A stretch of 58,781 nucleotides of DNA, from the NCBI GenBank assembly GCA_006226595.1, contig SBGP01000073.1, positions 1-58,781 of the forward strand. Reading direction: 5' to 3'. The notes below the pieces were generated by a model. That model saw only the letters and a program-made list of their open reading frames with translations, searched no databases and was not told the DNA's origin. This DNA is from Deltaproteobacteria bacterium (GTDB lineage: Bacteria > Myxococcota_A > UBA796 > GCA-2862545). Positions 1 to 58,781 of this stretch are shown here, piece after piece. Both the position numbers and the translations under genes were made by a program. Each line of letters opens with the position of its first letter. Position 1 is the first letter of the stretch.

Positions 1-21
1 CGTGCACGGCGCTCGTGAGCG

Positions 22-96
22 GGAAGCCCGAGGGGCTTCCGCGCTCGTCGCTTGCGCCCGCGCCTTTGGCGCGTATCGGGGGACGTGCCGTCCCCC
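22..96. other. Cluster of three strong hairpins in the leading intergenic DNA
   Basis: Three perfect inverted repeats lie close together: GGAAGCCC/GGGCTTCC at 22-40 (3-nt loop), CGCGCC/GGCGCG at 59-73 (TTT loop) and GGGGGACG/CGTCCCCC at 78-96 (TGC loop). They could be the 3' end or terminator region of a transcript that starts left of the window, a small structured RNA, or a REP-like palindromic repeat. There is no T-tract. The rest of 1-295 has no credible gene: the short reading frames there lack a ribosome site and protein-like composition. Confidence 0.45.
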
Positions 97-295
97 AGGC
101 CGCGTACTGCCTTCCCCCTGGCTGGTTGCGGGGGACCGGCGGGAGGTGCGGTGGTCTGCGGCGAGGTCTGGTGGGTCGGGAAGGGGGGATCCTGGCTGTG
201 AATCGGCGTGTGGTGGGGCTTGGTGAGAAAAACGAGGAAGCTGTGTAAGTCGACGAGAGGGGCCGCCGTTTCGACCGCGAATCCAGGAGGCCCCC

Positions 296-2182
296 ATGGC
301 TCGCAACGCTTTCATCCCCGTCCTCACCGTTCTCGCTCTCTCCGCCTGTGGCGTGAAGGAACCCGCGGAGGCGACCTACGAGGAGGTCGCGGTGATCCAC
401 GAGACGCCGGAAGCGACGGAGGGCCGCACGAGCCGTGACCGCTCGGACGACGCGACCATCGCCGAGGGCGAGGCGGGCAGCGGTGCGGAGGCCATCGCGC
501 CGACCGAGACCCAGACGGCGTCGACGCGCACCAAGGAAGTCAAGCGTGAGGCCGACTTCGCCGAGGACCTCGCGGCCGCCGCCGACCCGGCCCCGGAGAT
601 GGAGCCGATGCTGGACATGGACGAGGCCTACGCTCCGGCGAAGATGGCGAAGTCGAAGCCCACCTCGGCGCCGCGCTCGCGTCCCGCGCCCTCGCCGGGC
701 CCCATGCCCCTCGCTGCGGAGGCCCCCGCGATGCCCACGGGCGGTGGCGCCGTCGGCGGCCTGTACATGCCCCCCGCTCCGCCGCCGCCGCCGCCGGTCG
801 CGACGAACACCGAGCACTACACGGACTACGGCATCAACGGCTTTACCGATGCCGGCCAGGACAACCTCTCGACCTTCGCCGTCGACGTCGACACCGCCAG
901 CTACACGATGGTCCGCCGCAAGCTGCGTGAGGGCTACCTGCCGGCCTCGTCGGCGGTTCGCGTCGAGGAGTTCGTGAACTACTTCCCGTACGAGTACGCG
1001 CAGCCCGAGCGCGGCACGCCCTTCGCCGTCGACTTCGAGGCCTCCCCGTCGCCCTACAACAGCCTGAACACGCTGGTTCGCGTCGGTGTGCAGGGTAAGC
1101 ACGTCGCCTTCGACGAGCGCAAGAGCGTACACCTCACCTTCCTCGTCGACGTCTCGGGCTCCATGCAGAGCAACGACAAGATGGGCCTGGTCAAGAAGAC
1201 CCTGAAGATGCTCACCGAGGAGCTCGAGGACGGAGACACCGTCGCCATCGCCACCTACGCCGGCCGCACCGACGTCATCCTCCCGCCGACGCCGATCTCC
1301 AAGTCCGGCACCATCCTCAAGGCCCTCGACGGGCTCACCGCGGGCGGCTCCACCGCGATGGGTGCGGGCATCGACCTCGCCTACGCCCAGGCCGACGCCT
1401 CGTTCGTCGATGGCGCGGTGAACCGGGTCATCGTGTGCTCGGACGGCGACGCCAACGTCGGTCAGACCTCGCACGATGCGCTGTCCAAGAAGATCCGCGG
1501 CTTCGCCGAGAAGGGCATCACCCTGACCACCGTCGGCTTCGGCACGGGCAACTACAAGGACACGATGATGGAGCGCCTCGCGAACGACGGCGACGGCAAC
1601 TACTACTACATCGACTCCGAGCGCGAGGCCCGGCGGGTGTTCGTCGACAAGCTCACCGGCACCCTCGAGGTCATCGCCAAGGACGTGAAGATCCAGGTCG
1701 AGTGGGACCCGGAGGACGTGCTCGCCTACCGCCTCATCGGCTACGAGAACCGCGACGTCGCCGACAAGGACTTCCGCAACGACAAGGTCGATGCCGGCGA
1801 GATCGGCGCCGGTCACCAGGTCACTGCGCTGTATGAGGTCGCCCTCAAGGACAAGCCGAAGGGCTCCATCGCGACCGTCCACGTGCGGAACAAGGCGCCG
1901 GGCCCCGATGCGCCGGCCGTCGAGCGCAGCTTCGACCTCGATGTGCGCGAGATCTCCGGCACCTTCGCCGCGACTTCCCGCCAGTTCCGCATCGCGACCG
2001 CCGCCGCTGGCTTCGCCGAGCTGCTCCGCCACAGCCCCCACATGCAGGAGATCGGCTACCGCGACGTGGAGGCCATCGCCCGCGGTGCTGCCCGCGCGGA
2101 GTACGCCGAGGACAAGGAGCTGATCGAGCTCATCGACCGCGCCGCCGACCTCAATGGCGAGGGCGCCTTCGTCCAGCGCTGA
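296..2182 (+). CDS. VWA-domain lipoprotein, YfbK-like
   Basis: This 628-aa protein begins with a lipoprotein signal (lipobox LSAC, acylated Cys18), so it should be anchored in the envelope. Residues 20-180 are low-complexity, rich in Glu, Ala and Pro, including a Pro run near 165. A YfbK-type N-terminal segment follows, then a von Willebrand A domain with an intact MIDAS motif (DVSGS near residue 285), and a C-terminal DUF3520-like region from about 470. This order is typical of the bacterial YfbK family, whose precise role is unknown; metal-dependent protein binding at the cell surface is the usual inference. The ATG is preceded by a good AGGAGG site. The gene stands alone, convergent with the next gene. 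Confidence 0.85.
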   Translation: MARNAFIPVLTVLALSACGVKEPAEATYEEVAVIHETPEATEGRTSRDRSDDATIAEGEAGSGAEAIAPTETQTASTRTKEVKREADFAEDLAAAADPAPEMEPMLDMDEAYAPAKMAKSKPTSAPRSRPAPSPGPMPLAAEAPAMPTGGGAVGGLYMPPAPPPPPPVATNTEHYTDYGINGFTDAGQDNLSTFAVDVDTASYTMVRRKLREGYLPASSAVRVEEFVNYFPYEYAQPERGTPFAVDFEASPSPYNSLNTLVRVGVQGKHVAFDERKSVHLTFLVDVSGSMQSNDKMGLVKKTLKMLTEELEDGDTVAIATYAGRTDVILPPTPISKSGTILKALDGLTAGGSTAMGAGIDLAYAQADASFVDGAVNRVIVCSDGDANVGQTSHDALSKKIRGFAEKGITLTTVGFGTGNYKDTMMERLANDGDGNYYYIDSEREARRVFVDKLTGTLEVIAKDVKIQVEWDPEDVLAYRLIGYENRDVADKDFRNDKVDAGEIGAGHQVTALYEVALKDKPKGSIATVHVRNKAPGPDAPAVERSFDLDVREISGTFAATSRQFRIATAAAGFAELLRHSPHMQEIGYRDVEAIARGAARAEYAEDKELIELIDRAADLNGEGAFVQR

Positions 2183-2199
2183 TCGTCGCGCATGCGCCG

Positions 2200-2230
2200 A
2201 GCGCCGGGGCCCCGCGGGGTTGCTGGCGCT
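2200..2230. terminator. Possible bidirectional hairpin between convergent genes
   Basis: AGCGCC at 2200-2205 can pair with GGCGCT at 2225-2230, and the intervening DNA contains the GGGGCCCC palindrome. It lies between the stops of the convergent VWA and response-regulator genes. No T-tract is seen, so intrinsic termination is only a guess from position. Confidence 0.3.
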
Positions 2231-2250
2231 TCGTCGTTGTGGAGCCCGGC

Positions 2251-3039
2251 CTATCCCTCGGCGGCGTGAATCAGCGTCCGGTGCGCGTCGCGACACTGGT
2301 CGCAGGCGAGCAGGTGGGTGCGCACGGCCGTGTCCCAGGTCAGGTCGGAGATGCCGGAGATCAGGGCCTTCAGGTCGTCTTCGGTCGCGTGGTCGCGATG
2401 CCGCAGCAGGCCGACGATGTGCTCGTCCGCCGGGGGGGACTGCGGTGGCATGCCGAGCACCGTTCGCATCGTGTCGAGCAGCGACTGCGGCATCACCGGC
2501 TTCGGCAGCACCGCCCGCGCGCCGAGAGCGCGGCACTCCTGCTGGACCTCGACCCGATCGGCGATGGACGACAGCACCAGGAAGGGCACGTCGCTCGCGT
2601 GGGTCGCGAGCAGGTCGCGTCCGTCTTCCTCGTCGGTGAGCTGCAGATCGAGGATGACGGCGCCCAGCGGCCCCTCCATGGCCTCGACCGCCTCGGCGAT
2701 GGTCTGAACCTCACGGATCGGTCTGCCCAGCGGAGCGAGGTGGATGGCCAGCGCCGCGGAGACGAGCTCGTCGTCCTCGACGATGAGCACCGGGGAGAGC
2801 AGCGGACCGCTGGTCCGACCGCGCAGGGTGCGCGCAATCGCGTCGGCGCCGTCGCGCAGGACCTTGGGGTTGGCCTCGAGCAGTCGCAGCGCGTCCATGC
2901 GGAGCGTGATCGGTCCCCGCGTGGACAGCATGCGCAGCAGGCGGCGGGTGCTGCGCACCGCGTCCTCTTCTCCCCGCGACAAGGCGGGAAGCAGGGTTTC
3001 GAGGGCCTTGGCCGTCTGTTGCTCTTGGGCTGGAGTCAC
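2251..3039 (-). CDS. Atypical response regulator with receiver domain and C-terminal CxxC segment
   Basis: This 262-aa protein uses a GTG start. Residues 1-80 are a helical region I do not recognise. Residues 83-200 are a CheY-like receiver with the acidic pair Asp89/Asp90, phosphoacceptor Asp131 (VILDLQL) and Lys180 followed by Pro. Instead of a DNA-binding output domain, the C-terminus ends in a helical stretch with CDQC followed by His, which resembles the Cys/His zinc site of anti-sigma-like modules. No histidine kinase is adjacent, so the partner is unknown. A role as a phosphorylation-dependent protein-interaction switch is inferred only from the architecture. Confidence 0.75.
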   Translation of the reverse strand: MTPAQEQQTAKALETLLPALSRGEEDAVRSTRRLLRMLSTRGPITLRMDALRLLEANPKVLRDGADAIARTLRGRTSGPLLSPVLIVEDDELVSAALAIHLAPLGRPIREVQTIAEAVEAMEGPLGAVILDLQLTDEEDGRDLLATHASDVPFLVLSSIADRVEVQQECRALGARAVLPKPVMPQSLLDTMRTVLGMPPQSPPADEHIVGLLRHRDHATEDDLKALISGISDLTWDTAVRTHLLACDQCRDAHRTLIHAAEG

Positions 3040-3088
3040 CGGAGCAGGGTACCGCTCTCAGGTCGTCGTTGCACCAGCTTGGTGCAAG

Positions 3089-4567
3089 CTAGCCGCGAGA
3101 CACGCCTGCCAGGCCGCCGTAGCGGCTCCACAGGTAGTCGAGCAGATCTTCCACCGGGTCGTGCTCGCCGCACACCCGAGCCACGAGCTGCGGGGCGTCC
3201 TCGATGTGGGCCCGCTCGTGCACGTTCGTGCGCAGCCAGCCGAGCACCGATCCGAACTCGCCCTTGCCGACCTCGTCCCACATGTTCGGCAGGTCGCGCT
3301 GCATGGCCTTGCCCAGGCTCGCCGCGTACAGGTTGCCGAGCGTGTAGCTGGGGAAGTAGCCGAAGGCGGCGCCGCTCCAGTGCACGTCCTGGAGCACGCC
3401 CTCGGCGTCGTTGCCCGGCTCGATGCCGAGCAGCTCGCGGTAGCGATCGTTCCAGGCCGCCGGAAGGTCGGCGACGCTGAGCTCGCCCGCGAACAGCGCC
3501 CGCTCGAGCTCGAAGCGCACGATGATGTGCAGGTTGTACGTGACCTCGTCGGCGTACACGCGGATGAGGCCCGGCTTCACGTGGTTGCTGCCGAGGTACA
3601 GGGCGCGCGCGGACGGCGCCTGCTCCGGGTACAGCTCGCCGAGCATGCCGGCGATCCACCCGCAGAAGGCCTCGGAGCGGCCGATGGTGTTCTCCCAGAA
3701 GCGGCTCTGGGACTCGTGCAGGCCCATGCTCGCGGCCTCGGCGGCGCCGGTACCGAGCAGGTCCGAGGGAATGCCCTGCTCGTACATGCCGTGACCGCAC
3801 TCGTGGACGGTGCCCGAGAGCCCGGTGAGCAGGTCGTCCTCGTAGTAGTGGGTGGTGATGCGCACGTCGCCATGGCCGATGCCGACCGTGAACGGGTGCT
3901 CGGCCTCGTCGAGGCGGCCCTGCTCCATGGAGTAGCCGATGCCGCGGGCGACCTTGTCGTGGAACAGCTTCTGGCGCTCCACGTCCCACTTGCCGCCGAG
4001 AGGCTCGCCGACCTCGCCGCCGATCGCGTCGAGCAGCTCGACCGTGCCGTCGCGGAGCCGCGCGAACATGGACTTGAGCGACGCGGTGGTCGTGCCCGGG
4101 TCGTAGTCGTCGAGGAGCACGTCGTACACGGCGCGGTCCGGGTCGATCGCCTTTGCGGTCTGCGTGGCGAGGTCGACCAGGCGCTGCAGGGAGGGGGCGA
4201 ACAGCGAGAAGTCCGCGGCCTCCTTGGCCTTGACCCAGTCCTCGAAGCCCTGCGCCTGCGCCATGGCGGTCTCGCCGACGAGCTCGGAGGGGATGCGCAC
4301 CGCCCGCTCGTGGCGACGCTTCAGGTTGCGCAGGCCGCCGCGGAGCGCGCCGTCGTCGGTGCCGTCGAGGGCGGCGATCCACTCGCCCAGGCGGGGGTCG
4401 GTGGTCCGCTCGTGGAGGATCTGCGAGGCGAGCGCCATCTGCGCGCCGCGAACGGCCGCGCCACCCGGCGGCATGAGCACCTGCTGATCCCAGCCGAGGA
4501 CTCCGAGGATGCCCTCCAGGGTGCGCATCTCTCGAACGTGGGCGGACAGGGACTCTCGTGCGGTCAT
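3089..4567 (-). CDS. M32-family metallocarboxypeptidase
   Basis: This 492-aa protein matches the length and sequence style of thermostable carboxypeptidase 1 (family M32), a cytosolic zinc enzyme that removes C-terminal residues broadly except Pro. The zinc motif HECGH near residue 255 is intact, inside GTVHECGHGMYEQG. The N-terminal LGWDQQVLMPPGG segment and the TTHYYEDD segment are also typical of the family. I chose the ATG at 4567 rather than a frame extension 46 residues longer because GGAGG sits just upstream and the extension is Arg/Ser-rich and unlike the family. It is divergent from the SRPBCC gene, with the 18-bp palindrome between them. Confidence 0.93.
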   Translation of the reverse strand: MTARESLSAHVREMRTLEGILGVLGWDQQVLMPPGGAAVRGAQMALASQILHERTTDPRLGEWIAALDGTDDGALRGGLRNLKRRHERAVRIPSELVGETAMAQAQGFEDWVKAKEAADFSLFAPSLQRLVDLATQTAKAIDPDRAVYDVLLDDYDPGTTTASLKSMFARLRDGTVELLDAIGGEVGEPLGGKWDVERQKLFHDKVARGIGYSMEQGRLDEAEHPFTVGIGHGDVRITTHYYEDDLLTGLSGTVHECGHGMYEQGIPSDLLGTGAAEAASMGLHESQSRFWENTIGRSEAFCGWIAGMLGELYPEQAPSARALYLGSNHVKPGLIRVYADEVTYNLHIIVRFELERALFAGELSVADLPAAWNDRYRELLGIEPGNDAEGVLQDVHWSGAAFGYFPSYTLGNLYAASLGKAMQRDLPNMWDEVGKGEFGSVLGWLRTNVHERAHIEDAPQLVARVCGEHDPVEDLLDYLWSRYGGLAGVSRG

Positions 4568-4703
4568 CGGGCCTCCGGGCGGGCGATCTATCCACCTTGT
4601 TCGCGCCGACCAGCCCGAGAGGCGGACCTTCGCGGGAGGACGGCTCCAAGTGCGCGTGGAAGGCCTACTCAGCGCGTCCTGACAACTTCGGGACGGCGAC
4701 CTC

Positions 4704-4721
4704 ACATACGAATTCGTATGT
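4704..4721. promoter_or_regulatory. 18-bp perfect palindrome, probable repressor operator
   Basis: ACATACGAATTCGTATGT is perfectly self-complementary and lies between the divergent M32 carboxypeptidase and SRPBCC genes, overlapping the first possible ATG (4718) of the latter. The half-site ACATAC resembles AcrR/TetR-type operators from memory. A regulator bound here would block the + strand gene's start region. No TetR gene is in the window. Confidence 0.55.
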
Positions 4722-4729
4722 CAGTCCGC

Positions 4730-5413
4730 ATGACTTCGATCCTGACTCGCCGTTCCTTTGCTTCCACCGGGCTGCTCACCGCCTCCCTGCTCGTCGCCGT
4801 GCCCGCGCTCGCCGCGGATCCGACCGTGCCGCACGAGCACCAGGGCGTGCTCACGCCGTACCCGACGCCGCCTCCGCTGCCCGAGCTCTCCGCCGAGGAT
4901 CGCGCGCAGCTCGAGGGTGGCGAGCCCGTGCTCAAGCAGGTCCGCGTCGATCTCACCGGTGGGGTGGGGGGCCGCGGGGTCGCGGTCCAGGACATCCACG
5001 CCGAGCCCGGCGTCGTGTGGGATCGCATCACCAGCTTCGAGAAGTTCCCGGAGTGGATCGACAATGTGCGGGTCTGCGAGAACTACGAGGTGGACGGCGA
5101 CAAGGTCCGCACCCGCTTCGTGGTCGGCGCCTCGCTGCTCACCGGCGAGTACTACATCGAGCACACGCTTCGCCCCGACGAGGGCTGGCTCACCTGGACG
5201 CTCGACTACCGGCGCAACTCCGACCTCGACGACAGCGTCGGCTACTACCGACTCGAGCCCCACCCGGACAAGCCGGGCTGGACGCGCCTGTACTACTCGG
5301 TCGACTTCCAGGTGAAGCAGTGGGTGCCGCAGTTCGTGCAGGACATGGTCGCAAAGCGCGGGCTGAAGACCGCCACCGAGTGGGTGAAGCGCGAGAGCGA
5401 GACCACGGGCTGA
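4730..5413 (+). CDS. Exported SRPBCC/START-like lipid-binding protein
   Basis: This 227-aa protein has an N-terminal export signal with a twin-arginine-like TRRSFAS motif, a hydrophobic segment and an ALAAD cleavage site, so it is probably periplasmic. The remainder, from about residue 70, reads as an SRPBCC (polyketide cyclase/START-like) fold: the VWDRITSFEKFPEWIDNV segment and the strand-rich second half are typical. Such proteins bind hydrophobic ligands; the ligand here is unknown. The ATG at 4718 is an alternative start, but it lies inside the 18-bp palindrome, and neither start has a clear ribosome site, so translation may be leaderless. The palindrome suggests ligand-responsive repression. 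Confidence 0.75.
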   Translation: MTSILTRRSFASTGLLTASLLVAVPALAADPTVPHEHQGVLTPYPTPPPLPELSAEDRAQLEGGEPVLKQVRVDLTGGVGGRGVAVQDIHAEPGVVWDRITSFEKFPEWIDNVRVCENYEVDGDKVRTRFVVGASLLTGEYYIEHTLRPDEGWLTWTLDYRRNSDLDDSVGYYRLEPHPDKPGWTRLYYSVDFQVKQWVPQFVQDMVAKRGLKTATEWVKRESETTG

Positions 5414-5509
5414 CTGTTGCCCGAAATGCGCCAATGCGGGATGACATGAGCCGGTAGTCCCAGTTTCGTCGGGTGGCCATGCTTGGCACATCCAGGAGGA
5501 CGAATGCGT

Positions 5510-6196
5510 ATGCAGCTTCGCCCCGCCAACCAGCGGGCGCGCTACGACCACGGCTGGCTCGACACCCAGCACACCTTCAGCTTCGCCGGGTACTACGACC
5601 CCGAGTGGATGGGCTTCTCGCACCTGCGCGTCATCAACCAGGACGTGGTGGCCCCGGGCCGCGGCTTCGGCCTGCACCCGCACCGCAACATGGAGATCCT
5701 CACCTACCCGCTGCGCGGCGTGCTGCGGCACCGCGACACCTCCGGGGGAGGGGGCGAGCTCCGTCACGGCGACGTGCAGGTGATGAGTGCCGGGCGCGGC
5801 ATCGCGCACGAGGAGATGAACGGCTCCCGCGAGGAGGAGTCCGAGTTCCTGCAGATCTGGCTCCTGCCGGCCGAGGCCAACACCCCGCCGCGCTACGACC
5901 AGCAGCACTTTCCGCTGGAGCGGCGCGGTGCGGTGTTGCTCGCGTCGCCCACGGGAAGGGACGAGTCCCTGCCCATCGGCCAGAACACCGAGGTGTGGCG
6001 CTATCTGCTCGGTGCGGACGAGTCCGTCGCCCATCCCCTGCGCTTCGACCGCGCATGGGTGCAGGTCGTCGCCGGCAGCCTCGACGTGAACGGCACGCGC
6101 CTGCGGGCCGGAGACGGGCTCGCCATCGTCGAGACCGATGCGGTGCGGCTCGCCGCGCACGAAGACGTGGAGCTGCTGCTCTTCGACCTGCGTTGA
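5510..6196 (+). CDS. Pirin family protein, YhhW-like bicupin
   Basis: The 228-aa product matches E. coli YhhW (about 231 aa) closely from memory, including the N-terminal HGWLDTQHTFSFAGYYDP, the metal site region LHPHRNMEILTY, and MSAGRGIAHEE. Pirins are cupin proteins; YhhW-type members show quercetinase activity in vitro and bind one metal with three His and one Glu, located in the N-terminal cupin. An AGGAGGA site at 5494-5500 is 9 nt from the ATG at 5510 but only 3 nt from the ATG at 5504, so I chose 5510. It is followed after 3 nt by a membrane protein gene, suggesting one operon. Confidence 0.93.
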   Translation: MQLRPANQRARYDHGWLDTQHTFSFAGYYDPEWMGFSHLRVINQDVVAPGRGFGLHPHRNMEILTYPLRGVLRHRDTSGGGGELRHGDVQVMSAGRGIAHEEMNGSREEESEFLQIWLLPAEANTPPRYDQQHFPLERRGAVLLASPTGRDESLPIGQNTEVWRYLLGADESVAHPLRFDRAWVQVVAGSLDVNGTRLRAGDGLAIVETDAVRLAAHEDVELLLFDLR

Positions 6197-6199
6197 GGC

Positions 6200-6880
6200 A
6201 TGATCCGGGTGGGAGGACTCCTGCTCGGATCGTCGTCCATCGCCGCACGCGTGGGGTTCGCGGGAGCCGCCTGCCTGGTCCTGTGGACCGCGGGCGTGCT
6301 GCTCGCGGCCTGGCTGTGGCCCGAGCCGTATGCCGGCGTGTGGGCGCTCGTGCTCGAGATGGCGTTCACCGGTCGCGCCGTGAACATCGCGCACGGGTAT
6401 GCCGACGGATACAGCCCGTACTTCCTGCTGTTTCAGTGTGGCCTGCAGGACGTGTGGCTGGTGCTGCTCATGTACCCGCTGCTCGTCGCGGGAGACGCCG
6501 GCATCGGCCAGCTCCCCGTGCTCGGCGGCATCCGACGCAGCATGGAGAGCGCCGCGACCACCCACCAGGACCGCATCGCGCGGTGGGGCGTGCCGGGGCT
6601 CGCGTTCATGGTCTTCGTGCCCTTCTGGAGTACGGGGGCGCTGGTCGGCACCGCCATCGGGCACGCGCTGGGGCTCGGTGCGCTGCGGCTGATGGCCGTG
6701 GTGATCGGCGCGCACCTCGCGAGTGTGCTCGTGCTGCTGTGGCTGTTCGACCACGTCGTCTCGTGGACCGAGGCCCTGAACGGCAGCTGGCTGCGCTTCT
6801 TGCCGTGGATGGTGCTCGCGCTCCTCGCGACGGTCCACTTCGCCGGCAAGCTCTACGCCCGGTGGCGCCTGCCGGGATAA
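6200..6880 (+). CDS. Polytopic membrane protein, small multidrug-export-like
   Basis: The 226-aa product has about five or six hydrophobic segments and few charged residues between them. The segment GLAFMVFVPFWSTGALVGTA resembles the conserved loop of the small multidrug export protein family (PF06695-type), which is the basis for the name; substrate and direction of transport are not known. It starts 3 nt after the pirin stop and is followed 9 nt later by the 98-aa gene, so the three genes are probably cotranscribed. An unrelated membrane protein of the DedA-like superfamily cannot be excluded. Confidence 0.6.
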   Translation: MIRVGGLLLGSSSIAARVGFAGAACLVLWTAGVLLAAWLWPEPYAGVWALVLEMAFTGRAVNIAHGYADGYSPYFLLFQCGLQDVWLVLLMYPLLVAGDAGIGQLPVLGGIRRSMESAATTHQDRIARWGVPGLAFMVFVPFWSTGALVGTAIGHALGLGALRLMAVVIGAHLASVLVLLWLFDHVVSWTEALNGSWLRFLPWMVLALLATVHFAGKLYARWRLPG

Positions 6881-6889
6881 CGGGCGCGG

Positions 6890-7186
6890 ATGGACTTCCT
6901 CCGCCGGTACGGCCTGCCCATCGGGCTCGTCACCGTGGGCGTGATGCTCGCGACCACCTCGCCCTTCGGGGTACTGCTCGCCTTCGGCGTAGGCGCGTTC
7001 CTGCTCTACCAGCTGCGCGAGAAGCCGGCGGCCCTGTGCGACAGCTGCCGGTTCAACGATCCGCGCCACTGCATGCGTCCGGAGCGGCCCAATGCCCGGG
7101 TGTGCGCCGGATACGACAAGGGTGCGCCGCCGCGACCCCCGCGAGGCCAGGTCATTCCCTTCGCGCCCCCGCCCGGAGAAGCCTGA
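6890..7186 (+). CDS. Small membrane protein with Cys-rich zinc-site-like segment
   Basis: This 98-aa protein has two short hydrophobic helices (residues 8-42), then CDSCRFNDPRHCMRPERPNARVC within residues 48-72, a CxxC plus two further Cys and a His that could form a small metal site, and a Pro-rich tail. I do not recognise a family. The Cys spacing suggests a structural zinc or disulfide knuckle rather than a redox catalyst. It ends the pirin-led cluster, and the KstR-like operator lies immediately downstream, so the next gene is a separate transcription unit. Confidence 0.6.
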   Translation: MDFLRRYGLPIGLVTVGVMLATTSPFGVLLAFGVGAFLLYQLREKPAALCDSCRFNDPRHCMRPERPNARVCAGYDKGAPPRPPRGQVIPFAPPPGEA

Positions 7187-7210
7187 CCACTCCCGGGTGG
7201 CGACCCAAAG

Positions 7211-7224
7211 TAGAACATGTTCTA
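7211..7224. promoter_or_regulatory. KstR-like operator TAGAACATGTTCTA
   Basis: A 14-bp perfect palindrome (16 bp with the flanking G/C) lies 24 nt upstream of the flavoprotein ATG. It fits TNNAACNNGTTNNA, the consensus I recall for the TetR-type steroid-catabolism repressor KstR. The same sequence recurs at 55,513, and a one-base central variant at 55,487, which argues for one shared regulator. Confidence 0.7.
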
Positions 7225-7248
7225 CTTCGCGCCAGATCGAGGATGGCC

Positions 7249-8310
7249 ATGACCCTGTCGACCCGCGCGACCGAGCTGTTCGGCGTTCGCTACCCCATCG
7301 TGCAGACCGGCATGGGGTGGGTGGCCGGCGCCCGTCTCGTCGCCGCCACCGCCGAGGCGGGCGGACTCGGCATCCTCGCTGCCGCGACCATGACCTACGA
7401 GCAGCTCGAGGCGCAGATTGGCGAGGTCAAGGCGCGCACGTCCCAGCCCTTCGGCGTGAACCTGCGCGCGGACCAGGACGACTTCGAGCAGCGCATCGAC
7501 CTGCTCATCCGTGAGGGCGTGAAGGTCGCGTCCTTTGCGCGGGCCCCTGGAAAGGCGGGCATTCGCAAGCTCAAGGACGCGGGGCTCGTGTGCATGCCGA
7601 CCATCGGCATGGTGAAGCACGCCCAGAAGGTCGCGGACTGGGGGGTGGACGCGGTGATCGCGCAGGGGGGCGAAGGCGGCGGCCACACGGGCTCGGTCCC
7701 GACCTCGCTGCTGCTGCCTGGCGTGGTCGACGCGGTCGGCAAGGACATCGTCGTGCTCGGGGCCGGTGGCTTCTCTTCGGGACGCGGCCTGGTCGCCGCC
7801 ATGGCCTGGGGGGCCGACGGCATCGCGATGGGCACGCGCTTCCTGCTCACGCAGGAGTCGACGGTGCCCGACGAGGTGAAGGCCCGCTACCTGGCGACCG
7901 GCGTGCTCGACACGGTGGTGACCAAGGCGGTCGACGGCTACCCGCAGCGGGTCGTGCGCACGGAGTTCATCGATCACCTCGAGCGCAGCGGCGTGTTCGG
8001 CAAGCTGGTCGCAGCGATCCGCCACGCGCTGGCGTTCTCGGCGATGACGGGCACGAGCCTGCTCCAGCTGCTGCAGGAAGGCCGCGCGATGAAGGCGAAC
8101 AGCCAGCTCACCTGGCCCCAGGTGCTGATGGGCGCGAATGCCCCGATGTACACCCGTGCCACGCTGGTCGACGGGCGCATGGACAGCGGGGTGCTGCCGA
8201 CGGGCCAGGTCGTGGGCGCGATCGACGAGCTACCCACGGTCGCCGAGCTCATCGCGCGCATCGTCGCCGACGCGGAGGCGGCCCTCGCCGAGCTGGCGGC
8301 GCGCGCCTAG
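7249..8310 (+). CDS. Nitronate monooxygenase-family flavoprotein, IpdC-like
   Basis: The 353-aa product is an FMN-dependent TIM-barrel enzyme of the 2-nitropropane dioxygenase family. It begins with a PIVQTGMGWVAGARLV strand and carries QGGEGGGHTG and the phosphate-binding GAGGFSSGRGL segment. From memory it resembles mycobacterial IpdC, which works on steroid C/D-ring breakdown, more than true nitronate oxidases: the MGWVAGARLV N-terminus and the LTWPQVLMGANAPM tail are shared. This was not aligned. The ATG at 7249 has a GAGG site; an ATG at 7243 is possible. The KstR-like operator upstream supports a role in sterol or ring catabolism. It is convergent with the FGE-domain gene, with no gap. 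Confidence 0.85.
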   Translation: MTLSTRATELFGVRYPIVQTGMGWVAGARLVAATAEAGGLGILAAATMTYEQLEAQIGEVKARTSQPFGVNLRADQDDFEQRIDLLIREGVKVASFARAPGKAGIRKLKDAGLVCMPTIGMVKHAQKVADWGVDAVIAQGGEGGGHTGSVPTSLLLPGVVDAVGKDIVVLGAGGFSSGRGLVAAMAWGADGIAMGTRFLLTQESTVPDEVKARYLATGVLDTVVTKAVDGYPQRVVRTEFIDHLERSGVFGKLVAAIRHALAFSAMTGTSLLQLLQEGRAMKANSQLTWPQVLMGANAPMYTRATLVDGRMDSGVLPTGQVVGAIDELPTVAELIARIVADAEAALAELAARA

Positions 8311-9192
8311 CTACAGGTCCATGGCGCAGCGCACGCCCATGCCGCCGTACGAGAACTCGGGCTCGTGGAAGTTGCGCAGTCGGGAGCGCGGCGCGGCACC
8401 ACTGCCGATGGCGCCGCCGCGCATCACCTTGAAGTTGAAGCGCATGTCCAGGCGTGCCGAGCCGTCGGTCGGGTGCCCGTCGTAGGTGTCCCAGAACCAG
8501 TCCTCGACCCACTCGTAGGCGTTGCCGCCCATGTCGCACAGGCCCTGGGGCGTGTCACCAGCCGGGTGCGTGCACACCTCCCACATGCCCGCGTTGTCGC
8601 AAGACGCGGTGCCCTGGCCGTCGCCGGTGTTCGCGCGGGTGCAGTCGGGCGCCTCGTCGCCCCAGGGGTACTCCTGGTCCTGGCCGAGGCCGGTGGCGAC
8701 GTACTCCCACTCCGACTCGGAGGGCAGGCGGCCGCCAAGCCAGCTGCACACCTCTTCGGCCATGTCGAAGGTCAGGCAGTTGGCGGGGAGGTTCGGGCGG
8801 GTGTCGTCGTAGCAGGTGTCGGGACGCGCGGTACACGAGCCGTCGGTCTCGCAGGAGGTGTACTCGCCGACGGTGACCTCGCGGCGCATCATCGCGAAGG
8901 TGGGCACGCTCACCGCGTGCTGTGGCGTCTCGCGACTCTCGGTCGCCGGCTCCGGCGAGCCCATGAGGAAGGTGCCCCCCGGGATGTACACCCACGGCTC
9001 GGGCAGGGTGCCCGTGTCGGTGTCGGTGTCGGTGTCCGTGTCGGTATCGGTGTCCGTGTCGGTGTCCGCGTCCGCGTCCGTGTCGCTGTCCGCGTCTGCA
9101 TCGGTGTCCGTGTCGGACTCGGCCGTGTCGACCGGACCCGTGTCGGGGTCGTCTACCTGGGGGTTTGCGCACGCGAGCAGGAGCCAGAGCAT
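8311..9192 (-). CDS. FGE/SUMF1-domain lipoprotein with acidic Asp-Thr repeat linker
   Basis: The 293-aa product has a short lipoprotein signal (MLWLLLAC, Cys8), a linker of alternating Asp-Thr/Asp-Ala (about residues 24-61), then a formylglycine-generating-enzyme-type domain: IPGGTFLMGS, RLPSESEWEY, YPWGDEAPDC, DMGGNAYEWVEDWF and a C-terminal MRGG. FGE-family lipoproteins with such linkers are common in this bacterial group and usually lack demonstrated FGly activity; a C-type-lectin-like surface role is as likely. The start at 9192 gives the lipobox; a longer frame is possible but loses it. It stands alone, divergent from a glycosyltransferase-like gene. Confidence 0.85.
   Translation of the reverse strand: MLWLLLACANPQVDDPDTGPVDTAESDTDTDADADSDTDADADTDTDTDTDTDTDTDTDTGTLPEPWVYIPGGTFLMGSPEPATESRETPQHAVSVPTFAMMRREVTVGEYTSCETDGSCTARPDTCYDDTRPNLPANCLTFDMAEEVCSWLGGRLPSESEWEYVATGLGQDQEYPWGDEAPDCTRANTGDGQGTASCDNAGMWEVCTHPAGDTPQGLCDMGGNAYEWVEDWFWDTYDGHPTDGSARLDMRFNFKVMRGGAIGSGAAPRSRLRNFHEPEFSYGGMGVRCAMDL
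9011..9119. repeat. GTGTCG/GTGTCC hexanucleotide array coding the Asp-Thr linker
   Basis: A run of six-base units, mostly gtgtcg or gtgtcc with gcgtcc variants, encodes alternating Asp and Thr/Ala on the minus strand within the FGE-domain lipoprotein. Units are whole codons, so gain or loss changes linker length without breaking the frame. The 5' end of the array (coding sense) is more degenerate than the middle. Confidence 0.85.
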
Positions 9193-9244
9193 GCGCGGGA
9201 TTATACAGCCGCACCGGGGAGCGCACGGCCCGGTCAGGCCAGGC

Positions 9245-11044
9245 ATGTCCACGACTCCGACCCCATCGCCAGCTTCGACGTCCGAACGGTCCGCCGCCGG
9301 GCTCGTCGGCGGCGTGGTGGTCGGGGGGAGCCTGCTCGCCGCGCAGGTGTGGTGGGCGCTGCCCTTCGTCGCGGACGATGCGTTGATCTCGCTCCGCTAC
9401 AGCCGACGGCTGCTCGACGGCCACGGGCTGAGCTTCACCGACGGGGAGTGGGTCGAGGGCTACAGCAACCTGCTGTTGGTGCTGCTCGCCGCCGCCCTCG
9501 GGGCGACTGGACTCGACCTGATCACCGCGGCTCGGGTGGTGTGCGTGGCCGGCGCCGCCGTCGCGGTGCTTGCCGCCGCATGGTGGGGCGCGTCACGCGG
9601 AACGGCCGCGGCGGTCGCGGGAGGCGCGATCGCGGGCGCCACCCTGTCGCTGGGTCACTGGGCGGTCGGAGGCCTCGAGCAGCCCTTGCTCGCGGGGCTG
9701 CTCGCGGCTGGACTCGCCGCCATGCTCACCGCCGACGAGCGCGAAGAGCTGCGTGGCTGGGCCCTGGGCGGCGTGTTCCTCGCCCTCGCCTGCCTCACCC
9801 GCCCGGATGCGCCGCTCTTCGCCGTGCTCGCGGCCGCGTGGGCAGCCTGGCGAGGCTGGCGTCCGATGCTCGCGGTGAGCGGGCCCGCGGCGGTGGCGGT
9901 GCTCGGCCAGCTCGCGTTCCGACTCGCGACCTACGGAGAGTGGGTGCCGAACACGGCCCACGCCAAGCTCGCCATCAGCTGGCACCGCGTGGAGCTCGGG
10001 CTCGGCTATCTCGCCGAGGGGGGGCCGGGACTCGCGGTGCTGGGCCTGCTCGCGGGGGTCGGAGCGTGGCGGATCGGCGCCCGGCGAAGCGCGCTGCTGC
10101 TCGGTCTGGCAGGCGCGTGGCTCGCGTACGTCGCGTTCATCGGTGGCGACATCTTCCCAGCGCGTCGGCACCTGCTCGCGGCGTGTGTTCCGCTGTGGTT
10201 CCTCGCCGCCGAGGCGTTTGCCGGCAACGCGAGCTGGCTCGTCGCCGCGGCCGTCGGGGCAGCACTGGTCCACGGCGGTGCCCAGGAGACCCTCGACGAC
10301 GCCTATCGCCGTGGCCGCCTCGAGGGCTGGGAGTGGGAGTGCGGGGTCATCGCCGGCGCCGTCGGGGAGGCCTTTCGCGAGGAACAGCCACTGGTCGCCG
10401 TGAACGCCGCCGGCTGCTGGCCCTATTTCAGCGGGCTGCCGTCCTTGGACATGCTCGGCCTCAACGATGCGCACATTGCCCGCCACCCGAGCGCGAAGCG
10501 CGGTCAGGGGCACCTCGGCCACGAGCTCGGCGACGGCGCGTACGTACTGTCCCGTGAGCCGGACATGGTGCTGTTCGGCATCTGGTCGGGCTCCCGTGAG
10601 CCCGGCTACGTCGGAGATCGCGAGCTCGCCGCGCTTCCGGCGTTCCAGCGCGACTATCGCCTGGTTCGCTTCGCCTCGGAGGGGCGCTCGGCGCTGGTGT
10701 ACGTGCGCACGACCAGCTCACGCATCGGCCCGGTTCGCACCGCCGATCGCATCGACCTTCCCGTCCATCTCGCTGGCAGCGATTCGCACCGCGTCGTGCT
10801 TGTCGACGGGGCCGCCGCAACCCACATTCCCGCCGGTCAGCGCGCTCAGCTGGGGGTGACCGTGCCTCAGGGCAAGTGGCGCGCGCAGCTCCGCGGTCAG
10901 GGGCGGGCGCGCATCAGCCTCTCCGGCGGGCGTCTCGTCGACGGCGCCACGCTGGCCTTCGATCGCGAGGGGCGGCTGCGTCTCGCGGTGATCGCCGACA
11001 CCGACTTCGCGCTCACGGAGCTGTGGCTGACCCGGGTGCCGTGA
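9245..11044 (+). CDS. GT-C-type membrane glycosyltransferase-like protein
   Basis: The 599-aa product has about ten hydrophobic segments, then a soluble C-terminal part of roughly 200 residues. The first periplasmic loop holds DDALISLRYSRRLLDGHG followed by GEWVEGYSNLLL, the Asp-Asp catalytic motif style of GT-C enzymes such as arabinofuranosyltransferase AftB. Such enzymes transfer sugars from polyprenyl-phosphate donors on the outer face of the inner membrane; donor and acceptor here are unknown. The N-terminal half is clearly paralogous to that of the neighbouring 957-aa protein. I chose the ATG at 9245 because residues after it lead directly into the first membrane helix. It overlaps the convergent 957-aa gene by 32 bp. 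Confidence 0.75.
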   Translation: MSTTPTPSPASTSERSAAGLVGGVVVGGSLLAAQVWWALPFVADDALISLRYSRRLLDGHGLSFTDGEWVEGYSNLLLVLLAAALGATGLDLITAARVVCVAGAAVAVLAAAWWGASRGTAAAVAGGAIAGATLSLGHWAVGGLEQPLLAGLLAAGLAAMLTADEREELRGWALGGVFLALACLTRPDAPLFAVLAAAWAAWRGWRPMLAVSGPAAVAVLGQLAFRLATYGEWVPNTAHAKLAISWHRVELGLGYLAEGGPGLAVLGLLAGVGAWRIGARRSALLLGLAGAWLAYVAFIGGDIFPARRHLLAACVPLWFLAAEAFAGNASWLVAAAVGAALVHGGAQETLDDAYRRGRLEGWEWECGVIAGAVGEAFREEQPLVAVNAAGCWPYFSGLPSLDMLGLNDAHIARHPSAKRGQGHLGHELGDGAYVLSREPDMVLFGIWSGSREPGYVGDRELAALPAFQRDYRLVRFASEGRSALVYVRTTSSRIGPVRTADRIDLPVHLAGSDSHRVVLVDGAAATHIPAGQRAQLGVTVPQGKWRAQLRGQGRARISLSGGRLVDGATLAFDREGRLRLAVIADTDFALTELWLTRVP

Positions 11045-13886
11045 GCCAGTCGCGACCGTAGTCCGCGGGCAGGCGCACGACCGCGTACAGCGTGGCGGTG
11101 AGCGTCGGGTCGTCCACCGCGCGCCAGGGACTGTGCAGCTCCCACAGCACGTGGCCCTCGGCGTCGACCTGGACCGCGCGACCTGGGTTGGACTCCGTGA
11201 TCAGCACCTGTCCGTCGGCGAGTGGCTGTACCGCGCCGCAGAAGCGCGAGAAGAAGCCGGGGCGGGTCCAGCTCCACACCTCGCGACCGTCGGCGTCGAC
11301 GCGCATGGCGCGGCTCCGCTTGAGGCCGTTGTCGAAGAGCAGGACGGTGCCGTCGTCGAGCAGCCATGGGTCGTGCTGGCCGTCGAAGGCACCCTCGGCG
11401 CGCCACGTGATCGCGCCCGTCGCGGGGTCCAGCGCCCACAGCTGCGACAGCACGCGCGACGAGAGCAGGAGCTGCCCGCGCTTCAGCGGCCCGGCGTCGG
11501 CTTCCACCCACTTCACGGCGTTCACGTGGAGCACGTCGCCGGACGCGACCTCCTGCTTGCGGATGGGCTCGGTGGCGCCACCCGGGGCCAACAGGGCTTC
11601 GAGATCGCCGCGGGCGGGGCTGTTCGCCACCGCGTCGAGCAGCGAGATGCGCTGGCGCTCGGCTCCCGTGGCCAGGTCCAGCTCGACCGCGAAGTCCTCG
11701 ACCAGCGCGCGGCCAAAGGGCGTGTCCCGGCGGATGCGGCGCGTCAGCGTCCACAGGGTGCCGTCACCGGTGAGCTCGATCTCGTGGTGGGCCCGGTTGC
11801 GCACCGCCCACACGAGCTCGCTGTCCCGCGTCATCCGCACGATGCCCTGACCCTCGAAGATCGCGAGCAGGTCGCCATTGTCGAGGGCCCGGACGCGGCG
11901 CCAGGTGCTGCCGCCGGTGCCGTGTGGCACCTCCTCGCCCGGAAAGGCCTTGTCGAAGGGCAGCCACCAGCGGTGGACGATGGCGCCTTGCATGTCGACG
12001 AGCAGCGCCTCGGGTCCGTGCGCGCTCGCGATCAGGTTCAGTCCGCCGATGGCGGCGTCCTCGTGGACGACCACTCCCGCGGGTCCGGTCGCCTGGTCCT
12101 CGCCGGCGACGTAGCCGATGGCCTCGAGGCGCTCGCGCTCCTCGCGCTCGGCGAGCTCCTTGCGGAGGGCTGCCTGGTAGTGGAGCTTCGCGCCGGGCTG
12201 GTTGAAGTAGAAGCGGTCGAGCATCCACAGCCGATCGTGGACGAGCACCGTCGGCTTGGCATCGAGGTTGGCGACGAAGCCGTCGAGCCACTCCTCGATG
12301 TCGAGGAACTTGAGCTCCGGCACCTTCTCGCGCAGCTCGTCCATCACCGCGGGCTCGTAGCGCAGCACGTGCCAGTGGCTCATCGCCAGGCCCATGTCGA
12401 TGGGCACGTGAAGGCGCGTGATGTCCTTGTGCTGCGGAAACGGCGGCAGGCTGGTGAGGATGGCGCCGGTGCCCTGCAGGTGCTCCCAGCCGGCGTAGCG
12501 CTCGTGGCCGGGGCGTCCGCGCTTGTCGAGCTTCATGGTCGCGGTGACCGGGTCGGTGAGCCCGATGATGTCGACGATCGGCAGGTCGCTGTAGTAGCCG
12601 ATCATGCCGATGCCGTGCGCGGCGATGGTCGGGGTGTACCCGCGCTCGACGAAGTGGGTCTGCAGGAACTGACCGATGGCGGCGGTGTGGTGCTTCATGG
12701 CGAAGGGCACCAGCGTCTTCACCTCGTAGATGCTGCCCTCGTCGGTGACCCACCACTCGACCGCCTTGCGGTGGATGATCGGCAGGCCGTAGAAGGTCGC
12801 ACCCATGGCGACGGCGGCGGTCAGTCGCTTGCTTCCGCGCAAGTGACGCACGCCGGTCTCGGCGAGCAGGAACACGAGCGGGATCACGACCAGCAGGAAG
12901 CGCCCGATCATGAAGTCGCCGCCGACGTAGCCGATGTAGAGCGGCCACAGCACCAGTCCGCCGAGGGCGAAGTTCGCGCCCCGACGTTCGGCCGCGTCGC
13001 GGGCCTTCACCGCGCCGAACAGGGCGAGCGGCAGCAGCCACAGCAGGTGCGTGGTGAGCAGGAAGGTCCACAGATAGTGCGCGCCATTCGACCAGTATGC
13101 GCCGCCGGAGGCCTTGTTCAGCGCCGTGTTCGGGATGGGCGAGCCGTAGTACCAGGCGCAGAAGCCGAGCATGGCCGCGAGCAGGGGCGTGGCGAGCAGG
13201 AAGTCCTTGAGCTTGCCCTCGCGAAGGGCGAGCAGGCCGCCGACGACGAGGAACAGGCCGTGGTCGAGGCGGAACAGCGCGGCGACGGTGAGGAAGAGCC
13301 CGGCGAGCTTCCACTCCTCGCGGACCACGGCGCCGAGGGCGAGAATGACGAGAGCGACGACCGAGAGCGACTCGAGCCCGGTGGTCGCGAAGGAGTGCGT
13401 GAGCCACGACAGGCCCACGCCGAGGACCGCCAGCGGCGGGACGGCGTCGCCGTGCATCGCGAGGCTGGCGCGTCGGGTGCCGAGCACGAGGGCGACGTAG
13501 CCACAGGTGGCCATGAGCAGCGCCACGTGCGGTAGCTCGAGGGTCGTGACCGCGCTGAGCGCGGCCATGAGCAACGTCCACCCGAAGTTGGTGATGCCGA
13601 GGACGTACTCGCCCTCGTTGAACACGAAGCCGCGCCCGGCGAGCAGGTTCTTCGCGTAGCGAAGGCTGATGAATGCGTCGTCGACCACACTCATGCGCAC
13701 CCAGGCCTGCCACAGGCCCACGGCGAGCACGACACCGGTCACGCCCCAGCCGAGCTGGGACTCACGCGACTTGAGCCGCGGTGCAGCCCACACGAGTGCG
13801 CCGGCGACCACCGCGCCGCCGACGATGGCGGGCAGGTAGTCGGGCATCCAGTTGAGGTAGCGATTCCAGACTTCGACGGCCCACAA
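11013..13886 (-). CDS. Fusion of a GT-C-like membrane domain and an arylsulfotransferase-like propeller
   Basis: This 957-aa protein starts with TTG, preceded by GGAGG at 8 nt. Residues 1-400 are polytopic with VVDDAFISLRYAKNLLAGRG and GEYVLGITNFGWTLL, the same GT-C signature as the convergent neighbour. From about 400 to 620 is a soluble region. From about 620 to the end are repeats resembling the ASST (arylsulfotransferase) beta-propeller, including HHEIELTGDGTLWTLTRR and DPWLLDDGTVLLFDNG. Known ASST enzymes move sulfuryl groups between phenols in the periplasm, and His residues do the chemistry. The fusion suggests an envelope glycan modifier, but the joint activity is inference. The frame is open throughout, so it is not an obvious assembly join. 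Confidence 0.7.
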   Translation of the reverse strand: MWAVEVWNRYLNWMPDYLPAIVGGAVVAGALVWAAPRLKSRESQLGWGVTGVVLAVGLWQAWVRMSVVDDAFISLRYAKNLLAGRGFVFNEGEYVLGITNFGWTLLMAALSAVTTLELPHVALLMATCGYVALVLGTRRASLAMHGDAVPPLAVLGVGLSWLTHSFATTGLESLSVVALVILALGAVVREEWKLAGLFLTVAALFRLDHGLFLVVGGLLALREGKLKDFLLATPLLAAMLGFCAWYYGSPIPNTALNKASGGAYWSNGAHYLWTFLLTTHLLWLLPLALFGAVKARDAAERRGANFALGGLVLWPLYIGYVGGDFMIGRFLLVVIPLVFLLAETGVRHLRGSKRLTAAVAMGATFYGLPIIHRKAVEWWVTDEGSIYEVKTLVPFAMKHHTAAIGQFLQTHFVERGYTPTIAAHGIGMIGYYSDLPIVDIIGLTDPVTATMKLDKRGRPGHERYAGWEHLQGTGAILTSLPPFPQHKDITRLHVPIDMGLAMSHWHVLRYEPAVMDELREKVPELKFLDIEEWLDGFVANLDAKPTVLVHDRLWMLDRFYFNQPGAKLHYQAALRKELAEREERERLEAIGYVAGEDQATGPAGVVVHEDAAIGGLNLIASAHGPEALLVDMQGAIVHRWWLPFDKAFPGEEVPHGTGGSTWRRVRALDNGDLLAIFEGQGIVRMTRDSELVWAVRNRAHHEIELTGDGTLWTLTRRIRRDTPFGRALVEDFAVELDLATGAERQRISLLDAVANSPARGDLEALLAPGGATEPIRKQEVASGDVLHVNAVKWVEADAGPLKRGQLLLSSRVLSQLWALDPATGAITWRAEGAFDGQHDPWLLDDGTVLLFDNGLKRSRAMRVDADGREVWSWTRPGFFSRFCGAVQPLADGQVLITESNPGRAVQVDAEGHVLWELHSPWRAVDDPTLTATLYAVVRLPADYGRDWLTAPGSATAP

Positions 13887-13935
13887 GGGCGCAGCCTCCG
13901 GGGTGGCTTCGGATAACCGCGTCGGGGCCAGGAGC

Positions 13936-15924
13936 CTACTCGGGCCGCTCCGCGGGGCAGGCGTCGGCGCTGCGCTTCCAAAGCTTGATGCCGTCGGGGA
14001 GGTCCTTGCGGGTCTCGCGAAGCTCGAAGCCCCGCTCGCGCATGGACCTCGGAAGTCCGGGCCGCGCGCGGTTCGTGGTCCGCGAGGTCATCACCACGGT
14101 CACGCAGTAGCGGTCGAGGTTGTCCATGAACCGGAACAGGGGCTGGCCCTTCGCCTTCGACCCGACGAAGAGCATCATCATCGAGCGGCGCGTGATGTCC
14201 TCCTTGTCGAGGTACTCCGCGAGGTGCTGCAGGTAGATCCGGCGCACGGCGAGGAACTTCGGCGGGTCCTCGACGCGTGTCGCGAAGATCGAGAGTGCCT
14301 CGGGCATGAGCACGAGGTCGTCGGGGTCGGTGTGGAACGCGATGGCTCGGGCGACGGCGGCGCCGGGCTTCGTCACCTTGTGCTCCGCGAAGCCCCACTC
14401 GTTGCGGTTCTCCTCGGACCACGAGGTGTCGCCGGTCGTGGTGAACAGACACATCCACATCACCGCGGACCACAGGGCGAAGCCGCGCCAGGCTTTGGAG
14501 TGGCGCTCGCCGAGGGCAATGGCACCGAGCACCGCCGCAACGCCAGCGACGAAGACGGGTGCCGGCAGTGCCCAGAGGATGCGCCACGAGAACAGTGCGC
14601 CGGCCTTCGCGACGAGGAACTCGCCCAACCACTCGTTGAGCAGCAATACCCAGATGGCCAGGGCATAGCGTGCGGCGACTGCGGCGCGGAAGCCCCCGAG
14701 GCGGAGCAGGGCGGGGAGCACGAGGATCGCGGCAAGCCCCAGGCCGACGCGCGGGCTGTCGCCGAAGACCTCGAGGATGCCGGAGCGAACGCCGGTGAAG
14801 CCCATGCCCTCGCGCCCACCGCGGGCGGCGACGTCGGCGCGCACCATGAGCAGCATGGCGAGCATCGGCGCGCTCGCGGCGAGTCCGGCGCCAAGCGCGA
14901 GAAGTCCGCGTCGGTGGAGCTGCACGCCGCCGAGCAGTGCCAGCCCGAGCGCCATCGGTCCGACGAGCAAGCCGGTACTCGTCGCGAGCACCGTGGCCGA
15001 GCCGGCGAGGGTGAGCAGCAGCCAGCCGGCGGCGGTGGGGGAGCGCGAGAAGCGCAGCGCCGCCCACGCGAGCAGGGGCACGCTGACGCTGACGATGACG
15101 CCCTTGCCCTGGAAGATGCGCGCGAAGCCGAGGTTGCCGACGGCGTAGTAGTGGCCGGCCCACACGGCGATGGTGCCGACGGCGAGCAGTCCCGTCGCCC
15201 GCGACCAGGCGGCGCCGAGCAGCGGGCGGGCGAGCAGGGCGAAGGCCGGGCCGACCAGGGCGCCGAAGAAGGCGGGGAACGCGATGTAGTACATGTCAGC
15301 GGCGTCGACGCCGGTCCACCAGCTGGCGGCCGAGACCAGGGTCTCGAAGCCCTGCGCGCGGTGGGCGGGCTGCTGTACGGGCAGGGACAGGTCGCCGTGC
15401 AGCACGTCGAAGGACAGCAGCGGCAGGTCGGCGTGGGCAAGGTTGCCGCGCACCTGTGCGACATAGAAGCCGTCGTCGCCCTCGGGTCGGTTCAGCGACA
15501 GCGAGAGCAGGGCGCCGACCCATGCCGAGAAGAGCACGGCGAGTGTGCCGCCGGGCTCGGGCTCTTCGGGTTGGCCCCTCGCGAACCACGCGACGCCGGC
15601 GAGTCCGAGGCTGCCGAGCACCCACGTCGTGCGCCAGCCCACGAGGTCGAACGGATACGCGAGGGCGGCGAGCACCGCGGGGACGAGGACCAGGAAGACG
15701 CGGGGATCGACGTCGCGTCCGGCCTCGGGGGTGGCGGGGATGTCGGTCCTCGCGAGCCAGCGCGCGGTGAGCACGCCGAGCACCACCGCGACAGGGGAGA
15801 GCCACGCGAGGGTGGTGAAGCTCCAGCCCATGCGCACAGTGGCGGTGAACGCGAGCTGCCACCAACCCAATCCGGCGAGGATTGCCCCCACGACCAGTTC
15901 CAAGCGCCTCACGTCACCTCGCAC
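13936..15924 (-). CDS. Polytopic membrane protein, GT-C-like
   Basis: The 662-aa product starts at GTG and has about 13 hydrophobic segments up to residue 520, then a soluble tail of about 140 residues. A loop with NRPEGDDGFYVAQVRGNLAH places two acidic residues after an early helix, as in GT-C enzymes, and AGHYYAVGNLGFARIFQGKG resembles another conserved loop. I do not recognise a precise family; a membrane glycosyltransferase or polysaccharide-related enzyme is the best guess. It lies 49 nt upstream (in transcript order) of the GT-C/ASST gene on the same strand, so the two may be cotranscribed. The ribosome site at the chosen GTG is weak, so the start may lie further in. Confidence 0.65.
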   Translation of the reverse strand: MRGDVRRLELVVGAILAGLGWWQLAFTATVRMGWSFTTLAWLSPVAVVLGVLTARWLARTDIPATPEAGRDVDPRVFLVLVPAVLAALAYPFDLVGWRTTWVLGSLGLAGVAWFARGQPEEPEPGGTLAVLFSAWVGALLSLSLNRPEGDDGFYVAQVRGNLAHADLPLLSFDVLHGDLSLPVQQPAHRAQGFETLVSAASWWTGVDAADMYYIAFPAFFGALVGPAFALLARPLLGAAWSRATGLLAVGTIAVWAGHYYAVGNLGFARIFQGKGVIVSVSVPLLAWAALRFSRSPTAAGWLLLTLAGSATVLATSTGLLVGPMALGLALLGGVQLHRRGLLALGAGLAASAPMLAMLLMVRADVAARGGREGMGFTGVRSGILEVFGDSPRVGLGLAAILVLPALLRLGGFRAAVAARYALAIWVLLLNEWLGEFLVAKAGALFSWRILWALPAPVFVAGVAAVLGAIALGERHSKAWRGFALWSAVMWMCLFTTTGDTSWSEENRNEWGFAEHKVTKPGAAVARAIAFHTDPDDLVLMPEALSIFATRVEDPPKFLAVRRIYLQHLAEYLDKEDITRRSMMMLFVGSKAKGQPLFRFMDNLDRYCVTVVMTSRTTNRARPGLPRSMRERGFELRETRKDLPDGIKLWKRSADACPAERPE

Positions 15925-16001
15925 GGCCCCACTAATCCATCACGACTCGTAGACAAAGCAGGGTGACTGCTGGGCTACCCTCGCCCTCGTGGAGGAAACG
16001 C

Positions 16002-16868
16002 ATGACCCGACTCGTCCCCCTCGTTCTCGGCCTCGCCGTGCTCACTGCCTGCATTCCCAAGGGCAAGTACGTCGCGCTGGAAGAGGAGCTCGCCTCGACC
16101 CGCTCGGAGCTCGAGCAGCAGATTGCCGCGCGTGACGCGACCATCGCCGATCAAGAGGCGACCATCTCGAAGCTCCAGGGCCAGGTTCGCGATCTCGAGG
16201 GCGCGATCAAGAAGATCACCGCCGAGCTCGCGAGCCGCGAGAAGCAGCTCGAGGCCCTCAACGCCGAGAAGGCCTCGGCGCTCGCTGACAAGGGTGCCCT
16301 CAAGGCGCAGATCGAAGAGATGAAGCAGGCTCTCGCCGAGCTCCAGGAGCGCAAGGCCCAGGCCGAGGCGCGCGTCGCCGAGTTCAAGGACCTGCTCGCG
16401 AAGTTCCAGAGCCTCATCGACTCCGGCACCCTCGAGGTCAAGATCGTCGACGGCCGCATGGTCGTCGCCATGGCCACCGACGTGCTCTTCGCCTCGGGCA
16501 GCGCCTCGCTGTCCGCCGAGGGCAAGACCGCCGTGCAGCAGGTCGCCGAGGTCCTCGCGACCATCCCCGACCGCAGCTTCCAGGTCGAGGGCCACACCGA
16601 CAACGTGCCGATGAAGGGCTCCGAGCGCTACCCGAACAACTGGTACCTCGGCGCGGGCCGCGCGATCAGCGTCACCGAGGCGATGATCGAGGCGGGCATG
16701 CCGGTCGAGACGATCTCCGCGTCGTCGTACGGCGAGCACCGGCCCACGACCTCCAACGAGACCAAGGAGGGCAAGGCGCAGAACCGCCGCATCGAGATCG
16801 TGGTCATGCCCGACCTCTCGCTGCTCCCCGGCTACGAGGAGCTCGAGAAGATGGTGAACGGCGGGTGA
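16002..16868 (+). CDS. OmpA-family peptidoglycan-binding lipoprotein with coiled coil
   Basis: The 288-aa product has a lipobox LTAC (Cys15 region), a long coiled coil from about residue 25 to 135 rich in Glu, Lys, Ala and Leu heptads, then an OmpA-C domain (about 155-275) with TDVLFASGSASLSAEG, FQVEGHTDNVP and the NRRIEIVV signature that bind meso-diaminopimelate of peptidoglycan. It would tether the outer membrane to the cell wall. The ATG at 16002 has GGAGG upstream; a longer frame loses the lipoprotein signal. Its 16 kb position places it in the middle of the envelope block, convergent with the first sulfatase-fold gene after 23 nt. Confidence 0.92.
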   Translation: MTRLVPLVLGLAVLTACIPKGKYVALEEELASTRSELEQQIAARDATIADQEATISKLQGQVRDLEGAIKKITAELASREKQLEALNAEKASALADKGALKAQIEEMKQALAELQERKAQAEARVAEFKDLLAKFQSLIDSGTLEVKIVDGRMVVAMATDVLFASGSASLSAEGKTAVQQVAEVLATIPDRSFQVEGHTDNVPMKGSERYPNNWYLGAGRAISVTEAMIEAGMPVETISASSYGEHRPTTSNETKEGKAQNRRIEIVVMPDLSLLPGYEELEKMVNGG

Positions 16869-16891
16869 GCCACCCGGGCACGCCTCCGCCG

Positions 16892-18157
16892 CTACGGATC
16901 GCGGTGGAGGTAGCCCATGCCCTCGAGCAGGGCCTTCTCCTCGTCGACGACGCCGGTCTGCGGCGCCCACACGGGGTAGTCCTTCGACGCCCACACCGCG
17001 CGCAGGCGGGCCGTGACCTCGGGCTCGCTGGCCGCGAGGTCGCGATGCTCGTCGTCGAGGCGGTACAAGTGCTCACCGCCCTGGTTCGCGACCCACTTCC
17101 ACTCGCCGTCGACGACGGCGTGGTGGTGATCGAGCTCGAGCAGGCGCGGGCCGCTGGCGGTCGTGCGCACGTCCTCCCCGACCCAGACCGCGGGCGGCGT
17201 CAGTCCAGTGAGTGCCACCAGGGTGGGGGCGACGTCGACGAGGCTCACGACCTCGTCCCGTCGCGCAGGCGCGAGACCGGGAGCGCGCACGATCAGGGGC
17301 ACGCGCGTCGTCTCGCGCCACAGGGGCCCGTGGTGACCGAGCCCGCCGTGCTCGCGGAACTCCTCGCCGTGATCCGAGGCGAGCACGAGGATGTCCTCGT
17401 CGCCGACGTGCATCGCGTGGGCCAGCCCGCGCAGGTACTCGTCCGCCGCCCCGATCTCGCCGTCGTAGAAGGTCTGGAGGTCTGCGAGCCCCGGGCCGCC
17501 GCCGACGAAGCGGGGGTCGGCACGCAGACCCGTCATCAGCATCTCGTCCATGCGCGGCTCGCCCAGCCGCTCGCGAATGCCCGGGGACCAGTCGGCGGCG
17601 CGTCGTCCGCCGTTTGCGTACGGCTCGTGGGGGTCGAACAGGTGCACCCACACGAACACGGGCTCGTCGCGCTTGCCGAGACCGTCGAGGTGCGGCTCGA
17701 TGACCTCGTGGAGCGGGTCGCGGTCGACGAAGCCGACGTTCGCGAACACGTCGAAGCCGCGGCTGTAGCCTCGGGCAGCGCTCAGGTGGCCATTGGCGAC
17801 GAAGGCCAGCGTTCGGTAGCCGTGCTGCTGAAACACCGAGGCGAGGCTCGTGGCTTCGGCGGGCAGGACGGGGCGGTCGCTGCCTGCGCGCGTGGACTCG
17901 CGGATGGCGAGCTGCCACGGGTAGGCCGAGAACAGCGTCGACGAGGCCCCGGGCACCGTCCACGAGCTCGTCGACAGCGCGTTCTCGAACACGACGCCGT
18001 CGCCGGCGACCTCGTCCATCCACGGGCTGGTGTCGCGGCCGTATCCGTAGGCGCCGAGCCGGTCCGCGCGCATCGTGTCGACCGTGAACAGGAACACGTC
18101 GGGGCGCGGGTCGTCGCGATGACAGCCGAGGAGCACGAGGAAGAGGAACCAGGTCAT
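16892..18157 (-). CDS. Sulfatase-fold lipoprotein hydrolase or transferase, Thr at the nucleophile position
   Basis: The 421-aa product has a lipoprotein signal (VLLGC, Cys12) and an alkaline-phosphatase-superfamily sulfatase fold: FTVDTMRADRLGAYG near the start, the nucleophile region SSWTVPGASS, VHLFDPHEPY and SDHGEEFREHGG metal-site motifs. Where formylglycine sulfatases carry Cys/Ser-x-Pro-x-Arg, this protein has Thr-Val-Pro-Gly, as in Thr-nucleophile phospho-transferases such as LtaS or EptA. Activity as a classical sulfatase is therefore doubtful. Its ATG overlaps the stop of the second sulfatase-fold gene by 4 nt, so both are translated from one message. Confidence 0.85.
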   Translation of the reverse strand: MTWFLFLVLLGCHRDDPRPDVFLFTVDTMRADRLGAYGYGRDTSPWMDEVAGDGVVFENALSTSSWTVPGASSTLFSAYPWQLAIRESTRAGSDRPVLPAEATSLASVFQQHGYRTLAFVANGHLSAARGYSRGFDVFANVGFVDRDPLHEVIEPHLDGLGKRDEPVFVWVHLFDPHEPYANGGRRAADWSPGIRERLGEPRMDEMLMTGLRADPRFVGGGPGLADLQTFYDGEIGAADEYLRGLAHAMHVGDEDILVLASDHGEEFREHGGLGHHGPLWRETTRVPLIVRAPGLAPARRDEVVSLVDVAPTLVALTGLTPPAVWVGEDVRTTASGPRLLELDHHHAVVDGEWKWVANQGGEHLYRLDDEHRDLAASEPEVTARLRAVWASKDYPVWAPQTGVVDEEKALLEGMGYLHRDP

Positions 18158-19374
18158 GGCTCGTCCACGTAGCCGAGGGCCGACAGCCCCTCCACCTCGA
18201 GGTCGGTGGTCGCGGCGGTGGACGCGGTGGCGCGCGCAGCGTCGAGGCGGGCGGTGAGCGCCGGATCGGGAGCCAGTGGGACAGTCTCGCGCGGGTCGGT
18301 CGCGAGGTCGAAGCGCACGGCGCCCTCGGGGCCTTCGATCTGCTTGGACGCGCCCTCCCAGGTCGCCCACCACTCACCACCCGGATGCCACAGCTGGGCG
18401 ATGGGTGCGCGCGGTGAAGGAGCCTCCGCAAGCCTGGCCGCGTGGAGCAGCTGGTCGTGCAGCTCGGGCAGACCGACGGGCCGATCGATGCGGCCGGAGG
18501 CGACGCCGGGGCCGGCGAGCACGCAGGGCACGCGCACGGACTCCTCGTACAGGGTCTTGCGGTGCCCGAGGTGCCCGCGCTCGCCGAACTCCTCGCCGTG
18601 GTCCGAAACGAAGAGCACCAGGTCGTCGGCGGTCACCCCGAGGCGGTTTGCGGCGTGGGCCAGGAAGCGGTCGGTGTCGAGGATCTCGCCGTCATACAGG
18701 TCGACGAGGCCGGCCACCGACGCCAGTCCTCGCTCGCCGAGCTCGTGCAGGGGCAGATCCAGCGGGCCGAGTTTCGGATCGGCGGGCCAGGGGCTGCCGG
18801 GGACGGGCAGGTAGGGGTCGTGGGGGTCGAACACGTGCACCCACACGAAGCGCGGCGTGCCGGTGCGGAGCGGGTCGAGGTGGTCGTCGAGCTGGTCGAC
18901 CGACGCCCAGCCCAGGTTCTCGTAGTGGTCGAAGCCTTGCGCCCAGCCGAGGTCCGCGTCGAGGTGGGCGTTCGCGGTCAGCCCGAGGGTGGTGTAGCCC
19001 GCGGCCCGAAAGCGCTCGGCCAGCGTGGTGGCGTCGGGGGGGAGCACCGGGTGCTCCGCGAGACCCGTGCCGTCCACACGGAGGCTCGGTGCGCGATGCA
19101 TGCCCAGCGTCCACGGGTCCACGCCGGTGTGCAGCCCGACCAGCGAGGGCACCGTCCACGAGCTGCTCGCGAGGCAGTGCTCGTAGATCTGTCCGTGCTT
19201 TCCGAGTTCTTCGAGCCACGGGGTGGTGGCGCGCGCATAGCCGTCGAGGCTGGTGTGGTCGGCGCGCAGCGTGTCCACGGTGAACACGAACACGTCCGGG
19301 CGACGTGGAGGCGCGGGGCGCAGCGACCACAGGCCACCGGCGACCGCGAGGACGGCGGCGACCCCGAGGGCCAC
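18154..19374 (-). CDS. Sulfatase-fold membrane-anchored protein, Thr at the nucleophile position
   Basis: The 406-aa product is a paralogue of its downstream partner. It begins with one hydrophobic segment (signal anchor), then DVFVFTVDTLRADHTSLDG, the nucleophile region SSSWTVPSLVGLHTG, VHVFDPHDPY and SDHGEEFGERGHLGH. Thr again replaces the formylglycine precursor. The GTG start at 19374 is chosen because the frame enters the hydrophobic anchor directly after it; the upstream extension is Arg-rich and overlaps the small lipoprotein gene in another frame. Both sulfatase-fold proteins and the small lipoprotein form a three-gene cluster, likely acting on an exported glycan or lipid. Confidence 0.8.
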   Translation of the reverse strand: MALGVAAVLAVAGGLWSLRPAPPRRPDVFVFTVDTLRADHTSLDGYARATTPWLEELGKHGQIYEHCLASSSWTVPSLVGLHTGVDPWTLGMHRAPSLRVDGTGLAEHPVLPPDATTLAERFRAAGYTTLGLTANAHLDADLGWAQGFDHYENLGWASVDQLDDHLDPLRTGTPRFVWVHVFDPHDPYLPVPGSPWPADPKLGPLDLPLHELGERGLASVAGLVDLYDGEILDTDRFLAHAANRLGVTADDLVLFVSDHGEEFGERGHLGHRKTLYEESVRVPCVLAGPGVASGRIDRPVGLPELHDQLLHAARLAEAPSPRAPIAQLWHPGGEWWATWEGASKQIEGPEGAVRFDLATDPRETVPLAPDPALTARLDAARATASTAATTDLEVEGLSALGYVDEP

Positions 19375-19385
19375 ACGAGGCGCAC

Positions 19386-19565
19386 TCAGTGCCGTTGGTC
19401 GAGCTCCGGCTGCGCCTTCTCGGTGTGCACGCGCCAGCCCGCGTCGTGCTTGCGCACGCGCATGCCCGAGTACGACGTGTCGTTCGGGTTCTCGTCGGTG
19501 GGCGCCTCGTCGCCGGCACACGCCGTCAGGGCGACGGCCAGCAGCAGGGTCCAGGTCGTGCGCAT
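19386..19565 (-). CDS. Very small lipoprotein (59 aa)
   Basis: The product is a 59-aa peptide with a clear lipoprotein signal (LLLAVALTAC, Cys16). The mature part is about 44 residues, acidic then mixed, without Cys or repeats, so it would be a short lipid-anchored tail. I do not recognise a family. GGAGGAC lies 9 nt upstream of the ATG. It precedes the two sulfatase-fold genes, separated by 11 nt from the second one's start, and is probably in their operon. Confidence 0.6.
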   Translation of the reverse strand: MRTTWTLLLAVALTACAGDEAPTDENPNDTSYSGMRVRKHDAGWRVHTEKAQPELDQRH

Positions 19566-19596
19566 GCGTGTCCTCCGCGGGGAGCATACCCGCCGT

Positions 19597-21219
19597 TCAC
19601 GGGGCTTGCAGCCACGTGGCGGTGAATCCGGCGCCGAGATCCACGCGCTCGGTGGCCTCGGCAGGGCCCGCGTTCCCGAGGATGCACGGCGCACAGGGCA
19701 CGACGACCAGCAGGCGCTCGGCCTCGAGCTCGCGACTCACGTCGGCGCCGCGTCGCGACAGGGCCAGCGTGTGTCCGTCCCAGGCGATGTCGCTCGGCGA
19801 GTAGTCCGTGCTGCGGATGCGGGGCGCGAGCAGTACCCGCCGCTGCCACTGGCCGTAGGTCTCGGCGTCGCGCGTGGACCAGGACCAGCCGCGCTCGGCG
19901 AAGGTCGCGGTCAGGTCGAACTCGCCGTGCGTCGCCATGGCCAGTCGGTGCAGCTCGTGCGCGCCGGAGAGGAACAGCACCGCATCGCGCTTCGGGTCCG
20001 CCTCGTCGAGGAGGGCGTCGAGCTTGCGGAGGGGCCGGGTCCGGTAGCGCAGTCCAGTGGCCGAGTAGTCGCCGAACACGGCGATGCGCTCGGGCACCAG
20101 CTCTGGTGCGTCCTCGTAGAACCAGGCCTCGTACGGGGTCGCGAGGAAGAACAGGGTGCTGTTCGCCAGCGCGTACACGACCGCGGTCCCCGCGGCGACC
20201 CGGGGCAGGCGCGCGCTCGCGAGCACCAGGGCCACCGCGAGTCCAGGGACGACGGTGAGGGCGTACCCGGACTTCGGCAGGTGATGGAGCACGTAGTAGG
20301 CCGAGGAGGGCAGCAGCCACGCGGCAAAGAAGCCGAGGGTCGCGGGCGAGGGGCGCTGCAGGTTGCGCGTGAACAGCGCGGCGAGCAGGGCGAGCACACC
20401 GAAGTTCAGCGCATCCAGCGCGTAGGTGAGCAATGAGGCCGCGTTGCGCCACGCGACGGAGGGACCGTCGACGAAGGCGCTACCTGCCTTGAACTGCCAC
20501 TCCGAGAGTGCGGCGGTCGCGTCGAGGTAGCTGCGCAGTCCGCCGGACTCGGCAACCATCGGCAGGGCCCAGCCCAGGCAGGTCACCGCGCCCACCGCGA
20601 GCGCGCGGAGGACCGCCGTGGGTCCGTGTGCGCGGGCGTGGCTCACCGCGACCCAGGCCATCAGCGGCGAGAGGGTCAGCGCGCCGTTGGGGCGCAGGCC
20701 CAGGCACAGCGCCCATCCGACGGCGGCGACCTCGATTCGCAGGCGACCGCGGAGCACAGCCAGGCCGAGCGCCCCGGTGGTCACCGCGCACATGCCCTCG
20801 GCGACATACGCGGTGCTCGCGGCGCCGTGGAGCCAGAACAGCGGGCACGCGGCGAAGGCGAAGGCGAGGAGCCACGCGCCGCGGGGGCCGACGGACGGTC
20901 GCAGCATCGAGCCGAGTGCGGCCAGTGTGACGCCGCCGAGCAGCGCGTTCACGGCGACGAAGGCCGCCCACACCGGCATCAGCGACGCGGCGAGCCGCAA
21001 GAGCAGGGCGAACAGCGGGTAGCCGGGCGCGTGGGGGCGATGCTCGGACACGTCGTAGTCGGTGAGCGACAGCGCGTAGTTGGCGCTGTCCCACTCGAAG
21101 AGCTCGTGCGGGGCCACGGCGAAGCGGCTGCCGACGAGGATGGCGAGCAGCACGGCCCACGCACCGATCTCGGCGCGCGAGACGGTGGAGGAGGGCTGGG
21201 GCTCGGTGAACGCCGGCAT
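19597..21219 (-). CDS. GT-C-type membrane protein, DUF2723/GT39-like
   Basis: The 540-aa product has about nine to ten hydrophobic segments to residue 340 and a soluble tail. The first outside loop holds FEWDSANYALSLTDYDVSEHRPHAPGYP (residues about 42-69, abridged here), the WDSxNYAL and PHAPGYP signatures of DUF2723/protein mannosyltransferase-like GT-C proteins, with Asp as candidate catalytic residue. A second element is GLRPNGALTLSPL. Role: probable transfer of a sugar from a lipid-linked donor. It is oriented toward the small lipoprotein and sulfatase-fold genes with a 31-nt gap, so the four genes may share a promoter in the 118-bp gap near 21,220-21,337. Confidence 0.72.
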   Translation of the reverse strand: MPAFTEPQPSSTVSRAEIGAWAVLLAILVGSRFAVAPHELFEWDSANYALSLTDYDVSEHRPHAPGYPLFALLLRLAASLMPVWAAFVAVNALLGGVTLAALGSMLRPSVGPRGAWLLAFAFAACPLFWLHGAASTAYVAEGMCAVTTGALGLAVLRGRLRIEVAAVGWALCLGLRPNGALTLSPLMAWVAVSHARAHGPTAVLRALAVGAVTCLGWALPMVAESGGLRSYLDATAALSEWQFKAGSAFVDGPSVAWRNAASLLTYALDALNFGVLALLAALFTRNLQRPSPATLGFFAAWLLPSSAYYVLHHLPKSGYALTVVPGLAVALVLASARLPRVAAGTAVVYALANSTLFFLATPYEAWFYEDAPELVPERIAVFGDYSATGLRYRTRPLRKLDALLDEADPKRDAVLFLSGAHELHRLAMATHGEFDLTATFAERGWSWSTRDAETYGQWQRRVLLAPRIRSTDYSPSDIAWDGHTLALSRRGADVSRELEAERLLVVVPCAPCILGNAGPAEATERVDLGAGFTATWLQAP

Positions 21220-21337
21220 CGGGGCACGCTAACGCGGGTCGGCTGCACGGCGCCTGCACAACTCCTCCGGGGACCGTGCGCGGCGGGGTCATCGGGGGTG
21301 CAGGGGGCGGGCCTAGCTTGGTGGACAAGGAGGTCGC

Positions 21338-21913
21338 ATGTCCGTTGCCGCCAGCCCCGAAGTGCTCTCATCCGCCGCCGAGTCCCGCGAGACTCCCGTG
21401 CCCACTCTGGTCGATCTGGCCGTGTCCATCGGGCAGTTCGCGCTGCTCGGCGCCGCGTGTGGCGTCGGCGCCGGCGAGATCGGCATGGCGGCGCGCACCG
21501 TGCCCAGCGGGCTCGTCGTCGGCACCGGCGCCCTGGTGATGACCGCGCCGGCACTGGTCGTCATGCATCAGTACCTCGGCCTCGCCGCCGACCCGGACCA
21601 GCTCGTGCACACCCTGTCGCGGGGCTTCGTGCGGGCCGGAAGGCTGGCGGTCGGCTTCGCGCCGCTCGGCCTGTTCTTCTCCACCACCACCAACCTGTGG
21701 GCGCTGTTTCTCGCACTCGCGCTGGGTGGCATCGGGATCACCATCCTCGGGAGGCTCGTGTGGGAGCTCCGGTTGGTGGAGGTGGAGCACCCCGCGCCGT
21801 CGCCGACGAGCCGGGGCCTGACCATGAGCCTGCTCACCGCCGGGTGGGCCGGGCTCGCCACTCTCATTGCCCTGCGCCTCGCGTGGGACGTCGCCGGCTT
21901 CGTGGCCGGCTGA
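21338..21913 (+). CDS. Hypothetical four-helix membrane protein
   Basis: The 191-aa product has four or five hydrophobic segments (about 28-48, 62-82, 104-122, 125-142, 165-188) and no catalytic motif I can see. AAGGAGG lies 6 nt before the ATG. It begins a run of three genes, with 10 nt to the next. I do not recognise the family; proteins of this size paired with Yip1-like neighbours are frequent in this bacterial group, from memory. Confidence 0.6.
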   Translation: MSVAASPEVLSSAAESRETPVPTLVDLAVSIGQFALLGAACGVGAGEIGMAARTVPSGLVVGTGALVMTAPALVVMHQYLGLAADPDQLVHTLSRGFVRAGRLAVGFAPLGLFFSTTTNLWALFLALALGGIGITILGRLVWELRLVEVEHPAPSPTSRGLTMSLLTAGWAGLATLIALRLAWDVAGFVAG

Positions 21914-21923
21914 AGGAGCTCGC

Positions 21924-22685
21924 ATGTCGCTCATGTCCCTCACGGCCCTGCTCCTCAAGCGCCCGGCCGACATCGTGGATCGCGCGGACGAGCGCGACTT
22001 CTTCGCCGAGGTCGTGCCTCGGCTGCTGCTCCTGGTGGTGCTCGGCGCCGCCGTGTTCGGAGCGGTGGTCGGCGCCTACCGGGGCGGGCTGCAGGTCGTG
22101 TTCGCCGCGGTGAAGCTGCCGGTGCTGTTCCTCGTGCCGCTGCTCGTCGCGCTTCCCGCGGTCCGAGCCATCGCCGAGGCCGCCGGCGCGCCGATTCGCT
22201 GGCCGCGTCTCGCACTCGCCGCGCTCACCGGCATCGCGCGCACCTCGGTCATCGCCGCCGCCCTGTCGCCGGCGGTGTGGCTGCTGTTCACCTGGCAGCT
22301 CAGCGCCGGCTACGGCGACCCCATGCCGCTGGTCGACTACCACCTCGCGGTGCTGCTCTTCGCCGGCGCGGTGTTCGCGATCGGCCTGCCGATGCTGTCG
22401 ACCATCGCCGCGGCGCTTCCGGCCAGCGGCCTCAAGCGAGGGGTCGCCATGCTCGCCTCGGCCGCGGTGCTCGGCGTGACGCTGGCGCAGACCGGGTGGC
22501 TGCTTCGGCCCTTCGTGGCGCGGCCGACCACCGAGGTGACCTTCCTGCGCCCGGTCGAGGAGGACATCTTCTCGGCGCTGGCGGTGACGGGGCGCTCGGC
22601 GATGGGCGTGTACCGCGAGGGCAGCTGGGGCTCCCGCGGCTCGGGCCTGTGGCGCGATCGGGACATCGACGGAGGTGGCCGATGA
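21924..22685 (+). CDS. Hypothetical Yip1-like membrane protein
   Basis: The 253-aa product has a short soluble N-terminus (RPADIVDRADERDFFAEVV), followed by five hydrophobic segments (about 32-52, 60-80, 95-118, 130-152, 165-185) and a soluble C-terminal stretch. The layout and FGAVVGAYRGGLQ resemble Yip1-superfamily bacterial proteins, of unknown function. The ATG at 21924 follows GGAG, and its stop overlaps the next gene's start by ATGA, so the three genes at 21.3-23.3 kb are translationally linked. No enzyme activity is implied by the sequence. Confidence 0.6.
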   Translation: MSLMSLTALLLKRPADIVDRADERDFFAEVVPRLLLLVVLGAAVFGAVVGAYRGGLQVVFAAVKLPVLFLVPLLVALPAVRAIAEAAGAPIRWPRLALAALTGIARTSVIAAALSPAVWLLFTWQLSAGYGDPMPLVDYHLAVLLFAGAVFAIGLPMLSTIAAALPASGLKRGVAMLASAAVLGVTLAQTGWLLRPFVARPTTEVTFLRPVEEDIFSALAVTGRSAMGVYREGSWGSRGSGLWRDRDIDGGGR

Positions 22686-23278
22686 TCGCGCTGCTTCTCG
22701 GCGGCAAGTCCGCCGCCACCGTGCTCGTGCTCCTCGGCTACACCGCTGTCGGCGCCGGGGTGGGGGCGCGCTTGTCCCGCGATGGGCACAGCTCCGCGAC
22801 CACCGCCTCCGCACTCGCCGCGTGGCCGCTGTTGCTGCCGCTGCTCGGGGAGGCTCCGCCCCCGGTCCGCCGGGCTCCCGGATCCGGGCCGTTCGCCTCG
22901 CGCATCCACACGGCCTTCGCGAGGCTCGAGGAGGCGCTCGGGGACCCGGCGTCGGCCGAGCTCCCGTGGGATGCCGAGGTCGGGGCGCTCCGCGATGTCC
23001 TGCTCTCCGCCGACACGCGCCTCGCGCTGGTCGACCGCCTGCTCGACGACGAGGTCGAGGACGAGGAGGTGGCGCGCTCGCGCGAGGCCCTGGCCGAGGC
23101 CCGGGAGCGGGCGGCCGCGGAGATCGAGGCGGTGCTCTCGGGGGTGTCGCAGCTGCGGCTGCAGGTCGGGCTGCTCGCCCTGCAAGGGGAGGCGCTCCCG
23201 GTGACCGAGCGCCTTCGGGAGCTGGCGGCACGCGCCGGCGCCCTCGACGAGGTCACGCGACTCACCGCCTCCGCGTAG
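22682..23278 (+). CDS. Membrane-anchored coiled-coil protein, unknown function
   Basis: The 198-aa product has two hydrophobic segments (about 5-25 and 38-52) and a cytosolic or periplasmic remainder rich in Ala, Glu, Arg and Leu that should form helices and a coiled coil (about 75-190). No family is recognised. It starts within the stop of the preceding gene (ATGA) and ends 9 nt before the OmpR-type regulator, so it may belong to the same transcript as the two-component system. Confidence 0.6.
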   Translation: MIALLLGGKSAATVLVLLGYTAVGAGVGARLSRDGHSSATTASALAAWPLLLPLLGEAPPPVRRAPGSGPFASRIHTAFARLEEALGDPASAELPWDAEVGALRDVLLSADTRLALVDRLLDDEVEDEEVARSREALAEARERAAAEIEAVLSGVSQLRLQVGLLALQGEALPVTERLRELAARAGALDEVTRLTASA

Positions 23279-23287
23279 GATGTGCCC

Positions 23288-23961
<674 letters not shown>

Positions 23962-23965
<4 letters not shown>

Positions 23966-25380
23966 GCGCTCCGAGGCCGATGCTCGGGCTGGCCCTGCCG
24001 CTGCGCGTGTGGCTGACCCTGTCGCACTTCGCCATGCTCGCGCTGCCCATCGTCGCCATCCTCGCGACGGGTGCGCTGGCCACGGACCTCCGCGACCAGA
24101 CCCGCGCGGACCTGCAGCACCAGGGGCAGGTGCTCGCCACCGTGCTCACCGACCGCATGCACCGTCGCGGCGAGACGCTGTACGACGCGGAGGGGCTGTC
24201 GCCGCTGCTGACGACGATTCGCGAGCAGACCCTGGCCGGCATCCGCGTGGTCGACGCCGAGGGCGTGGTCGTGGCCACCTCGGGCTCACAGCTCGGCGAG
24301 ACCCTTGCCGGCCGTCCCGAGGTCGACGCCGCGCTCGAAGGCGCCATTGCCGAGTCGGTGAGGCCGCGTCCACCGCTGTCCTCGAAGCACTCGCTCGACA
24401 GCGAGGCGCGGTTCGCGGACGTGCGCATCTTCGTTGCGGTGCCGGTGGTCGAGAACGGGCATCCCGTCGGCGCGGTGGTGCTGTCGCGCACGCCACGCGA
24501 AGAGCTGCAGGCCATCTACCAGATGGCGCCGCGCTTGATCTGGGGGGCGGGCGTCGGCCTGTTCCTGACCTTCCTGCCGACGATGCTCTACGGCTACCTG
24601 TTCTCGCGCAGCCTGCGTCGGGTGAGCCGGACGGCGAACCGCATGGCCTCGGGGAGCGTGGCGAACCTGCGCGAGCTCGACCTGCCGGATCGCTCGCACG
24701 TCGTCGAGGCCCGCGAGATCTCCGCCGCCTTCCGCACGATGGCCGAGCGCCTGCAGGAACGCTTGTCCTACTTCTCGGAGTTCGCCGGCAACGTGGCCCA
24801 CGAGTTCAAGACGCCGCTCGCGAGCCTCAAGGGCACGATCGAGCTGCTCGAGGACCCGGACATGCCGCCCGCGCAGCGGGCGCGCTTTCTCGGCAACGCC
24901 GCCGAGGACGTGGATCGCCTGGATCGCCTGGTCGGGGGACTCCTGTCCCTGGCGCGAGCCGAGGAGGGCATGGGTCAGGAGCCCATCGCGCTCGACGAGC
25001 TCGCCGCCGAGGTGCTCGTCCGCCATCCGGCGGTGACGGTCGAGGGCGCGGGTAGCTGGGTGCGCGGCAACCGTGAGCAGCTGGCGTCGGCGCTCGACAA
25101 CCTGCTCGAGAACGCCGCCCGCCACGGCAAGGCGCCGATCGCGCTCCGGCTGTGGACCGAGCCCGAGCGCACGGGCTTCGACGTAACCGACGCAGGCGAG
25201 GGAGTGAGCGAAGGCAACGTGGACAAGGTGTTCGCCCGCTTCTTCACCACCCACCGCGGCGAGGGGACCGGCCTCGGGCTGGCCCTGGTCCGCGCCATCG
25301 CCCGGGTCCACGGCGGCGAGGTCGAGCTGTTGCGCCGTGCGGAACCGACGACCTTTCGGGTGAGCCTGCCGCGCGCCTAG
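23962..25380 (+). CDS. Membrane sensor histidine kinase
   Basis: The 472-aa product has one helix at 18-40, a periplasmic sensor of about 145 residues (CACHE-like, with GIRVVDAEGVVVATSG), a second helix near 192-213, a HAMP-like linker, a HisKA domain with His280 in NVAHEFKTPL, and an HATPase domain with LDNLLENAARHG, DAGEGV and GTGLGLALV boxes. The order resembles CreC/ChvG-type kinases. It should phosphorylate the regulator encoded directly before it. Convergent with the TldE gene, 1 nt apart. Confidence 0.94.
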
Positions 25381-25381
25381 C

Positions 25382-26707
25382 CTAGTCGGCGGCGACGATC
25401 TCGAGGCCGTCGAGCAGGATGCCGGGCGCGTCCACATGCCGCCAGCGGTCCGTGTCTCCGGCGACGTCGACGATCTGGCCCAGCGCCGCGACCAGGTTGC
25501 CGCGCAGGCGCAGCCCGCGAATCGGCTCGCCGTTGCCCTTGGAGGTGCGCACCGAGCCGATGATCGGCAGGTCGAGCTCCGCGGTGGACGGGTCCACGCC
25601 GCCCCAGTCGAAGACGTGCTCGATCTCGAAGGCATCGCCGCCGATCTCGGAGAGGATGGCCGCCACCGAACGGGTGCCGCTGCGCATGAGCAGGTTGCCC
25701 GGCCGCACGCCTTCACGGCCCTCGTGGCCGGTGGGGCGCGTGTTCTCGCTGCGGGCCTCGGCGATCGACAGGAAGCAGCGGTCGACGGCGCCGTCCTTGA
25801 CCAGGGTGAGCGGGACCGGCGGCACGCCGCGGTCGTCGAAGCCCCAGGTCCGCCACGCTCCGGGGAGTGCGCCGTCGTCGAGCAGGTGGAAGCGCGGGTC
25901 CATCACGGCGTCGCCCGAGGTGAGCTTGCCCCACACGCTCGCGCCCGTCGCAAAGGCCTCGTGGGTGAAGCCCTCGCCGAGGATACCGATCAGTCGCGCC
26001 ATGGTCAGCGGTGGGATGAGCACGCGGCGGGCTGCCGCGACCTCGGGGCCGCTACCGGCGCCCGCGAAGCGCTTGGCCTGGCGGGCGAGGGTCGCACCCA
26101 GGGGCAGGCTGCATACGCCGGCGAAGGCGCGGCTCGTGAACTCGCCCTCGAGCTCGATGTCGCTGCCGCCGTAGGACAGCTCGCCGGTGAGGGTGAAGCG
26201 GGTGCCGAGCTCCTGGTGCACCACGCCCTCGGTGTTCATCAGCGCGCGCAGCGAGCGTCCATCGCGGTAGGTGAATGGACCGGTCTGAACCCGCCGATCG
26301 GCTCCACGCGCCGCGCGCTCGTCGTCGAGGGCCACGTCGAGGCGATCTTGATCCTCGATGCCCTGGTAGCGCCGGTCGTCGATGCCGAGGCCTCGGGTGT
26401 GCAGCGGGAGCCGGCCGATGGGACCGGCGTCGGCGGCGGGGTCGGCCGCCTCGGCCTCCTTGAGCGCGACCCCGACGAGGTGGTCGCTCATCGCCGCGGG
26501 TCCCGTCGCCGCGCCTTCGCGCCCGGCCTCACCCCACACGCGCACCGTGAGGATCTCCGAGCGGTGTGGGCCTGAATCCTCGACTTTGCCGCGCCGCACC
26601 GTGGCGTGGAATCCCTCCTCAGCCTCGAACAGAACCTCGGCGGCGCGGGCGCCGCGCTCGGTGGCCACGTCGAGGACAGAGAGGAGTCGTGTGCGAGGGA
26701 GTTCCAT
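25382..26707 (-). CDS. TldE/PmbA-family protein
   Basis: The 441-aa product matches the U62 TldD/TldE(PmbA) family: early LLSVLDVATERGARAAEV, a central beta-rich domain, then GVPPVPLTLVKDGAV, ARSENTRPTGHEG and the C-terminal IGSVRTSKGNGEPIRG strand. In the TldD/TldE complex the TldE partner lacks the metal site and TldD supplies it; here the C-terminal region lacks the HExxxH motif that marks TldD, so I call the E-type. The complex processes peptides such as microcin precursors. No TldD gene is in the window. Start at 26707 chosen for the family-like N-terminus. Confidence 0.82.
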   Translation of the reverse strand: MELPRTRLLSVLDVATERGARAAEVLFEAEEGFHATVRRGKVEDSGPHRSEILTVRVWGEAGREGAATGPAAMSDHLVGVALKEAEAADPAADAGPIGRLPLHTRGLGIDDRRYQGIEDQDRLDVALDDERAARGADRRVQTGPFTYRDGRSLRALMNTEGVVHQELGTRFTLTGELSYGGSDIELEGEFTSRAFAGVCSLPLGATLARQAKRFAGAGSGPEVAAARRVLIPPLTMARLIGILGEGFTHEAFATGASVWGKLTSGDAVMDPRFHLLDDGALPGAWRTWGFDDRGVPPVPLTLVKDGAVDRCFLSIAEARSENTRPTGHEGREGVRPGNLLMRSGTRSVAAILSEIGGDAFEIEHVFDWGGVDPSTAELDLPIIGSVRTSKGNGEPIRGLRLRGNLVAALGQIVDVAGDTDRWRHVDAPGILLDGLEIVAAD

Positions 26708-26825
26708 GCCTGTCATCCTATGGCGTGAGAAGGTCGGGGTTCGCGCGGTCGAACCAGGTCCACATTTCCGTGGCACCGATGCCTTGCATCGTTGTCCGAA
26801 ACCCAGCCAACGTCGAGTCCACTCC

Positions 26826-27704
26826 ATGCCGCGAGCGCTTGCTCTCGTGATTCTGCCCCTCTGCGCAACCCTTTCCGCGTGCTCGTCGGCGACGGCGGAG
26901 AACCCGATCCGCGTGCTCGCCGTGGGCGATCTGCACGCGGACGCGAACCAGGCGCAGAAGGCCCTGCAGCTCGCGGGCGTCGTCGACGACAAGGGCCACT
27001 GGGCCGCCGGAAAGGCGGTGTTCGTGCAGACCGGCGACGTCACCGACCGCGGTCCGGACTCGAAGAAGCTCATGGACCTCATGGACCGCCTTCGCAAGGA
27101 GGCGTCCGAGGCGGGGGGCGAGGTGCGCTCGCTCATCGGCAACCACGAGTCGATGAACCTGCTCGGCGACTGGCGCTACGTGCATCCTCTCGACGTCGAG
27201 CAGTTCGGCGGGCTCGAGGCACGGGTCGCGGCCTTCGGTGAAGGCGGCCCGTACGCGAAGTGGGTCCAGGAGCGCGATCTCGTCACCAAGGTGGGCGACG
27301 TCGTGTTCTGCCACGGCGGTGTCACCCCGGAGTGGGCCGAGAAGGGTGTCGACGGCATCAATGCCGCCGGCCGTGAAGCCCTGAACAGCCGGAACATGGA
27401 AGCGCCCGTGCTCGGGACCGACGGCCCGCTGTGGTACCGCGGCTACGTGCTCGACGACGAGTCCGTGGCGTGCCCCAAGCTCGACGAGGCCCTCGAACAC
27501 CTCGAGGCCAAGCGCATGGTCGTCGGCCACACCACCCAGCGGGACGGGCGGGTGCAGACCCGCTGCGACGGCAAGCTCACCGTCATCGACATCGGCATCG
27601 CGGGGCACTACGGCGGCCACGCCGGCGCCTGGGAGATGGTCGGCGGCGATGCGCGCGCGATGTACGTCGCCGGGCCCGAAGACCTGGAGGATCCGACGCC
27701 ATGA
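26826..27704 (+). CDS. Calcineurin-like metallophosphoesterase lipoprotein
   Basis: The 292-aa product has a lipobox (LSAC, Cys19) and the full two-metal phosphoesterase motif set in order: GDLHAD (about 34), GDVTDRG (about 66), GNHES (about 98), CHGG (about 162) and VVGHT (about 235) followed by DIGIAGHYGGH. This resembles the Shewanella-like phosphatase branch, which hydrolyses phosphoproteins or phosphoesters. It should sit in the envelope. Its stop overlaps the start of the metzincin-like gene (ATGA), so the two are co-translated. Confidence 0.9.
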   Translation: MPRALALVILPLCATLSACSSATAENPIRVLAVGDLHADANQAQKALQLAGVVDDKGHWAAGKAVFVQTGDVTDRGPDSKKLMDLMDRLRKEASEAGGEVRSLIGNHESMNLLGDWRYVHPLDVEQFGGLEARVAAFGEGGPYAKWVQERDLVTKVGDVVFCHGGVTPEWAEKGVDGINAAGREALNSRNMEAPVLGTDGPLWYRGYVLDDESVACPKLDEALEHLEAKRMVVGHTTQRDGRVQTRCDGKLTVIDIGIAGHYGGHAGAWEMVGGDARAMYVAGPEDLEDPTP

Positions 27705-29074
27705 CGGCCCTCCTCGCCCTGACCCTGGCACACGCCGCCACCGTCGAGGTCGCTCTCGACGTGGAGGATGCGGGCGTGCTGACCCGGTCTCAGGTCGAGA
27801 GCGTCGCCTGGCACGCGCTGTCCCGCGACGTCGGCCACGACGCGGTGTTCGTCGAGGCGCACGGGCCCGCGGTGCCCGGGATCGAGCAGTGGACGATGCG
27901 CGTCAGCTGGGACCCGCAGGTGATCAAGGTCGACGGGCACATCTTCGCGACCCTCGCGCCTCGGCTTCGCATCGACGACGGGAGCGGGGAGCGGCAGTGG
28001 CTCGGCACCGCGCTCGTCTTCGACCATCCGGAGCACGGCTGGGTCTCGCTCCCAGATGCCGCCTTGATGCGCACCTTCGACCGGGCGCGTGGCAAGCTCG
28101 CCGAGGCCACCTGGCATGCGCTGCCCGAGACCCACGCGCTGCGCGTGGTCGTCGCCGTCGACGAGGAGTTTCGCGCGGACTGGGGCGAGCACTGGATCGA
28201 CGCGGTGCACGCCCGCATCGACCGGGCCAACGCGGTGCTCGAGCGCGCCGGCATTGCCCTCACGGTCACCGGCTACGAGGCCGTCGACAGCGATGACGCG
28301 GCGGACATGCGCGCCATGCTCCGCAGTCTCGACCGGCTCGAGCTCCCGGACCGCGCCGATCTGCGCATCGGCATGACCGGCCAGGTGCGGGCCCTGTCCG
28401 CCACGGACATGGAGGATGTGGCGGTCGCGTTCGTGCCCGGCCAGACGCTGCTCATCGCCGATCAGCGACCGGCGCTGCGCAGCCTCGCGAGTTGGGACGC
28501 GACGGAGGAGGGGACCGCGATGGCCCACGAGGTGCTGCATGCCCTCGGCGTGCCGCACCTCGCCGTACCCGGCCAGCTCATGTCCCCGGAGAAGGCGGGC
28601 ATCGTGCACTCGTTGTCGCCTGTCGCGGCAACCCTCGCTCGCGGGGCGATGGAGGCGCGGAGCACGCTCGACCCGATGCGCGCGCTGCTCGCGCTCGAGG
28701 ACTCCGCGCGGCAGCTAAGCGATCGACGCGATGCCATCTCGTTCATCACCCACAACATGCAGGCGGGCATCGGCGTTCCCTACCCGGGGCTGGTCGACCC
28801 CGACCGCCTCACGCCGCTCGGCAACGCCGCCCTGGGTCGGTACTACCTTCGGCAGGCGCGGAACTCGCCGACGGACGCCGACCGATACCGGCGCACCGCG
28901 GCCCTCCACAGCCGCGCGGCGCTGGCTCGCCTGGACCCGCGTGACGAGTGGGGCTCGCTGCTCGACGAGTTCGCCTCAGCCTTGTGCGACGAGAGTCCGT
29001 GGCACGACGCGGAGGGGCGTGCGGTGTGCGCGGATGCCCCCGCCGTGCGCCGAGTGGAAAATCCCCCGCGCTGA
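27701..29074 (+). CDS. Secreted metzincin-like metalloprotease
   Basis: The 457-aa product has a short signal peptide (LLALTLAHAATVE). Residues 276-286 read HEVLHALGVPH, the full metzincin zinc signature HExxHxxGxxH, followed by LMSPEKAG, a plausible Met-turn at about residue 293. The region before it is strand-rich; the C-terminal 150 residues look like helical repeats (TPR-like NAALGRYYLRQARN). No close family is recognised, so only the protease class is claimed. It overlaps the preceding phosphatase gene by ATGA. Substrate unknown. Confidence 0.72.
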   Translation: MTALLALTLAHAATVEVALDVEDAGVLTRSQVESVAWHALSRDVGHDAVFVEAHGPAVPGIEQWTMRVSWDPQVIKVDGHIFATLAPRLRIDDGSGERQWLGTALVFDHPEHGWVSLPDAALMRTFDRARGKLAEATWHALPETHALRVVVAVDEEFRADWGEHWIDAVHARIDRANAVLERAGIALTVTGYEAVDSDDAADMRAMLRSLDRLELPDRADLRIGMTGQVRALSATDMEDVAVAFVPGQTLLIADQRPALRSLASWDATEEGTAMAHEVLHALGVPHLAVPGQLMSPEKAGIVHSLSPVAATLARGAMEARSTLDPMRALLALEDSARQLSDRRDAISFITHNMQAGIGVPYPGLVDPDRLTPLGNAALGRYYLRQARNSPTDADRYRRTAALHSRAALARLDPRDEWGSLLDEFASALCDESPWHDAEGRAVCADAPAVRRVENPPR

Positions 29075-29184
29075 CGCACCTCACGCTGCGGAGATCCCGA
29101 TGAATGCGGCCTCACCGCACTGCGCGCAGCACGCGAAGCCGCGGCGAATCGGGGCTTCCGAGGAAGTTTCGTTTTGAACCGCGC

Positions 29185-29198
29185 CTCAGCGGGCTGAG
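29185..29198. promoter_or_regulatory. CTCAGC/GCTGAG palindrome upstream of glutamate dehydrogenase
   Basis: CTCAGCGGGCTGAG is an inverted repeat with a 2-bp centre, lying 36 nt upstream of the glutamate dehydrogenase ATG in the only intergenic space before it. It could be a repressor site or the start of the transcript. The evidence is only position and symmetry. Confidence 0.3.
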
Positions 29199-29233
29199 CG
29201 TTAGACTGGCGCCTTCCCCCAGGGGGCCCATCG

Positions 29234-32200
29234 ATGTCTGTCGCTACCGCCGCTTCCGTTACTCGTCAGCAGATCCGCTCTTCGCTGGATGGCTGGACCG
29301 GAAACCTCGAGCCCCACGAGGTGGCGCTGTTCCGCGCCTTCGTCGACGAGACCATCGCCGGTCTCCGTGGGCCGTTCCTCGCGCATCACCCCGCGAAGGA
29401 AGTGCTCTCGCACCTCGAGAGCGCGTTCCGCTTCGCGTCGCAGCGGACCGACGGCTCGATCAAGGTGGCCGTGCGCCGCGCGAGCAAGGGTGCGGTGACC
29501 CTGGCGTGCATGGCGGACCAGCCGTTCATCGTCGACACCATCCGCCTGTTCCTCAAGAACCACGCGGCCGACTACTGGGGCGGGTTCAACCTCATCTTCC
29601 GCGCCGAGCGTGACGCCGAGGGCAACCTCGTCGCCATTGGCACCGACGCCGGTGCCGCCGAGTCGGTGGTCATGCTCGAGGCCGACTCGGGCGCGCTGCT
29701 CGACGACCCCGAGGCCAAGGCCGCGACCCTGCAGGAGCACCTCTCGCTGGCGCAGGCCCTGGTCGCCGACTTCCGCCCGATGACCCGCATCGTCGAGCGC
29801 TGGAGCCAGAAGTTCGAGAGCCTCGCCGACCGCCACCCGTCCACGGGTGACGCGCTGCGCGAGACCGCGGCCTTCCTCCACTGGCTGCTCGCCGAGAACT
29901 TCGTCTTCATGGGCCTGGACGTCGGTGGCGAGCGCTACGGTGTCCAGTCCCGCAAGTCTGCCTACCTCGGAGATGCCAAGGGCGAGTGGCCGACCCCGCA
30001 CGTCGGCACCACCGTGCAGGTGCGCAAGTCCCGTCACGAGTCGCCGGTCCACCGCGCGGGTCGCATCGACGAGATCCTGATCACGCCGCCCGAAGACAGC
30101 GGCGTGGAGCCCATCTTCATCCGCGGCATGTTCACGTACCGCGCGGTGACCCAGCCGTGCCGCCACGTGCCCATCCTGCGCCGCGTGCTCGCCGGCATCC
30201 TCGACGAGACCCAGGCGAAGGCCGGTTCCTACCGGTACAAGGGCATCGCGAACGTCTTCGACTCGCTGCCCACCGAGTTCCTGCTCACCGCGACCCGCGA
30301 GGCCATCGCCGAGACCGTCGACCTCGTGTTCGAGGCCGAGCACCAGCAGGACGTCGGCGTCAGCTTCCTCAAGACCGGCCCGTTCACAGCGTTCTGCCTC
30401 GTGGCGATGCCCAAGCCGCAGTACACCGACGAGCTGCGTCGTGACGTCGAGACCGACATCACCGCGACCCTCGACGCGACCTACTGTGACCACGGCCTGT
30501 TCGTCGGTCGCTACGATACGGTGCTCCTGCACTACTTCCTCACCGGCGTGAGCTTCCCCGGTGACGAGGACCTGCAGGCCCTGACCGAGCGCATCCGTTC
30601 GCTGGCGACCCCGTGGTCCGCGCGCCTGTGGTCCGCCCTTGCCGACGAGTTCGGTGAGGAGGGCGCCGACCGCCTCGCCGACACCTACGGCCGCGCGTTC
30701 CCCGACAGCTGGATCCGCGTGCACTCCGCGGGCCGTGCCGTGCGCGACATCACCAACCTCGAGCGCCTGTCGCCCGACCACCGCCTGGTCGCCGACGTGT
30801 TCGAGGACGTCGACAAGACCATCACCCTGAACCTGTATGAGGAGAACGACGTCTACCTGACGGACCTCCTCCCGGTGCTCGACAACTTCGGCCTGGTCGT
30901 CATCGAGTCCGCCGCCAACCGCGTCGAGTCGCGCGGCGGCCGCCTGTACATGGACACCTTCCGCATCATGGGCGCGAAGGGCGTGCCGCGCAGCGAGTTC
31001 CGCGAGCGCGGGCCGCTGCTCGTCGATGCCATCGAGGCGGTGTTCGCCGGACAGGTCGAGAACGACCCGCTCAACCACCTCGTGCTCGCCTCGGGCCTGT
31101 CCTGGGTCGAGGTCGACGTGCTCCGCGGCTACGCGAACTACGCGCGCCAGCTGCAGGACAAGGTCTCGCCCAGCCGCGCCCGCGAGATCATGCTCACGCA
31201 CCCGATCATGTGCGTGTCGCTGATCGAGCTGTTCCGCGCCCGCTTCGATCCCGACTTCGAGGGTGACCGCGCCAAGGCCATCGCCAAGTGCCGTCAGACC
31301 GTGGTCGACGAGCTGCGCTTCATCCGCGCGCACGACGAGGACCTGCTGTTCTCGACGCTGGCCTCGCTCATCCACGGCACCGTGCGCACCAACGCGTACC
31401 GCACCGACCGGCCCTTCCACTACCTGTCGTTCAAGTACGAGTGCTCCGCCATTCCCGAGATGGGCGAGCAGCGCGCCGTGAACGAGATCTACGTCCACCA
31501 CAAGGACGTCGAGGGCGTGCACCTGCGCTTCGGCAAGATCGCCCGCGGCGGTCTGCGCTGGTCCGACCGCGACGACTACCGCACCGAGGTCTTCGGCCTC
31601 GCGAGCACCCAGGTCGTCAAGAACGTCGTCATCGTGCCGATTGGCGCGAAGGGCGGCTTCTTCCTCAAGAACGCGAGTGCGGACTGGAGCCTGCGCCGCC
31701 AGGAAGCGGACCATCACTACAAGACGTTCATCCGCGGCCTGCTCGATGTCACCGACAACGTGATCAACGACGAGATCGTGCCGCCGCCGCGCGTGGTCCG
31801 TCACGACCCCGATGACCCGTACCTCGTCGTCGCCGCCGACAAGGGCACCGCGCACCTGTCCGACACCGCGAACAGCCTGGCCACCGAGCGCGGCTTCTGG
31901 CTCGGAGATGCCTTCGCGAGCGGTGGCTCCAATGGCTACGACCACAAGGGCATGGCGATTACCGCTCGCGGCGCCTGGGTCCTCGTGAACCGCCACTTCG
32001 CCGAGCTCGGCATCGACCCGTACTCCGAGGAGTTCACGGTCGCGGGCATCGGGGACATGTCTGGCGACGTGTTCGGCAACGGCCTGATCGAGACGCCGTA
32101 CGCGCGCCTGCTCGCCGCGTTCAACCACATGCACATCTTCCTCGACCCGAACCCGGACACGGCGAAGGCGGCGGCGGAGCGCAAGCGCCTGTTCGAGGCG

Positions 32201-33922
32201 GGCCGCAACGGCGGTGGCTGGGACGGTTACAACACCGAGCTCATCAGCGAGGGCGGCGGTGTGTTCGACATCCGCGGCAAGTCGGTGCCCCTGTCGCCCC
32301 AGGTGCAGGAGATGCTCGGACTCGCGGTCGACGAGGCGCCCCCCGAGGTCGTGGTGAACGCCATCCTCAAGATGCGCGTCGACCTGCTGTGGAACGGCGG
32401 TATCGGCACCTACATCAAGGCGTCGACCGAGACCCACGCCGACGCGGACGACCGCAGCAACGACGCGGTGCGCATCAACGGCAACGAGGTGCGCGCCCGC
32501 ATCCTCGGCGAGGGCGGCAACCTCGGCGTGACCCAGAAGGGCCGCATCGAGGCGGCGCAGCACGGTCTGCGGCTGAACACCGACTTCATCGACAACTCCG
32601 GCGGCGTGGACTGCTCGGACCACGAGGTCAACCTCAAGATCCTGCTCGACCGCGTGGTCGCCCGGGGTGAGCTGTCGGTGGACGAGCGCAATGCGCTGCT
32701 CCGCTCGATGACCGACAAGGTCGCCGAGCTGGTGCTCGCGAACAACGACGCCCAGGGCCGTCAGATCACCCGCGACCAGATCCGAAGCCAGCGGAACATC
32801 TTCGCGTTCGGCCGCGCCATCGCGTTCGTCGAGAAGCAGCTCGGCGTGAAGCGCAAGGTGCTCCGCCTGCCTTCCGACAGCGAGATCAAGCGCCGCGCGG
32901 ATACCGGTGAGGGCCTCACCCGGCCCGAGCTCGCCGTGCTCTCCGCGTGGGTCAAGCAGTACGTGTTCGCCGAGCTGTGCAAGGGCAAGCCGAAGAAGCT
33001 CCCAGGCTACGACGACCTGCTGCTCGGCTACTTCCCGGCCGCGCTGGTCGAGAAGTACGAGGGTGACATCCGCAGCCACCAGCTGGCCGACGAGATCGCG
33101 ATGACCCAGGCCACGACCCGCATCGTCAGCGACGCCGGCGTGACCCTCTTCCCGATGATGATCGAGACCACCGGTCGCAGCGTGCAGGCGGTCGCCACGG
33201 CCTACCTCAAGGCCCAGGTCCTCTCGCGCACCGAGGAGGTCCGCTCGACGCTCCAGGAGCTGCGCGCGACCATCAACCTCGCCCAGCTGTCCTCGGCGTG
33301 GGTCCAGGTCGACGAGGGCACCCGTCAGGTGGCGGCCTACTGGCTCTCCGCGGGTCAGCGCGTGCCGACCGACGAGGAGATGAAGGCCATGGCCCCCGCG
33401 GCCGAGAAGGTCTACGCGCTCCAGGCTCGCGAGGTCACCCGTCGCAACAAGGAAGTGCTCGCCGAGCTCACCGCCAACGGCATCGCCAAGCAGGCCGGTG
33501 AGCGCGTGCTCCAGTCCCGCTACCTCAACACCGCGCTGATGGTGTGGGCCGAGGCGAACCGCGAGGGCGTGGAGCTCGCCGACATGGCTGTGCGCATCCT
33601 CGCCGTCGGCCGGGCCACCGGACTGCAGCCCATCCTCGACGACCTCGCCGGTCGTCCGGCGGGGGGGCGCTGGGATCCCATCGCGCTGCGCATCCTCTTC
33701 CACCGCTTCAGCGTGCTCCTCCAGGACGCGGTGCGGGCGGCGGCCGAGGAAGGCTCGGCGAAGACGGTCGACGCGCTCGAGAGCAAGCTGCGCACCGGCC
33801 GACTCGCGCTGGTTCGCGAGCAGGTCGACGCGCTGCTCGAGGGTGAGACGGAGCCCAGTGTCGCGACGCTGCTCGTCGCGGAGGAGCGCGTGCGCGGCGT
33901 GCTCGCCCGCCTCTCGCGCTGA
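29234..33922 (+). CDS. gdhB: NAD-specific glutamate dehydrogenase, large (GDH-180) type
   Basis: The 1562-aa length and sequence match the large NAD-GDH class, which oxidatively deaminates glutamate to 2-oxoglutarate and ammonium. A long N-terminal regulatory region with ACT-like segments (to about 700) is followed by the catalytic core: HLRFGKIARGGLRWSDRDDYRTE abridged, IGAKGGFF with the catalytic Lys near 807, then the Rossmann part with GDMSGDVFGNG and GEGGNLG. The C-terminal region is helical. The gene is intact, alone, with its own 159-nt upstream region. An opposite-strand frame nearly as long is a codon shadow. Gene symbol by family only. Confidence 0.95.
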   Translation: MSVATAASVTRQQIRSSLDGWTGNLEPHEVALFRAFVDETIAGLRGPFLAHHPAKEVLSHLESAFRFASQRTDGSIKVAVRRASKGAVTLACMADQPFIVDTIRLFLKNHAADYWGGFNLIFRAERDAEGNLVAIGTDAGAAESVVMLEADSGALLDDPEAKAATLQEHLSLAQALVADFRPMTRIVERWSQKFESLADRHPSTGDALRETAAFLHWLLAENFVFMGLDVGGERYGVQSRKSAYLGDAKGEWPTPHVGTTVQVRKSRHESPVHRAGRIDEILITPPEDSGVEPIFIRGMFTYRAVTQPCRHVPILRRVLAGILDETQAKAGSYRYKGIANVFDSLPTEFLLTATREAIAETVDLVFEAEHQQDVGVSFLKTGPFTAFCLVAMPKPQYTDELRRDVETDITATLDATYCDHGLFVGRYDTVLLHYFLTGVSFPGDEDLQALTERIRSLATPWSARLWSALADEFGEEGADRLADTYGRAFPDSWIRVHSAGRAVRDITNLERLSPDHRLVADVFEDVDKTITLNLYEENDVYLTDLLPVLDNFGLVVIESAANRVESRGGRLYMDTFRIMGAKGVPRSEFRERGPLLVDAIEAVFAGQVENDPLNHLVLASGLSWVEVDVLRGYANYARQLQDKVSPSRAREIMLTHPIMCVSLIELFRARFDPDFEGDRAKAIAKCRQTVVDELRFIRAHDEDLLFSTLASLIHGTVRTNAYRTDRPFHYLSFKYECSAIPEMGEQRAVNEIYVHHKDVEGVHLRFGKIARGGLRWSDRDDYRTEVFGLASTQVVKNVVIVPIGAKGGFFLKNASADWSLRRQEADHHYKTFIRGLLDVTDNVINDEIVPPPRVVRHDPDDPYLVVAADKGTAHLSDTANSLATERGFWLGDAFASGGSNGYDHKGMAITARGAWVLVNRHFAELGIDPYSEEFTVAGIGDMSGDVFGNGLIETPYARLLAAFNHMHIFLDPNPDTAKAAAERKRLFEAGRNGGGWDGYNTELISEGGGVFDIRGKSVPLSPQVQEMLGLAVDEAPPEVVVNAILKMRVDLLWNGGIGTYIKASTETHADADDRSNDAVRINGNEVRARILGEGGNLGVTQKGRIEAAQHGLRLNTDFIDNSGGVDCSDHEVNLKILLDRVVARGELSVDERNALLRSMTDKVAELVLANNDAQGRQITRDQIRSQRNIFAFGRAIAFVEKQLGVKRKVLRLPSDSEIKRRADTGEGLTRPELAVLSAWVKQYVFAELCKGKPKKLPGYDDLLLGYFPAALVEKYEGDIRSHQLADEIAMTQATTRIVSDAGVTLFPMMIETTGRSVQAVATAYLKAQVLSRTEEVRSTLQELRATINLAQLSSAWVQVDEGTRQVAAYWLSAGQRVPTDEEMKAMAPAAEKVYALQAREVTRRNKEVLAELTANGIAKQAGERVLQSRYLNTALMVWAEANREGVELADMAVRILAVGRATGLQPILDDLAGRPAGGRWDPIALRILFHRFSVLLQDAVRAAAEEGSAKTVDALESKLRTGRLALVREQVDALLEGETEPSVATLLVAEERVRGVLARLSR

Positions 33923-34608
33923 TGCTGTGGGCCGCTGCCGGCATCGGGGTGGTCGGGTTGGTCGCGTGGTGGGTGCTCCGCCAGCGACCGCCGCCGAGTC
34001 CCCCCGAGGCCGACGGTGGCGGTGAGTCGCCCGCACTCCCGGATCCGCCAGAGCCTCCCAAGGCCCGCAAGCCGGTGATCTACCTGTACCCGACGCGTGC
34101 CGAGCGCGTGGACGTGCGGGTGAGCCCCGGCGGCGCGCTGTCGGCGACGTGGCCGCCGGCGCCCGAGGGCCACTGGCACGTGCATGCCGAGCCCGACGGG
34201 AGCTTGAGGGTCGGCGAGCGGTCGCTCCGCTACCTGTTCTGGGAGGCGGAGGGGGCGCCCTTCGGCCTCGACCCGAGCGCGAGTGGGGTGGTCGCGGGAC
34301 GCGAGGCCGGCGCATGGCTCGAGGCGCTGGCCGTCAGCCACGGCCTCACGGGGCCAGAGACCGCCGACCTCGTGAGCTACTGGCTTCCCGAGCTCTCGGC
34401 CCATGCCTTCGTTCGCGTACAGCTCGTGTCCGAAGCCTTCGACGCGTGGGCGCCGCTGGTCGTCGAGCCCTCGCCGGACACGCTGATCCGCCTGTTCTTC
34501 GTGTGGGCGCCGTGCGAGGGGCCCGCGGTCGCGCGGCCGCTGCCCCTGCCGCCGGAGCGTCGCGGATTCACGGTCGTCGAGTGGGGCGGTGCGCGGGTGG
34601 AGGGCTGA
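33922..34608 (+). CDS. Hypothetical membrane-anchored protein with a KPVIYLYP motif
   Basis: The 228-aa product starts with one transmembrane helix (residues 2-20), a Pro-rich linker (24-48), then KPVIYLYPTRAERVDVRV, a signature shared by many bacterial conserved hypotheticals whose function is unknown. The remainder is beta-rich with few charged clusters. ATG overlaps the glutamate dehydrogenase stop by one base (TGATG) and its own stop overlaps the next start in the same way, so the three genes are translationally coupled. Confidence 0.65.
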   Translation: MLWAAAGIGVVGLVAWWVLRQRPPPSPPEADGGGESPALPDPPEPPKARKPVIYLYPTRAERVDVRVSPGGALSATWPPAPEGHWHVHAEPDGSLRVGERSLRYLFWEAEGAPFGLDPSASGVVAGREAGAWLEALAVSHGLTGPETADLVSYWLPELSAHAFVRVQLVSEAFDAWAPLVVEPSPDTLIRLFFVWAPCEGPAVARPLPLPPERRGFTVVEWGGARVEG

Positions 34609-35162
34609 TGGCGCGCTGGGGCTTCGTGCGACACGGACAGTCGGTCGCGAACGCAGAGGGATGGCTCGCCGGGCACATCGACGCGCCGCTCACGGCCCTC
34701 GGTCGCGAGCAGGCGGCGGCGGTGTCGGTCGACGCAGGCGCGTGGACGCGCATCCTGTCGTCGGACCTCTCGCGGGCCGCCCATACCGCGGCCATCGCGC
34801 TCCCCGGCGTGGAGGTACCGGCGGTCTCCGCGCTCCGCGAGCGCACCATCGGCGCCTGGGATGGGCGTCGCATCGACGCGATCAAGGCCGCGGGCGAGTG
34901 GGAGCTGCTGCTCGAGTGGGACGGCCGGCCCCCCGGCGGCGAGAGCAACCGGCTGCTCGCGATGCGCGTGTTGCGCTGGCTGGTCGAGCAGCCCGATCAG
35001 GACACGCTGATCTTCGCGCACGGCGGCTTGATCCGCAGCATCACCGGGCTCGTCGACGGCATGCCGCTGGCCGACATCCCGTACCGCAAGGTCGCGAACT
35101 GCGAGGTGCAGATCCGCGACATGACGCCCTCGGCGTGGCGGGCGCTACTCGACGCCGTGTGA
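34608..35162 (+). CDS. Histidine phosphatase family protein (phosphoglycerate mutase-like)
   Basis: The 184-aa product has the RHG signature in FVRHGQSVANAEGW (catalytic His9), a second conserved site near ERTIGAWDG, and FAHGGLIRSI with the second catalytic His near 143. This is the histidine phosphatase fold of CobC/GpmB-type enzymes; the substrate cannot be told from sequence. The ATG overlaps the previous stop (TGATG). The 3' end overlaps the remnant VOC gene on the other strand by 18 bp. Confidence 0.88.
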   Translation: MARWGFVRHGQSVANAEGWLAGHIDAPLTALGREQAAAVSVDAGAWTRILSSDLSRAAHTAAIALPGVEVPAVSALRERTIGAWDGRRIDAIKAAGEWELLLEWDGRPPGGESNRLLAMRVLRWLVEQPDQDTLIFAHGGLIRSITGLVDGMPLADIPYRKVANCEVQIRDMTPSAWRALLDAV

Positions 35163-35348
35163 GTTCAGGCGGTGGAGGATCAGCGCGTTGCCATCGGGAT
35201 CGTGACACACGGCCATGCGACAGTGGGGTCCCCGAATGTCGCGAGCGACGACCTCGACTTCGTGGGCGTCCCAGGTGAGCGCCCTCGTAGAACGCGCGCG
35301 CTCGATCTCGGTGATGGCGTAGACGGTGAAGGCGACCTTCTCGATCAT
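35145..35348 (-). pseudogene. Decayed VOC/glyoxalase-fold gene
   Basis: The 67-aa frame starts like a VOC family protein (MIEKVAFTVYAITEIERAR) and ends like one (GPHCRMAVCHDPDGNALILHRLN, abridged), but the family is usually about 115-130 aa. The middle is missing, and just after ERAR a different frame reads AFYEGAHLG, the expected next segment, so a small deletion in the CG-rich tract shifted the frame and a larger deletion removed the central strands. It overlaps the end of the phosphatase gene and looks like a relic, although a truncated product could still be made. Confidence 0.6.
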
Positions 35349-35520
35349 GGGCACTCCAGGGGAATGAGGCGGCGTATCGCGTCGCCCGCGAAGGGCACGC
35401 CTGGCCACGAAGGCACACCGGTGTCACGGGCGCGGGCTGGCCCTCGCGCGTGAAACCGCCTATGTGCGCCGCGCGCTGGTGTGACCAGCGACCGTTGCCC
35501 GGCCGAATGCCCGGGCCCAC

Positions 35521-35537
35521 GAGGCAGCGACTGCCTC
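35521..35537 (+). promoter_or_regulatory. Hairpin in the leader of the DEAD-box helicase gene
   Basis: GAGGCAG/CTGCCTC with a CGA loop forms a perfect 7-bp stem about 75 nt before the helicase start codon, inside a 262-nt gap without genes. Together with the hairpin at 35,585 it suggests a structured 5' leader. Confidence 0.45.
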
Positions 35538-35584
35538 CCCGCCCTTCGGTGCGCGCGACGTCCAAGAGTTCGACGTTTGCGGCC

Positions 35585-35604
35585 CTCGGGTGGAAAGACC
35601 CGAG
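35585..35604 (+). promoter_or_regulatory. Start-proximal hairpin with purine loop, DEAD-box helicase leader
   Basis: CTCGGGT (35,585-35,591) pairs with ACCCGAG (35,598-35,604), leaving the loop GGAAAG. The stem ends 6 nt before the ATG at 35,611, and the loop contains the best ribosome-binding-like purines upstream of the start. This arrangement can control translation by folding, as known for cold-inducible helicase mRNAs; here that is inference. Confidence 0.45.
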
Positions 35605-35610
35605 TGGACC

Positions 35611-37353
35611 ATGAACTTCTCCGATCTCGCGCTCGACGAGCGCATCCTTGCCGCGATCTCCGACCTCGGCTTCACCGAGCCGACCCCCATCCAGGAAGAG
35701 GCGATTCCCGTGCTCCTCGAGGGGCACGACATCATCGGCGGCGCCCGCACCGGCTCGGGCAAGACCGCGGCCTTCGCCCTGCCCATGCTCGAGAAGGTGA
35801 AGGCGGGCGAGCGCATCCCCAAGGCGCTGGTGCTCGCGCCGACCCGTGAGCTCGCGCTGCAGGTCTCCGACGCCATCGCCGAGCTCGCCGCGCACCTCGA
35901 CGTGCAGATCTTCACGCTGTACGGCGGCGTGTCCTTCGAGCCGCAGCTGGCTGCGCTCCGCAAGGGTCTCGACATCGTCGTCGGCACCCCGGGCCGCACC
36001 CTGGACCACATCAAGCGCAGGCAGCTGGACGTCTCCGGCATCGAGATGCTCGTGCTCGACGAGGCCGACGAGATGCTGCGCATGGGCTTCATCGACGAGG
36101 TCACCGAGATCCTCGATCACCTGCCCAATGACCGCCAGAACGCGCTGTTCTCGGCGACCATGCCGTCGGCCATCGAGCGCGTGGCCCAGACCTACCTCCG
36201 CGATCCGGTGTCCGTGCAGGTCGAGAGTGGCGGCGGCATCTCGGTCGACCACATCGAGCAGCGCTACATGAAGGTCCCGGGCGCGCACAAGGTCGATGCG
36301 CTCGAGCGACTGCTTCGCGCCGAGGGCGACGGCACCACCCTCGTGTTCTCCCGCACCCGTCGCGGCTGCGCTGAGGTCTCCGACCTGCTCGCCAAGCGCG
36401 GCGTGCCCGTCGACGCGCTGCACGGCGACCTGAACCAGGGTGCGCGCGAGCGCGTGCTGCACCGCCTGCGCTCCCGTCAGCTCGACGTGGTCATCGCCAC
36501 GGACGTGGCGGCGCGCGGCATCGACGTCGAGCACATCGGTCTCGTCGTCAACCTCGAGCTGCCCGTCGATCGCGAGACCTACGCGCACCGCATCGGCCGC
36601 ACGGGCCGCGCGGGTCGTGACGGACTGGCCATCACCTTCGTGAACGTGCGCGAGCGCAAGAAGCTGCTCGGCTTCGCCCGTAGCGAAGGCATCGACATCA
36701 GCGAGATGGACGTGCCCACCGATGCGGACATCGCGCAGGCTCAGCAGCGCCGCGTCGGCCGCATGATCAAGACCGCGCTGCGCGACGATGACCGTCCGCG
36801 TCGACCGGACTGGGTCGAGAGCCTGCTCCGCGAGACCCATAGCGACGCCGAGACCCTCGCCGAGGCCGTGCTCCACCTGCTCGCCGGCCGCGAGCTCGAG
36901 GGCCTGGGCTCGAACCCGAGCGACGAGCCCCCGACCTGGGCGCGCAAGCGCAGCATCCACCCGCGGGTGGACGTGAACTCCAACGAGGTCGAGCTGTTCT
37001 TCCCCGTGGGCAAGAACCGCGGCATTCGCCCCGGCGACATCGTGGGCGCGCTGGCCAACGAGCTGCGCATTCCCAGCGATGCCATCGGCCGCATCACCCT
37101 CCTCGACCGCAAGAGCTTCGTCGGCTTGCCCCGCGAGCTCGCCGAGCAGGTGGCCCGCGAGGTCGACACCATCGAGCTTCGCGGCAACGACGTGCCGGTG
37201 CAGCTCGCCCGCCCGCGCTCCGGCCCGGGTGAAGCGCCGGCGCGCCCGCACTTCAAGCGCTTTCAGGACCGTCGCGACGGCGAGTTCCGCCCGAAGGGCA
37301 AGGGATTCAAGCCCGGCGGCGGCCCCAAGAAGTTCAAGAAGGGACGCCGCTGA
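35611..37353 (+). CDS. DEAD-box ATP-dependent RNA helicase, DeaD/CsdA type
   Basis: The 580-aa product carries all helicase motifs: ARTGSGKT (Walker A), PTRELA, TPGR, DEAD, SAT, and HRIGRTGRAG. Residues about 475-545 look like a DbpA/CsdA-type RNA-binding domain (VELFFPVGKNRGIRPGDIVGAL), and the C-terminal 35 residues are basic and Gly-rich (KGKGFKPGGG). It should unwind structured RNA in ribosome assembly or mRNA decay. A GTG start 21 nt upstream is possible but lies inside the leader hairpin. Long structured 5' leader precedes it. Confidence 0.95.
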   Translation: MNFSDLALDERILAAISDLGFTEPTPIQEEAIPVLLEGHDIIGGARTGSGKTAAFALPMLEKVKAGERIPKALVLAPTRELALQVSDAIAELAAHLDVQIFTLYGGVSFEPQLAALRKGLDIVVGTPGRTLDHIKRRQLDVSGIEMLVLDEADEMLRMGFIDEVTEILDHLPNDRQNALFSATMPSAIERVAQTYLRDPVSVQVESGGGISVDHIEQRYMKVPGAHKVDALERLLRAEGDGTTLVFSRTRRGCAEVSDLLAKRGVPVDALHGDLNQGARERVLHRLRSRQLDVVIATDVAARGIDVEHIGLVVNLELPVDRETYAHRIGRTGRAGRDGLAITFVNVRERKKLLGFARSEGIDISEMDVPTDADIAQAQQRRVGRMIKTALRDDDRPRRPDWVESLLRETHSDAETLAEAVLHLLAGRELEGLGSNPSDEPPTWARKRSIHPRVDVNSNEVELFFPVGKNRGIRPGDIVGALANELRIPSDAIGRITLLDRKSFVGLPRELAEQVAREVDTIELRGNDVPVQLARPRSGPGEAPARPHFKRFQDRRDGEFRPKGKGFKPGGGPKKFKKGRR

Positions 37354-37360
37354 GGTCGCT

Positions 37361-37386
37361 GGCCTCGCCCGTTCGCGAGCGAGGCC
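37361..37386. terminator. Shared hairpin between convergent helicase and FadH-like genes
   Basis: GGCCTCGC and GCGAGGCC form a perfect 8-bp stem with a 10-nt loop in the 42-nt gap between the two stops. It can act in both directions. No T-run follows, as is common in very GC-rich genomes. Confidence 0.6.
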
Positions 37387-37395
37387 GCGCGAGCG

Positions 37396-39417
37396 CTACA
37401 GCGCGATGGCGAGCTCCGCGCCCTGCTTGATCGCGCGCTTCGCGTCGAGCTCGGCCGCGACGTCGGCGCCACCGATGAGGTGCACCTCGATGCCGGCCTT
37501 GCGCAGGGGCTCGGCGAGCTCGTTCGCCGGGACCTGACCCGCGCAGATGATCACATGGTCGACGTCGAGCACCCGGGACTGGCCCTTCACGGACAGGTGC
37601 AGGCCGTCGTCGTCGATGCGCTCGTAGCTGCACTCGCCGAGCATCTCGACCTGCTTCTTCTTGAGGCTCGCGCGGTGGATCCACCCGGTGGTCTTGCCGA
37701 GGCCGCCACCGAGCTTGCCCTTGCTGCGCTGGCACAGGGTGATCTGGCGAGCGGGCGGCTCGTCCACGGCGTCCTTGAGCGCGCCGGGCTCGCCGTAGGT
37801 CGGGTCCACGCCCCACTCGGCGAGGAAGGCCTCGGTGTCGAGCGCGGTGGACTTGCCCTCGTGTGCGAGGAACTCGGCGACGTCGAAGCCGATCCCGCCG
37901 GCGCCGATGATCGCCACCTTGTCGCCGACCTCGGCGCCGTGCTTGAGCACGTCGATGTACGACAGGACCTTGGGGTGGTCGATGCCGGGCAGCGTGAGCT
38001 GGCGCGGGTGCACGCCGGTCGCGAGGACCACGGCGTCGAAGCTCGACAGGTCACCGGCGTCGACCTCGCGGCCGAGCTCGAGCTTCACGCCGGTGAGCTC
38101 GATCTGCTTGGTGAAGTAGCGGAGGGTCTCGTGGAACTCCTCCTTGCCGGGGATCTTCTTCGCCATGTTGAACTGGCCGCCGATGGCGTCGGCCTTGTCG
38201 AACAGCGTGACATCGTGGCCGCGCTCGGCGGCGGTGGTCGCGAAGGACAGGCCGGCGGGGCCGGCACCGACGACGGCGAGCTTGCGGCGCGCCTTCACCG
38301 GGGTCGACACGATCTCGGTCTCGTAGCAGGCGAACGGGTTCACCAGGCACGAGCAGCGGATGTTCCGGAAGATGTGGTCGAGGCAGGCCTGGTTGCAGGC
38401 GATGCACGTGTTGATCTCGTCGTCGCGCTGCTGCTCGGCCTTGAGCACCCAGTCGGGGTCGGCGAGCAGCGGACGGGCCATGCTCACCATGTCCGCGTCG
38501 CCCTCGGCGAGTACCTTCTCGGCGGTCTCGGGCATGTTGATGCGGTTCGAGGTGACGAGCGGGATGCCGACCTGGCCCTTGAGGCGGGCCGTGACCCAGG
38601 TGAACCCGGCGCGGGGCACCATGGTCGCGATCGTCGGAACGCGGGCCTCGTGCCAGCCGATGCCAGTGTTGAGGATGCTCGCGCCGGCCGCTTCGATGCG
38701 CTGAGCGAGCTCGACGATCTCCTCCCAGGTCGAGCCGTCCTTCACGAGGTCGAGCATCGACAGGCGGTAGATGATCACGAACTCGGGGCCGACGGCCTCG
38801 CGCGTGCGCCGCACGATCTCGATGGGCAGCTTGATGCGGTTCTCGTAGGCGCCGCCCCAGCCATCGGTGCGCTTGTTGGTCTTGCGCGCGATGAACTGGT
38901 TGATGAGGTAGCCCTCGCTTCCCATGATCTCGACGCCGTCGTAGCCGGCTTCCTTGGCCTTCACAGCGCAGTTCACGAAGGCCTTGATCGTGCGCTCGAT
39001 GCCGCGGGCGGACAGGGCGCGGGGCTTGAACAGCGAGATCGGCGACTTGATGGCCGACGGGGCCACGGCGAGCGGCGAGTAGCTGTAGCGGCCCGTGTGG
39101 AGGATCTGCATCGCGATGCGTCCGCCGGCTTCGTGTACGGCGTCCGTGACGTAGCGGTGCTTGTAGACCTCCCAGCGGTTCGAGAGCTTGGCGGCGAACG
39201 GCTTTGCCCAGCCCTCGCGGTTCGGGGCGACGCCGCCGGTGACCATCAGTCCCACGCCGCCCTCGGCGCGACGTGCGAAGTAGGCGCCCATCTTGCGAAG
39301 GGGGCCGATGTCGTCTTCGAGGCCCACGTGCATCGAGCCCATGAGCACGCGGTTCTTGAGCGTGATGTGGCCGAGGTCGAGGGGCTCGAGGAGGTGCGGG
39401 TAGACGGGATGAGGCAT
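37396..39417 (-). CDS. fadH: NADPH-dependent 2,4-dienoyl-CoA reductase, FadH type
   Basis: The 673-aa product matches E. coli FadH (672 aa) in length and in many segments from memory: LDLGHITLKNRVLMGSMH at the start, ILHTGRYSY, GSEGYLINQF, the 4Fe-4S cysteines in CIACNQACLDHIFRNIRC, VVGAGPAG for FAD, and AIIGAGGIGFDVAEFL for NADPH. It reduces dienoyl-CoA intermediates of unsaturated fatty-acid beta-oxidation with FMN, FAD and Fe-S electron relay. Start at 39417 chosen over 39432 and a GTG at 39447 because GGAG is 9 nt upstream and the family starts there. Stands alone. Confidence 0.93.
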   Translation of the reverse strand: MPHPVYPHLLEPLDLGHITLKNRVLMGSMHVGLEDDIGPLRKMGAYFARRAEGGVGLMVTGGVAPNREGWAKPFAAKLSNRWEVYKHRYVTDAVHEAGGRIAMQILHTGRYSYSPLAVAPSAIKSPISLFKPRALSARGIERTIKAFVNCAVKAKEAGYDGVEIMGSEGYLINQFIARKTNKRTDGWGGAYENRIKLPIEIVRRTREAVGPEFVIIYRLSMLDLVKDGSTWEEIVELAQRIEAAGASILNTGIGWHEARVPTIATMVPRAGFTWVTARLKGQVGIPLVTSNRINMPETAEKVLAEGDADMVSMARPLLADPDWVLKAEQQRDDEINTCIACNQACLDHIFRNIRCSCLVNPFACYETEIVSTPVKARRKLAVVGAGPAGLSFATTAAERGHDVTLFDKADAIGGQFNMAKKIPGKEEFHETLRYFTKQIELTGVKLELGREVDAGDLSSFDAVVLATGVHPRQLTLPGIDHPKVLSYIDVLKHGAEVGDKVAIIGAGGIGFDVAEFLAHEGKSTALDTEAFLAEWGVDPTYGEPGALKDAVDEPPARQITLCQRSKGKLGGGLGKTTGWIHRASLKKKQVEMLGECSYERIDDDGLHLSVKGQSRVLDVDHVIICAGQVPANELAEPLRKAGIEVHLIGGADVAAELDAKRAIKQGAELAIAL

Positions 39418-39511
39418 CGGGCGCGGCTCCATGTGTGTCGCTGCCACGCCTTCTAACTGAATGGAGCCTCAGTGACGCAAGGAAGGGGTGAGGGCTGCGT
39501 GCCCATCGACC

Positions 39512-40189
39512 TCAGCGGCCGCGTCCGATGCGTTCCGATGCGGCGTGCATGCGTTCCCACAGCTCGGGGTCGGTGTCCCACACGGGGGCGCCGTCCTCTT
39601 CGAGCGCGGACATGCGAGCCTGGCCCAGCTTGCGCTCGCGGAGCGCGAGACGCCGGGCGATGTCTTCGTCGCGGTCCACGTCGTCGAGGAAGGGCAGCTG
39701 CAGGACGACCCGGTCGGGGTGCTCGGGGTCGAGGGCTGGCGGCATCGGCGTCTCCGAAGCCAGCGGATGCCCTGCGTCCCGGAGCTCGCGGAGCAGGGAA
39801 AGCGCCTGGTCGGCGTCGTCGACCCAGATCTCGCCGACGCACGGGTACTCGTCGCAGTGCAGCGCGTGGAACGAGAGCCCGTCGCGGCTCGCGACCCCCG
39901 CGCGCAGCGCCTGCTCGAGTCGTTGCTCCGCAGCGCCGCTGGCGTGGGGCCAGGCGATGGGCTCGCCGAAGTGCGCGGTCTCCATCTCCTCGAGGGACGC
40001 GAGCTCCTCGCGCATGCGGAGGACGCGTTCCGGCGGGGCCGGAGGGCAGTCGGGCAGGTGTTCGGCGACCTCGTGGGACGGGGTCGACGCGGTGGTGGAC
40101 GGCGTGGCCCGGGTCTGGGCGCCGAGGGCGAGTCCGGCGAGCAGACCGAGCATCGCCGCGCTGACGTGCATGGGCAGGGTGGCACTCAC
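39512..40189 (-). CDS. Exported hypothetical protein with CxExPC motif, second of a pair
   Basis: The 225-aa product starts at GTG with GGGAGG 6 nt upstream. It has an N-terminal hydrophobic segment (signal or anchor, residues 8-24), a Pro/Thr-rich linker, and a mixed domain with LHCDEYPCVGEIWVDD near residue 112, then a charged C-terminus. The CxExPCxxEI motif is also in the upstream neighbour, so the two are paralogues or belong to one family, with the Cys pair likely disulfide-bonded in the periplasm. Function unknown. GTGA overlap with the preceding gene shows co-translation. Confidence 0.6.
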   Translation of the reverse strand: MSATLPMHVSAAMLGLLAGLALGAQTRATPSTTASTPSHEVAEHLPDCPPAPPERVLRMREELASLEEMETAHFGEPIAWPHASGAAEQRLEQALRAGVASRDGLSFHALHCDEYPCVGEIWVDDADQALSLLRELRDAGHPLASETPMPPALDPEHPDRVVLQLPFLDDVDRDEDIARRLALRERKLGQARMSALEEDGAPVWDTDPELWERMHAASERIGRGR

Positions 40190-40776
40190 AGCGCACCTCC
40201 CGCCTCGGTGAAGCTCCCGAGCTCGCCGAGGCGATAAGCGACACGGCGCGGGTCGCCGGACTCCCCGACGAGCACGCGAGCGCGAATGGCGATGTCGCCG
40301 TCCTCGCGAAGGACTTCGGTGACCCAGGTCATGCCGACCTCGTCACCGAGCTCGGTTCCCGCGAGCAGCTCGGTGATCGGTCCGGCCTCGTCGCGGAGGT
40401 CGTCGGGGACGAAGTCCACGCTGCGCTGCACCTCGACGATGCAGGGCTCCTCGACGCAGTCGAGGTCGATCAGCTGGAGCCCGGTGCCCGAGAGCAGCTG
40501 GTCCATCACCGCGATGTCGGACCACGGTGGAGGCTGGTCCCAGGCGCGCTCGCGGCCCGCGAACTGCTCGACGCGGGAGCGGGCGGCGGCCAGCTCGAGC
40601 GTGAGGGCCCGAACCTCGGGATTTCGCTCGACGCACGCCACGTCCGCGGGCACGGACCCCTGCGCCGCAGCGGACGGCGCAGGGGCGGGCGTCGGGGCGA
40701 GCGCGACCGAAGCCAGTCCGCCAACGCCGAGCCCGAGCACAGCAGCTGCGAACACGGTTGCATAACTGGTATTCAT
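40186..40776 (-). CDS. Exported hypothetical protein with CxExPC motif, first of a pair
   Basis: The 196-aa product has a signal or anchor helix (residues 8-28), an Ala/Pro linker, a short coiled coil near 55-72, and LDCVEEPCIVEVQ near residue 106, then a globular end. The Cys/Glu/Pro/Cys pattern matches its downstream partner. No family name is recognised. It starts at ATG 40,776, 18 nt after the stop of the cysteine-rich gene, and is followed by the paired gene with overlapping stop and start. Confidence 0.6.
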   Translation of the reverse strand: MNTSYATVFAAAVLGLGVGGLASVALAPTPAPAPSAAAQGSVPADVACVERNPEVRALTLELAAARSRVEQFAGRERAWDQPPPWSDIAVMDQLLSGTGLQLIDLDCVEEPCIVEVQRSVDFVPDDLRDEAGPITELLAGTELGDEVGMTWVTEVLREDGDIAIRARVLVGESGDPRRVAYRLGELGSFTEAGGAL

Positions 40777-40794
40777 CTCGCGCCCGCCTGTGGC

Positions 40795-41040
40795 CTAGAG
40801 GTACACCGGGAGAGACTCGCCCGGCAGCTCGATGCACTCACACACCTCGATCTCCACCGGGACCGAGACGTAGTGGAAGTGGCAGGTGCCGCCGCGCTCG
40901 CAGTAGAACACCGGCTTGCTCTTCCACACCGTGGTCGTGTAGCACTCTTCCACGGTGTCCTCGGGGCATCGCCCATCGGCGAGGGCAGGCAGGGTCCACA
41001 AGGCGCCGGCAGCAGCCAGACCGAACAACAGTCGCTTCAT
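40795..41040 (-). CDS. Small secreted cysteine-rich protein
   Basis: The 81-aa product has a Sec signal peptide (MKRLLFGLAAAGALWTLPALA) and a mature part of about 60 residues with six Cys (RCPEDTVEEC, YCERGGTC, VCEC), likely forming three disulfides. I do not recognise the family. Small knotted secreted proteins may be toxins, inhibitors or adhesins, but nothing here decides. It lies first in a run of three exported-protein genes on the minus strand. Confidence 0.6.
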   Translation of the reverse strand: MKRLLFGLAAAGALWTLPALADGRCPEDTVEECYTTTVWKSKPVFYCERGGTCHFHYVSVPVEIEVCECIELPGESLPVYL

Positions 41041-41150
41041 CTTCGAACTCCAAGTCAGGGCACGTTGCCCGGACCCGTTGTAGTGGCGCTCGACGCCGAC
41101 TGCCAGAAATTTTCTTCCATTTCGTTATCAAACGAATGTCGGGCATTCGA

Positions 41151-41363
41151 TCAGTCGTCGAAGGGCCACCCGCCGCCGCGGATGCACCATCGCATGGCGC
41201 CATCACCCGGATCGTTCCACGAGTACATCGTGCCTTCGGGAAGCCCGGCGATGTCGTCCACGTACATCACCCGCCCGCCCGGCAGGGTGGCCCGGTACTT
41301 GCCCTCGCGTCCTCCCTTCGGCTGCGACTTCCTACGCTTGCGCTTCCTCGACTTGTGGCCCAT
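41151..41363 (-). CDS. Small basic hypothetical protein (70 aa)
   Basis: The 70-aa product begins with a strongly basic stretch (HKSRKRKRRKSQPKGGREGK), then a short beta-like region with LPGGRVMYVDDIAGLPEG and an aromatic tail. The ATG has AGGGAGG 4 nt upstream. The basic head suggests nucleic acid or membrane-surface contact. No family is recognised, and a spurious frame is possible; the clear ribosome site argues for a real gene. Confidence 0.5.
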   Translation of the reverse strand: MGHKSRKRKRRKSQPKGGREGKYRATLPGGRVMYVDDIAGLPEGTMYSWNDPGDGAMRWCIRGGGWPFDD

Positions 41364-41415
41364 GAAACCTCCCTTTGCCCGCGACACACCTTGAGTGTGC
41401 ACGGTCAAGGAGATG

Positions 41416-42789
41416 TCAACGGGTGTTCTCGGATGCCGTGAGAGGGCCGATGCCGAGGCCCCAGTGAGCGTCCGCCCAGCCGACGAGACGGGCAGCGAGG
41501 GGGCCGGCCGGCGGACCCACCGGCGTGCGCTCGGGGATGGGGCGGACGTTGAAGTACGCCCCGGCGTGCGCGGGGCCGATCTCCGCGACGGCATCGGGCG
41601 TCTCACCGTCCGCGGCAGGCCGCACCTCGGTGGGGGTGACGACGAGCTCGACCCTCTCGGGTGGCGCACTCGCGGCGACCACGGTGCCGAAGCGACCCGA
41701 CCTGTGGGCGTCGGCGTGCGCGAGGATGGCCTGCTCCAGCGCCTCGCCGCGCCAGTCGACCTGGGGGTTGGCCATCATCGCCAGGTGCAGCAGGTACAGG
41801 TCCGCACCGGGGATCGCGCTGGACATCAGCATGATGGCGCCGCCGAAGCGAGGATTGAGCTCGGTCGGGCGAAAGCCATCGGCGGTGAGCACGCCGTCGA
41901 CCGTGAACACGCCTCGGTAGCCGCGCTCCTCGCGCAGCCAGCGCGCCGCGCGACGGGCGACGTCGCGCATCGCCTCGCGGTCGGCGGGGGAGGGGTCCCA
42001 GAACGTGGCGGCGGCCGCGTAGAAGAAGCGGCCATCCTCGCGTCGGAGCACGATCATCTCGCACGGGCGCAGGACCACGTCCGTGCCGTCGGGCACGCAG
42101 ATGCCGTGGATCGAGCACGGCACACCCTCGAGGAAGGGCATGACGCGTACCGCGTCACAGGCGGGCAGCAGCAGGTCGAGGGCGGCGGCCTCGTCGGCGT
42201 CGTGGCGCACCCAGCGCGTGTACGCCGCGCCCCCGTGCCAGCCGAGCTTGTTGTCGCCGGCCCACACGGTGCCATGGCCTTCGTCGAGCTTCCGCGCGGC
42301 GGCACGCAGGGCCTCGGCCGTCGCGGTCACCACCTCGGAGGGCGCGCGGGCAACGCCGATGGCGTCCCACACCGCATCGACCACGGTCTTGTCCTCGAGT
42401 GCCATCCACGCCGTCTGTCGTGCTCCCCACACCGGGCGGTCGGCAACCGGCTCGGGGCCGGAGAACAGCGGACGCACGACCCTGGCGCGGTGCTCGGGGT
42501 CCCACGCATCGATCGCGGCGCGGACCTCGGGGGGCAGAGGCCCGATCAGCGCCTGCTCGGAGGCGCGGATACCGCCCATCATGCCCTCGCCGCGGACGTC
42601 GAGCCATCGGGTAGGAACCTCGGCGAGGTCTCCGGTCCCCCGGGACGCGCCGAGGGCGAACACCGACTCCGCACCGAGCTCGAGCAGGGCCTTGGCGAGT
42701 CGCGCGGCGGGCACGGCCACGTCCATGGCCACCAGCCAGCGCTCCCCCGCGACCTGGTCCCGCAACAACGACGCCCAGTGGCTGTCCAC
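41416..42789 (-). CDS. ATP-grasp-family ligase-like enzyme
   Basis: The 457-aa product starts at GTG with GGAGGAGG just upstream. Its middle part reads as an ATP-grasp fold: VRVMPFLEGVPCSIHG and the metal-site segment FRPTELNPRFGGA, where the Glu and Asn bind Mg-ATP. Such enzymes join a carboxylate to an amine or thiol through an acyl-phosphate. The substrate cannot be named, and no biosynthetic partner is adjacent. The C-terminal 90 residues are less typical. Divergence between ATP-grasp families makes further assignment unsafe. Confidence 0.75.
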   Translation of the reverse strand: MDSHWASLLRDQVAGERWLVAMDVAVPAARLAKALLELGAESVFALGASRGTGDLAEVPTRWLDVRGEGMMGGIRASEQALIGPLPPEVRAAIDAWDPEHRARVVRPLFSGPEPVADRPVWGARQTAWMALEDKTVVDAVWDAIGVARAPSEVVTATAEALRAAARKLDEGHGTVWAGDNKLGWHGGAAYTRWVRHDADEAAALDLLLPACDAVRVMPFLEGVPCSIHGICVPDGTDVVLRPCEMIVLRREDGRFFYAAAATFWDPSPADREAMRDVARRAARWLREERGYRGVFTVDGVLTADGFRPTELNPRFGGAIMLMSSAIPGADLYLLHLAMMANPQVDWRGEALEQAILAHADAHRSGRFGTVVAASAPPERVELVVTPTEVRPAADGETPDAVAEIGPAHAGAYFNVRPIPERTPVGPPAGPLAARLVGWADAHWGLGIGPLTASENTR

Positions 42790-42828
42790 TTCGCCTCCTC
42801 CGGCCCGCTACAGGCATAGCCGGATGGG

Positions 42829-43722
42829 TCAGCGGGTCCACTCCTCGAGTACGCCGGTCGGGCAGCCGAAGCGCGTGAGGCCTTCACCCAGACGGCGAGC
42901 GGCGAGGATGTCCGCGCAGTTGCAGCCGCCGGTCTCGACGAGCGTGAAGCTGCGACCCGGGTTGTCCACCGTGTCGAAGGTGCCGTCGCCGTCGAGATCC
43001 GCCCAGTGCTGGCGTCCCAGGCGCTCGGAGGGCACCCCGGCCTCGGGATCGGAGCTCGCCGTGTTCGGGCAGCGATCGTCCGCATCGAGGATGCCGTCGC
43101 CATCGCTGTCGAGGACCGCGCGCATGAGGATGCGCAGCTCGTCGACGTTGCCATAGCGGGTCTGTACCCAGTCCAGGGTGAGGGTGGTCGGCGAGGTCAG
43201 GGTCACGAAGTCCGCGTTCGAGCCGTCGTCCCACTTTCGCGTCCGCGCCTCGTAGGTCGCGTTGCCGAACCAGGCGTCGCTGTCGGTGAGCAGCCGGGCC
43301 TCGCCGCCGTCCGAGATGATCAGCGCGACGATGGGCTGGTCGAGCTCGATGACCACGCCGCCGAGCCAACCCTGTCGTCCGATGGGGTCGTAGTGCACCA
43401 GGGCGCTGTCGTAGTAGCCGGCGGGAAGCCAGTGTCCGTCGGACAGCGCGAAGGACAGCGGCACCCCCACGAAGGAGTCGCCGGGCGCGAGGTTGTCGCC
43501 CACGAGGAGGTCGACGAGCACCTCACCCTCGCCGACGTACACCCCTTTCTGCTCGGCGTACAGCTGGACCTCGGAGGACTCGCTCGCGCCGGCCCGCAGG
43601 TCCGCGCCCTCCGCCGAGCCCATGTCGACGCCGGGACCGTCCACGTTCGTCAGGCCGGCGACCGCGGTGCCCACGCCGAGGTACGCGAGGAGCAGGGCGG
43701 TGCGCGACAAGGTACGAGTCAT
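42829..43722 (-). CDS. Secreted protein with thrombospondin type-3 calcium repeats
   Basis: The 297-aa product has a signal peptide (ALLLAYLGVGTAVAG), a beta-rich domain (about 45-200) and two type-3 repeats, DSDGDGILDADDRCPNT and DLDGDGTFDTVDN, which bind Ca2+ through aspartates. The C-terminus has Cys-Asn-Cys and a further Cys. Such proteins are common exported surface or matrix proteins of this bacterial group. The ATG at 43,722 has GGAGG 5 nt upstream; the longer frame is not protein-like. No operon partner is evident. Confidence 0.75.
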   Translation of the reverse strand: MTRTLSRTALLLAYLGVGTAVAGLTNVDGPGVDMGSAEGADLRAGASESSEVQLYAEQKGVYVGEGEVLVDLLVGDNLAPGDSFVGVPLSFALSDGHWLPAGYYDSALVHYDPIGRQGWLGGVVIELDQPIVALIISDGGEARLLTDSDAWFGNATYEARTRKWDDGSNADFVTLTSPTTLTLDWVQTRYGNVDELRILMRAVLDSDGDGILDADDRCPNTASSDPEAGVPSERLGRQHWADLDGDGTFDTVDNPGRSFTLVETGGCNCADILAARRLGEGLTRFGCPTGVLEEWTR

Positions 43723-43957
43723 CGGGGCCTCCAGTCCGCTCCCTGCGAATGCACACGGCATGCCTGAGCGTCGCGACCGACCCGAACGCCGATGACGGGC
43801 GAGAACGGCCCTGCGAGGCGCATTGTCCGGATGGTTGGGACTCTGCGAAAGGTGCAGCCTCCGCGCGGAAGTCGCACGCCGGTTCCGCACGCGACACGTC
43901 GCGGTCAGCCGGCGCCCCCTTGCCGGTCGCGGGCAACGTCGCTAATCCCCGCCTCCC

Positions 43958-46306
43958 ATGGACCTGATCTCCGAGACGTTGGAGGGGCTCGACTGGCCCC
44001 GCGTGCTGGACGCCCTGGCCCAGCACACCGGCACCGCCGCCGGCGGGCGCGCTGCGCGTGCGCTCACCCGGCTGTCGCTCGACGACGTGCGCCTCGCCCA
44101 CGACGCGATCGACGAGGTGCGCGCACTGATCGAGGATGATCGCGCGGTCCACGTGGCCGGTGTGCACGACATCCGTCCCTGGGTGCAGACGACGACCAAG
44201 GGCGGCGTGCTCGAAGTCGCCGAGCTCCGCGCGATCGGGGACAGCCTGCTCGCGATGGAAGAGCTGGGCGAGCAGCTTCTGGATGCCGGCGAGCTCGCGC
44301 CGGTGCTCGGACGCATGGGCGAGACCCTGCCGATCGGCCTCGATCTCACCGCAGAGCTCCGCGACGCCTTCGATCGCAGCGGACAGCTCTCGGGCGAGCG
44401 CTACCCCGAGCTGGCTGAGCTCCGCCGACGCATCACCGAGCTCCACGGCGCCATCCGCAACACGCTCGAGGAGCTGGTCAAGGGCGACAGCCTCGCGGAC
44501 ATGCTCCAGGACCGCTTCGTGACGCAGCGAAGCGACCGCTACGTGCTCCCACTCAAGGCCTTCGCGAAGGGCCACGACGTCGGCATCGTCCAGGGTGTGT
44601 CCGGCTCTGGCCAGACCGTGTTCGTCGAGCCGCACCAGGTCGTGCAGCTCAACAACCGCCTGCGCATCGCCGAGGGTGAGCTCGAAGCCACCGAGAAGCG
44701 CATCCTCGCGCAGCTGTCGCGCTGGGTGTCGACCGAGGCGAGCGGCATCCTCGACGGGCTCGACGCGACCACCGCCATCGACCTTGTGCTCGCTCGCGAG
44801 CGCCTGGCCAGCGCACTGCAGTGCACCCGTCCGCACGTGGGCACTGACGGTGTGATTCGCGTCACCGGCGCTCGGCACGCCGTGCTTGCCCTGCGTGGTG
44901 TGAAGGTGGTGCCCAACGACTTGACCCTGTCGAGTGCGCAGCCGGCTCTCGTGCTCACCGGCCCCAACGCCGGCGGCAAGACCGTCGCGCTCAAGACGCT
45001 GGCCCTGTGCGCGCTGCTCGTCAGCATCGGCTGCTGGGTGCCTGCCGACGAGGGCTCGCGCGTCGACCTGTTTGACGGCGTGCTCGCCTCGATCGGCGAT
45101 GCCCAGTCCGTGGCCGAGGACCTGTCGAGCTTCTCGGGCCACCTCACCGTGCTCCGCGAGATGCTCGCGGCTGCCGGTCCCGGACAGCTGCTGCTCCTCG
45201 ACGAGCTCGCGGTCGGCACGGACCCGACCCAGGGCGCGGCCCTGGCCCAGGCGGTGCTCGAGCGCCTGGTCGCCAGTGGTGCGCGCGTCGTCGTGACCAC
45301 GCACTTCTCGCGCCTCAAGTCGCTCGCCGTGGTCGACGAGCGCTTCGCGGCCGCCGCCGTCGAGCACGTGGACGGAGAGCCCACCTACCGGGTCGTCCAG
45401 GGAGCCACTGGCGAGTCCCACGCCCTGGCCATCGCCCGGCGCATGAAGCTCGACGAGGCATTGCTCGAGCGCACCGAGTCGCTGATCGGCGAGGGCGAGC
45501 GCGCGTTCTCCGCGGCGACCGAGGCTCTCGAGATCGAGCGCTCGCAGCTCACCCGCGCTCGCATCCAGGCCGAGGCCCGCGCTGCCGAGCTCGAGGCCCT
45601 GGCTCGCAAGCTCGAGGCGCGCGAGGCCCGCATCCGTGCACGTGCCAAGGAGCTCGAGGAGCAGGCCGCCCAGGGCTTCCGCGACCGTCTCGACCGCGCG
45701 GAACAGGCCATCGGGCAGGTCGTCGCCGAGCTCCAGAAGAAGCCCAGCCACGCGGGCGTGGCCCAGGCGCGGGCCACCGTCGGCGCACTGGCTTCCCTCG
45801 CACCCCGCACGACCGAAGACGTCGAGCCCGACGAGGCCGAGCTCGCGGCGGGCGACGAGGTTCGACTCAAGACCGGGCAGATCGGCAAGGTGCTCAGCCT
45901 TCGCGGCAACCGGGTCGAGGTCCAGACCGGCGGGATCACGGTACGCACCAAGCGCGCCGAGCTCACCCGACTCGCCGGACCGTCCCAGGTCGTGCGCGCG
46001 GTCACGCCGACCTTCGAGGTCCGCAAGGCCCCCGCTCCGAGCCTCGAGCAGGCCGTGCGCATCGAGGGCAACACCCTGGATCTCCGCGGAAAGCGCGTCG
46101 ACGAGGGGCTGATGGAGGTCGAGACCTTCCTCGACCGCGCCAGCCGCGGGGGCTGGGACAGCGTGTTCATCCTCCACGGGCACGGGACGGGCGCCATGAA
46201 GCGCGCGGTGCGCGAGTACCTGCGGACGGCTGGCGAGGTCAGCGAGTGGATGCCGGCGAATGCCGACCAGGGTGGCGACGCCTACACCGTGGTCGCCGTC
46301 GTCTGA
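43958..46306 (+). CDS. mutS2: Endonuclease MutS2
   Basis: The 782-aa product has the MutS-type core: GPNAGGKTV (Walker A, about 335), LLLLDELAVGTDPTQG (Walker B and following), then a coiled coil and a C-terminal Smr nuclease domain with LDLRGKRVDEG and ILHGHGTGAMKRAV. Domain order and length match MutS2, which suppresses homologous recombination and acts in ribosome rescue in some bacteria. All ATPase motifs are intact. It is convergent with the next hypothetical gene, 1 nt apart. Confidence 0.96.
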   Translation: MDLISETLEGLDWPRVLDALAQHTGTAAGGRAARALTRLSLDDVRLAHDAIDEVRALIEDDRAVHVAGVHDIRPWVQTTTKGGVLEVAELRAIGDSLLAMEELGEQLLDAGELAPVLGRMGETLPIGLDLTAELRDAFDRSGQLSGERYPELAELRRRITELHGAIRNTLEELVKGDSLADMLQDRFVTQRSDRYVLPLKAFAKGHDVGIVQGVSGSGQTVFVEPHQVVQLNNRLRIAEGELEATEKRILAQLSRWVSTEASGILDGLDATTAIDLVLARERLASALQCTRPHVGTDGVIRVTGARHAVLALRGVKVVPNDLTLSSAQPALVLTGPNAGGKTVALKTLALCALLVSIGCWVPADEGSRVDLFDGVLASIGDAQSVAEDLSSFSGHLTVLREMLAAAGPGQLLLLDELAVGTDPTQGAALAQAVLERLVASGARVVVTTHFSRLKSLAVVDERFAAAAVEHVDGEPTYRVVQGATGESHALAIARRMKLDEALLERTESLIGEGERAFSAATEALEIERSQLTRARIQAEARAAELEALARKLEAREARIRARAKELEEQAAQGFRDRLDRAEQAIGQVVAELQKKPSHAGVAQARATVGALASLAPRTTEDVEPDEAELAAGDEVRLKTGQIGKVLSLRGNRVEVQTGGITVRTKRAELTRLAGPSQVVRAVTPTFEVRKAPAPSLEQAVRIEGNTLDLRGKRVDEGLMEVETFLDRASRGGWDSVFILHGHGTGAMKRAVREYLRTAGEVSEWMPANADQGGDAYTVVAVV

Positions 46307-46307
46307 G

Positions 46308-47021
46308 TCAGCGGCGTAGCTCCGCGGCAGCGCGGCGAGCGCGATGCAGCTCCTCGCGGAGGGCGTCGACCTCGGCGGCCGCGCGCTGATCGCGATCGGC
46401 GCGGACCTCGCTCGCCAGGGCCGAGATGGCCGCCGAAGACGCGCCGCCTTCACGCGCGACGCGCTCGGCCCGGTCGCGCAGCGGGGCGACGATGTGCTCG
46501 GGCAGCTCGTCGCCGAGCTCCCGGATCTCCGCGAGGAGCAGGGCCAGCTCGCCATCGGCGTGAGGCTCGACCTGGGCGCCGGCGACGGCCAGGCGCCCGG
46601 CGTCCCGCCGCTGCAACACGACGAAGTTCACGAACGCGAGCAGCGCGAGCGGGAGCAGGGCCAGGTTCAGGCCGGAGGTCATCTCCTGCTCGAGCGCGAA
46701 GGCGAACACCGGGAGCAGGAACGCGGCCATGCCGAGTCCGGCGATCGCCGTGCCCACGCGCTGCGATCGCGTGAGCCCGGTGCGGTTGACCACGCGCACG
46801 ACCAGACCGAGCTCGCGTAGCTCTTCGGCGAGCTTGGCGGCCTGCTTCTGCGGCAGGTCCTGCGCGGCGATGAACTCGTTGGCGCGGGTCGCGCCGGGCA
46901 TGAGCTCCAGGCCGTACTTCGCGAGCACGCCTTCGAGCGCGCGCTCGTCCACCGCGCCGGTCGCCCAGGGGGCGAGAGTGAGGGTCCACGTGTGGGCGGA
47001 GGCGATGACCGTCGTGCTCAT
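46308..47021 (-). CDS. Hypothetical membrane protein with coiled-coil tail
   Basis: The 237-aa product has a soluble N-terminal domain of about 85 residues, two hydrophobic segments (about 92-110 and 118-138), and a long Ala/Glu/Arg-rich helical C-terminus (145-237). No catalytic motif or known family is visible. The ATG at 47,021 is 88 nt from the divergent adenylate cyclase gene, so both may share a regulatory region. Function unknown. Confidence 0.6.
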   Translation of the reverse strand: MSTTVIASAHTWTLTLAPWATGAVDERALEGVLAKYGLELMPGATRANEFIAAQDLPQKQAAKLAEELRELGLVVRVVNRTGLTRSQRVGTAIAGLGMAAFLLPVFAFALEQEMTSGLNLALLPLALLAFVNFVVLQRRDAGRLAVAGAQVEPHADGELALLLAEIRELGDELPEHIVAPLRDRAERVAREGGASSAAISALASEVRADRDQRAAAEVDALREELHRARRAAAELRR

Positions 47022-47108
47022 GCCGCAGTGTGGGCACGGATGTGGGGGGCGACAAGCGATTACCCCGCGAGAGGCGACCGAAGGCCGTCGCGCGGCATAG
47101 GCTCGCCC

Positions 47109-49091
47109 ATGGCCCGCCGCTTCCCGCTGCGTCCGACCATCCTCGTGTGGTTCTCCGGACTCCTGACGTGCACCATCGCCGTGATCGGTGCGGTGGCGTT
47201 CTTCGAGACCGTCGAGGTCCTCGACGTGCTCACCGCGCAGCACCTGCGCTCGGTGGCGCACTCGACCCGCGCCGAGGTCCGCCACCTGCTCACTCCGGCG
47301 CCGCGCATCCTCACCGAGATCCAGCTGCTCGCGCAGGACGGTGACCTGCCCGAGGACCCGCATGCGCGCGGCATGTTCTTCGTCGAGCGCATGCGGCAGA
47401 ACCCCGAGGTCGGCTGGCTCGGCTACGCGCGAGACGCGGATCACACGTTCACGGGCGGCACGCGCAGTCCGGAGGGCGGGCTGCGGTGGTATCGCAGCGA
47501 TCCGGCGGTGAACGGTGGCGTCGCGACCGAGTACCGCGTGGACGTGCGCGGAGAGTTCCAGGCGGTGGAGCCGTCCAGCCCCGATCCCTACGACCCGACC
47601 ACGCGCCCCTGGTATCAGGAGGCCAAGGCTTCGCCGGCCCTGCGTTGGCTCGAGCCCTACGAGTTCACCGACGGCCGCTGGGGCATGAGCCTGACCCGCG
47701 GAGTGGTGCGTCACGGCGAGGTCGAAGGTGTGCTGCTCGCCGACTACTTCCTCGAGGACATCACCGCGTTCCTGGACACCGTGGAGGTCGGGGAGACCGG
47801 TCGCGTCGAGATCGTCACCGCGGAGGGACTGATCCTCGGCGACAGCGAGGCGCACGTGGCCGAGCTTCTCCTCGCGATGCCCCGCGAGGGGGTGCACGAG
47901 ATCGACGTGCTCGGCGAGCCTCATCGCGTGGTGTGGGAGGCCATCGAGGTCGAGGGCGGCCTGCGCTGGGACCTCGCCGTGATGGTGCCCGAGGCCGAGC
48001 TCTCGGGGCTCGCGCACGCGAACGCCTGGCGCACTGCGCAGGTCGGGGCGCTGGCCCTGCTACTCGCACTGGTCGGCGCGGCGTGGTTCGCGTCGACCGT
48101 GTCCCGACCCATTCGCGACATGTCCGCGATCATGGAGCGTATCGCCCGCCTCGACATCCCCGACGAGCGGCCACCTGCGAGTCCCATCGCCGAGATCCAC
48201 ACCATGGCGAACGCGATGGGAGCGATGGAGGCGGGTCTCGCGAGCTTTGCCCGCTACGTGCCCGTCGATCTCGTGCGCACGCTGCTCGCGAGCGGTGTGG
48301 CCGCGCGCCTCGGAGCGGAGCCGCGCCGCCTGACCGTTCTGTTCACCGACATCGCGGGCTTCACGCCACTGCTCGAGTCGACGCCGCCCGAGCGGGTGGT
48401 CGAGGCGCTCGCCGAGTACCTCCGGGCCATGGACCTGGCGATCGGCAGCACGGGTGGCGTGGTCAGCCAGTACCTGGGAGACGGCGTGCTCGCGTACTGG
48501 GGCGCGCCCGCCGACGACCCCGACCACGAGCTCAACGCATGCCTCGGCGTGCTCGAGATGCGACGGGCCAGCCGCCGTCTCGAGGAGGAGTCCGGGCTGT
48601 ACGAGATGCCCCTGCTCCACACCCGCTTCGGGTTGAACACGGGCGACGTGCTGGTCGGCAACATCGGTGCGCCCAATCGCTTCAACTACACCGCGCTCGG
48701 CGATGCCGTGAACACGGCGTCGCGCATCGAGGGGCTGAACAAGGTGTACGGCACCGAGGTGCTGCTCGGCGAGGCGACCGCGGCCCGGGTGCGCGGCAAG
48801 GTGGTGCTTCGCGAGATCGATCGGGTGGCCGTGAAGGGCAAGCAGCGCTCGCTGACGATCTTCGAGCTCGTGGCGGCCATCGACGACGTGCCACCTTCCA
48901 CGCTGACGTGGATCGAGGACTACGAGCGCGCGCTGCGGGCGTACCAGGCCCGGCGCTTCGACGAGGCGCTCGCGGGCTTCTCGGCGCTGTGGGACCCGGC
49001 GAGCGAGGTCATGGCCGGGCGGTGTCGGGAGTACCTCGCCGATCCGCCGCCCGACGACTGGGACGGCACACAGCGCATGAAGACCAAGTAG
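47109..49091 (+). CDS. Membrane adenylate/guanylate cyclase with extracellular CACHE-like sensor
   Basis: The 660-aa product has a first helix (15-35), a periplasmic sensor of about 265 residues with TTRPWYQEAKASPALRW and WGMSLTRGVV, typical of double-CACHE domains, a second helix near 315-335, HAMP (about 336-390), then a class III cyclase domain (about 405-600): LFTDIAGFTPL, YLGDGVLAYWGAP and NYTALGDAVNTASRIEGLNK. Both metal Asp are present. In the second metal segment a Gln sits where many adenylate cyclases have Lys, so base specificity is uncertain. It is followed 19 nt later by a kinase gene with a similar sensor. Confidence 0.9.
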   Translation: MARRFPLRPTILVWFSGLLTCTIAVIGAVAFFETVEVLDVLTAQHLRSVAHSTRAEVRHLLTPAPRILTEIQLLAQDGDLPEDPHARGMFFVERMRQNPEVGWLGYARDADHTFTGGTRSPEGGLRWYRSDPAVNGGVATEYRVDVRGEFQAVEPSSPDPYDPTTRPWYQEAKASPALRWLEPYEFTDGRWGMSLTRGVVRHGEVEGVLLADYFLEDITAFLDTVEVGETGRVEIVTAEGLILGDSEAHVAELLLAMPREGVHEIDVLGEPHRVVWEAIEVEGGLRWDLAVMVPEAELSGLAHANAWRTAQVGALALLLALVGAAWFASTVSRPIRDMSAIMERIARLDIPDERPPASPIAEIHTMANAMGAMEAGLASFARYVPVDLVRTLLASGVAARLGAEPRRLTVLFTDIAGFTPLLESTPPERVVEALAEYLRAMDLAIGSTGGVVSQYLGDGVLAYWGAPADDPDHELNACLGVLEMRRASRRLEEESGLYEMPLLHTRFGLNTGDVLVGNIGAPNRFNYTALGDAVNTASRIEGLNKVYGTEVLLGEATAARVRGKVVLREIDRVAVKGKQRSLTIFELVAAIDDVPPSTLTWIEDYERALRAYQARRFDEALAGFSALWDPASEVMAGRCREYLADPPPDDWDGTQRMKTK

Positions 49092-49110
49092 CCGCGGGTA
49101 TGCTGGCGCC

Positions 49111-51132
49111 ATGCTTCGCTCGCCCGTGCTCCGACAGATGGTGCTGCTCGTGCTGGTCATGGCGGCCGCGGTGCTCGTGGTCACCGCCCTCGGTGCGCGC
49201 CAGGAGCGGGCCGATCTGGCTCAGGTCGCGATCGAGCAGGGACGCGACTCGACCGACGCCGAGCTGAGGCGCTTCTTCGAGCCCGTCGAGGCCAACCTGC
49301 GCGTGCTCCGCGGCTGGGGTGCGACCGGACAGCTCGACCTGGAGGATGTGGCCGCCCTCAACGCCCGGCTCATTCCGGTGCTCGAGTCCATGCCCCAGGT
49401 GAGCTCGGCGCTGATCGGCAACTCCGACGGCGAGGAGGTGCTTCTCCTCGAGGACGGCGAGACCTGGCGCAATCGCATCACTCGCGCGCGCGACGAACCC
49501 GGCAGTGTGCGCTGGCTCCGTTGGAACGCGGCGGGCGAGCTGCTCGAGGACGAGCGAAAGGACCTGGACTACGACGGTCGCCGCCGGCCCTGGTATCAGG
49601 GGGCCGCCCGGGGCGACGGGCTGGCCGTTCACTGGACCGACCCCTACGTCTTCTTCACCACCAAGGACCCGGGCATCACCGCGTCCCTGAAGTGGACGAC
49701 GGACAGCCAGACCTGGGTGGTGGCGCTCGACGTGCTGCTCGCCGACGTGTCGGTGTTCACCTCGGGACTGGCGGTCGGCGAGACCGGCCGCGTGGTCGTG
49801 CTCGACGACACCGGCGTGATGGTGGGCCTGCCGCGGGATGCGCGCTTCAGTGACCGGGCGTCGTTCCGCGGCGCCGTCCTCGAGCCGCCGGCCTCGCTGG
49901 GGCTCGCGGATGTCGATGCCGCGACCGCCGCGTGGGAGGCTCGCGCGTACGCTCCGGGGCTGGCGCGTCTCGATCACGGCCTGTGGACCGACCTTCGGCA
50001 GCTGCTGCTCGGCAACCGGGTCCTGCACATCGGCTCCCTCGTCCACGAGTCCGACTTCGCGGACCGCGCCGACGCGGTGCGCAACCGCATCATCGCGGTG
50101 ACCCTGGTCGGGCTGCTTCTCGCGCTGGCGTTCGCGATCTTCGCGGACCGCGCGCTCCAGCAGCGCATCGCGCGCGAGGTCGCAGCCGCGATGCGTCTCG
50201 GCCAGTACACCATCGAGGACAAGCTCGGCGCCGGCGGGATGGGCGAGGTGTACCGGGCTCGGCACGCGATGCTCCGGCGTCCCACCGCGATCAAGCTGCT
50301 CACCCAGGGCGATTCCGCCGCCATCGAGCGCTTCGAGCGCGAAGTGCAGCTCACCGCATCGCTGACCCACCCGAACACCGTCGAGGTCTACGACTACGGT
50401 CGCACCCCGGAGGGGGTCTTCTACTACGCGATGGAGTTCATCGACGGGCTCGACCTCGCGGACATCGTGGCTCTCGGCGGTCCCGTTCCCGCCGGTCGCG
50501 TGGTGCACCTGCTCGCCCAGGTCTGTGGAAGCCTTGCCGAGGCGCACGCTGCGGGCCTCGTGCACCGCGACATCAAGCCCGCGAACATCATGGTCTGCGA
50601 GCGGGGAGGACGCTTCGACGTGGTCAAGGTGGTCGACTTCGGCCTCGTCACCGACGTCGACGAGACCGACAAGCAGGTCATCGGCACCCCGCGCTACATG
50701 TCGCCCGAGGCCATCGAATCACCCGAGCGCATCGACGGACGCAGCGACCTGTACGCAGTGGGGGCGCTCGGCGTGTTCCTGCTCACCGGCAAGCACGCCG
50801 TCGGAGGGGACGACGTGAAGTCGATCTGCCAGGCTCACCTCGATGGGCGCGTCCTGGTGCCTTCGTCGGTGGTCGAGGTGCCCGCCGAGCTCGAGAGCCT
50901 GCTCTTGCGCTGCCTCGCGCGTCAGCCCGCTGACCGACCGACCAGTGCACGCGAGGTCGCCGAGCGACTCGAGGCGCTCGCCTGCTATGGCAGCTGGACC
51001 GCCTTCGACGCCGAGGAGTGGTGGGCCGAGCACGGCAAGGGCGGCCATCGCGTCGATCGCACCCTGTCCACCGTCACCGACCACACCTTCGCACTGACCG
51101 TGAACCTCGGTGACCGCCCGGAGGCCCCGTGA
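49111..51132 (+). CDS. Transmembrane Ser/Thr protein kinase with extracellular CACHE-like sensor
   Basis: The 673-aa product has the reverse of the usual order: an N-terminal helix, an extracellular CACHE-like sensor (about 35-325, with DYDGRRRPWYQGAARGDG), a second helix near 330-350, and a cytosolic eukaryotic-type kinase domain (about 369-640). Motifs are complete: GAGGMGEVYRA, AIKLL, HRDIKPANIM, DFGL and GTPRYMSPE. The sensor has the same RPWYQ element as that of the cyclase just upstream, so both may read related ligands. GTGA overlap with the next gene. Confidence 0.93.
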   Translation: MLRSPVLRQMVLLVLVMAAAVLVVTALGARQERADLAQVAIEQGRDSTDAELRRFFEPVEANLRVLRGWGATGQLDLEDVAALNARLIPVLESMPQVSSALIGNSDGEEVLLLEDGETWRNRITRARDEPGSVRWLRWNAAGELLEDERKDLDYDGRRRPWYQGAARGDGLAVHWTDPYVFFTTKDPGITASLKWTTDSQTWVVALDVLLADVSVFTSGLAVGETGRVVVLDDTGVMVGLPRDARFSDRASFRGAVLEPPASLGLADVDAATAAWEARAYAPGLARLDHGLWTDLRQLLLGNRVLHIGSLVHESDFADRADAVRNRIIAVTLVGLLLALAFAIFADRALQQRIAREVAAAMRLGQYTIEDKLGAGGMGEVYRARHAMLRRPTAIKLLTQGDSAAIERFEREVQLTASLTHPNTVEVYDYGRTPEGVFYYAMEFIDGLDLADIVALGGPVPAGRVVHLLAQVCGSLAEAHAAGLVHRDIKPANIMVCERGGRFDVVKVVDFGLVTDVDETDKQVIGTPRYMSPEAIESPERIDGRSDLYAVGALGVFLLTGKHAVGGDDVKSICQAHLDGRVLVPSSVVEVPAELESLLLRCLARQPADRPTSAREVAERLEALACYGSWTAFDAEEWWAEHGKGGHRVDRTLSTVTDHTFALTVNLGDRPEAP

Positions 51133-51617
51133 TCGCCTTGTGGTGTGCGCTCGCCTTCGCAGGCGACTTCGACGACGGGCTTCGCGTCGAGCGTGGCGCA
51201 ATGGGCACGCTGGCCTCGTGGTCCATCGGCAACCTCGCGGTCGGCGTGCCTGCGGGCCTGCAGTCCGAGGGGCGCTCGCGGGGATTCTGGCTCGGCAACG
51301 CGGCGTGGAACGGCGTGAACCTGGGCATCGTGGGGCTGGGCGCCGCCGGCATCCACGGGCGCGTGCGCGCCGGAGATCCGGGACCCGTGGCCCTGGCTCG
51401 GCAGCAGCGGGCGCTTCGCCGCACCCTGCTCGTCAACGCCGGGCTCGACGTCGCCTACGTCGCCACCGGCCTCGCGCTGCGCTCCCTCGCCGAGCGCGAC
51501 GACCTGCGAGGCATGGGCGATGCGCTCGTGCTTCAGGGGGGCTTCCTGCTCGTGTTCGACAGCACCTTCCTCGCGGTGCACCACTCCGTCAGCGGGAGGA
51601 GGCGAGGAGGGCGCTGA
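51129..51617 (+). CDS. Hypothetical membrane protein of the QQRxLRxxLxxNxGLD type
   Basis: The 162-aa product starts at GTG within the kinase stop and has four hydrophobic segments. A central segment, RQQRALRRTLLVNAGLDVAY, resembles a conserved segment in small bacterial membrane proteins (DUF6992-like, from memory, weak). It is translationally coupled to the kinase and could be its partner. The 3' end overlaps the convergent response-regulator gene by 29 bp. No catalytic residues can be identified. Confidence 0.55.
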   Translation: MIALWCALAFAGDFDDGLRVERGAMGTLASWSIGNLAVGVPAGLQSEGRSRGFWLGNAAWNGVNLGIVGLGAAGIHGRVRAGDPGPVALARQQRALRRTLLVNAGLDVAYVATGLALRSLAERDDLRGMGDALVLQGGFLLVFDSTFLAVHHSVSGRRRGGR

Positions 51618-51960
51618 GGTCTTCGGCCAGGCGCATGGCGTCGAAGGGCTTGCGAACGATGCCGATCGCGCCGGCCGCGAGGTAGCTCGCGACCTCTTCG
51701 TCGCGCACGCGCGCCGTCATGAACGCCACTGGCGTCGTGCAGGTCGCGGGAAGCCCTTGGAGGTGCGCCAGCGCGGTGAGGCCGTCCATACCGGGCATCA
51801 TCACGTCGAGCACGATGAGGTCGGGCTGGATGCGCTGGGCGAGCGCGATGCCCTCGGCTGCGTCCTCCGCGAGGTGGACATCGAAGCCTCCGACCCGCTC
51901 CAACGCCATCTGTGCGATGCGCAGGATCTGGGGATGGTCGTCGATGAGCAGCACCCTCAT
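51589..51960 (-). CDS. Single-domain CheY-like response regulator
   Basis: The 123-aa product is a stand-alone receiver with Asp7/Asp8, phosphoacceptor Asp52 in VLDVMMPGMDG, Thr in FMTARV and Lys near 104 in IVRKPF. It has no output domain, so it acts by protein contact or as a phosphate sink. The ATG overlaps the stop of the histidine kinase gene upstream on the same strand, which is the probable phosphodonor. Confidence 0.92.
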   Translation of the reverse strand: MRVLLIDDHPQILRIAQMALERVGGFDVHLAEDAAEGIALAQRIQPDLIVLDVMMPGMDGLTALAHLQGLPATCTTPVAFMTARVRDEEVASYLAAGAIGIVRKPFDAMRLAEDLSALLASSR

Positions 51961-53228
51961 GCGCCCCCCTCGCTCGCGGTCTTCGGAAGTCGAACCGTGA
52001 ACGTCGCGCCGCGGCCCGGCTCGCTGACCACGTGCACGCTTCCGCCGTGCCGCTCGACGAGGGCCTTGACCACGTACAGTCCCAGCCCCAGGCCATCCGC
52101 GTTTCGCGTCTCGGGGGGCGTGGCCTGGCGGAACTTCTCGAAGATCTGGACCTGAGCCTCGTGCGCGATGCCCGGCCCCCGATCGCAGACCTCGATGGAG
52201 ACGGTGTCCTCGTGCACCCGACTGCGGATGAGGACCTCTTCGCTCGGCGGCGAGAACTTCACTGCGTTGGCGACGAGGTTGGTGATGACCTGGCTCAGCC
52301 GGTCCGTGTCGGCCTGGACACGGGGCCGTCCGAGCACGTCGAGCACCAGGCACACGTCGCGAGAGGCGGCATGGGCGCGGTGATGGCCGATGACCTGGCT
52401 CAGCACCGTGTTCACGTCGCACTCTTCGACGTGCAGCTTGACGCGGTCGCCGTCCAGCCGATCGATCTGGAGGAGGTCGTCCAGGAGCCGAAGCATGCGA
52501 CCACTGCCATCCACCGCGTGATCGAGGAGCTCCTGGGCGGGCTCTGGGATGTCGTCGGCGTACAAGCCGTGGAGCAGGTCCAGAGAGCCGCGGATGAGCG
52601 TCATCGGCGTGCGCAGCTCATGCGACACGACCGCGACGAAGTCGCGCTGCGCCTGCTCGGTCTCCTCGCGCTCGCGTCGGGTCTTCACGGCCAGTACCAG
52701 GTTCGCGCAGGTGGCGGTGAACGGCGCGAGGTAGTCCGCGACCTCCTGGTCGTAGCCCCCGGGTCGGTTCGCGATGCCGACCATGCCGACCATCTCCTGC
52801 CCGGTGTGGATGGGCAGACCCAGGAAGTGGTTCAGCGCGGGATGTCCGGGAGGCAGACCCCCCCGGCGCGGGTCGTGGGCCGGGTCGTTGCTGAGGAGCG
52901 GCTGCTGGGTCGTGAGCACGCGGCCGAACAGGTTCTCGAGGTTCCGGAACTCGAGCCCGGTGGGGGCGTGTGCCTCGTAGAAGGCGTTGAGCTCGTCGGT
53001 CCACGCGATGTTCGTGATCGCCAGGGTCCGCAGGTAGGGCTGACCGCCGTCGTCGATCAGGCGCTCGCCAATGAAGCCATACTCGCTGCCCGTCAGCTCG
53101 AGGAGCTGCTGGAGCAGGCCATCCATGACGACCGACAGACTCTCCTCCTGAATGAACGAGCTCTGCGCTCGGGCGATGGCCCAGAGCAGTCGTTCGGAGT
53201 CCAGCGGAGGGGTGGGTGTCGTCGTCAT
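51957..53228 (-). CDS. Cytosolic GAF-domain histidine kinase
   Basis: The 423-aa product has no membrane helix. Residues about 20-180 form a GAF-type sensor (GSEYGFIGERL, LGLPIHTGQEMVGMVGIANR), followed by HisKA with the phospho-His in VVSHELRTPM (about 204) and an HATPase with NLVANAVKFS, DRGPGI and GLGLGLYVVKALVERHGG. The ATG at 53,228 follows GGAGG. It is cotranscribed with the CheY-like regulator. The 198-bp region before it holds nothing else that I can identify. Confidence 0.92.
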   Translation of the reverse strand: MTTTPTPPLDSERLLWAIARAQSSFIQEESLSVVMDGLLQQLLELTGSEYGFIGERLIDDGGQPYLRTLAITNIAWTDELNAFYEAHAPTGLEFRNLENLFGRVLTTQQPLLSNDPAHDPRRGGLPPGHPALNHFLGLPIHTGQEMVGMVGIANRPGGYDQEVADYLAPFTATCANLVLAVKTRREREETEQAQRDFVAVVSHELRTPMTLIRGSLDLLHGLYADDIPEPAQELLDHAVDGSGRMLRLLDDLLQIDRLDGDRVKLHVEECDVNTVLSQVIGHHRAHAASRDVCLVLDVLGRPRVQADTDRLSQVITNLVANAVKFSPPSEEVLIRSRVHEDTVSIEVCDRGPGIAHEAQVQIFEKFRQATPPETRNADGLGLGLYVVKALVERHGGSVHVVSEPGRGATFTVRLPKTASEGGA

Positions 53229-53426
53229 CCGGGCCTCCGGCGATTCTAGGCCAGGAGGGACCACAGATTCGCGCACGATGGGACCCGCGAGCCCCTCCGA
53301 CCTGACGACACCCCTGCACTGCGGCGTTCGGCGGGCGACCCATCCGACGAGGACCATCGCCTTGCCAGAGCTACAAGCGGGTCGCGTGGTGCCGGATGGT
53401 CCTCGATCGTGCCGAAGCGGCGTGTC

Positions 53427-54434
53427 TTAGCTGGAAGCCTTGGCGAGCTGCATGGCCACGTCCTCGATCAGGTCCTCCTGGCCGCCGACCGTCTTCATTC
53501 GCCCCATCTCGACCAGGATGTCGCGGCTGGAGACGCCGTACTTGGCGCCCGCACGCTGGGCGAAGAGCAGGAAGCTCGAGTACACGCCTGCGTACCCGAG
53601 GATCAGCGCGTCGCGGTCGATGCGGACCGGCTGCTCCATCATCGGGACGATGAGGTCCTCGGCGACGTCCATCACGCCGTACAGATCGATGCCCGTGTCC
53701 ACGCCCATGCGGTCGAGCACGGCGACGAGCACCTCGGTCGGCGTGTTGCCGGCCCCGGCGCCGAGCCCGGCACAGCTGCTGTCGATGCGGTCGGCACCGG
53801 CCTCGATGGCCGCAAGGCTGTTGGCGACGCCCATGGCGAGGTTGTGGTGGCCATGAAAGCCGATCCGGGTCTCGGGCCGAAGCTCCGAGCGAAGGGCACC
53901 GATGCGCGCCGTGACGTCGTTGGGGAGCATGAAGCCCGCGGAGTCCGTGCAGTAGAGGATCTCCGCGCCGAAGTCCTCCATGATCTTCGCCTGCTTCACG
54001 AGCTCTTCCGGCGTCACCATGTGCGCCATCATCAGGAAGCCCACGGTCTCGGCGCCGAGCTCGCGGCTGATGCCGATGTGCTGCACCGCCACGTCGGCCT
54101 CGGTGCAGTGGGTGGCGACGCGGATGCACTGCACGCCACAGTCCACGGCCATGCGCAGGTCCTCGACGGTGCCGATGCCGGGCAGGGTGAGCGCCGAGAT
54201 CCGGGCCTGCTTCATCTTCGGCACCACCGCGCGCAGGTACTCCTCGTCGGAGTGCGCGGGGAAGCCGTAGTTCACGCTGGCTCCGCCGAGGCCGTCGCCG
54301 TGGGTGACCTCGATCAGCGGCACGCCGGCGGCATCGAGGGCACTCGCGACCGAGACCATCTCCTCGATCGAGATCTGGTGCCTCTTCGGGTGCATGCCGT
54401 CGCGGAGGCTCATTTCGTGGATGACTACGCCCAT
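53427..54434 (-). CDS. 4-Hydroxy-2-oxovalerate aldolase (BphI/HsaF-like)
   Basis: The 335-aa product cleaves 4-hydroxy-2-oxoacids to pyruvate and an aldehyde in meta-cleavage pathways, with aldehyde passed to the acylating dehydrogenase. Visible: [13 protein letters not shown] at the start, [22 protein letters not shown], the metal-site HGHHN near 195, [14 protein letters not shown], and a C-terminal [12 protein letters not shown]. Length matches BphI/HsaF (about 340-350). The ATG at 54,434 has GGGGG 4 nt upstream. Its first 12 or so codons are duplicated 170 bp upstream. The gene follows the aldehyde dehydrogenase in the operon. Confidence 0.93.
54387..54421. repeat. 35-bp direct repeat, copy in the aldolase gene
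   Basis: This segment, coding most of [11 protein letters not shown] at the start of the aldolase, is identical to 54,557-54,591. The two copies are 170 bp apart, which is not a multiple of three, so they are in different frames relative to the aldolase. Confidence 0.95.
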
Positions 54435-54493
54435 GCGGACCCCCTCACGCAGCTGCTGGTCGCGGTCGCCAGCGAAGGCCCCAAGTCGGCTAC

Positions 54494-54512
54494 CCCACAA
54501 CTTGCTTGTGGG
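54494..54512 (-). other. Hairpin inside the insertion between aldolase start copies
   Basis: CCCACAA and TTGTGGG form a perfect 7-bp stem with a 5-nt loop in the 135-bp spacer between the two repeat copies. It may be the mark of a small mobile or palindromic element; no known family is identified, and no T-run follows. Confidence 0.45.
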
Positions 54513-54556
54513 ATCCTCCCGATTTCGGGCCGGAGCGACTGCGACCGCTCTGTGGA

Positions 54557-54591
54557 CGGGTGCATGCCGTCGCGGAGGCTCATTTCGTGGA
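54557..54591. repeat. 35-bp direct repeat, copy in the displaced aldolase start
   Basis: This is the second copy of the repeat at 54,387-54,421. It sits 13 nt inside the end of the 54,425-54,607 frame. The sequence between the copies (about 135 bp) does not resemble aldolase. Confidence 0.95.
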
Positions 54592-54603
54592 CGGTGACCT
54601 TCC

Positions 54604-55473
54604 TCATGCGAGCCCCCGCATTGCCAGCAGCTCCGCGGTCTTCAGCGCCGCGGAGGTCATGATGTCCAGGTTTCCCGCGTACTTCGGCAGATAGTCGCCG
54701 AGACCCTCGACCTCCATCCACACGGTGACGCGGTGACCGTCGAAGACCGGGCCGTTCTTCAGCGTGTAGCCGGGCACGTAGGTCTGCACTTCGCGGACCA
54801 TGTCGTGGATGGAGGCGGTGATGGCCTCCTGATCCGGCTCGTCCTCGGTGAGGCAATGAATCGTGTCGCGCATGATGATGGGCGGCTCGGCCGGGTTGAT
54901 GACGATGATCGCCTTGCCCGTCCTGGCTCCGCCGACCGCCTCGATGCCCGCCCGGGTGGTGCGCGTGAACTCGTCGATGTTGCTGCGGGTGCCGGGACCG
55001 ATGGAGCGCGACGACACGGTGGCGACGATCTCGCCGTACTTCACGGTCTGAACGCGGGACACGGCCGCGACCATCGGGATGGTCGCCTGACCGCCGCAGG
55101 TCACCATGTTCACGTTGGGCGCGTCGACGTGCTCTTCGAGGTTCACCGGCGGGATGCAGTACGGGCCGATGGCCGCCGGCGTGAGGTCGATCATGCGCAC
55201 ACCGCGCGCGGTGAGCAGCTCGTTGTGGCGCGGGTGGTACTTCGCCGAGGTGGCGTCGAAGGCGATGGTCACCCCATCGGCGATCACCTCGTCGAGCACG
55301 GCCTCGAGTCCCTGATGCGAGGTCTTCACCCCGTGCTCGCGCGCGATGCGCAGACCGTCGGAGCTCTCGACGACGCCGATACTCCACACGACCTCGATGT
55401 GCTCGCTGCGCAGCGCCTTGTAGAGCAGGTCGGTGCCGATGTTGCCCGGCCCGATGATCACCGCTTTCGCCAT
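54604..55473 (-). CDS. Acetaldehyde dehydrogenase (acylating), MhpF/BphJ/HsaG-like
   Basis: The 289-aa product oxidises acetaldehyde (or propanal) with NAD and CoA to acyl-CoA in a complex with the aldolase. The N-terminus has GPGNIGTDL for NAD binding, Cys126 in [10 protein letters not shown] is the expected catalytic thiol, and the C-terminal region has [23 protein letters not shown]. Length is slightly under the usual 300-310. ATG at 55,473 has GAGGA 6 nt upstream, and two KstR-like operators lie at 55,487-55,526. It is transcribed before the aldolase. The usual hydratase gene is not adjacent. Confidence 0.94.
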
Positions 55474-55486
55474 CGCTCGTCCTCGG

Positions 55487-55500
55487 TAGAACGTGTTCTA
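55487..55500. promoter_or_regulatory. KstR-like operator TAGAACGTGTTCTA, proximal
   Basis: This near-perfect 14-bp palindrome (central GT) lies 13 nt upstream of the aldehyde dehydrogenase ATG. It fits TNNAACNNGTTNNA. It would overlap the promoter or early transcript, consistent with repression. Confidence 0.72.
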
Positions 55501-55512
55501 GTCGACGCGAAA

Positions 55513-55526
55513 TAGAACATGTTCTA
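55513..55526. promoter_or_regulatory. KstR-like operator TAGAACATGTTCTA, distal
   Basis: Identical to the site before the flavoprotein gene at 7,211. It is centred 26 bp from the proximal site, about two and a half helical turns, so two repressor dimers could bind side by side. It may also affect the divergent hydrolase gene. Confidence 0.75.
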
Positions 55527-55638
55527 GGTCGAGGCACAAGCGTTGGCGGGTGGATACGCGGTGAGGGATGGCCTGGGCTCGACCAAGCCCTGACACACGC
55601 CTCGAATCTCCAAGATACGCCACCGTATGGAGAACAAC

Positions 55639-56739
55639 ATGCGCACTCTGGCTGCTCTCGCTCTCGTCGCCTGCAACCCGGTGGAGCCCCTCGAGCTCCC
55701 CGAGGATCTCACGGCCTTCGGCGCGCCGGTCGGCGTGCGCACGGTCGTCGAGGACGAGCTGTCCGTCGAGGTCTGGTACCCGGCCACCGACCGTGAGGAG
55801 GCGCCCGAAGAGGTCGTCGACTTCACGGACTTCCTCTCGGACGAGTTCATGGAGCGCCTCGGTGCGGACATCACCATCCCGCTGGTCCAGACCGTGGCGA
55901 TGCGCGATCTCCCGGTGCGCAAGGGCGAAGAAGCGTGGCCGGTGGTCGTGTTCTCACACGGCTTTCCAGGCAACCGCCTGCAGTCCACCGAGCTGACCGT
56001 GCACCTCGCGTCGCGCGGCTACGTGGTGGTCGCGCCGGATCACTGGGGACGCCACACCTCGGACGTGCTGCCGTGCATCTGGGACCCGGCCCTCGACGGC
56101 TGCGACCTCTCGGCCTTTGTCGGCGACGATCCCGCACCCGACCAGATCGACGAGGCCCTCGACTGGCTGCAGCGCGCCAGCGAGGACAAGGACGACCCCC
56201 TGTATGAGCGCGTCGACCTGTCGCGGCTGGGGCTGTTCGGCCACAGCGCCGGCGGACGAACCACCGCCACCTTCGGCGACGAGGAGACACGGTTTACCGC
56301 ACTGCTGCCGATGGCGGGCTCGGCACCGGTCACGCGCGATGTGCCCGTGCTCAACCTGGTCGGCGAGTGCGACGGCGTGATCCCCGTCGAGGACACGCGC
56401 GAATCCCACGACGCATCCACGAACGCGCGTTGGCTGGGCATCGAGGCCGCCGGACACCACGCGTTCTCCGACATCTGCGCGCTCGGGCTCGCGGACCTCG
56501 CCCGTGACGAGCTCCAGGGACGCGACGACGTGAACACCACGCTGCTCGGCGGCATGATCACGCTGGTCGGCGACGGCTGTCCCGGCGAGACGCCCTCGGT
56601 CGACGTGTGCGAGAGCTTCACGCCGCTCGACGAGGGCTTCGACATCAGCCGGCACTACATCGCGGCCTGGTTCGACGAGCACCTCAACGGGGGCCCGTCG
56701 ACCGAAGGTGGCCTGTTCGCGGGCACCACGTGGGAGTAG
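55639..56739 (+). CDS. Alpha/beta-hydrolase lipoprotein
   Basis: The 366-aa product has a lipobox LVAC (Cys12), so it is envelope-anchored. The alpha/beta-hydrolase core shows FSHGFPG for the oxyanion region, nucleophile Ser in GHSAGG (about 203), Asp in GECDGVIP and His in AAGHHAF. The style is platelet-activating-factor-acetylhydrolase/dienelactone-hydrolase-like; substrate unknown. I chose the ATG at 55,639 because GGAG (inside an earlier in-frame ATGGAG at 55,627) lies 6 nt before it; the earlier ATG has no ribosome site. Divergent from the dehydrogenase operon. Confidence 0.85.
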   Translation: MRTLAALALVACNPVEPLELPEDLTAFGAPVGVRTVVEDELSVEVWYPATDREEAPEEVVDFTDFLSDEFMERLGADITIPLVQTVAMRDLPVRKGEEAWPVVVFSHGFPGNRLQSTELTVHLASRGYVVVAPDHWGRHTSDVLPCIWDPALDGCDLSAFVGDDPAPDQIDEALDWLQRASEDKDDPLYERVDLSRLGLFGHSAGGRTTATFGDEETRFTALLPMAGSAPVTRDVPVLNLVGECDGVIPVEDTRESHDASTNARWLGIEAAGHHAFSDICALGLADLARDELQGRDDVNTTLLGGMITLVGDGCPGETPSVDVCESFTPLDEGFDISRHYIAAWFDEHLNGGPSTEGGLFAGTTWE

Positions 56740-56754
56740 GCGGCGCCCAGCCTG

Positions 56755-57444
56755 CTAGAGCGCGCCCACCGCGGTGAGCTTGGCGGCGGCCTCGTCGCCG
56801 ACCACCGCGGCGAGGCTCGGGCTGATGCGCGCGAACTCCTCGTCCGTGTGGATGGTCTTGAGCGCAGCGGCGTACATGCGCACCATGCCGAAGGGGCGTG
56901 CCTCGTTGAGCTTCGAGAGCACCCAGGGCATCTGCCACTGCTCGGACTCGCTGCGGTCCGCCGCGTCGATGATGCGCTTCACAGCGGCGGCCCGGCCATC
57001 CACCGTGTCGGCCACCTTCTGGGTGAGGGGCATCATGATGTCCTCCTCGTGCTTCAGGTGGTGCTCGTTGTCCGCCGCCCACGCTTCGGCGGCGGCCTGG
57101 AGCTCGGCGATGCGTCCGCGGTCGTCGCCACAGGCCTGGATGAGCGACTCGATGCGCTCGAAGTGCGCATCCTCGCCTTCGTGCTGTCCGTGGAACCCGG
57201 CATGGCTCGCGGCGCCGTCGAACATCTCGTCGAGCATGGGGAAGAAGCCGGCCTCTTCCTGAGCGGCGTGCAGGCGGATGCAGCGGCGCAGCTCGGCCCA
57301 GCCGTGGGCCAGCTCTTCGAGCCTGGCGTCACTCGGGTCCGCGGCGAAGGCCTCGACGTGGGCGAGGAACGTGCTGCGGCAGATGCGGATGGCCTCGTGG
57401 GTGAGGCGCATGAAGGCAAACGGACGGACCTGGAATTCGGACAT
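56755..57444 (-). CDS. Hemerythrin-domain protein
   Basis: The 229-aa product is all-helical with hemerythrin HHE-type iron ligands: His in FLAHVEAF, His and Glu in RLHAAQEEAGF, His in GFHGQHEGEDAHF, and HHLKHEEDIMMPL. These may hold a di-iron site for oxygen or NO sensing or iron repair. The C-terminal 75 residues form an added helical part. The ATG at 57,444 has GGAGG 7 nt upstream. It stands alone beside the non-coding tail. Confidence 0.85.
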   Translation of the reverse strand: MSEFQVRPFAFMRLTHEAIRICRSTFLAHVEAFAADPSDARLEELAHGWAELRRCIRLHAAQEEAGFFPMLDEMFDGAASHAGFHGQHEGEDAHFERIESLIQACGDDRGRIAELQAAAEAWAADNEHHLKHEEDIMMPLTQKVADTVDGRAAAVKRIIDAADRSESEQWQMPWVLSKLNEARPFGMVRMYAAALKTIHTDEEFARISPSLAAVVGDEAAAKLTAVGAL

Positions 57445-57644
57445 TGGCAAACCTCCGGGGCACGATCCCTACCTCAGGCGAGCGCGGGAAGGGGAGCCGT
57501 TTGTATTTCTGAGAGTTGGGAAATTGATTTCACGCGAAGATCGGAAGTTCAGTCCCCGTGACGGAAGTGTGTATTCATCGAGATCCATGGCGATCGGACT
57601 CCCGCGAAATCGGCGGAACACCGCACGACATGCCCGAATACGAT

Positions 57645-57660
57645 GGGAAGACACATTCCC
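57645..57660. promoter_or_regulatory. GGGAA-N6-TTCCC inverted repeat upstream of the sigma-54-like site
   Basis: GGGAA at 57,645-57,649 and TTCCC at 57,656-57,660 form a dyad about 53 bp before the -24 element, and a CACATTC repeat follows. It could be an activator site for a sigma-54 enhancer-binding protein. Evidence is symmetry and position only. Confidence 0.35.
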
Positions 57661-57703
57661 GTCACATTCGACGAAAAGCGAGGTTCTATCGTGCCGCGAA
57701 AGT

Positions 57704-57719
57704 TGGCACGCTCCTCGCA
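57704..57719 (+). promoter_or_regulatory. Sigma-54-type promoter, -24/-12
   Basis: TGGCACG-CTCC-TCGCA matches the sigma-54 consensus TGGCACG-N4-TTGCA with one change (TTGC to TCGC). The invariant GG (57,705-57,706) and GC (57,717-57,718) are separated by exactly 10 nt. Expected transcription start is near 57,730 on the + strand, into the hairpin-rich region. No protein gene follows, so this would drive an RNA. Confidence 0.6.
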
Positions 57720-57785
57720 GTATGTCCTGCGACATCCGGGACCCGGTCGACGCAAGTCGGACGGGGACGATGCGACCGACACTGA

Positions 57786-57800
57786 GCTGGCTCGTCCAGC
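57786..57800 (+). promoter_or_regulatory. boxB-like hairpin upstream of boxA
   Basis: GCTGG/CCAGC with the 5-nt loop CTCGT forms a small hairpin 11 nt before the boxA-like element. The order hairpin then boxA is that of rRNA antitermination leaders. Confidence 0.5.
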
Positions 57801-57811
57801 AGGTCGGACCA

Positions 57812-57822
57812 GCTCTTTGAAC
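57812..57822 (+). promoter_or_regulatory. boxA-like antitermination element GCTCTTTGAAC
   Basis: GCTCTTTGAAC matches rRNA boxA elements such as GCTCTTTGAAA and GCTCTTTAACA, which bind NusB-NusE in RNA and let RNA polymerase pass Rho terminators. It lies about 80 nt after the predicted start and just before the hairpin-rich region, as would be needed to transcribe a long untranslated RNA. Confidence 0.55.
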
Positions 57823-58781
57823 GTCAAAAACCCCAAGAGGACCGCCGGCGCTTCGGTGCCCGGCAGCCTTCTTCCTCGGACAGACGCCTCCGTACTCGGT
57901 GTCGATGGTTCGCCCATCGGCTCCCGTGGAATCGGAAGCGGGATCGGCGAGCCCCTGCGAAGGGTCTCCCAGCGAGGAAGAACCGAGCTCGCGCTCTTCG
58001 GAGTCGAGCCGGCCAGGTCGAGAGGCCTGCGCGGTGATGTCCTGGAGGGGAACCAAGCCCAGGGAAGCAACGAGTCTCGGTCGGTTGGCAACGACGGGTC
58101 GAGACAACGGACTCGCTGGTGGAGCAAGGCCTCGAGGGCGCGCAGCCCGGTGACCACTCTCTCGTAGAGTGAGCGCACGGGAGCGACGCGGTCGAGTGCG
58201 ACGCAGAGCGGAAACAGATCGCCTGCGGAAGTGCTTCACCGACGCTACTCACTCTTCGGAGTGGGTCGTGGGACCCCGCACTTCGGTGCGGTGCATCGGC
58301 CTCGGTCGGTGCGGTGGTCGAAGGCAAGGTGCCTTCGGTCGGGGTCTGGCGAGGAGGGGAAGACCACGGTCGCCCCCCTCCGCTTGCAGGGATGTGAAGC
58401 CACCTTCCAGTAGCCGAGCAATCGGCTGCCCAACGTGGTGGAGGTCCTGCGAGATGCCTTCAGCGATGCGCTCGCGCATCGGTGTCCACGACGAGCTGTA
58501 TGGTCCTTGCCTACACGCAACGGGGAAACCCGCGGTGTGGTGGCGGGGTCACGGCACCTTCTCCTTTGCCCCGTGTGGGGATCCGCATCACGAACTGCCC
58601 AGGTTCGCGACACGGTGAAAGCACGGAGCAGTCGTCGCCGAAAGCGTCGACAGAGAAGGGGTCTGCGGGCCATGGCTGCGAAAGCAGCGTGGGTCGCGGC
58701 AGGTCGGAGTGCGGTGCGGTCGAGGAAGCGTCGGTCACTTCGGTGTCCGGGGCCAGTCGGTCGACGGTCCATGTCGGGTCG

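Follow-up and report, generated by a model that had tools for sequence, protein, structure and literature searches.

The right edge of the window, by which is meant the whole 58,781-nt stretch of DNA analysed here, raises the question of what is encoded by about a kilobase of sequence dense in small hairpins, and of how a cell would express and use it. The initial annotation had proposed a large ornate RNA belonging to a known or new class, a reading now supported by homologues, covariation, a promoter and a terminator, with no match in Rfam; the promoter, a boxA element, the multi-copy nature and the phylum-wide distribution go beyond that proposal. With a probability of roughly 0.6, the locus is the gene for a large multi-domain non-coding RNA of a class outside Rfam, activated by sigma-54 and antiterminated through boxA, whose predicted product is a stand-alone, trans-acting structural RNA. 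Comparison among genomes shows, at the level of sequence, a homologous family with a shared structure, a shared layout of promoter, boxA and terminator, and a defined distribution.

On the + strand of 57,730-58,781 there are 12 stems of at least 4 bp with UUCG (four) or GNRA (eight) caps, confirming the hairpin density noted in the initial annotation, compared to an average of 1.1 in dinucleotide shuffles (0 of 1,000 reach either observed count), two on the minus strand and a mean of 0.8 (maximum, 5) across 108 tiles covering the remainder of the window. Single-sequence folding of the same stretch gives z = -3.6. The window corresponds to the complete contig C110, which breaks inside the repeated RNA, and the earlier suggestion that the RNA exceeds 1 kb and ends outside the window is borne out by a full-length paralogue on contig C1 of the same genome (77% identity over the whole stretch). 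Homology between the window and C1 begins at the promoter region, and the C1 copy constitutes a full gene with a promoter, an RNA of ~1.83-1.85 kb and an intrinsic terminator (GACCCCCGAGUC-UCCG-GACUCGGGGGUC, then GTTTCGTTT). The same genome also carries the 3' half of the RNA on C42 (81% identity) and a diverged copy on C94. As C42, like C110, ends inside the RNA, the two contigs probably represent opposite ends of a single copy, divided where the sequence is nearly identical to C1. The window RNA probably continues into C42 26,352-27,026 (minus strand), and the full length of the gene is put at about 1.9 kb. The RNA would start ~12 nt after the -12 GC of the promoter. The features of the window copy are:

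57,644-57,661, + strand: inverted repeat TGGGAAGACACATTCCCG, a putative sigma-54 activator site (UAS) with the consensus TGGGAA-N6-TTCCCA
57,703-57,718, + strand: sigma-54 -24/-12 promoter TTGGCACGCTCCTCGC, a motif that recurs in the loci of the order
57,730-58,781, + strand: large RNA, 5' ~1.05 kb, aligned over the whole stretch with the C1 paralogue
57,770-57,778, + strand: 5' arm of the helix closing the first ~1 kb domain, AUGCGACCG with 58,765-58,772 CGGUCCAU
57,812-57,824, + strand: boxA-like antitermination element GCTCTTTGAACGT, of which TCTTTGA(CGT) recurs after promoters
57,831-57,842, + strand: 5' arm (CCCC and AGGAC) of a long-range helix in the consensus fold, pairing with 58,039-58,050
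57,870-57,981, + strand: arm closed by UCUUCCUCG/CGAGGAAGA, with compensatory changes at 3 of 8 pairs
58,032-58,142, + strand: conserved core B (AGGGGAACCAAGCCCA ... AACGGACUCGCUGGUGGAGCAA), the basis of covariance model R1
58,384-58,452, + strand: nested arm of three stacked helices with a GCAA-capped hairpin at 58,410-58,429 and 12 of 20 pairs compensatory

Elsewhere in the window, translations judged by eye include adjacent minus-strand genes resembling 4-hydroxy-2-oxovalerate aldolase and acetaldehyde dehydrogenase (53,427-55,473) and a minus-strand gene, divergent from the RNA, resembling a hemerythrin-domain protein (56,755-57,450).

Covariation, named in the initial annotation as a check on its proposal, is present. 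In an alignment of the kilobase from four genus-level copies (57-80% identity), the consensus fold holds 248 pairs, an approximate structure as are all MFE/alifold structures of kilobase-size RNAs, with 90 compensatory pairs compared to 47±6 (maximum, 58) in 30 pattern-preserving column shuffles and a consensus energy of -233 kcal/mol compared to -149±8. Two covariance models were used for the wider family: R1, with 111 positions covering core B and built from ten loci, and R2, built from 30 loci for a second module, which the truncated window copy lacks. Standard pairs make up 98.3% of the cells in that module, with double changes at 12 of 14 pairs; when the partner strand is slid by 1-3 columns, pairing falls to 24-40%, and no shuffle equals the observed values. 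Kinship among the sequences inflates covariation counts of this kind somewhat, but it is preserved in the slid-partner controls. The core-B hairpin (58,074-58,105) behaves similarly over 10 loci, with 89.9% of cells paired, double changes at 11 of 13 pairs and 30-47% pairing in the slid controls. Core B of the window scores 119.8 bits against R1 (E 7.5e-31), being itself among the building sequences of that model.

The long-range helix connects the segment right after boxA with the segment before core B, and in its variable arm the complementarity within each locus beats that with swapped partners (16 loci; 0 of 2,000 permutations as good). The helix closing the first domain has eight pairs and no broken cell, and is only weakly tested because seven of the eight pairs are invariant. 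Among the best-supported arms of the kilobase fold is the nested GCAA-capped hairpin singled out in the initial annotation: the AGCCGA-GCAA-UCGGCU stem extends over 58,410-58,417/58,422-58,429 with compensatory changes at 6 of 8 pairs relative to three relatives, and is nested within 58,399-58,402/58,436-58,439 (2 of 4) and 58,384-58,391/58,445-58,452 (4 of 8), against the same three relatives. As judged from these alignments, the RNA has the extensive covarying secondary structure of a large ornate non-coding RNA, with conserved internal loops and hypervariable arms capped by UUCG or GNRA.

The transcription unit is nearly constant across the copies of the window's order and consists of the inverted repeat, the sigma-54 promoter, the boxA TCTTTGACGT, the folded RNA and, usually, a detectable terminator; the models that located the cores contain no promoter information, yet the promoter, inverted repeat and boxA lie beside them. 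TGGCACG-N4-NNGC precedes the core by no more than 800 nt in 37 of the order's 40 loci (antisense strand, 0 of 40; shuffles, 0.75%), with the window and C1 copies having a -12 TCGC, not the usual TGC, and so a slightly weaker sigma-54 match. Of the 35 promoters in the order that could be tested, 29 have TGGGAA-N6-TTCCCA at a distance of 55-61 nt ahead of TGGCACG, most at 58-61 nt, and the window repeat differs from this consensus by one mismatch (0 of 100 shuffles as good). Promoters of the GG-N10-GC type require sigma-54 and an activator; the co-occurrence of such a promoter with an upstream activator site marks this, by motif, as a sigma-54-dependent gene with predicted activator binding.

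All 35 listed promoters are followed, 69-121 nt beyond TGGCACG, by the third element, TCTTTGA(CGT), of which G013 has a one-letter variant (TTGTTTGACGT). A search for 16S in the window's own genome found none and the comparison was therefore made with the rrn leaders of relatives, where same-family genomes carry GGTCTTTGAAA (G003) and GATCTTTGAAA (G004), on which basis the element is read as a boxA with predicted NusB/S10 binding; the rrn leaders of G005 and G073 differ (GCTCCTTGA). The gamma-proteobacterial boxA consensus is GYTCTTTAANA (PMC5725501), and boxA together with Nus factors shields long untranslated transcripts from Rho (PMC5725501, PMC12691694). Relative to the antitermination system of rRNA operon leaders described in those studies, the RNA gene shares the boxA sequence and its position early in a long transcript that is not translated, while the transcript is not rRNA and the promoter in the order is of the sigma-54 and not the sigma-70 type. 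Outside the order, boxA is kept in several families as GGTTCTTTGAAACTTTGCAGAGC or close variants, with sigma-70-like promoters (e.g., TTGACA-N17-TAGAGT in G139 and TTGACG-N17-TATAGT in G108), and sigma-54-like promoters occur in G102, G134, G301, G313, G184 and G232. Where the flank is long enough, most loci have a candidate terminator, at 1.0-2.7 kb; compact versions of the RNA, of about 1.0 kb and 1.27 kb, occur in G005 and G052, respectively. Three copies in G003 (L113, L114 and L115) have predicted transcripts of ~2.65-2.7 kb, nearly the length of 23S rRNA.

Homologous loci in related genomes, which the initial annotation had called for, are widespread. With R1, matches come from 28 of the order's 63 genomes and from 40 of the 379 genomes sampled over the phylum; with R2, they come from 74 of the 379, representing 50 of 236 genera, and the copy number reaches six in one genome (G066). 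A sequence-pattern search of genome contigs was too strict and recovered four near relatives only, far fewer than the covariance models. The relatives are mostly MAGs and include the MAG UBA796, whose name is also that of a GTDB order of Myxococcota (PMC11821767), on which basis the phylum is assigned as Myxococcota. Within the families that carry it, many genomes have no detectable copy (by R1, 35 of the 63 in the order), so the RNA is not essential everywhere, with the caveat that assemblies break at these repeats. A same-genus genome has at least four copies. Assemblies break repeatedly within or beside the RNA (C110 and C42 in G000, the window's genome; C52, C114 and C144 in G001; C13 in G010; C118 and C124 in G019), and copy numbers in draft genomes are therefore underestimated. 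Overall, the RNA looks to be vertically inherited, with lineage-specific duplications.

Expression and a start at the sigma-54 promoter are predictions, as are activator binding, antitermination and action in trans. In the mechanism proposed, RNA polymerase with sigma-54 would switch the gene on in the window's order, with a specific enhancer-binding activator acting at TGGGAA-N6-TTCCCA, and the RNA would be made conditionally in the sigma-54 lineages. Early in the nascent transcript, boxA would recruit NusB/S10 as in rRNA operons, shielding from Rho a kilobase-scale RNA that is not translated. The RNA would then fold into its ornate structure, stop at its own intrinsic terminator (1.0-2.7 kb in relatives) and act in trans as a structural RNA, either as a ribonucleoprotein scaffold or as an RNA-only assembly. 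The scaffold or assembly role is a working view that rests on the size of the RNA, the stand-alone genes and the complexity of the fold. A bolder formulation, that this is a Myxococcota-wide class with a dedicated sigma-54 activator and rrn-type antitermination, forming a particle or scaffold built of RNA whose function is unlike that of any known bacterial RNA, is offered tentatively, as a possibility short of even odds.

The most serious alternative is a large regulatory RNA that acts by base-pairing or sequesters a regulator (a sponge, or a decoy like 6S or CsrB), with the hairpin arms as repeated binding sites. Sigma-54 control, many similar hairpin loops and several copies per genome with divergent arms would all fit such a role, but conservation lies in specific helices of long range and in unique internal loops, not in one repeated loop sequence, the loops mix UUCG with GNRA, which mostly stabilise or dock RNA, and the RNA is far larger than known decoys; a regulatory role of this kind is judged unlikely, at perhaps a third of the weight given to the structural RNA.

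The surroundings of the gene bear on whether it could be mobile or selfish, as an ORF-less group II intron, a transposon RNA of the HEARO/OMEGA type or a phage or satellite RNA such as GOLLD and ROOL. Dispersed, contig-breaking copies with divergent arms, up to the six in G066, are what such an element would produce. Against this, no protein family recurs generally beside the RNA among 537 candidate neighbour ORFs at 50 loci, and so there is no recurrent transposase, reverse transcriptase or integrase; nor was a group II intron, HEARO, GOLLD or ROOL match found in Rfam. GOLLD and ROOL reside in prophages or phages, often near tRNA islands, whereas no tRNA was found in 10 RNA loci and no homologue on known phages, plasmids or in IMG/VR patterns (one viral-contig pattern match, L082, was a chance match to the start of a phage gene), and the neighbours examined are ordinary chromosomal genes. 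The homology of the window to C1 starts at the promoter region, and synteny is kept locally, in that four of the family's genera (G000c, G008b, G013 and G015b) retain two downstream genes at one locus, and a second locus adjoins rho in three genomes from a second family. A mobile element is consequently quite improbable, and the lack of a general neighbour, the purely local synteny and the absence of tRNA, phage or plasmid links favour a stand-alone, trans-acting and vertically inherited RNA. OLE has dedicated partner proteins; across the same 50 loci no family recurs that could be a linked partner gene.

Several individual neighbours were recorded. At the second syntenic locus (L037:8225-9544, L038:51-1253) the RNA gene and rho are divergently oriented; rho encodes the terminator protein that boxA would counteract. 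The G015 copy has a dksA-like gene nearby (L046:1712-2140). Directly upstream of the C94 copy, on the same strand, is an NtrC-family response-regulator sigma-54 activator (L006:6493-7929, minus), which is a candidate activator of the RNA but has no homologue beside any other copy and is therefore not claimed as the regulator.

A long structured leader of a downstream gene, similar to a riboswitch-containing 5' UTR, would likewise begin at a promoter and could end in an attenuator-like terminator, but is contradicted by the differing neighbours among loci, with downstream genes that are not conserved across the family and often convergent, and sits poorly with the kilobase length and the strong terminator at the end, making this very unlikely. 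As for coding potential, the initial annotation's statement that there is no protein-like frame holds in part: open frames of >170 aa exist on both strands (e.g., 57,469-58,239, minus, 256 aa), as is usual at such G+C, and alignment gaps among the relatives hardly ever have lengths divisible by three (10 of 11 frame-breaking for the window against the C1 paralogue, 30 of 31 against G001 copy a), so these frames are not conserved genes and the stretch reads as non-coding. A coding substitution pattern, which would have told against the RNA, is thus not what the relatives display, and the idea that a coding region in high-G+C DNA gives rise to these features by antisense or by chance, for which only those open frames speak, has a negligible probability given indels that are not in threes, compensatory changes far exceeding column shuffles and a conserved promoter and terminator.

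To our knowledge very few kilobase-scale, protein-free classes of bacterial RNA exist (GOLLD, ROOL and OLE), two of them largely phage-borne. The RNA described here is chromosomal and multi-copy, with a predicted length of up to 2.7 kb, close to that of 23S rRNA, and is found in about one fifth of the sampled genomes of the phylum. As its sigma-54 promoter is phased and is combined with a boxA of the rRNA type, there is a clear prediction of when and how the cell would transcribe it, and many diverse homologues are available for structure determination. Rfam 15 at gathering thresholds gave no match in the window or 10 relatives, and at permissive E-values the RNA stretch and 12 further relatives gave only isolated chance scores and nothing recurrent; the strong Rfam or rRNA hit that would have overturned the initial annotation did not appear, and the RNA is not described in the open-access literature searched. 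The likeness to GOLLD, ROOL and OLE is one of kind only, with no detectable homology. GOLLD (PMC12286853) is also a giant ornate bacterial RNA, with many examples >800 nt and with one conserved and one more variable region, compared to which the present RNA is chromosomal, multi-copy and about twice as long, carries a sigma-54 promoter and boxA, and has no detectable similarity in sequence or structure. ROOL (PMC12286853) shares the large ornate form and the absence of a known protein partner, but is not homologous, is prophage-linked and is 659 nt in the studied example, compared to 1.0-2.7 kb on the chromosome here. OLE (PMC12286853) is, like this RNA, chromosomal, large and ornate, and differs in belonging to another phylum, in showing no homology and in the adjacent gene, which does not recur here. 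On the strength of these sequence comparisons, the RNA, with its unusual transcription unit, is judged to form a new class among the large ornate non-coding RNAs, joining GOLLD, ROOL and OLE in kind as a member of none of them.
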